From an uncultured bacterium (GTDB lineage: Bacteria > Cyanobacteriota > Vampirovibrionia > Gastranaerophilales > Gastranaerophilaceae), in contig CASELF010000028.1 of the NCBI GenBank assembly GCA_949288725.1, positions 1 through 48,414 on the forward strand: a DNA stretch of 48,414 bases. The letters run 5' to 3'. Made by a program: the position numbers and the translations under genes. Positions 1 to 48,414 of the stretch are shown here, piece by piece; position 1 is the first letter of the stretch; every line of letters begins with the position of its first letter. The notes under the pieces are model-generated. The model did not search any database. It had not been told where the DNA came from and was given only the letters and a program-made list of their open reading frames with translations.

Positions 1-141
1 CAAAAACTGGGTAAAATGTTTTTTAATAATATTGAAAAATCCAGAGCGGAGAAAAAAGAAAAATTAGAACATCAACTTTCGCAGAGTGTTAATCATAACG
101 AAACTCACCAGCCTGAAAAATCTATTGATATAAAAGCATAG
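1..141 (+). CDS. C-terminal end of an unidentified protein (partial)
   Basis: Reading frame 1 is open from the first base to a TAG at 139-141 and gives 46 residues ending in SIDIKA. The segment is charged and hydrophilic (Lys/Glu then His/Gln rich), like a flexible C-terminal tail. There is no motif to identify the family. The gene begins outside the window. The dapF promoter follows directly, so this gene and dapF are probably separate transcription units. Confidence 0.55.
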   Translation, partial: QKLGKMFFNNIEKSRAEKKEKLEHQLSQSVNHNETHQPEKSIDIKA

Positions 142-142
142 T

Positions 143-172
143 TTGCAATTTTTGTTTTTATTAAGTTATAAT
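143..172 (+). promoter_or_regulatory. Promoter of dapF
   Basis: TTGCAA (143-148), an 18-nt spacer and TATAAT (167-172) fit a sigma-70 promoter. The predicted start near 179 leaves a short leader carrying the Shine-Dalgarno GAGAGGTGA before the dapF ATG. Confidence 0.6.
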
Positions 173-192
173 TCACTAAAGAGAGGTGAATT

Positions 193-1029
193 ATGGTAGA
201 TATAAAAATTACAAAAATGCAAGGTTGCGGAAATGATTTTGTTATTCTTGATTATGAAGAATATCAAAAAACTGGACTTTCAATGCCGGAACTTGCAATA
301 AAACTATGTGACAGACATTTTGGCATTGGTGCTGACGGTATGATAATCCCTGATTTATCAAAAAACGGGGAAACAGATATTGCTTGGTATTTTTATAATA
401 ATGACGGTTCTGTTGCTCAGATGTGCGGTAATGGAATGCGATGTTTTGCTAAATATGTGTATGATAAAAAACTTGTTGATAAAAAACAATTTAGTGTGAA
501 AACTTTGGCAGGTGTAATTGTTCCTGAAATTTTAGAAGACGGTCAAGTTAAGGTTGATATGGGTATTCCAATTCTTGATTATGAAAAAATTCCGTTCAAA
601 GGCGAAACAACTGTCCAACTTAAAGATAAAACCTTCAAAATAAACCCTGTATCAATGGGAAATCCTCATTGCGTCATATTTACAGATGAAGATGTTATGT
701 TTTTGGCGCAAAATTACGGACCGCTAATGGAAAAACATCCGTATTTCCCTGAAAAAACCAACACTGAGTTTGTTAATATAATTTCTAAATCTGAAATTGA
801 TATGAGGGTTTATGAAAGAGGCTGCGGAATAACTTTGGCTTGCGGAACAGGTGCTTGCGCTTGTGTTGTAGCAGGGGTTTTAAATAACTTAACAGACAAT
901 AAAGAGAAAGTTAATTTGCTAGGTGGTGCTGTAACCGTTGAATGGTGCAGAAATTCAGAAATTTTATCAGGACATATTTTCCTAACAGGACCTGCACAGT
1001 ACAGTTTTGTTGCTAATTACATGTTGTAA
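193..1029 (+). CDS. dapF: Diaminopimelate epimerase
   Basis: DapF interconverts LL- and meso-diaminopimelate, the step that feeds lysine synthesis and peptidoglycan cross-linking. It acts in the cytoplasm without a cofactor. The 278-aa product has the family N-terminus GCGNDF (residues 11-16), the first catalytic Cys in NNDGSVAQMCGNG (C78) and the second in ERGCGITLACGTGAC (C217), so the two-thiol acid/base pair is complete. Length is normal. The start is supported by a Shine-Dalgarno GAGAGGTGA just upstream and by the promoter at 143-172. It stands alone: rpsF downstream appears to have its own promoter, partly overlapping the dapF stop region. Confidence 0.96.
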   Translation: MVDIKITKMQGCGNDFVILDYEEYQKTGLSMPELAIKLCDRHFGIGADGMIIPDLSKNGETDIAWYFYNNDGSVAQMCGNGMRCFAKYVYDKKLVDKKQFSVKTLAGVIVPEILEDGQVKVDMGIPILDYEKIPFKGETTVQLKDKTFKINPVSMGNPHCVIFTDEDVMFLAQNYGPLMEKHPYFPEKTNTEFVNIISKSEIDMRVYERGCGITLACGTGACACVVAGVLNNLTDNKEKVNLLGGAVTVEWCRNSEILSGHIFLTGPAQYSFVANYML

Positions 1030-1053
1030 AAAATAATTTTTTTATGATATTAT
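1024..1053 (+). promoter_or_regulatory. Probable promoter of the rpsF-ssb-rpsR operon
   Basis: TTGTAA (1024-1029), an 18-nt spacer and TATTAT (1048-1053) lie about 40 nt upstream of rpsF. The -35 overlaps the dapF stop codon. AT-richness makes chance matches likely, so this is a moderate call. Confidence 0.45.
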
Positions 1054-1094
1054 AAAGGCATACACTGTAAAATAGTACAAAAGGAGAAATATAA

Positions 1095-1394
1095 ATGAAA
1101 AATTATGAATTAATGGCTATATTCAAACCAAATCTTGATGCAGAAGAAGTGGATAAAGCTATTGAAAAAATTAGTAGTGTAATTACTGAATTCGGTGGAA
1201 ATGTTGTTTCTATCGACAAAACCGGCAGAAAAAAATTGGCTTACGATATCCAAAACTTCAGAGATGGATTTTTCGCAACTATCGTTTTAGCTTTACCTGC
1301 TGATAAAGTTGCAGAATTCAAAAGACAATTAAGATTAACAGACAGCATTTTGAGAACTATGTTTCTTGAAACTTCTGTTAAGGCTTCAGTTTAA
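1095..1394 (+). CDS. rpsF: 30S ribosomal protein S6
   Basis: S6 binds the central domain of 16S rRNA together with S18. The 99-aa product starts MKNYELMAIFKPNLD and has the conserved region around GRKKLAYDIQNFRDGFF, typical of bacterial S6 without the long C-terminal tail seen in some groups. AAAGGAG lies 8-9 nt before the ATG. It is first in the conserved cluster rpsF-ssb-rpsR, 25 nt before ssb, and so is probably cotranscribed and co-regulated with its partner S18. Confidence 0.96.
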   Translation: MKNYELMAIFKPNLDAEEVDKAIEKISSVITEFGGNVVSIDKTGRKKLAYDIQNFRDGFFATIVLALPADKVAEFKRQLRLTDSILRTMFLETSVKASV

Positions 1395-1419
1395 TTTAAA
1401 GTAAGGAAAAGATAATCAA

Positions 1420-1830
1420 ATGACATTAGCAAAAGCAGTTGTTACAGGTATTGTTTATAAAACACCTAAAACAGGATTTACATCAAATAATGTTGCAGTA
1501 TCTTCATTCGTATTGAATATTGGAACTCAAGATGAAATCCTTGTTAGAGTTATTTCAAAAAGAACTTCTTTAGAGTCTGTAGTTTCAGAACTTGCAAAGA
1601 ACCAAAAGGTTCTAGTAGAGGGTCGTTTGCAAAATGGTATTAGCAAAATGGACGACGGTACCGAAAAGAAAGTTTTTGAAATAGAGGCTTCAACTATTGA
1701 AGTTATGGGCGGTAGCAATTCTTCTGCTGAAAATAGTTCAGATGGTGATATCCTTACATTTGGCGATATGGAAGTTCCTTCTGATTCTAATACTGATGTG
1801 TTGATGGATGATGAAGAAGTTCCATTCTAA
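1420..1830 (+). CDS. ssb: Single-stranded DNA-binding protein
   Basis: SSB coats single-stranded DNA during replication, repair and recombination and recruits partners through its C-terminal tip. The 136-aa protein has an OB-fold in roughly residues 1-98, a low-complexity Ser/Asp/Asn linker, and the acidic tip DDEEVPF, matching the classic D-D-x-(I/V)-P-F end. The OB-fold is shorter and more diverged than in E. coli SSB: the usual start MxNxVxLxGRL is replaced by MTLAKAVVTGIVY. Its place between rpsF and rpsR is the normal bacterial arrangement. Confidence 0.93.
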   Translation: MTLAKAVVTGIVYKTPKTGFTSNNVAVSSFVLNIGTQDEILVRVISKRTSLESVVSELAKNQKVLVEGRLQNGISKMDDGTEKKVFEIEASTIEVMGGSNSSAENSSDGDILTFGDMEVPSDSNTDVLMDDEEVPF

Positions 1831-1881
1831 ACTAAGATAAATTAAGTAGAAAATAACAAGGCTAGAAAGGCAAATTAAGAA

Positions 1882-2109
1882 ATGGCAAGACAAGAAGATA
1901 AAAAGAAACGTAAAAACTGCAGTCTTTGTGCTGATAAAGTTGAATCTATCGATTACAAAGATGCTGCTAAGTTAAAAAGATACTTAACAGAAGCAGGAAA
2001 GATTATTCCTAGAAGAATAACAGGTAATTGTGCAGAACACCAAAGAATGATTGCTAGAGCAATCAAAAAAGCTAGAGAAGCTGCAATTATTAGTTATACT
2101 TTTGACTAA
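1882..2109 (+). CDS. rpsR: 30S ribosomal protein S18
   Basis: S18 pairs with S6 on the platform of the small subunit. The 75-aa product has the core [22 protein letters not shown] followed by [19 protein letters not shown]. It keeps the zinc-binding type of N-terminus: C-x2-C near residues 13-16 plus a later Cys and His (NCAEH), the so-called C+ form. It is the last gene of the rpsF operon and is followed by a strong terminator. Confidence 0.96.
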
Positions 2110-2125
2110 TCAAAGTATTTATAAA

Positions 2126-2163
2126 AAGAACTCTTGCTCTTTAGGGGTAAGGGTTCTTTTTTT
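2126..2163 (+). terminator. Rho-independent terminator of the rpsF-ssb-rpsR operon
   Basis: A 14-bp stem (arms starting AAGAAC and ending GTTCTT, with a few G-U pairs) around a TTTA loop is followed by a T run at 2157-2163. It lies 17 nt after the rpsR stop. Confidence 0.85.
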
Positions 2164-2214
2164 GTTCTATAATTGAGAGAGATATTTTATAATTATATGT
2201 TTAGAGGGTTATTT

Positions 2215-3003
2215 ATGGATGATAAATTGTTACAATTATTAGATAAGTATAAGGCTTTTCCTCAAGTTAAGGCTATTGCTATTGGTGGTTCATCTGCGGC
2301 TAAAACTTTAGATGAGGCTTCTGATATTGATGTTTATGTGTTTGTTTCAAAAGATATTGATATTTCAAGTAGGATGGAAATAGTAGAAAATATTTCGTCA
2401 AAGTATGAAGTAGGTGGAGAGTATTTTGGAGCAGGAGATGAATTTTTAGTTGATGATATTGGAGTTCAGCTGGATGTAATGTATTGGAATTGTAATTGGT
2501 TTGAGGGGATTGTTGATAGTGTATGGAATAAATATTATCCTTCTAACGGTTATACTACTTGCTTTTTATATACATTAAGTGTTTTTGATATTGTTTATGA
2601 TCCTGATAATTGGCTGAATAATTTGCAAAAATCTATTAAAACCCAGTATCCTTCTGAATTAAAAGAAAATATTATAAAGCGTAATATGATGTTAATGTAT
2701 GATAAGCCTTTTGCGTCTTATTATGAGCAGATTAAAAAAGCTATAAAAAGAGATGATTTGAATAGCGTAAACCATAGGATTTCTGCCTTTATGGCAAGCT
2801 ATTTTGATGTGATTTTTGCTTTAAATTCAATGCTTCATCCAGGGGAGAAAAGACTGTTGAAATATTCTATAGATAATTGTAAAATTTTGCCTGTTGATTA
2901 CGAATTGAATATCAATAAACTCTTCAATTCAAAAGGAAATGAAGTTGTTGAGGTATTAGAAGTTATGGTTAAAAACCTAAAATCCCTGATAAAAGATTGC
3001 TAA
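2215..3003 (+). CDS. Nucleotidyltransferase-fold protein (DUF4037-like)
   Basis: A 262-aa cytoplasmic protein with a pol-beta type nucleotidyltransferase core near the N-terminus: GGSSAAKTLDEASDIDVYVFV gives the G-S and D-x-D metal ligands, and a third carboxylate is likely in VQLDVMYW. The remainder is helical. Related DUF4037 and aminoglycoside-type nucleotidyltransferases transfer NMP groups to small molecules or proteins; the substrate here is unknown. The frame extends upstream to a TTG at 2173, but ATG 2215 is preferred because AGAGGG lies 6-7 nt before it and the homologous fold starts there. It is monocistronic between the S18 terminator and a convergent gene. Confidence 0.72.
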   Translation: MDDKLLQLLDKYKAFPQVKAIAIGGSSAAKTLDEASDIDVYVFVSKDIDISSRMEIVENISSKYEVGGEYFGAGDEFLVDDIGVQLDVMYWNCNWFEGIVDSVWNKYYPSNGYTTCFLYTLSVFDIVYDPDNWLNNLQKSIKTQYPSELKENIIKRNMMLMYDKPFASYYEQIKKAIKRDDLNSVNHRISAFMASYFDVIFALNSMLHPGEKRLLKYSIDNCKILPVDYELNINKLFNSKGNEVVEVLEVMVKNLKSLIKDC

Positions 3004-3008
3004 TGGAT

Positions 3009-3365
3009 TTAATTGCTTTGTATATTTAGGTGCTTAATTACTTTTTTCTCGTTGTTGGCAATTATATCAGTAGATTTTCTTTTGTGTTGTAGTGGAATGG
3101 AAATGCTGAGAGATTTGTTTTTAAAGAATGAAGCCAATATTTGGTTTTTAGGCTTGTGTTCCATTGGATAATTTATATAGTTTTGATTAACTTCTTCATT
3201 CCATTGAGTATTTGTTTCAAATTGTTCTGATAATACACTTTCAAAACTGCTGATAGGTGCAACTGAAACTTCAGCACTTATACTTGTTTGGGGTTGCATC
3301 AAAAATGTTATTGTAATTATTGCAGCAATTACAATGTAAAATTTAGAATTTGATTTTATATACAT
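3009..3365 (-). CDS. Small exported protein of unknown function
   Basis: The 118-aa product has a basic start and a hydrophobic segment (FYIVIAAIITITFLM) ending near SISAEV, which looks like a signal peptide or single anchor. The rest is polar with no recognised domain. I chose ATG 3365; an in-frame TTG at 3377 is also possible but would sit only about 1 nt from the AGGAAG that is the nearest Shine-Dalgarno, whereas the ATG is about 13 nt away. Neither fit is good, so the start is uncertain. It converges tail to tail with the nucleotidyltransferase gene. Confidence 0.5.
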   Translation of the reverse strand: MYIKSNSKFYIVIAAIITITFLMQPQTSISAEVSVAPISSFESVLSEQFETNTQWNEEVNQNYINYPMEHKPKNQILASFFKNKSLSISIPLQHKRKSTDIIANNEKKVIKHLNIQSN

Positions 3366-3512
3366 ATAATCACTCAATCTTCCTAACTACTTTTTTATAT
3401 TAACTTATAAATTAAATTGTGTAAAGGGTAAAACCAAATAGCATTAAGGAACGTAAAGGTTATAATGGTAAGATTTTTCTTTCAGGGGGTAAATGTTTCA
3501 ATTTTATGAAAA

Positions 3513-3529
3513 TATTACATTTTGTAATA
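3513..3529. repeat. Perfect inverted repeat TATTACA-N3-TGTAATA
   Basis: Seven-base arms with a 3-nt centre lie in the 268-nt gap between the divergent genes at 3365 and 3634. The shape is that of a dimeric-regulator operator, but the regulator is unknown. The rest of this gap is AT-rich, with a likely promoter (TATATAAA near 3590) for the small gene at 3634. Confidence 0.4.
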
Positions 3530-3633
3530 AGTATATATTTTTTCAATATCTTTTGCGCAATTTTTCAATACGAAAATACTTTATATAAATGTAAGGGAAA
3601 TAGATAAATCAAATATTAAAAGGGGGAATATAT

Positions 3634-3807
3634 ATGAAGAATAGAAAATATGAATTTATCACACTTAATGCCTATATAGATAACTTAGATGACAGAAACG
3701 TAATTTCATTAAACGATAGATCAATCGAAAGAGAAGTTGAAAAATACTTATCAAGATTGAAAAAGATTGAATCAGATGCCAACACTGTTGAATACTTAGT
3801 TGGATAA
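3634..3807 (+). CDS. 57-aa conserved-looking small protein, function unknown
   Basis: ATG AAG AAT AGA opens a 57-codon frame ending TAA at 3805-3807. The product begins MKNRKYEFITLNAYID and is highly charged with a probable amphipathic helix (REVEKYLSRLKKIES). An excellent Shine-Dalgarno AGGGGG lies 7 nt upstream, a long AT-rich leader precedes it, and a terminator follows at 3842. This complete transcription-unit architecture makes it a real gene despite its size. I recognise no family. It precedes a two-component regulator but is separated from it by the terminator and about 280 nt. Confidence 0.65.
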   Translation: MKNRKYEFITLNAYIDNLDDRNVISLNDRSIEREVEKYLSRLKKIESDANTVEYLVG

Positions 3808-3841
3808 TCGAATAAGTTTGAACAGGTGAGAAAATAGAGAA

Positions 3842-3880
3842 AAAGAGGTTTAGTATAAAAACTTAGCCTCTTTTATTTTT
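3842..3880 (+). terminator. Terminator after the 57-aa gene
   Basis: A 13-position stem with one mismatch and one G-U pair (AAAGAGG...CCTCTTT) and an ATAAAA loop is followed by TTATTTTT. It lies about 35 nt after the stop at 3807. Confidence 0.7.
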
Positions 3881-4158
3881 GTAAAATCTATCCCATAAGG
3901 ATGGATGGTTAAACAGAGAAAAATCAGACAAAAAAAGTAGATTAAATGTATTAAGCAAATTTTTGTAAATAAAGAATCGACCATGCGGCGAAAGCATGAT
4001 GTAGAGCATGATTGAGTAAAATTCTAAATCTTTGGATTTAGATAAATCCTTCAATCTTTAAAAATTGATTAATCAATCACTGCATGGATTTAAAAACCCT
4101 TCAAAAATATTAGTATATAGAGTGTAGAGAGCGTACAAACATTTTCGGGGGAATAGAG
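3881..4158 (+). promoter_or_regulatory. Structured leader/upstream region of the response regulator
   Basis: No convincing gene lies here. The stretch holds a small hairpin CATGC-N7-GCATG (3982-3998) with a further GCATG at 4006-4010, two overlapping alternatives CTAAATC-N4-GATTTAG (4024-4041) and GGATTTA-N2-TAAATCC (4034-4049), and a perfect 14-bp palindrome ATTGATT/AATCAAT (4064-4077). GGGGGAA before ATG 4159 is the ribosome binding site. The repeats could be operators or a folded mRNA leader; which one cannot be told by eye. Confidence 0.4.
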
Positions 4159-4875
4159 ATGAGAGATTTTAACAGAAAACTAAAAGTTGTATTGATAGAT
4201 GACAATGCTAATCATTTAAGAGGGATTAAGGAATTGATTACTCTTGAAAGTTGCTATGAAGTTGTCGGAGCTACAACAAGTGCAAATCTCGGAATTAACT
4301 TAGTAAAAAAACATCATCCTGATATTGTTTTGATGGATATAAATATGCCGGAAAAGGATGGTTTACAAACAATTCAGGCAATTAATAAGTTAAATCTCTC
4401 AACAAAGGTTATAGTATTAAGCGGTTATGATGATTCTGAATTGATTTATAGAGCGATGAAGTTAGGCGCAAGAGGATATGTATTAAAAACTATGGCGTCT
4501 GTAAAATTGATAAATGCAATAGAAGAAGTTGCAATGGGTAAGATATATTTACCTGCAATTTTATCAACTCGTTTCTTTGAATACTTCCAGTCATTCTCAA
4601 AGGAAGAAGAAAAGATGATGGGTTCAGAAAACTTGTTAAACAGTTTGACAACAAGAGAAGTTGAAGTTTTGGAATTATTAACCGAAGGTATTAACTACAA
4701 GAGTATTGCAGGAAAGTTGATTATATCAGAAACTACAGTAAAGACACACGTTAATAATATTTTCCAAAAATTACAAGTAAACGATAGGACGAATGCTGTA
4801 TTATATGCATTAACACACGGTTTTAAACAAAAAACTGCGGGAGTCGGCACAAAATCTGCAATGATGTCGGTATAA
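4159..4875 (+). CDS. NarL/FixJ-family response regulator
   Basis: A 238-aa DNA-binding response regulator. The N-terminal receiver domain (about 8-125) has acidic residues D14/D15, phosphoacceptor D60 in VLMDINMPEKDG, S88 and K110. The C-terminal LuxR-type helix-turn-helix (about 165-230) reads LTTREVEVLELLTEG followed by ISETTVKTHVNNIFQKL. It should be phosphorylated by a histidine kinase, most simply the one encoded next at 4953. A long structured upstream region and a strong terminator bracket the gene, so it is its own transcription unit. Targets are unknown. Confidence 0.92.
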   Translation: MRDFNRKLKVVLIDDNANHLRGIKELITLESCYEVVGATTSANLGINLVKKHHPDIVLMDINMPEKDGLQTIQAINKLNLSTKVIVLSGYDDSELIYRAMKLGARGYVLKTMASVKLINAIEEVAMGKIYLPAILSTRFFEYFQSFSKEEEKMMGSENLLNSLTTREVEVLELLTEGINYKSIAGKLIISETTVKTHVNNIFQKLQVNDRTNAVLYALTHGFKQKTAGVGTKSAMMSV

Positions 4876-4894
4876 CGTCTAAAACAGATTTATA

Positions 4895-4933
4895 ATAAAG
4901 GGTTCGTTAAGCACTACCGAACCCTTTATTTTT
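4895..4933 (+). terminator. Terminator between response regulator and kinase genes
   Basis: A perfect 12-bp stem (ATAAAGGGTTCG with its complement), an 11-nt loop and a TTTTT tract. It ends about 20 nt before the kinase ATG, so most transcripts should stop before the kinase. Confidence 0.88.
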
Positions 4934-4952
4934 GGATAATAAAAGAGGTAAA

Positions 4953-5639
4953 ATGAACAAATTAGAAACAACATCTGATATATCTGTTCAGATAAGCAGT
5001 GTATCGCACGAGATTAGAAATCACTTATCCGTATGTGATATGTACACCCAAATAATAAGGAAAAATCTTGAAAAATCAGGAATAGAAAATCAATCTATAG
5101 ATAATGCAATAGATTGTATTCAGCAATCTATTAAAATTATAGAATCCAATCTTTTGGATTTGAAGTCTTTAAATAGAAATAATTTAAAAATTGTAGATTT
5201 TGAAAAGATAGTAACAAATGGTGTAGAACTTTCAAAAGCATACGTGATAGATAAAGAAATTTCGGTTAATTTATTTGTGAAAAATACAGCGCTAATAAAA
5301 GTTGATGAAAGTCGCTTTCTTTCTGTAATAGTGAATATTATAAAAAATGCAATAGAAGCAATTCAACTAAAAGGTGAAATAGAAGTTCTTGCAGAAATAA
5401 AAAATGATAAAGGTATAATAAAAATATCCAATAACGGAAAACCAATACCAAAGGAAAAACAATCGCGACTATTTGAGCAGGGTTATACTACAAAAGATAC
5501 AGGATGCGGTTTAGGTTTATGTATATGTAAAAAATATTTAGAAGAACAAAATTCACAAATATCTTTGCTCAGATCAACCAAAAAGCAAACGACCTTTGAA
5601 ATAACTGTTCCTGTATTTTGTGGTGAAGATAGTATTTAG
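4953..5639 (+). CDS. Soluble sensor histidine kinase without a sensor domain
   Basis: The 228-aa protein is essentially a bare kinase core. It has an H-box SVSHEIRNHLS with phosphoacceptor H19, an N-box VNIIKNAIEAI, a G1-like box ISNNGKPIP, an F-box LFEQGYTTK and a G2 box GCGLGLCICKKYLE. No membrane span or recognisable PAS/GAF domain precedes the dimerisation helix, so the signal must come through a partner protein or cytoplasmic cue. The frame opens upstream at a TTG (4932), but ATG 4953 with AGAGGT just before it is the better start. The likely partner is the regulator at 4159. Confidence 0.88.
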   Translation: MNKLETTSDISVQISSVSHEIRNHLSVCDMYTQIIRKNLEKSGIENQSIDNAIDCIQQSIKIIESNLLDLKSLNRNNLKIVDFEKIVTNGVELSKAYVIDKEISVNLFVKNTALIKVDESRFLSVIVNIIKNAIEAIQLKGEIEVLAEIKNDKGIIKISNNGKPIPKEKQSRLFEQGYTTKDTGCGLGLCICKKYLEEQNSQISLLRSTKKQTTFEITVPVFCGEDSI

Positions 5640-5738
5640 ACCGAAAAATTTATCTAAACCCTTAATATTTCTTATCAAAATCCCGATAGTAAGACCGTTT
5701 AAACTATAATGTTAAAAGGGATGAAAGGGCTAATTCTG

Positions 5739-7565
5739 ATGAGCGGAAATGAAAAGAATTTTCCTGTAGATATTGTATATTTATGGTGTGATGATTCTGA
5801 TAAAGTTTGGGCACAAAAGAAAAATATTGAACTTTCCAAGTTTTCAAACTCCATAGATTGTGATGCAAAGGATGATTGCAGATTTATAAGTAATGATGAA
5901 TTAAAATATTCACTTCGTTCTTTGCAGCAGTATGCACCTTGGATAAATAATATATTTATTGTAACGGATAATCAAATTCCTAAATGGTTAGATACTTCAA
6001 ATCCCAAAATAAAACTAATCAATCATTCTGAAATTTTACTTGCCGAGGCTTTGCCGACTTTTAATGCAAGTGCTATAGAAACTTCACTTCATAAAATTCC
6101 AAATTTGAGCGAGCACTTTTTATTCGCAAATGATGATATGTTTTTTTCAAGTCCAGTAGATAAAAGTTTTTTCTATGATGAAAAAGGCAATCCTATTTTT
6201 AGATTTTCAAAACGCAAGATAATAAATAAAAAATATCGTCATCTTTTTGGTTTTATGGTTTCATCTGCATACAGGCTTGTAAAAGATAATATTGGCGAAA
6301 GTTTTGCACATTTTCCTCATCATAATATAGATGCCTATAAAAAAAGCACAATAGAAGAATGCGTTGAAAAGTTTAAAGATGGTTTTGACAAGACGGTAAT
6401 GCAAAAGTTCAGACAAAAGGATTGTATTCAGCGTTCGATTTTTGAGTATTATTCAATTGCAAAAGGTCAGGGAACACCTAAAGTTGTTGATGATTTTTTT
6501 CAAAGAATTTATTCAAGGATTTCAAAAACTAATTTGGATTCGCTGCAAATCCCGCTTTTAAAAAAGAAGTTTTATTTGTTAGATAAATATAATCCTGTGC
6601 TGTTTTGCGTAAATGATAGTATTAAAACTACAGATTCAGACAGGCTTGCGTTAAGATTTTTCTTAGAGAAAAAATTTCCAAAACCTTCCCAATATGAATT
6701 GCCTGATGAAACGAAGGCTGATATTCTAGTTTGTTATCACAAATCTTTTGATATGATAAAAAATGAAATTTTAAAACCTATTCAAGTTGGCGCATCACTT
6801 ACAGAAAAAGATTTGGAAATTTTGAAAGATAATACCAATGATAATATTTCAAACAAGAACAAATATTATTCAGAATTAACGGCGCTATATTGGCTTTGGA
6901 AAAATTCTGATGCTAGTTATAAGGGGCTTGTGCATTACAGAAGATTTTTTGATTTTTCTAATGGTAAAACCAGATGGATAGATAAAATTCCTCAAAATTA
7001 TGAAGAAGAATTTTGTTTAAAAAAGCCATATTTAGAACATATTTTTTCTAATTATGATATAATTTTACCTATGAAAAGGGTTCTTCCCAAGTTCAAATCG
7101 ATTTATGAACATTATAAGAAAAAACACTTTATTTCTGATTTGGATAAAGTGTTAGAAATTATAAAACAAAAAGATTCAAAAATGTATGATATAGCATTAA
7201 AAGTTATGAAAAATACAAATGAAATTTATTTATACAATATGCTTGTAACTAAAAAAGAAATTTTTGATGAATATGCAAAATGGTTATTTGAAATACTTTT
7301 TGAATTAGAAAAAGATATTCAATCTGATGTAGAAACTCGCAGCGACTATCAAAAGAGAGTTTACGGGTTTTTGTCAGAGAGATTGTTTACTGTATATGTT
7401 GAATATTTAAGACAAAAAGGTATAAAAACAATAGAATTACCGGTTGTATATTGCGAAACTAATAAAAAACGGTTCAGAATATTTACAATCAGAACTATAA
7501 TATATAGAATGCTTGTAAAAATCGGTATAAGAAAACCACATTGGCACGAACAGTATGGAGTGTAA
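5739..7565 (+). CDS. Stealth-type sugar phosphotransferase fused to a DUF4422 glycosyltransferase
   Basis: A 608-aa two-domain enzyme for surface polysaccharide synthesis. The N-terminal half matches Stealth regions: CR1-like VDIVYLWCDDSDKVW, CR2-like NDELKYSLRSLQQYAPW, VTDNQIPKWL, HSEILL..LPTFNASAIE and FLFANDDMFF. Stealth proteins transfer hexose-1-phosphate to a glycan. The C-terminal half (about 335-580) matches DUF4422, a putative glycosyltransferase: ADILVCYHKSF, YYSELTALYWLWKN, GLVHYRRFF. Possible starts are ATG 5709, 5721 and 5739; the last is best, because AAAGGG lies 9 nt upstream and a TATAAT at 5705-5710 overlaps the first ATG. galE and an ABC exporter follow in the same operon. 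Confidence 0.85.
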   Translation: MSGNEKNFPVDIVYLWCDDSDKVWAQKKNIELSKFSNSIDCDAKDDCRFISNDELKYSLRSLQQYAPWINNIFIVTDNQIPKWLDTSNPKIKLINHSEILLAEALPTFNASAIETSLHKIPNLSEHFLFANDDMFFSSPVDKSFFYDEKGNPIFRFSKRKIINKKYRHLFGFMVSSAYRLVKDNIGESFAHFPHHNIDAYKKSTIEECVEKFKDGFDKTVMQKFRQKDCIQRSIFEYYSIAKGQGTPKVVDDFFQRIYSRISKTNLDSLQIPLLKKKFYLLDKYNPVLFCVNDSIKTTDSDRLALRFFLEKKFPKPSQYELPDETKADILVCYHKSFDMIKNEILKPIQVGASLTEKDLEILKDNTNDNISNKNKYYSELTALYWLWKNSDASYKGLVHYRRFFDFSNGKTRWIDKIPQNYEEEFCLKKPYLEHIFSNYDIILPMKRVLPKFKSIYEHYKKKHFISDLDKVLEIIKQKDSKMYDIALKVMKNTNEIYLYNMLVTKKEIFDEYAKWLFEILFELEKDIQSDVETRSDYQKRVYGFLSERLFTVYVEYLRQKGIKTIELPVVYCETNKKRFRIFTIRTIIYRMLVKIGIRKPHWHEQYGV

Positions 7566-7590
7566 TATGCTTAGTCAGAAGGAAAGTAAG

Positions 7591-8604
7591 ATGAATATTT
7601 TAGTAACAGGCGGAGCCGGATATATTGGAAGTCACAATGTAATAGCATTATTGGATGCAGGATATAATGTTATAATATTTGACAATTTGGAGTTAGGGCA
7701 TATTGAGACTGTAGAAACTTTAAAAAGTATAAAATCAGAAGGTTCTGTTATAGATTTTGTAAAAGGGAATTTATTGCTAATCCAAGATATTGAATCTGTA
7801 TTTTCAAAGCATAAAATTGATGCAATACTTCATTTTGCCGCATATTCACAAGTTGCTGAATCTGTTAAAGAGCCTCAGAAATATTATTACAATAATGTCT
7901 TAGGAACATTAAATTTATTAAATGTAGCGATGGATTATGATGTCAAAAAGATAGTATTTTCAAGTACAGCCGCAACTTACGGAGAACCTGAATATGTTCC
8001 GATAGATGAGAAACATCCTCAAAACCCTATTAATACTTATGGAAAAACAAAATTAATGATAGAAAATATAATGGATGATTATGATAGAGCATACGGTTTA
8101 AAATCAGTTCGTTTGCGATATTTTAATGTAGCAGGTGCAGATAGTCAAAACAGAGTAGGAGAGTGGCACAATCCGGAAACTCATTTAATTCCTAATATTT
8201 TAAAATCAACTTCTGATACAGGAAAAGTCTTTCAAATGTTTGGAACGGATTACGATACAAAAGACGGGACTTGCGTAAGGGATTATATAAATGTTGAGGA
8301 TTTAGCAAATGCGCATTTGTTGGCACTAAAATATTTGTTAGATGGTGGAGAAACCAATTATTTCAATTTAGGTACAAAAGAAGGAAGCAGTGTCAAAGAA
8401 GTTTTTGATATGTGTGAAAAAGTTACGGGGAAAAAATTCCCTGTAAAAATTCAACCTCGCAGAGCAGGAGATCCTGCCATTTTAATTGCAGATAATAAAA
8501 AAGCAAAAGAAATTTTAGGCTGGACACCTGTCAGAAGTTTAGAAAAAAGTATTCAAACAGCATATCGCTGGGAGCAAGAATTATCAAAAAGATTGGCAAA
8601 TTAG
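7591..8604 (+). CDS. galE: UDP-glucose 4-epimerase
   Basis: GalE interconverts UDP-glucose and UDP-galactose (or the N-acetyl forms) and supplies precursors to the neighbouring glycan genes. The 337-aa short-chain dehydrogenase has the NAD-binding start MNILVTGGAGYIGSH, the catalytic Ser in FSSTAATYGEPE and Y150-x3-K154 in NTYGKTKLM, with a full-length C-terminal substrate domain (AGADSQNRVGEWH). An upstream ATG at 7555 would overlap the previous gene, but ATG 7591 has AAGGAA about 7 nt before it and begins exactly at the conserved N-terminus. The gap to the ABC transporter gene is 8 nt. Confidence 0.94.
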   Translation: MNILVTGGAGYIGSHNVIALLDAGYNVIIFDNLELGHIETVETLKSIKSEGSVIDFVKGNLLLIQDIESVFSKHKIDAILHFAAYSQVAESVKEPQKYYYNNVLGTLNLLNVAMDYDVKKIVFSSTAATYGEPEYVPIDEKHPQNPINTYGKTKLMIENIMDDYDRAYGLKSVRLRYFNVAGADSQNRVGEWHNPETHLIPNILKSTSDTGKVFQMFGTDYDTKDGTCVRDYINVEDLANAHLLALKYLLDGGETNYFNLGTKEGSSVKEVFDMCEKVTGKKFPVKIQPRRAGDPAILIADNKKAKEILGWTPVRSLEKSIQTAYRWEQELSKRLAN

Positions 8605-8612
8605 GTATAATA

Positions 8613-10406
8613 ATGGAAATTGTAGCAAATATAATTAAAAAATTTGATAAAGATGGATTGTTGCATAATTACGCAAAAGTTTTACCATATTTTCAAAAAT
8701 ATTGGTTTAGAACTTTACTTGCATTAGGGCTTGCAATACCAATAGGCTCATTAGATGCAATAGTTGCTCTTTCTTTAAAACCTTATATGGATAATGTTAT
8801 GATTGATAAATCATTTCATTCACCTTGGTATATACCTGTTTTGATTATTGCATTTACAAGTACGCAAGGTCTGTTGAATTACTTATCAACCTATATGAAT
8901 GCTTGGGTTGCCGGGAAAGTTACAAATGATTTCAAACGAACTCTATATAACAAATTGATGCATAAAGATGCTGCATTTTTTGATTCCAGAACATCAGGTG
9001 ATATATTGAGATGGTTTAATAATGATGTGAATTCTGCTTGCGGAAACCTTTTGAATAATTTAAAAACAGGAATTTCAAGAGTATTTTCATCAATATCATT
9101 AGTTTTGGTGTTATTGTACAATTCTTGGGAATTAGCAATAATTGCAATTATTGTTCTTATATGTGCAGTAATTCCGCTAACAAAAATGAGAGCACTGATA
9201 AAGTCCATTACAGATAAATCAGAATCAGCAGGCGGAAAAGTTATTACTGCTTATAATGAAGCATTTGCAGGAAACAAGGTTGTAACTGCTTACAATTTGT
9301 ATAATTATCAAAATTCTGCATTTAATAAGAATTTAGAAACTGTATTTGGCTTGAATATGAAAATTACCCAAAAAACAGGCTGGTTATCTCCAATGATGCA
9401 CATTGTAGTATCAATAGGAATTGCTGCAGTTATTGGTTTGGGTAGTTATATGATAGTAAAAGGACAAATCACAGGCGGAAATTTTGTATCATTCATAACT
9501 GCATTAATTATGCTGTACACTCCTATAAAATTATTAGGAAATAACGCAAAGAATATGCAGAATGCACTTTTAGCACTAGAACGTGTAATAAAACAATTAG
9601 AAGCAAATCCGAAAATTAAAAATAAACCTGATGCAATAAAATTAGAGGGTTTAAAAAATAACATAGAATTTAGGAATGTAAATTTTGAATATAAAAAGAA
9701 TAAACCGGTATTAAAGAATATTCAATTTACAGTACAAAAAGGAGAAACCTTTGCCCTTGTTGGAAATTCAGGAGGAGGAAAAAGTACAATAGTAAACCTA
9801 ATTCCAAGATTTTATGATGTGAAATCAGGGGCTATTTTGATTGATGGAACTGATATTAGAAATTTCACGTTAGAATCTTTACGCGATAATATTTCTGTTG
9901 TATTTCAGGATAACTTTTTGTTTTCCGGCACAATAAGACAAAATATTATGCTTGGAAACTTGAATGCAACTGAAGAAGAATTGCAAATGGCGATAAAAGA
10001 ATCTTATTTGGACGGATTTATCAAAACACTAGATAAAGGTCTTGATACAAATATTGGAGAACGTGGTGTTTTATTATCAGGCGGTCAAAAGCAAAGAATA
10101 GGAATTGCACGTGCATTTTTGAAGAATGCGCCTATTTTAATTTTAGATGAGGCAACAAGTGCATTGGATAATGAAGCTGAAAAAATCGTTCAGCAGGCAA
10201 TAGAAAATCTTATGAAGGATAGGACAGTATTTGTAATTGCACACAGATTAACAACAGTTCGCAACGCCGATAGAATTGCCGTAATCAAAAATGGTGAACT
10301 TGTAGAACTTGGTAATCATGATGAACTTATAAAGATTGAAAATGGAGTATATAGACACTTATATGACTCACAATTTGCCAGTGCGGAATCCGTAGTTCCA
10401 GTATAA
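8613..10406 (+). CDS. MsbA-like ABC exporter (transmembrane and ATPase domains fused)
   Basis: A 597-aa half-transporter. The N-terminal part (about 1-330) holds some six membrane helices. The ATPase domain follows with Walker A LVGNSGGGKST near residue 382, signature LLSGGQKQRIGIARAF near 487, Walker B ILILDEATSALD near 508 and the switch His in IAHRL. It resembles the lipid A/lipid-linked glycan flippase group (MsbA). With a Stealth-type transferase and galE just upstream, export of a lipid-linked saccharide or lipid A is the likely role; the substrate is inferred. Its start follows galE by 8 nt without a strong Shine-Dalgarno, suggesting translational coupling. Confidence 0.88.
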   Translation: MEIVANIIKKFDKDGLLHNYAKVLPYFQKYWFRTLLALGLAIPIGSLDAIVALSLKPYMDNVMIDKSFHSPWYIPVLIIAFTSTQGLLNYLSTYMNAWVAGKVTNDFKRTLYNKLMHKDAAFFDSRTSGDILRWFNNDVNSACGNLLNNLKTGISRVFSSISLVLVLLYNSWELAIIAIIVLICAVIPLTKMRALIKSITDKSESAGGKVITAYNEAFAGNKVVTAYNLYNYQNSAFNKNLETVFGLNMKITQKTGWLSPMMHIVVSIGIAAVIGLGSYMIVKGQITGGNFVSFITALIMLYTPIKLLGNNAKNMQNALLALERVIKQLEANPKIKNKPDAIKLEGLKNNIEFRNVNFEYKKNKPVLKNIQFTVQKGETFALVGNSGGGKSTIVNLIPRFYDVKSGAILIDGTDIRNFTLESLRDNISVVFQDNFLFSGTIRQNIMLGNLNATEEELQMAIKESYLDGFIKTLDKGLDTNIGERGVLLSGGQKQRIGIARAFLKNAPILILDEATSALDNEAEKIVQQAIENLMKDRTVFVIAHRLTTVRNADRIAVIKNGELVELGNHDELIKIENGVYRHLYDSQFASAESVVPV

Positions 10407-10424
10407 ATCTGTTTAAAAGACAGA

Positions 10425-10453
10425 TTGCCTGTTTAAAATCTTTATTGTAAAAT
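10425..10453 (+). promoter_or_regulatory. Promoter of thrC
   Basis: TTGCCT (10425-10430), a 17-nt spacer and TAAAAT (10448-10453) lie 29 nt before the thrC start. A weak hairpin AATCTGT-N7-ACAGATT just upstream might end the ABC transporter transcript. Confidence 0.5.
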
Positions 10454-10482
10454 TTGTACAGAAAGGAAGAAGGAAGAGAAGT

Positions 10483-11535
10483 ATGTACTATCAAGGATTA
10501 ATTAACAAATACGCAGAGTTTTTACCGGTGACAGAAACAACTCCTGTAGTAACGCTAAACGAAGGCAATACGCCACTAATCAAGGCAGAAAATTTGGCTA
10601 AAAAAATAGGACTAGACGCAGAAATATATTTAAAATTTGAAGGATGCAACCCAACCGGAAGTTTTAAAGACCGTGGAATGACAATGGCAGTAACCAAGGC
10701 AAAAGAAAGCGGTTCAAATGCAATTATCTGTGCATCAACAGGAAATACCTCAGCATCAGCAGCTGCCTATGGTGCAAAAGCCGGATTAAAGACTTATATA
10801 ATAATTCCTGATGGATATATTGCATTAGGCAAACTTTCTCAAGCAATGATGTATGGTGCAGAAATTATTGCAATACAAGGTAATTTTGATAAAGCACTTG
10901 AAATGGTAAGAGCAATTTCTGATAAGTACCCGATAACATTGGTGAACTCTATTAACCCATACAGAATAGAAGGTCAAAAAACAGGCGCATTTGAAATATG
11001 TGAAGCATTAGGCAAAGCTCCTGATTATCATTTTATACCTGTCGGTAATGCAGGAAATATAACAGCATACTGGAAGGGCTATAAAGAATGGCATAAACTT
11101 GGCAAGATTAAAGAGTTGCCAAAAATGATGGGCTTTGAAGCCGAAGGTGCTGCGGCAATTGTAAAAGGTGAAAGAATTTATAATCCGGAAACTCTTGCAA
11201 CTGCAATAAGAATAGGAAATCCGGCAAGTTGGAAATTTGCAGAGCAAGCAAGAGATGAAAGTAATGGAATGATAAACTTTGTAACTGATGATGAAATTGT
11301 AAAAGCATATAAATTGCTGGCATCAAGTGAAGGTATTTTGGCAGAACCGGCTTCAGCAGCATCTGTAGCTGGACTAATCAAAGTTAAATCACAAGTTAAA
11401 GAAGGTTCTAAAATCGTTTGTATTTTAACAGGTAATGGCTTGAAGGATCCTGATAATGCAATTAAATATTCAAATGCTGATGTGAAAAAGACATCTGCAG
11501 ATTTAACTGATATTTTAAAAGCGATGAATATTTAA
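10483..11535 (+). CDS. thrC: Threonine synthase
   Basis: ThrC converts O-phosphohomoserine to threonine using pyridoxal phosphate. The 350-aa product is the short class of the family. It has the PLP lysine K62 in [11 protein letters not shown], the phosphate-binding region [18 protein letters not shown] and [11 protein letters not shown], and the C-terminal motif [10 protein letters not shown]. The Shine-Dalgarno GGAAGA lies shortly before ATG 10483. It has its own promoter and a strong terminator, and no other threonine genes are adjacent. Confidence 0.95.
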
Positions 11536-11560
11536 CTTAATTTTAAAGTTATAACTAATT

Positions 11561-11595
11561 AAAAGGATTAGATAAAACTATCTAATCCTTTTTTT
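11561..11595. terminator. Bidirectional terminator between thrC and mscL
   Basis: A perfect 14-bp stem starting AAAAGGATTAGATA with a 4-nt AAAC loop and a T tract on the right; the A-rich left arm provides T residues for the opposite strand. It lies between convergent genes. Confidence 0.88.
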
Positions 11596-11607
11596 GATTG
11601 TAAAATC

Positions 11608-12090
11608 TTATTTAATATCGCTTGTACAATTTGGACATTTAGTAGCCCTTATATCAATAGTTGAAAAACAATAAGGGCATTGTTTTGTAGTTGCGGTTTC
11701 ATTGTCTTTAGTTTTTTTAGCATTCAGGCAGGTTAATTTGTTTATGCTTTTTATGAGTAGAAAAACTGCAAACGCAACAATTAGAAAACTTATTAAAGTA
11801 TTTATGAAAAGTCCGTAATTTATAGTAACAGCCCCTGCAGCGTGTGCATCTTCTATTGATTTATAATGAATGAATTTACCCTGATAGTTTGGCATAACAA
11901 GGTATAATTTAGAAAAATCAACTCGACCTAAAAGCCATCCGAGAGGAGGCATAATAATATCTTTAACCAATGAATCAACAATTTTACCAAAAGCGGCACC
12001 AATTATGATACCGACAGCCATGTCAATGACGTTTCCGCGCATTGCAAATGTTTTAAATTCTTCCCCGTATCGTTTTAATCTTTCTAGCAT
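11608..12090 (-). CDS. mscL: Large-conductance mechanosensitive channel with a zinc-ribbon tail
   Basis: MscL forms the inner-membrane pore that releases solutes on hypo-osmotic shock. The 160-aa protein has the conserved start ([20 protein letters not shown]), the first pore helix ([23 protein letters not shown]) and a second membrane helix near [17 protein letters not shown]. Unlike the usual helical KEE-type end, it finishes in a zinc-ribbon pattern: CPYC, then CPNC 14 residues later. The extra domain would be cytoplasmic. GGAGAA lies about 8 nt before the start. Confidence 0.93.
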
Positions 12091-12160
12091 TTAATTTATT
12101 CTCCATTGTCAGCGGAATTTTAGCATAAAATTTATTTAATCACAATGTATAAAGGAGTAA

Positions 12161-12724
12161 TTAGGAAGATTTTTTAGTTTTATTGTTATGGAAAAGAGTG
12201 TTTAAAATAGGGTGAATTAGCGGATGCGAAATAATTGGTGCAAGTATAGCCAGTCCTGTTACAGAGCCAAACATAGCCCCTGCTTCTATTGCACCTTTTC
12301 CAAGGTTTGCATTTAGGTTTTCTTTTGTGAATTTATCACCTGTTGTCAAGGTTTTATTTAGTTCTGCAATTTTTAAGGCTTTTTCAGAATCATTCATTTT
12401 ATAATATTTAGAAAGTTCTTTTGTTGTTGGAAAAGCCTTGAAAATAGGTTCATTTTTAAACATATTTTTGGCAATATTATACGCACTTTTTCTGCAAATA
12501 GGGATTATTATGGATAAGTAAACTCCTAAACATATAAGTTGATATAGAAATTCTTTGACCGCAGAAAATTGTTTTGTTTTTGAGTCAATTTGTTTATCCA
12601 TAAGGATAAAACTTGGTCTACCTATGGCTTTTAGGCAAGTTTCTGTAGTAACCTGAGAAACAGTACTTTGGGTTGCATTATATATTGTTGGATTTGTAAT
12701 TATATTTTGAATACCTGCTAACAT
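12161..12724 (-). CDS. Membrane protein of unknown family, paralogue of its neighbour
   Basis: A 187-aa protein with probable hydrophobic segments near QLICLGVYLSIIIPI and GLAILAPIISHPLIHPI and a basic C-terminus. No known family is recognised. Its segment GRPSFILMDKQ...TKQF aligns with FRPLFTMMDRK...TKKY in the gene immediately upstream, followed in both by an A-(K/R)-E helix and a hydrophobic stretch, so the two are tandem paralogues. The stop of the upstream gene and this start are separated by 1 nt, so they form an operon. Confidence 0.6.
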   Translation of the reverse strand: MLAGIQNIITNPTIYNATQSTVSQVTTETCLKAIGRPSFILMDKQIDSKTKQFSAVKEFLYQLICLGVYLSIIIPICRKSAYNIAKNMFKNEPIFKAFPTTKELSKYYKMNDSEKALKIAELNKTLTTGDKFTKENLNANLGKGAIEAGAMFGSVTGLAILAPIISHPLIHPILNTLFHNNKTKKSS

Positions 12725-12725
12725 A

Positions 12726-13268
12726 CTAACCCACCTTCATTCCTGAATTTAAAAAACTTGCAAAATTAACTCTTGGAGGATAACACACTTGTTTTTGTTT
12801 TGTTTCATTTGGTGTTTTTAAAGTTGGTTTTACGGCTTGAGATGTAACATCCAGTTTTGGTTGTTCTTGAGGGTTGTTTTTATTTTTGTGAAATATTTTA
12901 TTAGTGAAAGGCTTTACTAAAAGAGAGCAAGCCCCTGGAATTACAATAAGAGCTGCCGTGCAAACTCCCATAAATCTAAGATTATGTTTGGCAATTTTTG
13001 CTTTTTCTGGATCTTTAACTAAAGCAGCACCTTTACCTGCTATTGCACCACATAGCAAATAGGTTGGTATAGCAATAACTTCGGTTAAACCTTCTCTAAG
13101 TGCAGTATATTTTTTTGTTTCAGGGGACTCTTTTCTGTCCATCATTGTAAATAAAGGTCGAAAAATCCCTTTGGCAGTAGCAATCGCCACAACAACGTAT
13201 GCAGGATTGTTGTTTTTGCCAAGATGCTCAAGAACTTGTTTTATCCCTTTTTTATAATTTATTGCCAT
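12726..13268 (-). CDS. Membrane protein of unknown family, paralogue of its neighbour
   Basis: A 180-aa protein with hydrophobic segments near EVIAIPTYLLCGAIAG and GVCTAALIVIPGACSLL, then a long polar Lys/Pro/Gln-rich tail ending VNFASFLNSGMKVG. It shares the R-P-x-F-x-x-M-D motif and flanking pattern with the next gene at 12161-12724. Function is unknown. It is first in the two-gene leftward operon. Confidence 0.6.
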   Translation of the reverse strand: MAINYKKGIKQVLEHLGKNNNPAYVVVAIATAKGIFRPLFTMMDRKESPETKKYTALREGLTEVIAIPTYLLCGAIAGKGAALVKDPEKAKIAKHNLRFMGVCTAALIVIPGACSLLVKPFTNKIFHKNKNNPQEQPKLDVTSQAVKPTLKTPNETKQKQVCYPPRVNFASFLNSGMKVG

Positions 13269-13373
13269 TTATTTATTCTTTATTTTATGAATCCTGAATA
13301 TCAAATATTGTAAAACAAAACAAGAAAAATTTTTCTATTTGTTATGGATTTATTTGCTGTTTTTTTACAATTC

Positions 13374-13931
13374 TTAATCCTTATTTTTGTTATATCTAAA
13401 GCAATTTTTTTCGTGGTCATCTACAACACCGATTGCTTGAAGGTAAGAATAAATTATAACTGTTCCGACGTATTTCATACCGCGTTTTTTCAAGTCTTTA
13501 GATATTTGGTCTGACAAAGGTGTTGAAACCGGAAGTTTGTCAAAGTCGTTTTGAATTATTTTATTATCGGTAAAACTCCAAATATAATTTGAGAAACTTC
13601 CATATTCTTTTTGAATTTGTCTGAATATTTTTGCATTATTTATAGTTGAGGTTATTTTTCCACGGCATCTTATAATGTTTTCATTGTTAACAAGTTCTTC
13701 AACTTTTTCTTGATTGTAATTACTTACTTTTATTACGTCAAAATTATCGAAGGCTTTTCTGAATTCTTCGCGGCGTTTAAGAATTGTAAGCCAAGATAGA
13801 CCTGCTTGAAAGGATTCTAAAACAAGAAGTTCAAACAATTCTTTATCATCATATTTGGGAACTCCCCATTCCTCATCGTGATATTTTACATATATTTCGG
13901 ATTTTTCATCTACCCAACTGCATCTTTTCAT
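13374..13931 (-). CDS. tag: DNA-3-methyladenine glycosylase I
   Basis: Tag removes 3-methyladenine from alkylated DNA and starts base-excision repair. The 185-aa protein has the family start RCSWV (C4), YHDEEWGVP (H18), and the region AGLSWLTILKRREEFR that lines the base pocket. The C-terminal HEKNC supplies the remaining His and Cys zinc ligands, so the structural zinc site is intact. On its strand TATAAT (13938-13943, preceded by TGT as an extended -10) lies only 6 nt before the ATG and there is no Shine-Dalgarno, so the mRNA may be leaderless. Confidence 0.93.
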   Translation of the reverse strand: MKRCSWVDEKSEIYVKYHDEEWGVPKYDDKELFELLVLESFQAGLSWLTILKRREEFRKAFDNFDVIKVSNYNQEKVEELVNNENIIRCRGKITSTINNAKIFRQIQKEYGSFSNYIWSFTDNKIIQNDFDKLPVSTPLSDQISKDLKKRGMKYVGTVIIYSYLQAIGVVDDHEKNCFRYNKNKD

Positions 13932-13937
13932 AAATAA

Positions 13938-13946
13938 ATTATAACA
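13938..13946 (-). promoter_or_regulatory. Extended -10 promoter of tag
   Basis: TGT-TATAAT on the minus strand ends 6 nt before the tag ATG at 13931, placing the expected transcription start at or next to the start codon. Confidence 0.5.
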
Positions 13947-14027
13947 TATAAGTAAACATTTTGTGACAACGTTATGAAATATTAATTTTCTATGTATAAT
14001 GTTATTATGAGGGTAATAGGAGTTATT

Positions 14028-17000
14028 ATGAAGAACAAGAAAAATGTCACTTTAGTTGTAGGGTTAATATTGAGTTTATGTAGTATTTGTGATGTTTACG
14101 CACAAGATGGGCAAATAGTTAAGGAAAAAGAGCCCTCAGTATTAGAATCTCCTGAAATAAAAGTAGATAAGGATACTCCTGATGATGTGGTTGAATTGAT
14201 TGATAAAAAAGAATATAATTCGGCCTTACCTTTAGTTAATGCTTATATAGAATCTAAACCTAAAAAATATATAGGTTATCAATTGCGAGGTGAAATATAT
14301 TATGCATTACGCCAGTATGATTTGGCAATAGCAGATTTTCAGAAGGCTATTGAGATCAAAACTGATGATGATAAATTTGCAACGAACGCAAAAGTCATAA
14401 GTGCAGTTGTATTGGGGGCTGATAAACAGCAGCAATATCAAAATCCTGAATTAGGTTTGTTATATGCAAGGTTGATGTATGCTCAAAAGGCTCTTAATAA
14501 CAATATGTATGAAGTTTCTTATAAAAAGGCGTTAGAATACAATTCTCACATATATTTACCTGCACCTAAAAAAAGTGATATTGCCAGAATAAATTGTCCG
14601 CAAAAGTATGGTAAGGAATTTAATCCTCAAGGAATAGATGTTACTATTTATGGAATTATTGATGATATAGAAAAAGGACATTTTTCCGAAGCCGCATATA
14701 AACTTCCGAAATTAACAACAGAATGTCCTGATTATTATTTGGGGCAATATTTAACAGGGGTTGTAATGTATGGGTTGGAGCAAGATGAAAATGCAATTAT
14801 CGCATTTAATAATGCAATAAAGTTAAATCCTAATGATTTTGAGTCTTATGCAAGTTTGGGTCTTTTATATTATTACAAAGCTGCAAAAACTTTTGATGAT
14901 ACCTATGCAACAAAATCTATTGAAAATTTTGAAAAAGCCATTGCATTAAATCCAAACTATCATACATATTATTTTTATATCGGATTGAATCAGATGGAAT
15001 TAGGTGATTATTCTAAAGCGGTTGAGAATTTCCAAAAAGCAATAACAATTAATCCTAAAGACTATAATAGCATGTATTACAAGTCTATAGCCCAATATCT
15101 TCAAAAGGATTACAATGCTGTAGTAGAACAAACAACAAAAATGCTTTATAAAAGAGTTTCTAATTATAATTCGGTATTGTATTTGAGAGCACTTGCATAT
15201 TACAGATCAGGAAATGTAGATTCAGCGATTGCTGATATCGAAAAAATTCACCAAAATATGAATGATATTTTCAATCTTGAATCTCGATTATCTTCTCAAA
15301 AAGATAAAGTATTAGATTGCTACTTATATTTCTTGCAAAGTAAAATAGCAAGGGATAATGGTTTTGGGGCAAAAGCAGATTTGCAAAAAGCATACCAAAA
15401 TCCGATAATTGCATTGCTTGATACAAGAAGTAAAGATTTTGCTCAAGTGAATTATAAACTTACAACTTCTGATATTGAAGAGCAATATGAATACTTAATT
15501 ACAACATTTGATAATTTGGGAGTAGGTTTTGAATATTTGAATCCTGACTATAAAATTGTTGCTAAAAAACCATCTAAAATACAACAGCCTGAAAAAATTG
15601 TCGAAAAATCTCAAGACCCAACATCTTTGATAGGTGAGCAGGATGAAGAAGCCATAGAGCCGGTTCAAAAAACTCCACTTGTAGCAGAAAAAAGTCAAGA
15701 AGAAAAAATGGTGTCAAATCTGATAGCCGAAATGAAAGAATATGATACACCTGCGGTAGAAGAAAAAGAAAATAAAATTCAAAATAAAGTTGTGGAACCT
15801 GTAATTGAAAACACTGAAAAAACTGTTAATGCTGAACCTTCTACAGTTGTAGTTTTTGACCCTAATACTTTAATATTTCAACCAAAAGAAATCGAAAAAA
15901 CAACAGAAAATTCTGACAATGTAGCAGATGTTGTGTCTAATAATACTATTGAAAAGGTTGAAGAAACTTCTGTATCAGAGGAAGAAAAACCAGAAAAAAT
16001 ACCTGAAGTGTCTGAAAAAATTGAGAATGAAAATTCTATAACCGAAGAAAAAACATCCGAAAATCTTGCAACAACGGATGATAATGAGGATAAAAACGCT
16101 CAAAATCCTTCTGAAGAACAATCTGTTACCATAGACAATAATGAAAATATATCTATTCAAAAAGAAGAACTGCCCAAAGACGAAATAAAAGATGTTACAA
16201 CTGATGCAAATATACAAAATAATGAAACTGAAACAAAATCAATAAAAGAAGATACAAAAGATTTGCCTAAAGAACAAATTAAAAATGAGAATTCTGTTTC
16301 TAATGATGAGGCATTAAAAGAGCCTGTTCAAAAAGAGGAACCATCTATTCAACCGCAGGAAAATCTATCAGATAATCAGCCGATAGAAAATCCAAAAACT
16401 TCTGAAGTTAAAGTTAATGAAAAATATGCAAAAGTAAATTTGGCAGAATTTGAAGTGAAAAATAAGAAAACTCCAAATCTAAAAGAAGGCGAAGAAGTAG
16501 TTTTCTTAGAACCGGAATCTTTTTTGGAGAAAGAAGAACAAATCGTAAATGAAAATTTGAGCAAAATGTCACTAATGCCAAAACAAAGTTCAAAAACAAA
16601 GTTTGAAAAGGTCGTTCCAAAAACTTCTACAGAGCCTGAAAAACCTGTTGATGTGAATATTACCAAAGATTCTGATAATTTGAAAAATGTTTCAAAAACA
16701 GAAGATACGAAAAATGCACAAAATGAAGCATCAAAAGAAGAACCAAAAGCGGAAACAAAAGAAGAGTTAACCTTGATTGACCCTGAAGAAATAAAATTCC
16801 CTGAAAAAGTTGATAATGTTGCAAACGAAAAAGAAACTCAAAAAATCGCACAAAATGATATTGAAACTTCTTCGCTTGATGGAAACCAAAATATAACTGA
16901 AAAGCCTACAGTAAGAGATTTTTCGAAAGAAGAATTTAATAAAGATATGAAAACCTCTGATAGCAAAACAGATGAAATTTCACCAGAGTCAACTCAATCA

Positions 17001-17726
17001 CAAGGTGAGGATTTAGAAAAGTCAAAAGAATCAGAAGATGTTAAAAAAGAAGAAATCCCACAACCTTCTGACTCAGTCTCAAGCACTTCTACAAATGAAG
17101 TGTTGCAGGATAGCAAGTCTGATAAAAATTTAAAGAAAAATAAAATCAAAAAATCAAAAACAAAATCAAAAGATAATTTGCTAATTGCAGTAGGCGGTGA
17201 TATTGATAAGTACGCCAAAATGGAAGATAAAAAACTAAAAGAAACTAAAGAAAAAAAATCCGTAAAAGATAAAGATAAAACTTTAAAAACAGAGAATGTA
17301 GCACAAACCGAAAAATCGCCTGAAATTTTATCTTCTAATAATTCTGAAACAGATAATAAAGCGGAAAAAGTTTCAGAACTTCAACAGGAAAAAAAGATAA
17401 AAGAGACCAAAACAAGTGCTGATAAAAAAGTATCAGAAGATTTATCTTCCCAATCAGATGTAAAAAAAGATGATGCAAAACCTCAAGAACAAAATAAAGA
17501 GCAGGTGACATTCCAACAAGAAACGCAAAACACTGAACTTAAATCTGACGATAAAAAGGAAGAAAAAACAGAAGACGAAGCATCTAAAAACGAAATTTCC
17601 GATAAAAAAGCAGAAGTTCAACCGACTAAAAAAGTTCCATTTTGGAAACGTTGGTTCTCACGCAAAAAGAACACTGAAAAACAAATAGAAAATAAAGAAC
17701 TTTCTCAACCCGAAGAAACAAAATAA
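14028..17726 (+). CDS. Exported TPR protein with a ~700-residue charged disordered tail
   Basis: A 1232-aa protein starting with a signal peptide (MKNKKNVTLVVGLILSLCSI, cleavage likely after DVYAQ). Residues about 45-105 and 210-410 are tetratricopeptide repeats, e.g. ALRQYDLAIADFQKAIEI and ELGDYSKAVENFQKAITINP. From about residue 520 to 1195 the sequence is low-complexity, rich in Glu, Lys, Ser and Asn, and predicted disordered. It ends with a basic aromatic cluster, KKVPFWKRWFSRKKN. ATG 14028 is chosen because AGGAG precedes it and TATAAT (13995-14000) lies downstream of the earlier in-frame ATG. A cell-envelope scaffold is plausible but unproven. Confidence 0.8.
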   Translation: MKNKKNVTLVVGLILSLCSICDVYAQDGQIVKEKEPSVLESPEIKVDKDTPDDVVELIDKKEYNSALPLVNAYIESKPKKYIGYQLRGEIYYALRQYDLAIADFQKAIEIKTDDDKFATNAKVISAVVLGADKQQQYQNPELGLLYARLMYAQKALNNNMYEVSYKKALEYNSHIYLPAPKKSDIARINCPQKYGKEFNPQGIDVTIYGIIDDIEKGHFSEAAYKLPKLTTECPDYYLGQYLTGVVMYGLEQDENAIIAFNNAIKLNPNDFESYASLGLLYYYKAAKTFDDTYATKSIENFEKAIALNPNYHTYYFYIGLNQMELGDYSKAVENFQKAITINPKDYNSMYYKSIAQYLQKDYNAVVEQTTKMLYKRVSNYNSVLYLRALAYYRSGNVDSAIADIEKIHQNMNDIFNLESRLSSQKDKVLDCYLYFLQSKIARDNGFGAKADLQKAYQNPIIALLDTRSKDFAQVNYKLTTSDIEEQYEYLITTFDNLGVGFEYLNPDYKIVAKKPSKIQQPEKIVEKSQDPTSLIGEQDEEAIEPVQKTPLVAEKSQEEKMVSNLIAEMKEYDTPAVEEKENKIQNKVVEPVIENTEKTVNAEPSTVVVFDPNTLIFQPKEIEKTTENSDNVADVVSNNTIEKVEETSVSEEEKPEKIPEVSEKIENENSITEEKTSENLATTDDNEDKNAQNPSEEQSVTIDNNENISIQKEELPKDEIKDVTTDANIQNNETETKSIKEDTKDLPKEQIKNENSVSNDEALKEPVQKEEPSIQPQENLSDNQPIENPKTSEVKVNEKYAKVNLAEFEVKNKKTPNLKEGEEVVFLEPESFLEKEEQIVNENLSKMSLMPKQSSKTKFEKVVPKTSTEPEKPVDVNITKDSDNLKNVSKTEDTKNAQNEASKEEPKAETKEELTLIDPEEIKFPEKVDNVANEKETQKIAQNDIETSSLDGNQNITEKPTVRDFSKEEFNKDMKTSDSKTDEISPESTQSQGEDLEKSKESEDVKKEEIPQPSDSVSSTSTNEVLQDSKSDKNLKKNKIKKSKTKSKDNLLIAVGGDIDKYAKMEDKKLKETKEKKSVKDKDKTLKTENVAQTEKSPEILSSNNSETDNKAEKVSELQQEKKIKETKTSADKKVSEDLSSQSDVKKDDAKPQEQNKEQVTFQQETQNTELKSDDKKEEKTEDEASKNEISDKKAEVQPTKKVPFWKRWFSRKKNTEKQIENKELSQPEETK

Positions 17727-17731
17727 GTGTT

Positions 17732-18184
17732 CTAATCATTTAGAATATATTTATCAATGATTTCGCAAGCATCAGCAACGAAATTTTCGCAAGGACGTTC
17801 TTGATAATACTTTTCAGTGCGCTTTGTAGGGACAAAAGAATTATTTTCTCCTTTTTCGAGTCCCAAAAGTTCCCTACAAATTATTGTGCCATTTTTGTCT
17901 TTAAATTTTTGGGCTAAATTTTGAATTAGTTCATAATGTTTTGCCTTAACTTCATCATTATTATTTTCAGTATAGCCTTTAGCAAGACCGGCAATCATAA
18001 ACATTGCACTAACTGCCCCGCAAACTTCTCTCATTCTGCCCATTCCGCCACCAAAAGAAGAAGATAATTTTAGCGCTGTATTTTTATCAAAACCAAATTT
18101 TTCTGCATAAGTCATAAATACAGATTGAGCGCAGTTATAACCATTCTTAAAATTCTCTTTTGCTTTTTGAGCATTTGTTAACAT
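17732..18184 (-). CDS. C_GCAxxG_C_C family redox-type protein
   Basis: A 150-aa protein with the Cys pattern of this family: YNCAQSV at C18, then FGGGMGRMREVCGAVSAMFMIAGL, and later CREL and CENFVADACEIID. Members are thought to bind a metal or take part in redox chemistry; no reaction is established. It is the last gene of a four-gene leftward operon, 2 nt after the methyltransferase gene. Confidence 0.85.
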   Translation of the reverse strand: MLTNAQKAKENFKNGYNCAQSVFMTYAEKFGFDKNTALKLSSSFGGGMGRMREVCGAVSAMFMIAGLAKGYTENNNDEVKAKHYELIQNLAQKFKDKNGTIICRELLGLEKGENNSFVPTKRTEKYYQERPCENFVADACEIIDKYILND

Positions 18185-18186
18185 AA

Positions 18187-18936
18187 CTATTCTCCAAACA
18201 ATTCATACAAAATAACAGAAACGGAAGTTGCCAAATTCAATGATTCAACAGTTTTTGCCATTTCTATTTTTACTGAAGTATCAGATAAATTAATTAATTC
18301 TTCTGATAATCCGTTTGCTTCACTTCCAAACATTATAACTGCCGGTAACTTTATATCGAAAGTTTTTAAAAGATTATTGCTTCTTGGAAGAGTTGCAATT
18401 TTTTGGAAATTTTTAAAAATATCTTTCAATTCTTCAAAATCTTTTATATGGAAAACAGGAATTTTCCATAAATTTCCAACAGAGGCTCTGACGCATTTTG
18501 GGTTATATATGTCAACGCTATCTCCATAAAGAACGATTGCTTCAGCACCAAAAGCAACAGATGAGCGCAAAATTGTTCCAAGATTTCCTAAATCTTTTAT
18601 ATCTTCTAATAAAACGACCTTTTTCAAAGTTTTTAAAATTTTTATGTCATATATTCTCTGAACCCCAATTGCAACGGCTTCGGGCGCAGAGTCCGTTGTA
18701 GATAATTTTTTCAGTACGGGTTCTGTTGTTTCTATCAAAAAATCTTTTGCAAAATTATATTCATCAATCTTATTTTTATTTACAAAAATTTTTTCAATAA
18801 CTATACCTGAATCAAAGGCTTCTTTTATAGCCTTGTAACCTTCAAGTAAGAATTTATTTTCTATATTTCTATATTTTTTTTGTTGAAGTTTTACGCAATT
18901 TTTAACTATTTCGTTATTAACACTTGTTATTTCCAT
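18187..18936 (-). CDS. SpoU/TrmH-family RNA 2'-O-methyltransferase
   Basis: A 249-aa SPOUT-class methyltransferase that should methylate a ribose 2'-OH in rRNA or tRNA using S-adenosylmethionine. The N-terminal substrate-binding domain includes KFLLEGYKAIKEA. The C-terminal knot has LLEDIKDLGNLGTILRSSVAFGA, MFGSEANGLSEEL and MAKTVESLNLATSVSVILYEL, the three SpoU motifs. The exact target is not deducible. Its ATG overlaps the stop of the aminopeptidase gene (TAATG), so translation is coupled. Confidence 0.88.
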   Translation of the reverse strand: MEITSVNNEIVKNCVKLQQKKYRNIENKFLLEGYKAIKEAFDSGIVIEKIFVNKNKIDEYNFAKDFLIETTEPVLKKLSTTDSAPEAVAIGVQRIYDIKILKTLKKVVLLEDIKDLGNLGTILRSSVAFGAEAIVLYGDSVDIYNPKCVRASVGNLWKIPVFHIKDFEELKDIFKNFQKIATLPRSNNLLKTFDIKLPAVIMFGSEANGLSEELINLSDTSVKIEMAKTVESLNLATSVSVILYELFGE

Positions 18937-20507
18937 TATAAAACCTCAAATTTTTCCAGTTGCAATTTTTCTTCTTGAGTTAGCATATCAAAGTTAATTA
19001 ATTTTTTCTCATAATTCATTTTAACGAAGGAGTGGATTTGGTTATCTTGAAAATAACATGAGTTTTCAAGTCTAACACCGAAAAATCCTTCTTTATAAAG
19101 TCCCGGTTCTATAGAAAAGCACATGCCCTCTTTTAGCGGCGTTTTAGAAGTTTGGTGCGGACTTAATCTTGGCGGAAATTCGTGAACATTTATTCCGATT
19201 CCATGTCCAAGTCCATGGTTGAATACAAATCCATCTAAATCAAATGATTCAAATAATTTGTGTATCGGATAATCTATATCATATCCGCTTACGGGTCTTT
19301 TAGCGTTAGTTTTAGTATAATTATATGCTTTTAAAAATGCTTTTAGTACGTAGGTATAAATTTTTCTTTGCAATTCTGTTGGCTGACCTTTTACAAATAC
19401 TCTTGTAATATCAGTTGCTAAACCACCTTCAAAATAAGCTCCGCAATCTATAAGAACAAGACTTCCGTCTTTTAAAATTTCTTCTTTAGAAGATTTTGAA
19501 TAGTGAGCCAGTGCAGAATTTTTATCTTTTGCAACTATAGATTTAAAACTAAGCCCTAAGGCCCCTTGATTTTTAAACTCTTTTTCAAGTTGAGCAGCAA
19601 TATCATATTCTGAAAGATTTTCGTTATTTTCAATAAATTTTCGGATTGCTCTTACGGCGTTGTCTGTTTTTTTGAAGGCATCTTTCAAGTGCTCTAATTC
19701 AGCAGGTGTTTTCTGCGCTTTCATTATTGATATTGGGTTCTGTTCCATTTCAATGGCACGATTAGCCAAAATATTGTAATCATAGGCATTTATTGAAGAT
19801 TTATCTACGTAAACCTTTTTAGAAATATTTTTTAAATCGTTTTCTAAATTTTTATAATTTTTGCTGTTATACAGAATGTTTTTATCTTTAAAAATTATTG
19901 CACGCCCTTTAATTTTTGCAGAATAATTTTGAGAAAAATTCCGCATATTGTAAAGGTAAGAAACTTCATCCAAATCTGTAACATAGATACATTCATCTTC
20001 TTTTAAATTTTTAGAAATTATAGCAATTTTTTCTTCAGAAGATAAACCTGTTAACGATGTGCTTAATGTAATGTCATTTTGATTTTCATTTTGACAATCG
20101 CAATCGAGCGGATCTGTGTCCAACAATTTTATATTTCTTTCTGATTTAAAATATTCACAAATTTTCTGCGATATTTTTTTCGCAAACAAGCCCAAGGTTT
20201 CATTTTTCGGAATGCGTTTAATAATTTCATCCAGTGGATTTTGCGAATTTTGCAATTTTACTACAGTAACAATTTCATGGTTAACTTCTTGATCAGCTTG
20301 AATATGGTATCTTCCATCGACAAATAAATAAACTTTATCGTTGGTAACAAGTGCTTCTCCTGTTGAGCCTGAGAAGTTTGTAAGTTTGTATCTGGAATTT
20401 TCTTCCAAGGTATTATATTCAACTAAAAATTCGTTAGTTGAATTTACTAGCAGATAATTTAATCCGCAGTTAGCCATGAAATTTTTTATTACTGTAAGAT
20501 TATCCAT
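18936..20507 (-). CDS. Xaa-Pro aminopeptidase (M24B, aminopeptidase P type)
   Basis: A 523-aa metallopeptidase that removes an N-terminal residue preceding proline. Two N-terminal creatinase-like domains are followed by the pita-bread catalytic domain with all five metal ligands in place: Asp in LIDCGAYFEGGLATDITR, His in HGLGHGIGINVHE (about 435-445), Glu in SIEPGLY and Glu in RLENSCYF. It is the longer, eukaryote-like aminopeptidase P form. The gene lies 1 nt after the parvulin gene and overlaps the methyltransferase start by 1 nt. Confidence 0.9.
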   Translation of the reverse strand: MDNLTVIKNFMANCGLNYLLVNSTNEFLVEYNTLEENSRYKLTNFSGSTGEALVTNDKVYLFVDGRYHIQADQEVNHEIVTVVKLQNSQNPLDEIIKRIPKNETLGLFAKKISQKICEYFKSERNIKLLDTDPLDCDCQNENQNDITLSTSLTGLSSEEKIAIISKNLKEDECIYVTDLDEVSYLYNMRNFSQNYSAKIKGRAIIFKDKNILYNSKNYKNLENDLKNISKKVYVDKSSINAYDYNILANRAIEMEQNPISIMKAQKTPAELEHLKDAFKKTDNAVRAIRKFIENNENLSEYDIAAQLEKEFKNQGALGLSFKSIVAKDKNSALAHYSKSSKEEILKDGSLVLIDCGAYFEGGLATDITRVFVKGQPTELQRKIYTYVLKAFLKAYNYTKTNAKRPVSGYDIDYPIHKLFESFDLDGFVFNHGLGHGIGINVHEFPPRLSPHQTSKTPLKEGMCFSIEPGLYKEGFFGVRLENSCYFQDNQIHSFVKMNYEKKLINFDMLTQEEKLQLEKFEVL

Positions 20508-20508
20508 A

Positions 20509-20790
20509 TTAATTTTTATCTGTAAGTTGAATTAAGTGCCATCCAAATTGAGTTTGAACAGGTTGAGAAAGTTCACCGACTTCAAGGGCAAAAGCAGCAT
20601 CTTCAAACGGTTTAACCATCATGCCCTTTCCAAAAAATCCTAAATCTCCCCCGTTTTGACCTGATGGACAAAGTGATTTTTCTTCTGCTATTTTAGCAAA
20701 AGAAGCACCATTTTTAATTTCATCATACAAATTTTTAGCTTCTTCTTCTGTTTTTACAAGAATATGGCTTGCTCTAACTGCTGTTGTCAT
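20509..20790 (-). CDS. Parvulin-type peptidyl-prolyl isomerase (single domain)
   Basis: The 93-aa protein is one rotamase domain: ASHILVKTEEEA, CPSGQNGGDLGFFGKGMMVKPFEDAAF and QTQFGWHLIQL are the canonical parvulin blocks. No signal peptide is present, so it acts in the cytoplasm on prolyl peptide bonds, like E. coli PpiC. It is first in the operon with aminopeptidase P, and both act on proline peptides. AGGAG lies 8 nt before the ATG. Confidence 0.93.
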   Translation of the reverse strand: MTTAVRASHILVKTEEEAKNLYDEIKNGASFAKIAEEKSLCPSGQNGGDLGFFGKGMMVKPFEDAAFALEVGELSQPVQTQFGWHLIQLTDKN

Positions 20791-20904
20791 AATTTTTACT
20801 CCTGTTAAATTCTACGTAAAAATTATAAAATAAAAAGGCTTGTCTTGCAAATACCAACAAAACAAACCGGAAGTTATAAAACATGAAAAATTTTCTTTTA
20901 AGGT

Positions 20905-20989
20905 GTAAGTTCAAAATGTTTTTACCAAACCGCTAAAAGAAAAAATCTTGTCGCAACCCCGAAAAAGTGCCTGGACAAATTGAACTTAC
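20905..20989. repeat. Unidentified element bounded by perfect 10-bp inverted repeats
   Basis: GTAAGTTCAA (20905-20914) and TTGAACTTAC (20980-20989) enclose 65 nt. Inside, TTGTC and GACAA could form a second helix, and the interior is richer in GC than the surroundings (GTCGCAACCCCG, GTGCCTGG). The gap 20791-21163 holds no gene otherwise. It could be a small RNA, or a miniature element with terminal repeats; no direct target repeats are seen. Confidence 0.4.
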
Positions 20990-21108
20990 TTTATTATTTT
21001 AAACTGTCATGGCATGAAATTTCACCATTCCGCAGAATAAACTTTGGTAGAATTTAACAGTATTTTTTACTAATTAAAAAGTATTAGATATAAATAGAAA
21101 TATTAGTA

Positions 21109-21137
21109 TTGATTTTACAAAATTTTTATAGTAGGAT
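21109..21137 (+). promoter_or_regulatory. Promoter of tRNA-Gly
   Basis: TTGATT (21109-21114), a 17-nt spacer and TAGGAT (21132-21137) lie 26 nt before the mature tRNA 5' end. Confidence 0.45.
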
Positions 21138-21163
21138 AACAGTTGTAAAAGTTAATAGTTCAT

Positions 21164-21236
21164 GCGGAAGTAGCTCAGTTGGTAGAGCGTCTGCCTTCCA
21201 AGCAGGCTGTCGCGAGTTCGAGTCTCGTCTTCCGCT
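21164..21236 (+). tRNA. tRNA-Gly (anticodon UCC)
   Basis: The 73-nt sequence folds as a cloverleaf: a 7-bp acceptor stem (GCGGAAG with CTTCCGC), D-arm GCTC-AGTTGGTA-GAGC, anticodon arm TCTGC-CTTCCAA-GCAGG with anticodon TCC, and T-arm GCGAG-TTCGAGT-CTCGT. CCA is not encoded. A run of seven T follows directly. The TCC anticodon reads GGA and GGG (and probably all GGN) glycine codons. Confidence 0.95.
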
Positions 21237-21287
21237 TTTTTTATGCAAATTTTAATCCGTTTTTTATATTTATAATAAAATATTTCT

Positions 21288-21830
21288 ATGAAAACTTTTG
21301 CTATAGTTAATTCTGATAACAAAGAAATTATAGATTCTATCCAAAAATATTTTGGCAAAATTTGTCCGATTATTTCTTATGAAGATAATTTTGATAATTA
21401 TGATTTAATTGTTTTAACAGGTTATGAAGTTGAATGCAAAGCCTCTGAGCGCGCGCAAATTATAAATCTTCATCCTTCGTTATTACCTTCTTTTCAAGGC
21501 CGCGATGCAATAAAACAAACTTTTTTGTCAGAAGTCAAGGTTGGCGGGATTACTATTCATCAGGTTGAGAAAAATAATTTTTACGGAAAAATTATTGCTC
21601 AATATCCTGTTCTAATCGGTTTAACGACAAATTTTTATGATTATACAAAAGAAGTTGAGGTCGTTGCAAAAAGATTATATCCTGTTGTAATTGATTCTAT
21701 CGTTAATGATAAAGTTTTTGATTTCCATGAACTATTTAAAACAAGTTGTGCCTCAACTAAAGGTAGTTGTTCACGTTCTTCTTGTTCAAATTGCTCAAAT
21801 TGCTCAAGATGCTCTGCTGAGAACAAGTAG
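21288..21830 (+). CDS. Degenerate formyltransferase-fold protein with Cys-rich tail
   Basis: The 180-aa protein matches the core of PurN-type formyltransferases: INLHPSLLPSFQG carries the conserved Asn60 and His62, and VGGITIHQVE is the following block. The N-terminal Rossmann half is shortened, and the position of the catalytic Asp (E. coli PurN D144) is replaced in KNNFYGK, so normal GAR formyltransferase activity is doubtful. The last 30 residues hold six Cys, four of them spaced every third residue (C166, C169, C172, C175), like a metal-binding tail. It follows tRNA-Gly by 51 nt and has no clear Shine-Dalgarno. Confidence 0.7.
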   Translation: MKTFAIVNSDNKEIIDSIQKYFGKICPIISYEDNFDNYDLIVLTGYEVECKASERAQIINLHPSLLPSFQGRDAIKQTFLSEVKVGGITIHQVEKNNFYGKIIAQYPVLIGLTTNFYDYTKEVEVVAKRLYPVVIDSIVNDKVFDFHELFKTSCASTKGSCSRSSCSNCSNCSRCSAENK

Positions 21831-21835
21831 TGTTT

Positions 21836-22015
21836 TTAATCTTTTGATCTCTTAATTATATCCAATTTTTCAATAACCCCGTTGAAGAAGGTTTTATTTT
21901 GTCGAATATTTTTTGTTTTAGTTTTTTTAACTTCTGGAGTTACAGCAGGTGTATGTTCCGGGGTTATTCTGCCGGAGTAAATTGTTTTAATTTCTTTTAT
22001 TATTGATTCATTCAT
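21836..22015 (-). CDS. 59-aa hypothetical protein
   Basis: A frame from ATG 22015 to TAA gives 59 residues (MNESIIKEIKTIYSG... ending KRSKD), hydrophilic and basic, with Thr/Lys-rich centre. AGAGG lies about 11 nt upstream. It fills the gap between ilvB and the formyltransferase-like gene, 52 nt after ilvB on the same strand, so it could be the operon's last gene. No family is recognised, and coding evidence is only length, codon use and position. Confidence 0.45.
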   Translation of the reverse strand: MNESIIKEIKTIYSGRITPEHTPAVTPEVKKTKTKNIRQNKTFFNGVIEKLDIIKRSKD

Positions 22016-22067
22016 TATTGTTCAAGCCTCTTAATTCCCATAGGGTAATATTTTGTGGGTAATCTAT

Positions 22068-23711
22068 TTACAAAACTTCCATTGGTTCAATGACAAAATC
22101 TATTAGATATGTGCCATTTTCCTCCAATGCTCTTTTTAATGCAGAGTCAATTGTTTCAATATTTGTAACCCGCTCTGCTTTGATTCCGTAACTTTTTGCT
22201 AAAGTAACAAAATCAGGGTTAGAAATTTTTGTTTCAGAATATCTTGCCTCACAGAATTTTTCCTGTAATTGTCTGACCATACCAAGATATCCGTTATTCA
22301 AAATCATAATTTTAACGTTCAAGTTATAATCCTTGCAAGTTGCAAGTTCATGCAATCCCATTTGGAATGAGCCATCACCTGTGATACAAATAACAGGTTT
22401 TGTATTATTTGCAACAGCAGCACCAATTGCAGCCGGAAATCCAAATCCCATTGTTCCTGCGCCACCTGATACGTGTATTTTTCTGTTTTTATATAAATTC
22501 AAATTCTGAACAGCCCATAATTGGTGTTGTCCAACTTCAGAAGTAAAAGTTAACTCCTGTCCTTTGGTAAATTCTTCTATTTTTTGTATTACTTCAAAAG
22601 AATGTAATAAATTCGTTTTTCTTTTTCGGATAATATTATCAGATTTATAATTTTGTGCTTTATTATTCCAACTTGCAAAATTACATGTTTTTTTATCTAA
22701 TTCTAAATCTAATTTCATTAAAAATTCTTTAATATCAGCAATTACAAATCCTGATGCTTGTACAAAGTTGGAAATCTCAGATTTATTAATATCAACTTGT
22801 ACAAGTTTTTGGGATAAATTTATATCTTTAAACATGCAGGTAATTCTATCATTAAACCTTGCACCAAGAGAGATAATCAAGTCTGAATTTTTAACAATTT
22901 CATTTGCAGATTTATCCCCAAAAATTCCAATCATTCCAAAGTAATTTTGATTATTTTTAGGAAAAGTTCCAATTCCCATCATCGTAGAAACAACAGGAAT
23001 TGAATATTTATTTGAAATTTTTAACAATTCATCTTCTGCTTTTGAATGTTTTACTCCTCCGCCTGCTACGATTACAGGGCTTTTAGAATTTAATAATTTG
23101 TCCAAAATATTAGACAATTCAAAAGATGAAATTCTATCATTTTCTTGAATATTTGTTGTAGATATTGGAAAAGATTCTAATGGTGCTTTTTCTTGAAAAA
23201 CATCTTTAACAATATCTATTATAACCGGTCCTTTTTTACCTGAATTAGCAATAGAAAATGCTTCATGAAAAACTTGTTGTATTTGTGAAGATGATGTAAT
23301 TTGATAAACTTTTTTAGTGCACGATTTGACCATATCACAAATATTTGCTTCTTGAAATGCGTTTTTTCCTAATAAATTTTTAAAAACTTGTCCTGTTATC
23401 ACAACCAATGGATAACCATCTAAATAAGCATTAACAATGCCTGAAATTGTATTTGTCGCACCGGGTCCGGAAGTTACAAGAACGACTCCGCATTTGCCGG
23501 TTTCTCTTGCGTAACCTTCTGCTGCATGAACCGCTGATTGCTCGTGTCTTGTCAAAATATGTTTTATGTCAGTTTGTCCGTAAAGTTCGTTATATAAATC
23601 TAATACAATTCCACCCGGATAGCCAAATATAGTATTAACACCTAATTCCTTAAGTGTCTCAAAAATAATCTTAGAACCTTTTTCAAGTTTTAAATTATTT
23701 TCAATTAGCAT
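22068..23711 (-). CDS. ilvB: Acetolactate synthase large subunit
   Basis: This ThDP enzyme condenses pyruvate (or pyruvate and 2-oxobutyrate) to acetohydroxy acids, the first common step to valine, leucine and isoleucine. The 547-aa product has FGYPGGIVLDLYNEL, the catalytic Glu in RHEQSAVHAAEG, SGPGATN, and the ThDP-Mg site GDGSFQMGLHE...NNGYLG (about 438-468). Length is typical. No gene for the regulatory small subunit (ilvN) lies beside it, so it is either elsewhere or absent. The stretch 22016-22067 downstream holds no gene. Confidence 0.92.
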   Translation of the reverse strand: MLIENNLKLEKGSKIIFETLKELGVNTIFGYPGGIVLDLYNELYGQTDIKHILTRHEQSAVHAAEGYARETGKCGVVLVTSGPGATNTISGIVNAYLDGYPLVVITGQVFKNLLGKNAFQEANICDMVKSCTKKVYQITSSSQIQQVFHEAFSIANSGKKGPVIIDIVKDVFQEKAPLESFPISTTNIQENDRISSFELSNILDKLLNSKSPVIVAGGGVKHSKAEDELLKISNKYSIPVVSTMMGIGTFPKNNQNYFGMIGIFGDKSANEIVKNSDLIISLGARFNDRITCMFKDINLSQKLVQVDINKSEISNFVQASGFVIADIKEFLMKLDLELDKKTCNFASWNNKAQNYKSDNIIRKRKTNLLHSFEVIQKIEEFTKGQELTFTSEVGQHQLWAVQNLNLYKNRKIHVSGGAGTMGFGFPAAIGAAVANNTKPVICITGDGSFQMGLHELATCKDYNLNVKIMILNNGYLGMVRQLQEKFCEARYSETKISNPDFVTLAKSYGIKAERVTNIETIDSALKRALEENGTYLIDFVIEPMEVL

Positions 23712-23791
23712 GAATTTATATATCCCCTTATCTGACTTATTCTATAATATCATAGATAAAATTATTAGGCAAAAAATATTCATAAAAGTCG

Positions 23792-23825
23792 AACGGGCAA
23801 GGATTTATACAAATCCTTGCCCGTT
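23792..23825. terminator. Strong hairpin terminator after the leftward rph operon
   Basis: A perfect 15-bp stem (AACGGGCAAGGATTT and its complement) with a 4-nt ATAC loop lies 28 nt beyond the stop of the gene at 23854. The minus strand continues CGACTTTT, a modest T tract. Confidence 0.8.
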
Positions 23826-23853
23826 ATTAACCTTAAATTAAATTTATTATTTA

Positions 23854-24168
23854 TTATTTACCAATCAAAGTATTCCAAGCATCTTTTTTCTTTTGAAGTT
23901 CTTCTTGTCTTGCCTTTTGTCTTGCTTCGGCATCTTTTTTAGCTTGTTCTTTTTGTTTTTGGTATTCTAATTTTTTCTTTTCTGCTGCTTCTTGTCTTGC
24001 TTTTTGTCTTGCTTCAGCATCTTTTTGTGCTTGAGTCATTGCTGCTTCTTTTTTGCTTACTGTATTTGCTGCATTATTTAATGCATCTGACAATGGCCCT
24101 GCGTATGCTGCCATTCCAATACCTACGACCATTACAGCCATCATTGATACCAATAGTTTTTTCATCAT
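23854..24168 (-). CDS. Small exported coiled-coil protein with an internal repeat
   Basis: The 104-aa product has a signal peptide (MMKKLLVSMMAVMVVGIGMAAYAG) and a mature part made of charged helix. The block QKDAEARQKARQEAAEKKK recurs 29 residues later as KKDAEARQKARQEELQKKK, an internal duplication. It probably acts in the periplasm or at the surface; the family is unknown. AAAGGGG lies 7 nt before the first ATG. It is the last gene of the operon. Confidence 0.65.
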   Translation of the reverse strand: MMKKLLVSMMAVMVVGIGMAAYAGPLSDALNNAANTVSKKEAAMTQAQKDAEARQKARQEAAEKKKLEYQKQKEQAKKDAEARQKARQEELQKKKDAWNTLIGK

Positions 24169-24212
24169 AATAGTTCCCCTTTCTTAACCTTTTTAACCAC
24201 CTATAGAGTTGT

Positions 24213-24557
24213 TTATTTTTCTAACCTTTCTAATGTTTTTTGTCTTTCTTCTAATTTCCTTTCAAGATATTTAATCTCGTTTTCTTTTTGCTTTTTTAAT
24301 AGTTCTTGTTTTCGAATTTTTTCTTTTGTCTTTACTATATCTTTAGAACGCATGCGCTTGGGTTTTTGTTCATTTTTTGTGAATATATTTTTAAATTTTG
24401 TAACGACTGCTGACTGAGTTTGTTCTTCAGTATTTGGGTTTGTTTGAGCAGTTGTTGTTGCAGTTGCTGTTGATTTGATTACTTCAGCAGACAAAACTGC
24501 AGATGTTTGCGTAAATATCAACCCCATAAATAATAATTTAATAACAATCTTGCGCAT
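24213..24557 (-). CDS. Small exported coiled-coil protein
   Basis: The 114-aa product has a signal peptide (IVIKLLFMGLIFTQTSAVLSAEV), a Thr/Gln-rich linker and a strongly charged C-terminal helix (KKQKENEIKYLERKLEERQKTL is its core). It resembles the next gene in layout but not in detailed sequence. Function is unknown. It lies 21 nt after rph. Confidence 0.6.
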   Translation of the reverse strand: MRKIVIKLLFMGLIFTQTSAVLSAEVIKSTATATTTAQTNPNTEEQTQSAVVTKFKNIFTKNEQKPKRMRSKDIVKTKEKIRKQELLKKQKENEIKYLERKLEERQKTLERLEK

Positions 24558-24578
24558 ATATGGATAATAACTTAAATT

Positions 24579-25274
24579 TTAGTATTTTTCAATAATTTCT
24601 TTTATTCCTTTTTTTGCCAGATTAAAAATTTCTAATAATTTTTCATATTCATAAGGTTCGCCTTCAGCGGTTGTTTGAAATTCTATTATTTTTCCGCTTT
24701 TGGTCAGTACAATATTGGAATCGACTTGGGCGTGTGAATCTTCTTCATAGTTTAGGTCTAATCTGACTTCGCCATCTACAATTCCTGCAGAAATTGCGCC
24801 GATTGGTTCTATTATAGGGTTTTCTTTTAATGTTCCGTTTTCAATAAGTTTATTAACAGCATCGGTTAGTGCAACAAAACCTCCGCAAATACTTGCTGTT
24901 CTTGTTCCACCGTCGGCTTGGATTACGTCAGCGTCAATTGTTATTGTAATATCTGGCATTTTTTCTAAATCAACACATGCTCTAAGACTTCTTCCGATTA
25001 ATCTTTGAATTTCTTGTGTTCTGCCTGAAATCTTTGTTCTTTCTCTTTGACATCTTGTAGATGTTGAAGATGGTAACAGAGAATATTCTGCGGTCAACCA
25101 TCCTCTTGGATCTTCTTTTGACATCCATTTTGGTTTCCCGACTTCTACAGAGGCTGTTGTAATAACTTTTGTATCTCCAAATTCAACAAGAACAGAACCT
25201 AGTGCATGTTTTGTATAGTTTCTTGTGAATTTTACTTCTCTGGTTTGGTCATTTGCTCTGTTTTCTAATCTCAT
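24579..25274 (-). CDS. rph: Ribonuclease PH
   Basis: RNase PH trims tRNA 3' ends by phosphorolysis. The 231-aa product has conserved blocks [54 protein letters not shown] and [18 protein letters not shown], covering the phosphate-binding Arg residues and the catalytic Asp. It is slightly short at the C-terminus compared with the usual 237-250 residues. AAGGAG lies 7 nt before the ATG, 16 nt after the zinc-ribbon gene. Confidence 0.95.
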
Positions 25275-25290
25275 AAATATTCTCCTTATC

Positions 25291-25533
25291 TTAGTTTAAT
25301 TTTTGTGATTTTTTATTCATATCGTAGTCCCAAATGTATATTTGACCACAATATTTGCATACCGCATGTTCATTCATAAATTGAAGATCAGGTACAAAAA
25401 CATAACCATCAACTGCAATTTCAAGTTCACCTTTTGAGTTATATCGTCTTTCAAAAGTCTTGCTTCCCGCATAATCAGGCGAAAACATTAATTCAAAATT
25501 ATCCACGCTCTTGCAGTTCTTACAAATAAACAT
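25291..25533 (-). CDS. Small zinc-ribbon protein
   Basis: An 80-aa protein with two Cys pairs, C4-x2-C7 and C59-x2-C62 (CKNC and CKYC), spaced as in a zinc ribbon with a beta-rich insert. No family is recognised. It sits between a membrane protein gene (5 nt gap) and rph, AAGGA lying about 9 nt before the ATG. Confidence 0.65.
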
Positions 25534-25538
25534 GAAAA

Positions 25539-26480
25539 CTATTCCTTTTCAGAAGATCTTTTTCTTGAATTCCTTTTGTTTTGTGATTGTTTGTCTGACA
25601 TTTTGCCATCTTTTAGTTCTGCTAAATTCATATACCAAAGACTCCAACAGATACTTCTTATCGGTAATGTTAACCCTGCAACAACAAACGATAGGGCAGA
25701 AGTTAATATTGTATGCGAAATCATTGTTGGCATAATAGCCGGAAGATTGCAATATTCTAAAATTTCATTAATTGACTCTAACGGAAGTAATGATGTGTAT
25801 TCGTCTAATATTGAACATACCCAACTTGTAATATTTAAAAAGTCTAAAACAACAACTACACCTTGCGTAATTATAAAAATAGAGAAAAACGCTAAAATAA
25901 TTAATAAAACAAGTGTTCTAAACCAATTACCCTTTACAAGTAAAAAACTTCTTTTGAAAATTTCGCTAAGATTTAGGTCAGGTTCAAATGTAAATACTTG
26001 ATAAATAAGAATTAAATAAATCCAAACGATAAAACCCGGAACAATAAAAAATATAGTTGAGCCAACAGAAGATAAAGCACAAACTACAAGCAAAAATAAA
26101 ACATAAGAAAAAGTTCTTCTGGTTGCAACTTCATTATGAGATTGAAAATCATAAACTTTACCTGTAGTAACAGCACCTTCTGTCATAGAGTTTAATGCAA
26201 CATAAGCAACCATATAATCCCAAAATGCCTTAGCAAAAATCAATAATCCTGGCACTGCTAAAAGAATTACATATACTAATGCCATTGTTACACTATCTGT
26301 TTTTGCAACAACTGTGTTCATAAGACTAAGTGATAAGCCTAGTGCTAATGCTAATCCAATAATTTGTCCAAATACCGGAAACAGCATATAAAGAAAAAAT
26401 TTATCAATATTAGAAAAATAAATTTTTAATCCTTCAAATAATACAAACCAAATACTATTTTTAAGTTTATATTTAGACAT
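25539..26480 (-). CDS. Multi-pass membrane protein, unknown function
   Basis: The 313-aa protein has about six hydrophobic helices (e.g. FFLYMLFPVFGQIIGLALAL, ALVYVILLAVPGLLIFA, LFLLVVCALSSVGSTIFFIV, LVLLIILAFFSIFIITQG) and a basic Lys/Arg/Ser-rich cytoplasmic C-terminus. It has the general look of DUF975/GlpQ-membrane-domain proteins, including FKRSFLLVKGNWFRTL, but I cannot name a family with certainty. AGGAG precedes the ATG. It heads the leftward rph operon and shares a symmetric promoter region with the divergent PHP gene. Confidence 0.65.
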   Translation of the reverse strand: MSKYKLKNSIWFVLFEGLKIYFSNIDKFFLYMLFPVFGQIIGLALALGLSLSLMNTVVAKTDSVTMALVYVILLAVPGLLIFAKAFWDYMVAYVALNSMTEGAVTTGKVYDFQSHNEVATRRTFSYVLFLLVVCALSSVGSTIFFIVPGFIVWIYLILIYQVFTFEPDLNLSEIFKRSFLLVKGNWFRTLVLLIILAFFSIFIITQGVVVVLDFLNITSWVCSILDEYTSLLPLESINEILEYCNLPAIMPTMISHTILTSALSFVVAGLTLPIRSICWSLWYMNLAELKDGKMSDKQSQNKRNSRKRSSEKE

Positions 26481-26490
26481 TCCAACTCCT

Positions 26491-26514
26491 TTTGTATTAT
26501 AATTCTAATACAAA
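26491..26514. promoter_or_regulatory. Symmetric divergent promoter / inverted repeat
   Basis: TTTGTATTA-N6-TAATACAAA is a perfect 9-bp-arm inverted repeat centred between two divergent genes. It contains overlapping TATAAT hexamers on both strands (26498-26503 on plus, 26496-26501 on minus). TAGACA at 26474-26479, 18 nt upstream, fits a -35 for the rightward gene. Confidence 0.55.
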
Positions 26515-26531
26515 TATGCGAAGATTAAAAT

Positions 26532-27158
26532 ATGAACAATGACATTGAATTGATAAAAAGTTTTACAAAACAAGATTATGAAAATGGTATTGTGAACCTT
26601 CATATTCATTCAACTTTTTCTGATGGAAAATCTACATTTGAAAGTATTATTCAGCAAGCCAAAACAAAAGGTTATAAAGCGTTTGCGATAACAGATCACA
26701 ATACTGTTCAAGGTCACATTGAAAATCCGGATTCCGGTATAATTACGGGTGTAGAATTTGATGTGTGGTATAAATATATTTTCCTTCATCTTTTAGCGTA
26801 TGGAATTGATGTAAATTCAGTTGGCATGCAAAAATTTTATGCAAAGGATAAGCGAGGAACAGAAATGGATATCGTGAGATTTTTTGCGAAAAGAAATATA
26901 AAAGATTTGATAAAAGAAATTCATGATGCCGGAGGCATTGCAGTTTTAGCACATCCTGCATGTTGCTGGGCATTGAATATGGAAGATTTTATAAAGGATT
27001 TGGTTGAAATTGGGCTTGATGGAATTGAAGTATATTATCCGTATCCGAGGTGGAGAAAATATATAAAATTTTCTAATCCCGATATATTAGATAAAATTGC
27101 CGATAAGTATAATCTGATAAAAACAGGTGGTACAGATTTTCACGGAATTGAATTGTAG
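26532..27158 (+). CDS. PHP-domain phosphoesterase
   Basis: The 208-aa protein has the metal-binding motifs of the PHP superfamily in order: NLHIHSTFSDG (H24, H26), ITDHNT (D55, H56), GVEFDV (E75), AVLAHPA and GGTDFHG (D202, H204). Such enzymes hydrolyse phosphoesters of nucleotides or small molecules using two or three metal ions. The usual insert between GVE and AHP is short, and the protein stops four residues after the last motif, so it is smaller than the common 270-290 aa relatives. It is monocistronic, followed by a terminator. Confidence 0.85.
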   Translation: MNNDIELIKSFTKQDYENGIVNLHIHSTFSDGKSTFESIIQQAKTKGYKAFAITDHNTVQGHIENPDSGIITGVEFDVWYKYIFLHLLAYGIDVNSVGMQKFYAKDKRGTEMDIVRFFAKRNIKDLIKEIHDAGGIAVLAHPACCWALNMEDFIKDLVEIGLDGIEVYYPYPRWRKYIKFSNPDILDKIADKYNLIKTGGTDFHGIEL

Positions 27159-27183
27159 TTTATTTAAAATATTTTAAACTAAT

Positions 27184-27222
27184 AAAATAGACATTCTAAA
27201 AATTTTAGAATGTCTATTTTTT
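27184..27222 (+). terminator. Terminator after the PHP gene
   Basis: A near-continuous palindrome with arms AAAATAGACATTCTAAA and its complement, ending in a TTTTTT tract. It can serve both strands and lies between convergent genes. Confidence 0.85.
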
Positions 27223-27242
27223 ATTACAGATATTTGTAATTT

Positions 27243-27719
27243 TTAATCTCCAAATCTCCAAGAATGATGGCGGTGTTGTACGTGTTGTAGATATTCACCT
27301 TTGCAAACAAAGTTGTAAATTTCGGTAGCAGGAGAGTCTAAAGTATCTGTAATGTTTAACAATTTTTCATTAACTTTTGGAAATTCCGCAACAGCAAAGC
27401 CTTCAGCATCATAAGCATAATAAGCAAGGCGAGTAGCCGTGTGGTTTCCGCAGTCAATTACAACTTTAGCCCTTGAACTCCAAATGTCTTTACCAAACAT
27501 TCTTTCAATAGGTTGTTCATCAGCAATGTATTTTGTCCATAAAGTGTAAATATTTCCACTTCCTTCGCCAGTGTAATAATTTGACTGTGTTGTACTTCTA
27601 ACGCTATCCGCATCTACATAATTTCCTTGACCAACAAGTACCCAATGGTATGCATTAGCAGGTAATATTGAGAAAACGATTAATGCGAATAAGCAAACCA
27701 AAGGAAAAACCTTTTTCAT
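27243..27719 (-). CDS. Exported protein resembling the surface-adhesin E family
   Basis: The 158-aa product has a clear signal peptide (MKKVFPLVCLFALIVFSILP, cleavage near ANA). The mature part starts WVLVGQGNYVDADSVRS and contains YTLWTKYIADEQ, KVVIDCGNHTATRLAYYAYD and VCKGEYL. This pattern (a Tyr/Asp residue description, a beta sheet, two Cys) resembles small secreted proteins of the surface-adhesin E type. It ends His-rich (HVQHRHHSW). ATG 27719 is chosen over an earlier frame start at 27770 because AAAGG lies 8 nt upstream and the signal peptide begins there. Confidence 0.6.
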   Translation of the reverse strand: MKKVFPLVCLFALIVFSILPANAYHWVLVGQGNYVDADSVRSTTQSNYYTGEGSGNIYTLWTKYIADEQPIERMFGKDIWSSRAKVVIDCGNHTATRLAYYAYDAEGFAVAEFPKVNEKLLNITDTLDSPATEIYNFVCKGEYLQHVQHRHHSWRFGD

Positions 27720-27798
27720 AATATAAGCCTTTCTATTTGTAAAAAGTAAATCACGGTCAAATATTATCATATTTTAAGGGCTATTGCAATAGAAAACC

Positions 27799-27827
27799 CA
27801 ATATCATCCACCTTTTGGAGGATATTG
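27799..27827. repeat. Intergenic hairpin upstream of the 801-aa gene
   Basis: CAATATCATCC and GGAGGATATTG pair over 11 positions with one mismatch around a 7-nt loop. It lies in the 205-nt divergent gap 27720-27924 with no T tract. A TATAAT at 27890-27895 probably drives the rightward gene. Role unknown. Confidence 0.35.
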
Positions 27828-27924
27828 TATCCGTTAAGTTATGTAACCTTTATTCTGTTTATCTAGCAAAAATTTTGACTAACAGGTATTATAATAAATG
27901 TAGTTTTATATAAGGTTAGAAATA

Positions 27925-30330
27925 ATGAAAGTAGAACATACCCCAAGTTTATATTTTAAGGTTATACCTCAAAATAGAGAACAAAATTCCGTATCAAACC
28001 CAATAAGAACAAATGATACTGTTCAAATGAAATTATCAGGTCCTGAAATTCCTTTTGGTGCAATCCATGGAATTAAACCGTTAAAGAATGTTTTAGATAA
28101 AAAAATTCAGATTTTGCAAAAAATTGAATCCATGCTGGCTGAAAAGCAAAAATCTTCTCATGAAGTAGTTTTTCGTGAAGTTAGAGATAGACATGACAAG
28201 GATTTTAGAAGATTATTATCCACTTTGATAAAAAAGGATTATACAAAAAGTGAGTTTATACAAGAGATAGAACAATATATTTCCCCGACTTCAGATATAA
28301 AAGATTTTACTGTCGAATTTTTATTTAGGCATGTAGATGAATTTGGCGCAAAGATAAAATTATTAGGAGAGGAAGTAGAAAAAGAAATTCAAAAACGTAA
28401 ACTTGCAGATACTGCAGATTATAGTTTGCTAGGGAAATTGCATTCTACATTGATTAGAGATAATCTTGATTTGACTTCTGCTTATCGTGAGTATTACAGC
28501 AGACTAACTTCAATGACAAAATTGTCAGAGGTTCATAAAGCATATCCAAAGTTAAATCTTCCGCCAAGTCCGGTTTATACAGCGGGTAAAAAAATAGTAA
28601 ATATATTTCCAAAGGATCTTTTTGTAAAATATGACGAACTTGTTACAAGTGGTGCGAAAAACGAGGCTTCAGAACTCCTTGAGGCGGCATTTGACGGTAT
28701 TTTAAAAGAAATATCAAAAGATTCCAAGGTAGATTTATCTTTCTTAAGACAAAAACTTTTTAAAGGAACTAGAAAAGCATTTTTAACGACTTATCACAAT
28801 ATAAAAAAGACACACGGATTTGCGTCATATCCTGAGCAAAAGAAGATAAAAAGACCTATTTTAAATCAATCGGATCTTGATTTGTTATCGATTGATTATG
28901 ACAGATTTGTTATCCATGTATTAAAAGAACAATATTTGTCAGGGAAAAAACTTTCAGAAATCAGATATGTAGAAGGTTCAAGAACAATCAATCCAAACAG
29001 TCTTTCTCCTGAGTATAAATTTGAGAAACCTGATGAAAAAATAAAAAATTTATTGAAATTATCAGAGGCATTGAGAAAGGAAGAAACTAATTACGATAAA
29101 TTTACTGATGAACAATTCAGAGCAAGAATAAAGCATTTTTCAAACCATGAAATGGCAAATAGTGAAATTCTGCTTGAACGCTTAATTGATTTTGATGCTG
29201 CTCATCTTGTTGAAGGTGATAGACAGCCATTAATCAGATTTTTAAGAGTTTTGGATGATCTTTGTGATAACAAAATTTCAATAGAACAGGCTGAAGAAAT
29301 TGTACAAAAAGAAAATTTAAGACCTTTAGGTACAGATTTAATTAATGCAGCGGAAAAAGAAAAAAATCTTCAATTGTTAAAAGAAGAGCAAAAAAGATTA
29401 AATGAATTCAACAAATATTGCAGAAAATATGACAATGCTATTGAAAGTTTGTTTAGAGAAAATCTTGAAGAAGCAGCGACATTATGTATTTCCTACAAAC
29501 CAAAATCATTAGAAGATTCAAGAGAAATAAGCGACAATATAATAAAGTTAATCACTGAAAGTATGGAAGATGGTAAAATCATTGAACCTGAGAAATTGGA
29601 CAAATCAATAAAAAATATGAATGAATTTTATCATTATAAGACTTATTATCCCAATAATCCATTACTTGAAAAAGCGATAAAATTTGGTACTATGCCGGAT
29701 GGTAGCATAAATACATCAAAAGCGGGTCAATATTTATCTTGTTCTGAATTGGTTGAAAAATATCCGACAAGTTCAGGATATTTCTCTGCTACTGATAATA
29801 ATGTCTTTACTGTAATAATGCAAAAATCATCTGATAGAGATGAAGCAGTAAAAAATCTTATCAAATTTGATGATTATAATATGCTTAGTGAAAAAGAAAA
29901 ATTAAAAATTTCAACAATTTTAAATCATTTTGACATCAATTCAGATAGTGAAAAAGCAATTATAGAATCAATTATAGACAATATATATGTTAACAACCCT
30001 ACATATATTAAAACAGCATTAAATAAAGAGAATTCAATTTTTGTAGATTCCGTAATGTCTGCAACTGCGAAAAAAGCAATAATAGAGGACAAACCATTCC
30101 CTGCTTGTCTAAAATATTTTGAAGCGTTTGAAAAATCATTATCTAGAGTAGGACAATCCAAGGAAGAAGACGGAATACAAGTTATAGGTTCAAATAATAA
30201 GACTCTAAGAAAATTATACAAACAAGAAGTAAAAATCCCAATGGATGAACGCTTATATTCATCACAAGGAAATTATGTATTTGATATCTACAAACCGGGA
30301 TTGCACAAGGCAAAATACACAAAGGCTTAA
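27925..30330 (+). CDS. Large cytoplasmic protein of unknown family
   Basis: An 801-aa protein without signal peptide or membrane segments. It is highly charged and mostly helical. The first 55 residues are extended and contain EIPFGAIHGIKP, then helical segments run to the end. No catalytic motif or known domain was recognised. AAGG lies 9 nt before the ATG, and the 3' end overlaps the convergent gene at 30327 by 4 nt. It may be lineage-specific. Confidence 0.75.
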   Translation: MKVEHTPSLYFKVIPQNREQNSVSNPIRTNDTVQMKLSGPEIPFGAIHGIKPLKNVLDKKIQILQKIESMLAEKQKSSHEVVFREVRDRHDKDFRRLLSTLIKKDYTKSEFIQEIEQYISPTSDIKDFTVEFLFRHVDEFGAKIKLLGEEVEKEIQKRKLADTADYSLLGKLHSTLIRDNLDLTSAYREYYSRLTSMTKLSEVHKAYPKLNLPPSPVYTAGKKIVNIFPKDLFVKYDELVTSGAKNEASELLEAAFDGILKEISKDSKVDLSFLRQKLFKGTRKAFLTTYHNIKKTHGFASYPEQKKIKRPILNQSDLDLLSIDYDRFVIHVLKEQYLSGKKLSEIRYVEGSRTINPNSLSPEYKFEKPDEKIKNLLKLSEALRKEETNYDKFTDEQFRARIKHFSNHEMANSEILLERLIDFDAAHLVEGDRQPLIRFLRVLDDLCDNKISIEQAEEIVQKENLRPLGTDLINAAEKEKNLQLLKEEQKRLNEFNKYCRKYDNAIESLFRENLEEAATLCISYKPKSLEDSREISDNIIKLITESMEDGKIIEPEKLDKSIKNMNEFYHYKTYYPNNPLLEKAIKFGTMPDGSINTSKAGQYLSCSELVEKYPTSSGYFSATDNNVFTVIMQKSSDRDEAVKNLIKFDDYNMLSEKEKLKISTILNHFDINSDSEKAIIESIIDNIYVNNPTYIKTALNKENSIFVDSVMSATAKKAIIEDKPFPACLKYFEAFEKSLSRVGQSKEEDGIQVIGSNNKTLRKLYKQEVKIPMDERLYSSQGNYVFDIYKPGLHKAKYTKA

Positions 30331-30668
30331 TTATTATTAGAAGAACTGTTTTGTTTGTTGTCTAAAACAATATAAGGTCTTACAAAAGCCCAAGTCCCGT
30401 AAAATGAAGTTAAAGCACCTAAAATTCCTAAAGATTTAGATAGTTTGTGGTGTTTATTTAATAAACTACCCAAAGTCAAGAGTGTTGTACCGGTCATAAT
30501 TCCAAGATACCCTTTAAAAATAGTTCTGGGAACAACTATGGTATCATTCATATCAGCAGATTTTTTAACTTTTGTCTGAAAATTATCAAGGAAACTTCTT
30601 TTGTGAGAAAGATAATTTTGATTTTGTGCTTTAAATGTGTAATTGGATTGAACTTTTTCTATCTGCAT
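30327..30668 (-). CDS. Small membrane protein of unknown family
   Basis: The 113-aa protein has a polar N-terminal region (MQIEKVQSNYTFKAQNQNY), then two hydrophobic segments (YLGIMTGTTLLTLGSLL and SLGILGALTSFYGTWAFV) and an Asn/Ser tail. GGAGGGA about 10 nt before the ATG supports the start. No function can be given. It converges on the 801-aa gene with a 4-nt overlap. Confidence 0.55.
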   Translation of the reverse strand: MQIEKVQSNYTFKAQNQNYLSHKRSFLDNFQTKVKKSADMNDTIVVPRTIFKGYLGIMTGTTLLTLGSLLNKHHKLSKSLGILGALTSFYGTWAFVRPYIVLDNKQNSSSNNN

Positions 30669-30718
30669 AATTTAACTTCCCTCCTTGGAATATTAAAACA
30701 CAGACAAAAATTTTTTTG

Positions 30719-31897
30719 CTATTTCCTATATTTATAGAACCCTGTTTGAACAATATTTTTTCCAAATCGAGATTCCAATTTGTCAACGCATTTTGCCAAA
30801 TTATCTTTTTTTGTATCAGCATCATTATCTGAATAAAGGCTTAATTGTTGTGCGCATTGTTCACCTATTTTGCCCAAATAAACTCCTGTACTTCGGTATA
30901 AAATTTCAGGTTGATAAATTTCCTCAAGAAGTTCCATTGCTATTCGCGTAATTTCCAGTTCAAAATTGACGGGTGTAAGCAAATCTTTTTTAGTAAAGTA
31001 AACCTTAAAATCTTTTGTTCTGAGCATTACTCCGATTTGATAGCATTTTGTTTGGTATGAGCGCAGTTTTCTGCAGGAGGTATGAATATGTCTTTTTAAT
31101 TCATTTTTTATGAAATGTATATCAGATGTGAAAATTCCAAAGGCTCTTGTGTTTTGAATAGATTTAGGTATTTTTTCATCGTTTGAAACAGGAGAAACCA
31201 TTTCGCCAAGCAATTCATGTCTCATTTCTATCCCGTGAATTCCAATTTTAGAATCAAGCCATTTGTCTGAATGTTTAACAAGTTCTTCTGCTGTTAAGAT
31301 GCCATTGCGCTTCAAACTAACAGTTAACCTTCTTCCAATCCCCCAAATTTCTGCAATTTGAGTTTGCGGTAATACCTTTTTCAACTTTCTTTTGCCAATT
31401 AGAAATACTCCGCAAGGAATATTTTTGGCTTTATCGGAAGCAAGTTTAGAGAGTGTTTTGGTCGAACTTACTCCAATAGAAACAGGAATATCAACTTCTA
31501 ATAAAATTCTTTCTCTTAAATATTTTGCCAACTTATAATAATTTTTTTTATACAGTTTTGTAAGCCCCGTAAAATCAACAAATGCTTCATCAATAGAATA
31601 TACTTGAACGTAAGGACTAAAATCTTTTAATACCGAAATAACTTGTTTGGAAACTTTAGCATAATATTCATGGTCAGCGGTGATATAAATACATTTTGAG
31701 TGGTCTTTTTTCGCCATAAAATATGGTTCACCCATTTCCACACCCTCAAGTTTTGCCTCTTTAGAGCGTGAAATGACACAACCTTCTTTGTTTGATAAAA
31801 CACATACCGGCTTGTTTTTTAATTCAGGATTTCTTTTTTGCTCGCAAGAAACAAAAAATGAATCACAATCTACTAATGCTATAACCTTTTGACCCAT
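30719..31897 (-). CDS. Y-family DNA polymerase (UmuC/DinB type)
   Basis: A 392-aa translesion polymerase that copies damaged templates. Palm and finger motifs are intact: VDCDSFFVSCEQ (catalytic Asp near residue 10) and VYSIDEAFVDFTG (catalytic Asp-Glu near 103). The helix-hairpin-helix region (IWGIGRRLTVSLKRNGI) and the little-finger domain follow. Length and SIDEAFVDF favour the UmuC branch rather than DinB, but no umuD lies nearby. There is no Shine-Dalgarno and the promoter at 31905-31932 ends 7 nt before the ATG, so the mRNA may be leaderless. Confidence 0.9.
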   Translation of the reverse strand: MGQKVIALVDCDSFFVSCEQKRNPELKNKPVCVLSNKEGCVISRSKEAKLEGVEMGEPYFMAKKDHSKCIYITADHEYYAKVSKQVISVLKDFSPYVQVYSIDEAFVDFTGLTKLYKKNYYKLAKYLRERILLEVDIPVSIGVSSTKTLSKLASDKAKNIPCGVFLIGKRKLKKVLPQTQIAEIWGIGRRLTVSLKRNGILTAEELVKHSDKWLDSKIGIHGIEMRHELLGEMVSPVSNDEKIPKSIQNTRAFGIFTSDIHFIKNELKRHIHTSCRKLRSYQTKCYQIGVMLRTKDFKVYFTKKDLLTPVNFELEITRIAMELLEEIYQPEILYRSTGVYLGKIGEQCAQQLSLYSDNDADTKKDNLAKCVDKLESRFGKNIVQTGFYKYRK

Positions 31898-31904
31898 GTT
31901 AACA

Positions 31905-31932
31905 GTATTAATCTAAAAAGGTTTTTAGTCAA
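31905..31932 (-). promoter_or_regulatory. Promoter of the Y-family polymerase gene
   Basis: On the minus strand TTGACT (31932-31927), a 16-nt spacer and TAATAC (31910-31905). The spacer contains most of the inverted repeat at 31913-31928, so a repressor bound there would block transcription. Confidence 0.5.
31913..31928. promoter_or_regulatory. Candidate operator CTAAAAA-N2-TTTTTAG
   Basis: A perfect 7-bp-arm inverted repeat with a 2-bp centre, lying between the -10 and -35 of the polymerase promoter and about 50 bp upstream of the divergent winged-helix regulator's promoter. It does not match the LexA consensus sequences I know. Confidence 0.45.
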
Positions 31933-31975
31933 TTAATTTTCTTAATATAACTATATAAACCAACAAAAATTTTTC

Positions 31976-32004
31976 TTGATGTTTTTTTATACATATTGTA
32001 TTAT
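31976..32004 (+). promoter_or_regulatory. Promoter of the quadruple winged-helix regulator
   Basis: TTGATG (31976-31981), a 17-nt spacer and TATTAT (31999-32004) place the start near 32011, with AAAGGG and ATG 32024 following. This excludes any translation start upstream of 32004. Confidence 0.6.
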
Positions 32005-32023
32005 TAAAACAAAAAGGGATAAA

Positions 32024-33196
32024 ATGACGAAACAAAAAGATTATACATTAACGAAGAAATCAGCATTAACAAAAATCAGCATAAATGAATTTAAAAATTC
32101 ACTGCCTGATATAAAAAATAGTGAAGAATCAAAGTCTATTATTATAGCCAATTGGCTTGCCGAGATTATAAAAAAGGAATTAAAATCAGGCAAATTTCAT
32201 TTTTCTGAAGTTTTACCTTCCAAAGCGGAATTTGCATATTTGCTTGGCGTAAGCATTGGTACAATGCAGCATGCAATAAGGTATTTGGAAGATTTGGGCT
32301 ATGTTGAATCAAAACAATGTATAGGAACAATGATTAAAGATTGTAAAAAGCCTGCCAAAGTTCGCAAATTAACCTCCAAAAGAGATATTGCGATATTAGA
32401 AATAAAAAGATATATTTTAAACGGAGGATTTAAGGTCGGTTCTTATTTACCATCTTCAAGAACAATAGCAACCATTATTGGCTACTCAAACAATACAACA
32501 AGGTTAGCAATTGATGCATTAGTTGCTGAAAATATATTGAAACGCAGATTTAAAAATTCAAAAGATAACGGCTGGGTTGTCTTGTCTTTAGATTTTGATT
32601 GTCCTTCAGGGGTCAATAATCCGAGTTCTCAAACTTTAGTTGATATAGCGGCAAAGGATTTAGAAAAAATAATTACAGGCGAATTAAAATTAGGAGATAA
32701 AATCCCTTCACATAATGAATTAGCCAAACGCTTGAAGGTTAGTTTAAAGACAGTTCATGATGCATTGCAAATTTTAGTTCAGAAAGGATATTTATTACCA
32801 AGACGAGGAACTTACGGAACAACGGTAATAAAATTCCCTGGAAGTTCAAATTCTTCAAAAAGACTTGAGGATAAAATTTTTGCACCGGCTCAAGATGCTG
32901 CATTATATCATTATGAAAAAACTCAAAACCACATAAAAAAACTTATTGCTCAAAATTATGAAATTGGTGAAAAATTACCATCTATTGTAAACTTAGCAAA
33001 AGATTTAGGGTTAAGTCCGAATACAGTAAGAACGGCATTGCAAAATCTTGCCAAAGAAGGATATTTGGTATTTTCAAGAGGAAGATACGGCGGAACGTTT
33101 GTAATCGATATTCCGGAAGTAGAAACACAAGCCTTCAAGTGGCTTTCAGTTAATCCAAGTTTTGCAAAAGAATATCAAAATCTTGAAGAAAATTAG
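32024..33196 (+). CDS. Transcription regulator with four tandem GntR-type winged-helix domains
   Basis: The 390-aa protein consists of four successive GntR-like DNA-binding domains and no effector domain: about 38-106 (LPSKAEFAYLLGVSIGTMQHAIRYLEDLGYV), 120-187 (LPSSRTIATIIGYSNNTTRLAIDAL), 206-270 (IPSHNELAKRLKVSLKTVHDALQILVQKGYL) and 294-362 (LPSIVNLAKDLGLSPNTVRTALQNLAKEGYL); each has the (L/I)PS start, recognition helix and hairpin wing, the second being most diverged. ATG 32024 follows AAAGGG by 5 nt. Normal GntR proteins have one such domain plus a ligand domain. Divergent from a translesion polymerase gene. Confidence 0.85.
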   Translation: MTKQKDYTLTKKSALTKISINEFKNSLPDIKNSEESKSIIIANWLAEIIKKELKSGKFHFSEVLPSKAEFAYLLGVSIGTMQHAIRYLEDLGYVESKQCIGTMIKDCKKPAKVRKLTSKRDIAILEIKRYILNGGFKVGSYLPSSRTIATIIGYSNNTTRLAIDALVAENILKRRFKNSKDNGWVVLSLDFDCPSGVNNPSSQTLVDIAAKDLEKIITGELKLGDKIPSHNELAKRLKVSLKTVHDALQILVQKGYLLPRRGTYGTTVIKFPGSSNSSKRLEDKIFAPAQDAALYHYEKTQNHIKKLIAQNYEIGEKLPSIVNLAKDLGLSPNTVRTALQNLAKEGYLVFSRGRYGGTFVIDIPEVETQAFKWLSVNPSFAKEYQNLEEN

Positions 33197-33226
33197 ATAT
33201 GTAATTGTAAAAAATCCTAAATACTT

Positions 33227-33256
33227 TTGACATGACATAAGAATCTCTGCCATAAT
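33227..33256 (+). promoter_or_regulatory. Promoter of the smc operon
   Basis: A perfect -35 TTGACA (33227-33232), an 18-nt spacer and CATAAT (33251-33256). The predicted start near 33263 gives a short leader with AGGGA before ATG 33286. Confidence 0.7.
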
Positions 33257-33285
33257 GGTACAATACATTATACTTAGGGAAATTT

Positions 33286-36200
33286 ATGTACATAAAACAG
33301 TTGGAGATAGACAATTTTAAATCATTTGCAAATAAAGCAACAATTCCGTTGTTAGAAGGTTTTACAACGGTATCAGGTCCTAACGGTTCAGGCAAAAGTA
33401 ATATTATAGATAGTATTATGTTTGCGCTAGGATTGAGAACAGGCAGTGCTTTGCGTATTGAAAATTTGTCTGATTTTATAACAACTTTTAATAACCGAAA
33501 TGAAGCTTCTGTAAAGGTTATTTTTGGCGGAGTAGACGGGAATAATGAATTGTCGGTTACAAGAAGTATCAGAAAGACCAAACAAGGTTATGCAAGTACA
33601 TATTACTTAAATGATAAAGTTGATACGCTTACAAATATCCGTTCGATTCTTGAAAGATACAATATCACCCCTAATAGTTTCAATGTAATGATGCAAGGTG
33701 ATGTAACCTCAATTGTAATGAGTTCTCCAAAAGTCAGAAGAGGAATTATTGACGAAATTGCAGGTGTTGCGGATTTTGACAGAAGAATAGAACAAGCGAC
33801 AAATGAATTAAAAACCGTAGAGCAAAGAGTGCAGGCAGCATCTCTTATTTTGAGTGAAGTAGAAAAAACTTTAGAGCAATTAAGAGAAGAAAGAGAAGTA
33901 GCCTTAAAATATAAAGCACTTCAAGACGAGAAAAACGGTCTGGAAGCACAAGTTAATAAAGTTAAATTTTTCGATTTAAAGCGTAATCTTGAAATTGCGC
34001 ATAACAATATTTTGCAAGCGAATAAGCAATTAAAGGAAGAGGAATTTAACAAAAAAGATATAGATGAAAAAATCAAATTAGTTACCGAAAAGTATAAGGA
34101 ACTTGATGAAAAAGTAAAAGCACAAGGTGAAGATGAGCGAAACAAATTAAAAGATGCTCAAAGCGATATTTCGACCAGAATTCAAATTAAAAAGAATGCA
34201 ATAGATTATTCAGACAAGCAAATTCAACAGGGCTTACAGTCTATTGAAAATGCTAAAAACGGTATAGAATCTTATCAAAAGAAAATCGAAAGTGAAAAAT
34301 TAAACATAAAACTTTCAAATGATAAGATTGGAATAATAGAAGGTCAGATTGAAGAAAAGAAAGAAGAATTAAACAAAAAAATTCAAGAAATTTCAGGATT
34401 AAGCAGCAGTGCTGATAAATATATTGCAGAAAGAAATTCAACCTCAAAAGAATTGGATTTGTTAAAAGATAAAGACAACGAATTATTGAAACAATCATTG
34501 CAAAAGGAAGTTGACTTAAAACAGTTAAAAGAGGGTATATCAGAAGCGAAAGAATTTATTTCAAACGCTGAAAAAGCAAAATTAACTTTCGATGATGATA
34601 AGTCACTAAAAGAGTTGCAGGTAAAGGATTTAAAAAGCGAATTAGATGAACTTAAAGAACTTCAATCAAAGACCTTGCAAAGATTGGACGATGCCAAAAC
34701 GGCAATAGACGATTATGAATACGAGGAAAGAGCCGCTTTTCGCAAATTATCAGAAATGGAAGCGACACGAAAGGCAAACTCTTCATCAGGGGCTGCAATT
34801 CCTTTAAATACTGTTATGAATGCAAAATTAGAAGGTGTTCATGGTCCGTTAATGGACTTGGGTAAGGTTGATGAAGAGTATTCAACCGCACTTGATATAG
34901 CATTTGGAGGAAGACTTGCAAATATTGTAGTAGATGATACACATACAGCAAATGTAGCAATGGAATTGTTAAAATCATCAAGAGCAGGCAGAGCAACATT
35001 TTTACCTTTAAATAAGATGAAAAAAGCTCCTACAAAATTACAACTTCCAAAAAATAGCGGAGTTATTGATTTTGCAATTAACTTAGTCGATTTTGATGAT
35101 ATGTATTTGGATGTGTTTTTCTATGCAGTAGCAGATACATTGATAGTTGAAGATGCAGAAGTTGCAGAAGGACTTATCGGCAAATACAGAATGGTAACAT
35201 TAGATGGTAAACTTTACGAAAAATCTGCAGCAATTACCGGTGGTTACATTAAAAAATCAGCATTTGGTTTTGGACAAAATGATGATAAAGAATTAGAAAG
35301 AGCAAAACAAAAACTTAATCAATTACAAGAAAAACACAATCAAGCAATCAAGGAGAAAAAAGAACTTGAAACCAAACTTGAGCAGATAAGGATGGCACAT
35401 TCCGGCGCGTCAACAGAGTATGAAAAGGCAAGACTTGAACTTTCAAATATGACAAAACAATTTGAAAACAGCCAAAATATTTTGGATACAAAAAGAGCAT
35501 ATATTTCAGAAAACGAACCTAAATATGAAAGTTTAAGTGCCGAACTTGATAAAATTGAATCCAAAAGAGTTGATTTGTCTGATAAAATTCAAGTGTTGCA
35601 AGACAAACTCACAGAACTTGATAACTTATTGAATGATAAGGATCTAAAAGAATTAAAAGAAAAAACTCAAGGTATAGAAAGTGATATAAGGAATTTACAA
35701 ACAAAACTTTCAGCCGCAAAAGACGAATTAAAAAGCCACGAAAACAATATCAAATTTAACGAGCAATTAATCGAATCTAAAAACCAAGATATTCAAAATA
35801 CAATCAAGAATAATGAAAATCTTGAAAAAGATAAAGTTGTAATGAGAGATGAAATTGTTCAACTCGAAAAACGATTTGAGGAATTAACAGTTAAAATTTC
35901 TGTAATAGATGAAAAAATTGGTGAACTTCTAAAACAGAAACAAGAAATCAATGATAATTTAATAGAATTGCAAACAAGCAGTAAAGTTAAAGAATCTGAT
36001 TTGGTAAAAATCAGAGAACAAATTGAATCTTATAAAACAAGGAGAAAAGAACTTGAACCTCAATTAAAAGAGGCAGAAAGTATTTTAGAAGATGCCGGTG
36101 TTGAAGTTGCAAAATTAGAGCCTGTAGAAATTTCTATAGACGAATTGAATATAAGAATTCAAAGACTTGATAAGAAAATGAAGGATTTGGGCGATGTTAA

Positions 36201-36777
36201 TATGAGAGCGATTGTATCTTATGAAGAAAAAGCAGCCAAAAAACAAGAATTAGATACAAGAATTTCAACACTAACAACAGAACGCCAGTCAATTTTAGAT
36301 AAAATGAACGGTTTTGAACAAGATAAAAAAGAAGCCTTCATGAAAACATATACGGCGATAAATGAAAACTTCAAAGATATTTATCATCAATTATCAGAAG
36401 GTGAAGGAAGATTGATTCTTGAAAATGAGGATGATCCGTTATCAGCCGGCATGACAATTGAGGCAAAACCGAGAGATAAAACTACAAATAATAAATTAGG
36501 AGCCTTGTCAGGCGGCGAAAAAGCGTTAACTGCTTTAGCATTGGTATTTTCAATTCAGAAATATTTGCCTGCACCATTTTATGCCTTGGATGAGGTTGAT
36601 GCAAGTTTAGACACTATGAACGTAGAAAGAATTGCTGATATGATTAAAAAGCAATCAGCAGATACTCAGTTCTTGGTAGTAAGTCACAGACGTCCAATGA
36701 TTGAAGCAGCAGTGAGAACAATTGGTGTAACGCAAAAAGAAAAAGGTAAAACAAAAGTTACCGGTGTAACTCAATAA
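33286..36777 (+). CDS. smc: Chromosome partition protein SMC
   Basis: SMC is the ATP-driven loop-extruding subunit of the condensin-like complex with ScpA and ScpB. The 1163-aa protein has Walker A GPNGSGKSN (31-39), two long coiled coils, a hinge around residues 500-680 (PLNTVMNAKLEGVHGPLMDLG), and the C-terminal signature LSGGEKALTALALVFSIQ with Walker B FYALDEVDASLD. The order head-coil-hinge-coil-head and length match the bacterial family. scpA follows after 17 nt and scpB overlaps it, so the whole complex is encoded in one operon. Confidence 0.96.
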   Translation: MYIKQLEIDNFKSFANKATIPLLEGFTTVSGPNGSGKSNIIDSIMFALGLRTGSALRIENLSDFITTFNNRNEASVKVIFGGVDGNNELSVTRSIRKTKQGYASTYYLNDKVDTLTNIRSILERYNITPNSFNVMMQGDVTSIVMSSPKVRRGIIDEIAGVADFDRRIEQATNELKTVEQRVQAASLILSEVEKTLEQLREEREVALKYKALQDEKNGLEAQVNKVKFFDLKRNLEIAHNNILQANKQLKEEEFNKKDIDEKIKLVTEKYKELDEKVKAQGEDERNKLKDAQSDISTRIQIKKNAIDYSDKQIQQGLQSIENAKNGIESYQKKIESEKLNIKLSNDKIGIIEGQIEEKKEELNKKIQEISGLSSSADKYIAERNSTSKELDLLKDKDNELLKQSLQKEVDLKQLKEGISEAKEFISNAEKAKLTFDDDKSLKELQVKDLKSELDELKELQSKTLQRLDDAKTAIDDYEYEERAAFRKLSEMEATRKANSSSGAAIPLNTVMNAKLEGVHGPLMDLGKVDEEYSTALDIAFGGRLANIVVDDTHTANVAMELLKSSRAGRATFLPLNKMKKAPTKLQLPKNSGVIDFAINLVDFDDMYLDVFFYAVADTLIVEDAEVAEGLIGKYRMVTLDGKLYEKSAAITGGYIKKSAFGFGQNDDKELERAKQKLNQLQEKHNQAIKEKKELETKLEQIRMAHSGASTEYEKARLELSNMTKQFENSQNILDTKRAYISENEPKYESLSAELDKIESKRVDLSDKIQVLQDKLTELDNLLNDKDLKELKEKTQGIESDIRNLQTKLSAAKDELKSHENNIKFNEQLIESKNQDIQNTIKNNENLEKDKVVMRDEIVQLEKRFEELTVKISVIDEKIGELLKQKQEINDNLIELQTSSKVKESDLVKIREQIESYKTRRKELEPQLKEAESILEDAGVEVAKLEPVEISIDELNIRIQRLDKKMKDLGDVNMRAIVSYEEKAAKKQELDTRISTLTTERQSILDKMNGFEQDKKEAFMKTYTAINENFKDIYHQLSEGEGRLILENEDDPLSAGMTIEAKPRDKTTNNKLGALSGGEKALTALALVFSIQKYLPAPFYALDEVDASLDTMNVERIADMIKKQSADTQFLVVSHRRPMIEAAVRTIGVTQKEKGKTKVTGVTQ

Positions 36778-36794
36778 AATGAGAAAAAGGAATT

Positions 36795-37631
36795 ATGACA
36801 AACAATAACGACAATACAATAAAACTTGAAGATGTAGAGATAGCAAAATACGGTACAAGCGGAACGTTTGATGCTAATGATGGTATTGGAATTCTTGTTG
36901 ATATGGCAAAATCAGGCAAGATTGACCCGTGGAATATTGATATTCTTGATGTTACCGAAAAATATCTTCAAAGAATGATTGAATTAAAGACAATGAATTT
37001 GCGAGTAGCAAGCAGAACATTGTTATTTGCCTCAATTTTGTGCAGATTACAGTCAAATATATTGGCGGGAGTGACGTTAGAAGAATTCCAAGATGAAGAT
37101 GATGCTGTTGCAGAATATGATGATGACGGTTTTCCTCTTGAATATAATGATGATGCTGAATTTATTCCGTCAAGTAATGTCGTAAGTTTTGATGAAGCAC
37201 TTCAAAGAAGAACCAGTATAAGACTTAATCGAAATCGAGTTGTTACATTGAAAGACTTGATTAAACAATTAGAATTTTATGAAAAACTTGAAAAACGTGT
37301 TTCGATGAAGAATGCTCATGAAAGAGCAAAACGCCATGTTCGGAACTATTCACGATTAACACCTGAAGAAATTGTTTCAATGGCGCACGAAGAATATATT
37401 GAAGAATCGGTCTTAAAGTTAAAAGACAATTTGGAGCAAATATTTGAACATCAGGATAAGATTGAATTAAATGAATTAACAATGCTGGGTATGGATAGAA
37501 TGAGTGCATATATTGCGTTGTTGTTTCTAAGCAGGGATACTGATTATGAATTGGAGCAGGAAGAATTTTATTCTGATTTATACGTAGTAAAGGGTGGAGA
37601 AAAGAATGCAGACACAGCAGTTGAAATCTAG
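36795..37631 (+). CDS. scpA: Segregation and condensation protein A
   Basis: ScpA is the kleisin that bridges the SMC heads and binds ScpB. The 278-aa protein has the N-terminal kleisin signature GIGILVDMAKSGKIDPWNIDILDVTEKYL, an acidic central linker (EDDAVAEYDDDGFPLEYNDDAEF) and a C-terminal winged-helix-like region. AAAAGGAAT precedes the ATG. The gene lies between smc and scpB, overlapping the scpB start by 26 nt. Confidence 0.94.
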   Translation: MTNNNDNTIKLEDVEIAKYGTSGTFDANDGIGILVDMAKSGKIDPWNIDILDVTEKYLQRMIELKTMNLRVASRTLLFASILCRLQSNILAGVTLEEFQDEDDAVAEYDDDGFPLEYNDDAEFIPSSNVVSFDEALQRRTSIRLNRNRVVTLKDLIKQLEFYEKLEKRVSMKNAHERAKRHVRNYSRLTPEEIVSMAHEEYIEESVLKLKDNLEQIFEHQDKIELNELTMLGMDRMSAYIALLFLSRDTDYELEQEEFYSDLYVVKGGEKNADTAVEI

Positions 37632-38121
37632 GATAGAAGCGGTTCTATTTGTGACTGCAAAGGCATTAACACTTGATGAAATTGCAGTTTATTTAGATTG
37701 CGAAGCAGAAGAAATAGAAGAAGCAATATTAGAATTAATCATGGATTATGCAGCAAGAGATGGTGCATTGGAAATTGATGATGAAAACGGTTATATTTTG
37801 CAAGTAAAAGAAGAATATAGTGATATTGTAGAAAAAATTTGTCCTATAGATTTAAAACCGGCAGTGTTGAGAACATTGCTTGTAATAGCCTTAAAAGAGC
37901 CTATTCGTCAGACTGAACTTGTTAAACTTCGTTCAGCGGCTTATGAGCATGTTGCAGAGTTAGTTGAAAAGGGCTTAGTTGCTAAATTCAAAGATAAAAA
38001 TGGACGTAGTATAAATATCAAAACAACCGCAAAATTTGCTGAATATTTCAAATTAAAAGGTGATACAAGAGCATTGGCTCAACAATTAGAAAAAGAATTG
38101 GAAGAAAAATCACATGCGTAA
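37606..38121 (+). CDS. scpB: Segregation and condensation protein B
   Basis: ScpB dimerises and binds ScpA to complete the SMC complex. The 171-aa product has two winged-helix domains: SRIEAVLFVTAKALTLDEIAVYL and LRTLLVIALKEPIRQTELVKLRSAAYEHVAELVEKGLV. An in-frame GTG lies at 37594, but ATG 37606 is preferred because GGTGGAGA precedes it by 6-9 nt and the homologous N-terminus begins there. It overlaps scpA by 26 nt and the next gene by 8 nt, indicating translational coupling. Confidence 0.92.
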   Translation: MQTQQLKSRIEAVLFVTAKALTLDEIAVYLDCEAEEIEEAILELIMDYAARDGALEIDDENGYILQVKEEYSDIVEKICPIDLKPAVLRTLLVIALKEPIRQTELVKLRSAAYEHVAELVEKGLVAKFKDKNGRSINIKTTAKFAEYFKLKGDTRALAQQLEKELEEKSHA

Positions 38122-39397
38122 ATTTTTACTATTTGTTTTATTTATAGTACTGGCAGCTGCATTATTTTACAAATCTCCATTTTCTGCTTTGTATAATTAC
38201 AATAAAGGAAAAGAGTTATATACCGCAGGTGGTTATGAACAATCAATACCGTATTTTGAACGTGCACTATTTGCCAAGCCAAAAGATAGTTTGATGCGTT
38301 ATACCTATGTTCTGGCATTGTCAAAAGCAAAACCGACATATTCTGTGCAGAAAAAATTATACAAAATTGCAACTGAGCAACCGCAAGATGAAGCTGCAAA
38401 AACTGCAAGATTAAAGGCTTTAAATTTAAAATACAAATTAATAGCAAATTATAAGAATAATTATATAACTAATGCAATTTATGGGGACGATATTTTACGT
38501 TGGGATATTAGATCATTCCCGTTAAAAATATATATTGAAAACCCTGATGATGTTCCTGCATATTATGTAACTAATATCAATAAGGCATTTGATAAATGGG
38601 CGAGCAAGACGAATTTTGTGAAATTTACACAAGTAAATGATGAAAAAAATGCAGATATTTTAATTTCTTTTAAAGATATTCCAGCAGGTACTTGCACTGG
38701 GAAAATTTGTAATTATACAGTTGCATATACTGAACCGGAAGTCAGCGGTAAAAATCTTTTAAAGAAAATGCACCTAACTTTTTATAAAACGAATCCTCGT
38801 AATGACAGATTTTCTGAATATGAAGTTTATAATACAGCCCTTCATGAAATCGGTCATACTTTAGGTATAATGGGGCACAGTGACTTTCCAATGGATATAA
38901 TGTATGCGCAAAAAGAAACAAGTTCAACTTATATGCCATCTTTGACTTCACAAGATTTGAATGCTCGAGATATAAATACATTGATTTTACTTTACAGAAT
39001 AGAACCAACAATTAGCAATACACCAAATCTTAGTAGTGAAACATTCTATTATGCGCCTTTGATTATCGGAGAAGATGAAGAAAGAATTCAAAAGAAAATT
39101 CAAGAATATTCAGATTATATAAGTCGATATCCAAATATCTCATCAGGATATATAAATTTAGCATCAGCATACGCAGATAGCGGAGAGTTTGATAAAGCAT
39201 TGTCAACACTAAATAAAGGTTCAATGTATGTTCAATCGAATGATGAAAGGTTTTTAATCGAATATAATAAAGCAGTAATATATTTTAATCAGCAAAAATA
39301 TTCTCAGGCTCTCGAGGCTGCAAATAATGCAAAATCAATTAAAGATGATAGTGCAGTTAATGAATTGATAGAAGAAATAAATCAAATTCAGCAGTAA
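38114..39397 (+). CDS. Membrane-anchored matrixin-like metallopeptidase with TPR repeats
   Basis: The 427-aa protein starts with one membrane helix (FLLFVLFIVLAAALFY). A TPR-like region (about 25-75, YNKGKELYTAGGYEQSIPYFERAL) is followed by a protease domain with the extended zinc motif HEIGHTLGIMGH (H244, E245, H248, H254) and a Met-turn DIMYA, as in M10 metzincins. A second TPR region (about 340-410) closes the protein. No propeptide Cys switch is obvious. It should act outside the inner membrane, with unknown substrate. It overlaps scpB by 8 nt, an unusual partner for condensin genes. Confidence 0.85.
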   Translation: MRKFLLFVLFIVLAAALFYKSPFSALYNYNKGKELYTAGGYEQSIPYFERALFAKPKDSLMRYTYVLALSKAKPTYSVQKKLYKIATEQPQDEAAKTARLKALNLKYKLIANYKNNYITNAIYGDDILRWDIRSFPLKIYIENPDDVPAYYVTNINKAFDKWASKTNFVKFTQVNDEKNADILISFKDIPAGTCTGKICNYTVAYTEPEVSGKNLLKKMHLTFYKTNPRNDRFSEYEVYNTALHEIGHTLGIMGHSDFPMDIMYAQKETSSTYMPSLTSQDLNARDINTLILLYRIEPTISNTPNLSSETFYYAPLIIGEDEERIQKKIQEYSDYISRYPNISSGYINLASAYADSGEFDKALSTLNKGSMYVQSNDERFLIEYNKAVIYFNQQKYSQALEAANNAKSIKDDSAVNELIEEINQIQQ

Positions 39398-39423
39398 GTA
39401 TTTTACAGAAATAAAAAAACAAT

Positions 39424-39463
39424 AAAAGAGGCGCAGGTTATAAAAATAACCTGCGCCTCTTTT
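39424..39463. terminator. Terminator of the smc operon (bidirectional)
   Basis: A perfect 17-bp stem (AAAAGAGGCGCAGGTTA with its complement) and a TAAAAA loop, with T residues on both outputs. It separates the smc operon from the convergent ferritin gene. Confidence 0.9.
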
Positions 39464-39483
39464 AAAAATCAATTTAAAATCAA

Positions 39484-39993
39484 CTATCCAATAACCGGAG
39501 CAACAAAAGTTCTTGCTGCTAAGTCTTTGTCTAGTTGAAGTAGAGCGTTTTTATCTTCTCCGATAAGTTTTAATGTTGCTAAAACACCACTAACTGTTGC
39601 TTCTTCTTCAACTTGTTCTTTTAGATACCAGTCAAGAAGTTTTAGAGCTGCTCTATCTTTTACTTCTTCAGCAACGTCAGCAAGGTGGTTAATTCTTGAA
39701 GTTACATATTCTTCATGTTTAAGAACTTCTTCAAAAATTTCTAGTGGTGAATTACCTTTAAATTCAGGTTTATCAATTGCTCTCAAGTCAATTTTACCAC
39801 CTCTTTCGTTAAGGTAGTCATATAAACCCATAGCATGAGCGTGTTCTTCTTGAACTTGTACATCAAACCAGTTTACAAATCCTTGTAAATTTTGTTCTAA
39901 GAAGTAAACTTTCATTGCTAAATAAAGATATTCAGAATATAATTCTTTATTAATTTGTACGTTAAATTCTTCTTCAAGTTTTGCATTTATCAT
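39484..39993 (-). CDS. Ferritin (non-haem, FtnA type)
   Basis: Ferritin stores iron as a 24-subunit cage, oxidising Fe(II) at a di-iron site. The 169-aa product has all ferroxidase ligands at the canonical positions: E17, E50, H53, E94 and Q127 (motifs NKELYSEYLYLAM, VQEEHAHAMGLYDY, HEEYVT and LKEQVEEE). ATG 39993 is preceded by a very strong Shine-Dalgarno AAGGAGGG, whereas the frame's upstream start at 40053 has none and adds an unrelated basic tail. Monocistronic. Confidence 0.94.
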   Translation of the reverse strand: MINAKLEEEFNVQINKELYSEYLYLAMKVYFLEQNLQGFVNWFDVQVQEEHAHAMGLYDYLNERGGKIDLRAIDKPEFKGNSPLEIFEEVLKHEEYVTSRINHLADVAEEVKDRAALKLLDWYLKEQVEEEATVSGVLATLKLIGEDKNALLQLDKDLAARTFVAPVIG

Positions 39994-40082
39994 ATAGATA
40001 ACCCTCCTTTTTATATCTCTCAACGCTTTTAGTATAGCACAAAAATGGAACAATAAATTGTCTAAATTGGATATAACAACAA

Positions 40083-40109
40083 GGCGGAAATTATTTAATA
40101 ATTTCCGCC
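40083..40109. terminator. Hairpin terminator downstream of dxs
   Basis: GGCGGAAATTATT and AATAATTTCCGCC are separated by one base, a 13-bp palindrome 7 nt past the dxs stop on the minus strand. The following minus-strand tract is TTGTTGTT, so termination is probable but not classic. Confidence 0.65.
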
Positions 40110-40116
40110 CGATTGT

Positions 40117-41889
40117 TTATTTACAAACTTTTTCACTAATTACGTTTTGGATATCTTCAACAATAAGTTCTTTAGTCAAATGATATCGTTTATATAATTC
40201 ATCAAGTGGAATTCTATCTGTAAATTCTTTTTTAGAACCGAAATTCAGTGTTTTAACATTTGAATTTCCGTAGAATCTTGAAATTTTTTCACCAAAACCA
40301 CCGTCTAACATTCCATCTTCTAATGTTATTACAAGTTCGTGATTTTGTTTTAATTCTTCAAGTAAAACTTCATCAATTCCTGTAGTATATATAGGATTGA
40401 TTAAAGTTGCATTGATATTGAGTTTTTTCAAAAGTTCATCTTTAACCTCGCAAGCTAGATTGAAGAAGTTTCCAAGTCCCAAGATAGCAACTTTTTCACC
40501 TTTTGAAATAAGTTTATATTTATTTATTTGAGAATAATCTGTATTATCAGGAATTCCTGTTGACATAAGTTCAGTCATTGGAACTCTTATTGCTATCGGG
40601 TGTTCGTTTTGATTATAAGAATATTCAAGCATTGCAAGATATTCTTCTTTGTTTGTTGGTGACATATATACAAGATTAGGAATATTACTGATTAGAGGAA
40701 TATCGAATGTACATAAGTGAGTTGCATCGGCATTAGATATTCCGCCCCAATAAACAAGCATTGTTATTGGTGAATTATTTAATCCCAAATCTTGAGATAA
40801 TTGGTCATAAGTTCTTTGTATGAATGAACTCATAACAGTAAATATCGGTTTTGCACCATTTTTAGCAAGCGCAGAAGCATAAGCAACTGCATGTTCTTCT
40901 GCTATACCAACATCTGTATAATGTTCTCCAAGTTCTTTTCTGTATTCTTTATCAAATCCGAATACTCCAGGTGTTCCTGCTGTTATTACTATTGTTTTGG
41001 AATCAGATTTTATTTTATCTTTGATAAATTTTTTAGTTATTGAGGTATAACTTTCAGGCTCCGGCGTAGAAATGTGGGCTTGAATTTGGTCTAATTGTCC
41101 CGGCATAATATAGTGGAAAGTTTCTTTATCAGCTTCTGCTAAAGCAAGACCTTTTCCTTTTAGTGTATGAATATGTATAACAGTTGGTTTTTTAGTGTCT
41201 TTTACTTTTTCAAAAGCACAAATCATATCTTGAACATTGTTACCGTTTTCAACATATAAGTATTCAAAACCTAGAGATTTAAAGAAATTACATTCAGAAT
41301 TTCCTTTTGTTTCTCTTAGAGTTTTTAAGTTTCCGTATAATCCGCCATGGTTTTCGGCAATAGACATTTCGTTATCATTTACAACAATTATGATGTTACT
41401 ATTTAATGTTGCGGCGTTGTCTAATCCTTCCAGTGCTTCTCCTCCGCTTAAAGAACCGTCACCAATAAGTGCGATTACATTATAATTTTCGCCTTTTAAG
41501 TTTCTTGCTTTTGCAATACCTGTTGCAAGGCTTACAGAAGTTGAGGTGTGTCCGATTTTAAATAAATCATATTCACTTTCTTCAGGTGCTGTGTAGCCTG
41601 TGTATTTTAAATATTTATCAGGATCTGTAAAACCTTCTTTACGTCGTGTTAGAATTTTGTGCGGATAGCATTGGTGAGAAACATCATAAATAACTTTATC
41701 ATTTGGCAGGTCAAAAACATAATGTAGTGCAATGGTTGCTTCTACTATTCCTAAATTAGGTGCCATGTGTCCGCCTATGGTGTTTACTTTTTTTATTATC
41801 AATTCTCTCATTTCATTAGCAAGAGAATTCATTTCTTCTATAGATAAATTTTTAACATCTTTAGAATCATAAACTTTGTCTAAAATCAT
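40117..41889 (-). CDS. dxs: 1-deoxy-D-xylulose-5-phosphate synthase (divergent form)
   Basis: DXS condenses pyruvate and glyceraldehyde-3-phosphate, opening the MEP route to isoprenoids. The 590-aa protein has GGHMAPNLGIVE, HQCYPHKILT, GHTSTSVSLATG, the ThDP site GDGSLSGGEALEGLDNA and the catalytic Glu in VGIAEEHAV. It is about 30-40 residues shorter than typical DXS and deviates in otherwise invariant spots (SIAENHGGLYG for the usual SISPNVGALS type). A second transketolase-like role cannot be excluded. AGAGGA lies 4-5 nt before the ATG; divergent from mnmA across 131 nt holding AT-rich promoter-like sequence. Confidence 0.85.
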   Translation of the reverse strand: MILDKVYDSKDVKNLSIEEMNSLANEMRELIIKKVNTIGGHMAPNLGIVEATIALHYVFDLPNDKVIYDVSHQCYPHKILTRRKEGFTDPDKYLKYTGYTAPEESEYDLFKIGHTSTSVSLATGIAKARNLKGENYNVIALIGDGSLSGGEALEGLDNAATLNSNIIIVVNDNEMSIAENHGGLYGNLKTLRETKGNSECNFFKSLGFEYLYVENGNNVQDMICAFEKVKDTKKPTVIHIHTLKGKGLALAEADKETFHYIMPGQLDQIQAHISTPEPESYTSITKKFIKDKIKSDSKTIVITAGTPGVFGFDKEYRKELGEHYTDVGIAEEHAVAYASALAKNGAKPIFTVMSSFIQRTYDQLSQDLGLNNSPITMLVYWGGISNADATHLCTFDIPLISNIPNLVYMSPTNKEEYLAMLEYSYNQNEHPIAIRVPMTELMSTGIPDNTDYSQINKYKLISKGEKVAILGLGNFFNLACEVKDELLKKLNINATLINPIYTTGIDEVLLEELKQNHELVITLEDGMLDGGFGEKISRFYGNSNVKTLNFGSKKEFTDRIPLDELYKRYHLTKELIVEDIQNVISEKVCK

Positions 41890-42020
41890 ATAGTCCTCTC
41901 TTTCATTATTATAATTATATTATATTGTAAATAAAATTAAAATTATAGAGTGGATATGTTTTTATTGATTTATAAAAGTCTTTATAGTAGTTTATTATAG
42001 GACTTTGGAAAGAGGTAGCA

Positions 42021-43094
42021 ATGAAGATATTGATAGGTTTATCAGGCGGAGTAGATTCGACAGTTGCCGCATTAATATTAAAACAGCAAGGTTATGACCT
42101 TATTGGCGCAACTATGTCTATTTGGGGCAAACAAGGCGAAGAAGCGATAAGATTAGGGCATAAAAATGCTTGTTACGGTCCTGATGAACTTGAAAGTATA
42201 GAAGGCGCTAAAAAGATATCTGAATTGCTCGGGATTCCTTATCATGTATGTAATTGTGTTGATGCATACGAAAAAATTGTTTTAGAAAATTTTAGATCAG
42301 AATATGTTCAAGGCAGAACTCCAAATCCTTGTATATGGTGTAATGCTTATATTAAATTTGGCGCACTTCCTTTAGTTGCCAAACAGGATGGAATAGAGTT
42401 TGACAAATTTGCAACAGGCCATTATGCTCGAGTTGAGGAAGTAGATGGTCAATTCTTATTAAAAAGAGGAGTTGCGCCTAAAAAAGATCAATCCTATTTT
42501 CTATACAGATTAAAGCAAGACCAATTAAAAAATATTATTTTACCGTTGGGCGGTTATACAAAAGAAGAAATTCGTCAAATAGCCAAAGATAACGGCTTAG
42601 CAGTTGCAGACAAACCTGACAGTCAGGATTTTTATGGCGGAGATTATAATGAGTTATTACAACTTGATGAAAAACCTGGTAATATTGTGAGCCCTGATGG
42701 AAAAATTCTTGGCAAGCATAAAGGTATATGGAATTATACGGTAGGTCAAAGAAAAGGTATTGGAATTTCATCAACAGAACCTTTGTATGTTTTGGAATTG
42801 AGAAAGGATACAAATGAAGTTGTAATTGGACCGGCGGATAAGACATTTAAAAAATCTCTTATTGCAACAAATTTGAGTTGGGTTTTAGATGAACCGTTAA
42901 GAGAAGAAAAACGAGTTAGTGCAAAAATTCGCTCAACTCAACAACCTGTTGATGCTACAGTAAAACCTATTGATGACGATCATTTTGAACTTATTTTTGA
43001 TGATATGCAAAAATCAATAGCAATAGGTCAATCAGCAGTGCTTTATGATAGAGATACTGTTTTAGGCGGCGGTGTAATTGATTCGGTTAAATAA
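42021..43094 (+). CDS. mnmA: tRNA-uridine 2-sulfurtransferase MnmA
   Basis: MnmA thiolates U34 of tRNA-Lys, -Glu and -Gln. The 357-aa protein has the PP-loop SGGVDS (8-13), RTPNPCIWCN with C104 and C107, FATGHYAR, KKDQSYFLY and the C-terminal QRKGIGIS region. Two features differ from E. coli: the residue aligned with D99 is C104, forming a CxxC, and the second catalytic Cys (C199 in KDSTGICF) is replaced by Tyr205 in PDSQDFYGG. Chemistry may therefore differ, perhaps using an Fe-S cluster. AAAGAGG lies 6-7 nt before the ATG. It converges with hydE with a 1-nt gap. Confidence 0.9.
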   Translation: MKILIGLSGGVDSTVAALILKQQGYDLIGATMSIWGKQGEEAIRLGHKNACYGPDELESIEGAKKISELLGIPYHVCNCVDAYEKIVLENFRSEYVQGRTPNPCIWCNAYIKFGALPLVAKQDGIEFDKFATGHYARVEEVDGQFLLKRGVAPKKDQSYFLYRLKQDQLKNIILPLGGYTKEEIRQIAKDNGLAVADKPDSQDFYGGDYNELLQLDEKPGNIVSPDGKILGKHKGIWNYTVGQRKGIGISSTEPLYVLELRKDTNEVVIGPADKTFKKSLIATNLSWVLDEPLREEKRVSAKIRSTQQPVDATVKPIDDDHFELIFDDMQKSIAIGQSAVLYDRDTVLGGGVIDSVK

Positions 43095-43095
43095 G

Positions 43096-44094
43096 TTAGT
43101 TTAATTTTTTATTATGAACCCCTTTTGTTGTGGATATTGTTCTGCCTATTGATTTGATTATATTTTCAATATTTTGACGGGTATATTCTATGGAAGTTGA
43201 GTGACTTTTGTTTGGATAAATCTCGTATTTTTCTTGATACTGGCATGTTGTAACATTTGGCATAATGACATTAGCACCACTTTGAAGTGCAATAATTCTA
43301 CCATTTGGATTTATTGTTTCCATCGCAGTTGTTGCAGGAATATTTATATCAGGAAGCAGCAATCTAGTTAATGCCATAACTTTAAGTGCAAGTGTAAAAT
43401 CTCCGTTTTTAGCATTTGCAAGTGGTGTTTGTGGATGTGATATAAAAGGTCCTATACCAATCATATCTGCATCAATATCTTTGAAAAATAATATATCATC
43501 AACTAAAGATTCAACAGTTTGTTCAGGTAATCCTACTAAACAACCTGTTCCAACTTCATAGCCAAGTTTTTTCAAATCTTTAAGACATCTTAATCGATTT
43601 TCAAAACTCATATGAGGGTGCATTTTTTTATAAAGATTTTCGTCTGTTGTTTCTATACGGATTAAATACCTGTCAGCACCTGCATTTTTAAACTCTTTAT
43701 AATCTTGAAAACTTTTTTCTCCAATGCTTAGAGTTAGGGCAACATCAAAATTTTTTATGTTTTCTATTATTTTGCAAATATCTTTTGTTGTATATCTCTC
43801 ATCTTCTCCTGATTGAAGAACAATTGTTTTGTATCCCAATTTTATTGCATTTTGAGCATCTTTTGTTATTTGCTCAACAGATAGCCTGTATCTTTCGATA
43901 TTTTTGTTAGCGCAACGAAGCCCGCAGTATTTGCAAGTGTTTTTGCAGATATTTGAAAATTCTATAAGACCTCTTAAATGAATTTCATCTCCTACATTTT
44001 CGTGTCTAACTTTATTTGCAAGAGAAAACAGCCAATCATTTTGGCTGTCATCTTGCAAAATCTCTAAAAGTTCTTTCTTTGTATAATTTGTCAT
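43096..44094 (-). CDS. hydE: [FeFe]-hydrogenase maturation radical SAM protein HydE
   Basis: HydE works with HydG and HydF to build the 2Fe subcluster of [FeFe] hydrogenase. The 332-aa protein has HLRGLIEFSNICKNTCKYCGLR with the radical-SAM Cys triad C50, C54, C57, plus QSGEDERYT, TLSIGE and GLPEQTVESL, which fit HydE better than biotin or methylornithine synthase. ATG 44094 is chosen; the frame continues upstream only to a TTG. It follows bioB by 27 nt. Other maturation genes and the hydrogenase are not in the window. Confidence 0.82.
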   Translation of the reverse strand: MTNYTKKELLEILQDDSQNDWLFSLANKVRHENVGDEIHLRGLIEFSNICKNTCKYCGLRCANKNIERYRLSVEQITKDAQNAIKLGYKTIVLQSGEDERYTTKDICKIIENIKNFDVALTLSIGEKSFQDYKEFKNAGADRYLIRIETTDENLYKKMHPHMSFENRLRCLKDLKKLGYEVGTGCLVGLPEQTVESLVDDILFFKDIDADMIGIGPFISHPQTPLANAKNGDFTLALKVMALTRLLLPDINIPATTAMETINPNGRIIALQSGANVIMPNVTTCQYQEKYEIYPNKSHSTSIEYTRQNIENIIKSIGRTISTTKGVHNKKLN

Positions 44095-44121
44095 TATAAA
44101 ATTTTCCAAAAGTTCTAATGC

Positions 44122-45060
44122 TTATACCAAAACCATATCAAGTTCTTTAAGCATTTCTTTATCTTCTTCGGATTTAGAACCAACAGTAGTAAGGTAGTTG
44201 CCTACAAGCACTCCATTCATACCTGCGATGAAGCCTCGTTTTTGGTTTTCTTTTGACAGTCTTGTCGTTCTTCCGCCTGCATAACGAAGTACAGCCTTTG
44301 GTAAAATCATTCTAAATATGCAGATAGTTTTTAGTATTTCTTCTTCATCAATTTTGTCCCCGTAATTTTCAAGTGGAGTACCTTTAATTGGACAAAGAAT
44401 GTTCATAGGAACTGATTCAGGGTTAATTTTTTTCAAACTCAAAGCCATATCAACTCTATCTTCTCTGGTTTCACCCATTCCGATAATAACTCCACAACAA
44501 ACTTCCAAACCATATTTTCTGGCAAGTTCAACAGTCTTAATTCTATCTTCAAAAGTATGTGTTGTGCAGATAAATTTGTGATAATTTTCAGAAGTATTAA
44601 TATTGTGGTGAAATCTTCTAAGCCCTGCTTCTTTTAACTGTTTCATCTGAGTTTCGGTTAAAATTCCTAAAGATGCACAACATTCAAGCCCCTCAATACT
44701 TGTAACAGCACGAACCATATCAAGAATTACTTCAAAATCTTTATCAGAAGGTCTTCTGCCTGAAGTAACAATACTAAATCTTGTTGCACCGTTTTCTTTA
44801 GCGCTAAGTGCAGCCTTTTTAACTGTTTCAACGTCTAATATAGGTTGAAATTCAATATCAGCGTGGTTGTGACTGCTTTGTGCACAGTATTTGCAATTTT
44901 CGCTGCAAGCACCTGTTCTTGCGCTTATTATGCTACAAGCTTCAACTTTATTTGAAAAATTTTCGTGGGTAATGTCTTTTGACATTTCTAATAATTCTTC
45001 AAGGGGTTTTTCGTATAATTTCAAAAAATCTTCTTTGGTATAGTCTTTATATCTATCCAT
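44122..45060 (-). CDS. bioB: Biotin synthase
   Basis: BioB inserts sulfur into dethiobiotin, the last step of biotin synthesis. The 312-aa radical SAM protein has CSENCKYCAQS (C52, C56, C59) for the 4Fe-4S cluster, and later Cys in CCASLGIL and CCGVIIGMGET plus Arg in RYAGGR that match the 2Fe-2S site. AAGGAG lies about 7 nt before the ATG. Other bio genes are absent nearby; the partner is hydE, another radical SAM enzyme. Confidence 0.94.
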   Translation of the reverse strand: MDRYKDYTKEDFLKLYEKPLEELLEMSKDITHENFSNKVEACSIISARTGACSENCKYCAQSSHNHADIEFQPILDVETVKKAALSAKENGATRFSIVTSGRRPSDKDFEVILDMVRAVTSIEGLECCASLGILTETQMKQLKEAGLRRFHHNINTSENYHKFICTTHTFEDRIKTVELARKYGLEVCCGVIIGMGETREDRVDMALSLKKINPESVPMNILCPIKGTPLENYGDKIDEEEILKTICIFRMILPKAVLRYAGGRTTRLSKENQKRGFIAGMNGVLVGNYLTTVGSKSEEDKEMLKELDMVLV

Positions 45061-45137
45061 ATTTTGCTCCTTCTTGTGTCTAAGATATATTTAATACCAC
45101 TATGATATTACAAAAATAGAAAATACAGAAATAAACA

Positions 45138-46313
45138 TTAAGATTGTGAATTTTGAAAAATCCCGTTAGCCGCAACAAAACCGCCAGTCCAACAGTTTTG
45201 CAAGTTAAATCCCCCGCAAAAACCGTCAATATCCATTACTTCTCCGCAGCAATACAGATTTTTATATTTTTTAAATTCTAATGTCTTAGGGTCAAGTTCT
45301 TTTAAATCAATTCCTCCGCAGGTTACAACTTCGCTATCAGGAACTTTTCCTATTACATCAATATCATAGGCGGTCAAGTGTTGATAAATTTTATCGCGGA
45401 TTTTGCCATTTATTTTGTGACAAGGAGTTTCCTGTGTAATCTGTAATTTGTTAAGAATGTGGTTTGCCAAAGATTTTGGAATAAAATTTCCTAACAAATT
45501 TTTTATTTCTTTATGCGGATTTTTGTTTAGTTCGTCTTGAAGGTCAAAATCATCAACAAACTTGATTTTCAATTTGAAAGGCAGATTTTCTCTTGCCATA
45601 ATTGATGAAATTTTATAAATTGCAGGTCCTGAAATTCCCTTATGAGTAAATAATAAATCTCCTGTACACAAATTCTTTCCTGCGGAAACCTCTAAATTTT
45701 TAAGACTAACGCCTGAAATTTCAGAAAAATCTTCTTTTGTTACTAACCCTACAAGTGATTGAACAGGTGGAATAATTTTTATTTCTAAATCAGATAGAAT
45801 ATTCAAATTAGAGTGTCCGCCTATTGCAATTACGACAATATCAAATGCGTAAACAGACTTATTAGTTTTTATTTTGTAACTATTGTTTAATGGAGAAATT
45901 TTTTCGATTTTTTCATTAACGAAGTGACAATCTTTTATCGCTTCTAAAAGTTTTTGTCGAACATCATAGGATGAATTTGTCGATGGGAAAATTCTCAAAT
46001 CCTCTTGTGTGTAGGTTTTAATACCAATGCTATTCATAAAATCAATGGTGTCTTGAGTTGAAAATCTTGAAAATAATGAGTATAAAAACTTTTCACCTCT
46101 GGGATAATTTTTTGCTAATTGTTTAAAATCATAAATTGCATTAGCAAGGTTGCATCGACCGCCGCCGGTAGGTAATAGGGTTCTTAAAAATTTGCCTTTA
46201 TCAAAAACAGTAACATCAAAGCCAAAATCTTTTAAGTATTTTGCACAAATGCACCCTGCAGGACCTGCTCCTGCAATGGCAATTCTAATTTTAGAAATCG
46301 ACTCTTGTACCAT
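45138..46313 (-). CDS. FAD-dependent oxidoreductase, HI0933/YhiN family
   Basis: The 391-aa flavoprotein starts with a Rossmann motif IAGAGPAGCICAKYL and has the family signatures LPTGGGRCNLAN, GIGGHSNL-like IAIGGHSN, FTHKGISGPAIY and the end GEVMDIDGFCGGFNLQNCWTGGFVAANGI. Related BaiN-like enzymes reduce steroid or other enone substrates; the substrate here is unknown. Its start overlaps folK by 23 nt, so the two are cotranscribed. Confidence 0.88.
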   Translation of the reverse strand: MVQESISKIRIAIAGAGPAGCICAKYLKDFGFDVTVFDKGKFLRTLLPTGGGRCNLANAIYDFKQLAKNYPRGEKFLYSLFSRFSTQDTIDFMNSIGIKTYTQEDLRIFPSTNSSYDVRQKLLEAIKDCHFVNEKIEKISPLNNSYKIKTNKSVYAFDIVVIAIGGHSNLNILSDLEIKIIPPVQSLVGLVTKEDFSEISGVSLKNLEVSAGKNLCTGDLLFTHKGISGPAIYKISSIMARENLPFKLKIKFVDDFDLQDELNKNPHKEIKNLLGNFIPKSLANHILNKLQITQETPCHKINGKIRDKIYQHLTAYDIDVIGKVPDSEVVTCGGIDLKELDPKTLEFKKYKNLYCCGEVMDIDGFCGGFNLQNCWTGGFVAANGIFQNSQS

Positions 46314-46797
46314 ATAAAAATACCATTTCCGGATTTTCTAAATCATTGTGCATTTCAACTATGCTTTTGTGTAATACAGGATGCACAAATTCAGAATTTA
46401 ATTCAAGCATTGGCACAAGCGTAAAGGCTCTTAAGTGAACATATTTATGCGGGATAGTTAAATTTTCTTCATTTATTATGTCTTTGTTATAGAAGAGAAT
46501 ATCAATATCAATAGTTCTATCCTCATAATTTTTAGTTTCTTTTGGCTCTCTGCCTAATTTTTTTTCTATTCTTTGGCAGGCTTCAAGAAGTTCTTTTGGT
46601 GAATATTGCGTTTTGATTTCTATTACTGCATTAACAAACCAATTTTGAGTATTCATATCCCAAGGTTCTGTTTCATAGAATGCTGAAGTTCTGACAATAG
46701 AAATCTTTTCTTCCGCACCAATCAAACCGGCTGCTTGTTGTACGTAACCGATTCTATCTCCCTTATTTGAACCTAAACTCAGATATGCTATTGCCAT
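46291..46797 (-). CDS. folK: 6-hydroxymethyl-7,8-dihydropterin pyrophosphokinase
   Basis: FolK transfers pyrophosphate from ATP to 6-hydroxymethyldihydropterin in folate synthesis. The 168-aa protein has SLGSNKGDR, FYETEPWDMNTQNWFVNAV and the catalytic EDRTIDIDILFYN (about 91-103), followed by LTIPHKYVHLRAFTLVPM. Length is normal. The ATG has only a weak Shine-Dalgarno that is too close (AGGAT 1 nt away). The promoter (46804-46832) puts the start at the ATG itself. Confidence 0.94.
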   Translation of the reverse strand: MAIAYLSLGSNKGDRIGYVQQAAGLIGAEEKISIVRTSAFYETEPWDMNTQNWFVNAVIEIKTQYSPKELLEACQRIEKKLGREPKETKNYEDRTIDIDILFYNKDIINEENLTIPHKYVHLRAFTLVPMLELNSEFVHPVLHKSIVEMHNDLENPEMVFLYGTRVDF

Positions 46798-46803
46798 ATC
46801 CTG

Positions 46804-46832
46804 ATTTTATAAATTTTTGTATATATTGTCAA
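46804..46832 (-). promoter_or_regulatory. Promoter of folK
   Basis: On the minus strand a perfect TTGACA (46832-46827), a 17-nt spacer and TAAAAT (46809-46804). The -10 ends 6 nt before the folK ATG, predicting a leaderless transcript. Confidence 0.6.
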
Positions 46833-46866
46833 CATGTTATGTTCTTTGGTGTATAATTTTCTTGTT

Positions 46867-48168
46867 ATGATTACTTATTCTATTATTTTAATTTTATTGT
46901 TGCTGGTTATTGTTGCAATGTTTAGTGAACTTTTCTTATATGGATTAGTTTCTACGTTGCTATTTATAATATTGTTACCGTTTTATTATATTATTCGTGC
47001 AATAAGCGGTAAGTTCTTATATGGTTGGAGAGAAAAATTAGGGTTTTTCAAGGCTCCTGATTTAGGTCCAAAAGTTATTATGTATCATGGTGTTTCAGTT
47101 GGAGAAGTTATTGCTTTAGAAAATCTTATTAAAAAGACAAAGGAAGTTTTTCCTGATTATAAAATAGTTGTTACTACCGGTACAAAAACAGGTCAAGAAA
47201 TTGCTATCAAAAAATATTCCAAAATCGTTGATTTTATCACGTATTTCCCGTTTGATATACCTATTTGCGTTCAGGCTTTTCTAAGTAAAATTAAGCCTAG
47301 TGTTGTATTAATCGCAGAAACGGAATTGTGGCCTATTTTTGCATCTTTTTGTAATTTAAAAAATATTAAACTTTATACCATAAATGGTAGAATGTCAGAT
47401 TCTACTTATAAATTATAGAGATTGTGTAGATATTTTTTCAAAAAGATTTTAGTTAAATATACAAAGATTTTGACTCAAAGTGAAATTGACAGAAATAAAC
47501 TGATTTCAATAGGTGCACCTCCTGAAAAAACGTTTGTTATGAAGAATTTAAAATTTGATGTAAAAAGAACAAATGAAACTGTAGATATAGGACAAGACGG
47601 ATTTAGAGTAATTATTGCAGGTAGTACACATAAAACTGAAGAAGAAATTATAATAAATATTTTCAAAGAGAAGTTACAAAAATATTCTGATATAAAACTT
47701 CTTTTAGTCCCAAGACACACAACTCGCATACCGCAAATTGTTCCAGTATTAGAAGAAAGTAAAATAAATTATGGCTTTCGCTCCAAAGGTGATACTTTTG
47801 CTCAGAAAGATATTATAGTTTTGGATACTATGGGTGAATTGAGTAAAATGTATTCAATTTGTTATTTTGCATTTATTGGCGGAAGTTTTAACAATACAGG
47901 CGGTCATAATCCATTAGAGGCAACAGTTTATTCAAAACCAACAATAACAGGACCTTCTATTCATAACTTTAGAGATATATACTGGTTATTGTCACAGTCA
48001 AAGGCAGGAAAAATTGTAAAAACACCTGAAGAGTTAAGTGATTATATGGAAGTTTTGTTATCAGATAAAGAATTTTATGAACAGGCTTGTAAGGATTGCG
48101 AAACTATATTTAATGACCAACAAGGAGCATTAGATGTGGTTATTGAAGAGTTAAAGCAAGTTTTATAA
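46867..48168 (+). pseudogene. kdtA: Kdo transferase kdtA/waaA interrupted by an in-frame TAG
   Basis: WaaA adds Kdo to lipid A at the inner membrane. From ATG 46867 the frame encodes an N-terminal membrane anchor, then GVSVGEVIAL, TTGTKTGQEIA, FITYFPFDIP and ETELWPIFASF. It stops at TAG 47416-47418. The same frame continues immediately and supplies the whole second half: TQSEIDRNKLISIGAPPEKTF, VIIAGSTHKTEEE, LLLVPRHTTRI and FIGGSFNNTGGHNPLEAT. Total 434 codons, normal for WaaA, and no frame shift. It is a nonsense mutation, sequencing error or readthrough case. An upstream ATG (46834) precedes a TATAAT at 46852-46857, so 46867 is preferred. Confidence 0.85.
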
Positions 48169-48187
48169 GCATTTTTAATAAATTTTA

Positions 48188-48227
48188 TTCAGAAAAACCT
48201 CTTGAAATTTCAAGAGGTTTTTCTGAA
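48188..48227 (+). terminator. Terminator after kdtA (40-nt perfect palindrome)
   Basis: Twenty-base arms starting TTCAGAAAAACCTCTTG meet without a spacer and are perfectly complementary; the right arm includes GGTTTTTC. It lies 20 nt after the kdtA stop and can act in both directions. The rest of the gap 48228-48324 is A-rich with nothing recognisable. Confidence 0.75.
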
Positions 48228-48324
48228 TGTAACGAAATATTACAAAAGAGGGATAAAAAACTAAAGAAAAGAGAAGAAGTGACCGATAAAAGGAATATAG
48301 GAACAAGATGAAAGGGTCACTACA

Positions 48325-48414
48325 ATGGGTATGGCAGCATCACAGGCGAGATTTTTAAGCCTGACAGCAAGAAAAAGTAACGTTGAATACGAAGGACAAC
48401 AAATCAACCAACAA
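48325..48414 (+). CDS. N-terminus of a protein resembling a Gastranaerophilales-specific family (partial)
   Basis: ATG 48325 opens a frame running to the window end, giving 30 residues that begin MGMAASQARFLSLTARKSN and continue with EYEGQQINQQ. AAAGGG lies about 9 nt upstream. I recall similar starts in hypothetical proteins of gut Melainabacteria; the function is unknown. The rest is beyond the window. Confidence 0.7.
   Translation, partial: MGMAASQARFLSLTARKSNVEYEGQQINQQ

Follow-up and report, generated by a model that had tools for sequence, protein, structure and literature searches.

The internal stop in a Gastranaerophilales kdtA gene is probably a consensus error of the metagenome-assembled genome

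The Kdo transferase WaaA/KdtA (PF04413) has been solved structurally for Aquifex aeolicus (PDB 2XCI/2XCU), and lipid A genes have been reported in the order Candidatus Gastranaerophilales (PMC4040986). The kdtA (waaA) gene described here resembles the characterized enzyme in being two-domain and full-length by sequence and model, in encoding an N-terminal membrane helix and in being single-copy in congeners, but differs from it by an in-frame stop at an invariant tyrosine, in this assembly only. A second point of comparison is provided by isolate genomes (no MAGs were tested), in which pseudogenes with internal stops were often assembly errors and low read quality raised the number of internal stops more than that of frameshifts (Cooley and Wright, 2024; PMC11017572). 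As in those spurious pseudogenes, we find lone stops in conserved genes of a fragmented draft, in greater number than in a close relative; in contrast to the isolates, which had near-identical neighbors, the nearest genome here is 87% identical. A combined literature query on internal stops in MAGs retrieved nothing.

The window, the whole stretch of 48,414 nucleotides that was analyzed, is contig C28 in full. This contig belongs to a fragmented metagenome bin of Candidatus Gastranaerophilales, the draft genome of a gut bacterium, and the named relatives are MAGs of the same order. The bin (G000) consists of 102 contigs with a total of 2.2 Mb, a completeness of 95.9% and a contamination of 3.8%. 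Its nearest genome, the sister species (G005), is collinear across the window at 87% nucleotide identity, and the KdtA proteins are 95% identical. kdtA is located at 46867-48168 on the forward strand, and is the only one of the 43 genes in the window that is affected by an internal stop. Translation yields 434 codons, comprising an internal TAG at codon 184 (47416-47418) and the terminal TAA. The upstream part (46867-47418; 183 codons plus the TAG) encodes the membrane helices and the greater part of the N-terminal Rossmann domain, whereas the downstream part (47419-48168; 249 codons) continues in the same frame, with the TTG at 47422 as its earliest possible start. Retranslation bears out the description in the earlier note of a gene intact except for one amber codon: both halves match PF04413 (E-values 3.6e-38 and 3e-6), the joined frame matches better than either alone (1.6e-51), and the gene is equal in length to that of the sister species, without gaps and with nothing lost between the halves. 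The best solved relative of the read-through protein is A. aeolicus WaaA (2XCI; 5.5e-33), which is matched along both domains. In the predicted model (mean pLDDT 86) residue 184 is placed in a helix (residues 178-186) of the N-terminal domain, outside the interdomain linker near residues 225-246. The frame is not a product of chance, because its 433 codons, TAG included, can be aligned over their full length with the kdtA of 34 congeners, present once in each, at 67-95% identity.

Comparison of the codon in related genomes, which had been proposed as a check, places the stop in this assembly alone. Tyrosine is encoded at codon 184 in all 60 readable loci, a set that includes some genes present twice, in two collections, and it occupies the position in 20 of 20 aligned proteins, among which the window's own codon 184 was entered as tyrosine and the other 19 are 53-95% identical to the window's protein. 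A full-length, stop-free kdtA is present in 34 of the 35 congeners, and the premature stops elsewhere in the gene of relatives that would have pointed to an ordinary pseudogene were found in none. The exception is congener G026, in which a search for kdtA gave no match; this genome nevertheless contains lpxC and lpxK, its kdsB is interrupted by a contig end, and the absence of kdtA is probably due to incompleteness. The kdtA alignment has 198 columns that are invariant among 28 congeners, and the present genome differs at a single one, the stop at codon 184. Downstream of the stop, 25 synonymous and 6 non-synonymous changes map to the branch of this genome vs. 28 and 5 to that of the sister, so that the second half is indeed undecayed, as had been noted. 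The gene shows no other lesion and no relaxed selection, its branch ratio matching that of the sister. The invariant columns and the changes beyond the stop thus indicate that kdtA was under normal constraint until now.

The stop in kdtA is accompanied by others in the same bin. In a gene-by-gene comparison of about 1.2 Mb each of the bin and the sister genome (599 orthologous genes, 217,473 codons), internal nonsense codons were found in six bin genes, at seven codons: kdtA, ftsH (two), dnaK, a HAD-type hydrolase gene, the gene for a 228-aa protein and a larE-like gene. In the reverse comparison, no internal stops were found in otherwise collinear genes of the sister, just stops at the extreme ends. 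The difference (6 vs. 0 genes) is of modest significance only (exact p = 0.03), and neither count includes an aldo/keto reductase gene with a frameshift in one genome relative to the other. The bin therefore has more internal stops in conserved single-copy genes than its close relative, a pattern expected of spurious pseudogenes. In ftsH (C27:112345-114246) a TAG at codon 596 and a TAA at codon 599, nine bases apart, lie near the 3' end, tightly clustered with the replacements V586L and R589S, and the 36 codons beyond show no decay; dnaK (C27:45415-47262) has one TAA, at codon 534. Both genes are single-copy in the bin and their stops are unique among 30 genomes: in the 29 other genomes searched for each, none of the ftsH matches (29, one partial) or dnaK matches (27) has an internal stop. 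As both truncations are close to the C-terminus, they might be tolerated by the cell.

Taken together, the TAG in kdtA is probably a base-level consensus error in a metagenome-assembled genome, one of several in this bin, a reading that rests on sequence comparison. It is the most likely explanation because the same draft contains lone stops in other indispensable genes, and because kdtA shows purifying selection on both sides of a stop that falls on an invariant residue. The imperfection of the bin as an assembly, with its many contigs, its contamination and a foreign contig (see below), was also counted in its favor. Base-calling error had been listed in the earlier note as one option among others, and the unique stops in ftsH, dnaK and other genes now make it the best one. 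The unique stops would then originate in the sequence data and not in the organism, whose true kdtA probably encodes a normal, uninterrupted Kdo transferase that would add Kdo to lipid IVA. Viewed alone, the stop in kdtA resembles the loss of an essential step in LPS synthesis; beside the stops in ftsH and dnaK it appears as a problem of sequence quality, and comparable lone stops in this bin should be given no weight without read support.

Two possible signatures of error were considered and rejected. Transversions are involved in each of the seven nonsense changes, but a proportion of 85% is already predicted for nonsense changes from neutral sites, so the spectrum does not discriminate. Similarly, the TTATA-x-A context common to the stops in kdtA and the HAD-type hydrolase gene was dismissed as a mark of systematic error, as such changes are not in excess. 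A nonsense match on C63 was dropped, since the ORF has a poor ratio of synonymous to non-synonymous changes and is probably non-coding. On C31 (L233, 6400-9200) the larE-like, aldo/keto reductase and 4Fe-4S genes adjoin and carry a stop or frameshifts relative to the sister; either genuine decay or low sequence quality could underlie these lesions. The frameshifts affect two neighboring genes and, if they are genuine decay, speak against the error reading.

The bin contains a second, intact kdtA on contig C86 (L109, L258, L259; 57.7 kb), which we considered as a backup copy and rejected. This contig also carries a second enolase gene and a second alanine racemase gene (the native copies are on C17 and C63), its kdtA is 80% identical to a different group of loci, and no stretch of high identity to the sister genome was found, from which we conclude that it is contamination from another genus. 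Its GC content is 34% (first 20 kb) vs. 31% for the window.

Among the alternatives to a consensus error, a real and very recent nonsense mutation in kdtA, or a minor strain variant placed in the consensus by the assembler, is the main rival, possible but unlikely. A single substitution would suffice, the undecayed downstream half fits this explanation equally well, and E. coli strains without the entire waa locus, able to grow under restricted conditions, have been constructed (PMC8151780). Carrier cells would have no Kdo transferase, or would get by on lipid IVA that bears no Kdo. This explanation nonetheless requires ftsH, dnaK and three more genes of the bin to have acquired nonsense mutations independently, and has to be reconciled with a kdtA that is whole in nearly all congeners. 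It is improbable that the bin represents an actual strain in which Kdo transferase, and with it the Kdo on lipid A, was lost only just now but the diderm envelope and the remaining pathway were retained.

Pseudogenization of kdtA as part of an ongoing loss of LPS in the lineage, another of the options raised from the sequence, is very improbable. It could draw on lpxC, for which a search of the bin gave no match. In the sister genome, however, lpxC lies with lpxD, fabZ, bioD and bioA in a 9.7-kb interval that corresponds to the space between the bin contig ends C80 and C27, both of which are collinear with the sister up to their termini; C80 breaks off within a gene that the sister has in full, and the C27 end maps within another gene. 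The genes of the interval are therefore probably unassembled or unbinned, and a deletion is not indicated: the simplest account of the missing lpxC is a gap in assembly or binning, and we rejected its absence as a sign of LPS loss. Moreover, lpxK and kdsB are intact in the bin, and kdtA is without relaxed selection. Because of the same gap, the lipid A and biotin pathways of the bin seem incomplete but probably are not.

Readthrough or suppression of UAG, giving full-length KdtA, would be consistent with the open and conserved frame beyond the TAG, but is extremely unlikely. The suppressor tRNA that it had been suggested to look for was not found: all 57 tRNA genes identified in the bin have ordinary sense anticodons, and none has CUA. 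A weak 58th candidate below the family cut-off (L111:5221-5303; 28 bits), perhaps a degenerate tRNA-Tyr, does not have CUA where the anticodon loop is expected. TAG is an ordinary terminator, ending 151 of the 748 ORFs with a length of 200 aa or more (20%), in agreement with the earlier view that general recoding is unlikely. Furthermore, the unique stops of the bin comprise TAA as well as TAG codons and stand in place of different residues (Tyr, Leu, Glu and Ser) instead of one consistent residue, so that no single suppressor or recoding explains them, and recoding as their common cause is excluded.

A split enzyme, produced as two proteins by termination and reinitiation at the same-frame TTG 3 nt past the stop (47422), is hardly credible, as the TTG is not preceded by a convincing Shine-Dalgarno sequence, none of 60 relatives is split at codon 184, and the break would fall within the predicted helix of the N-terminal Rossmann domain and not in the linker, which makes a functional split enzyme unlikely.

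Beyond kdtA, the window closes (48325-48414) with the start of a protein beginning MGMAASQAR, of which a paralogue is found on C80 (L232:6204-7259); this repeated family may be the reason that the contig ends here.
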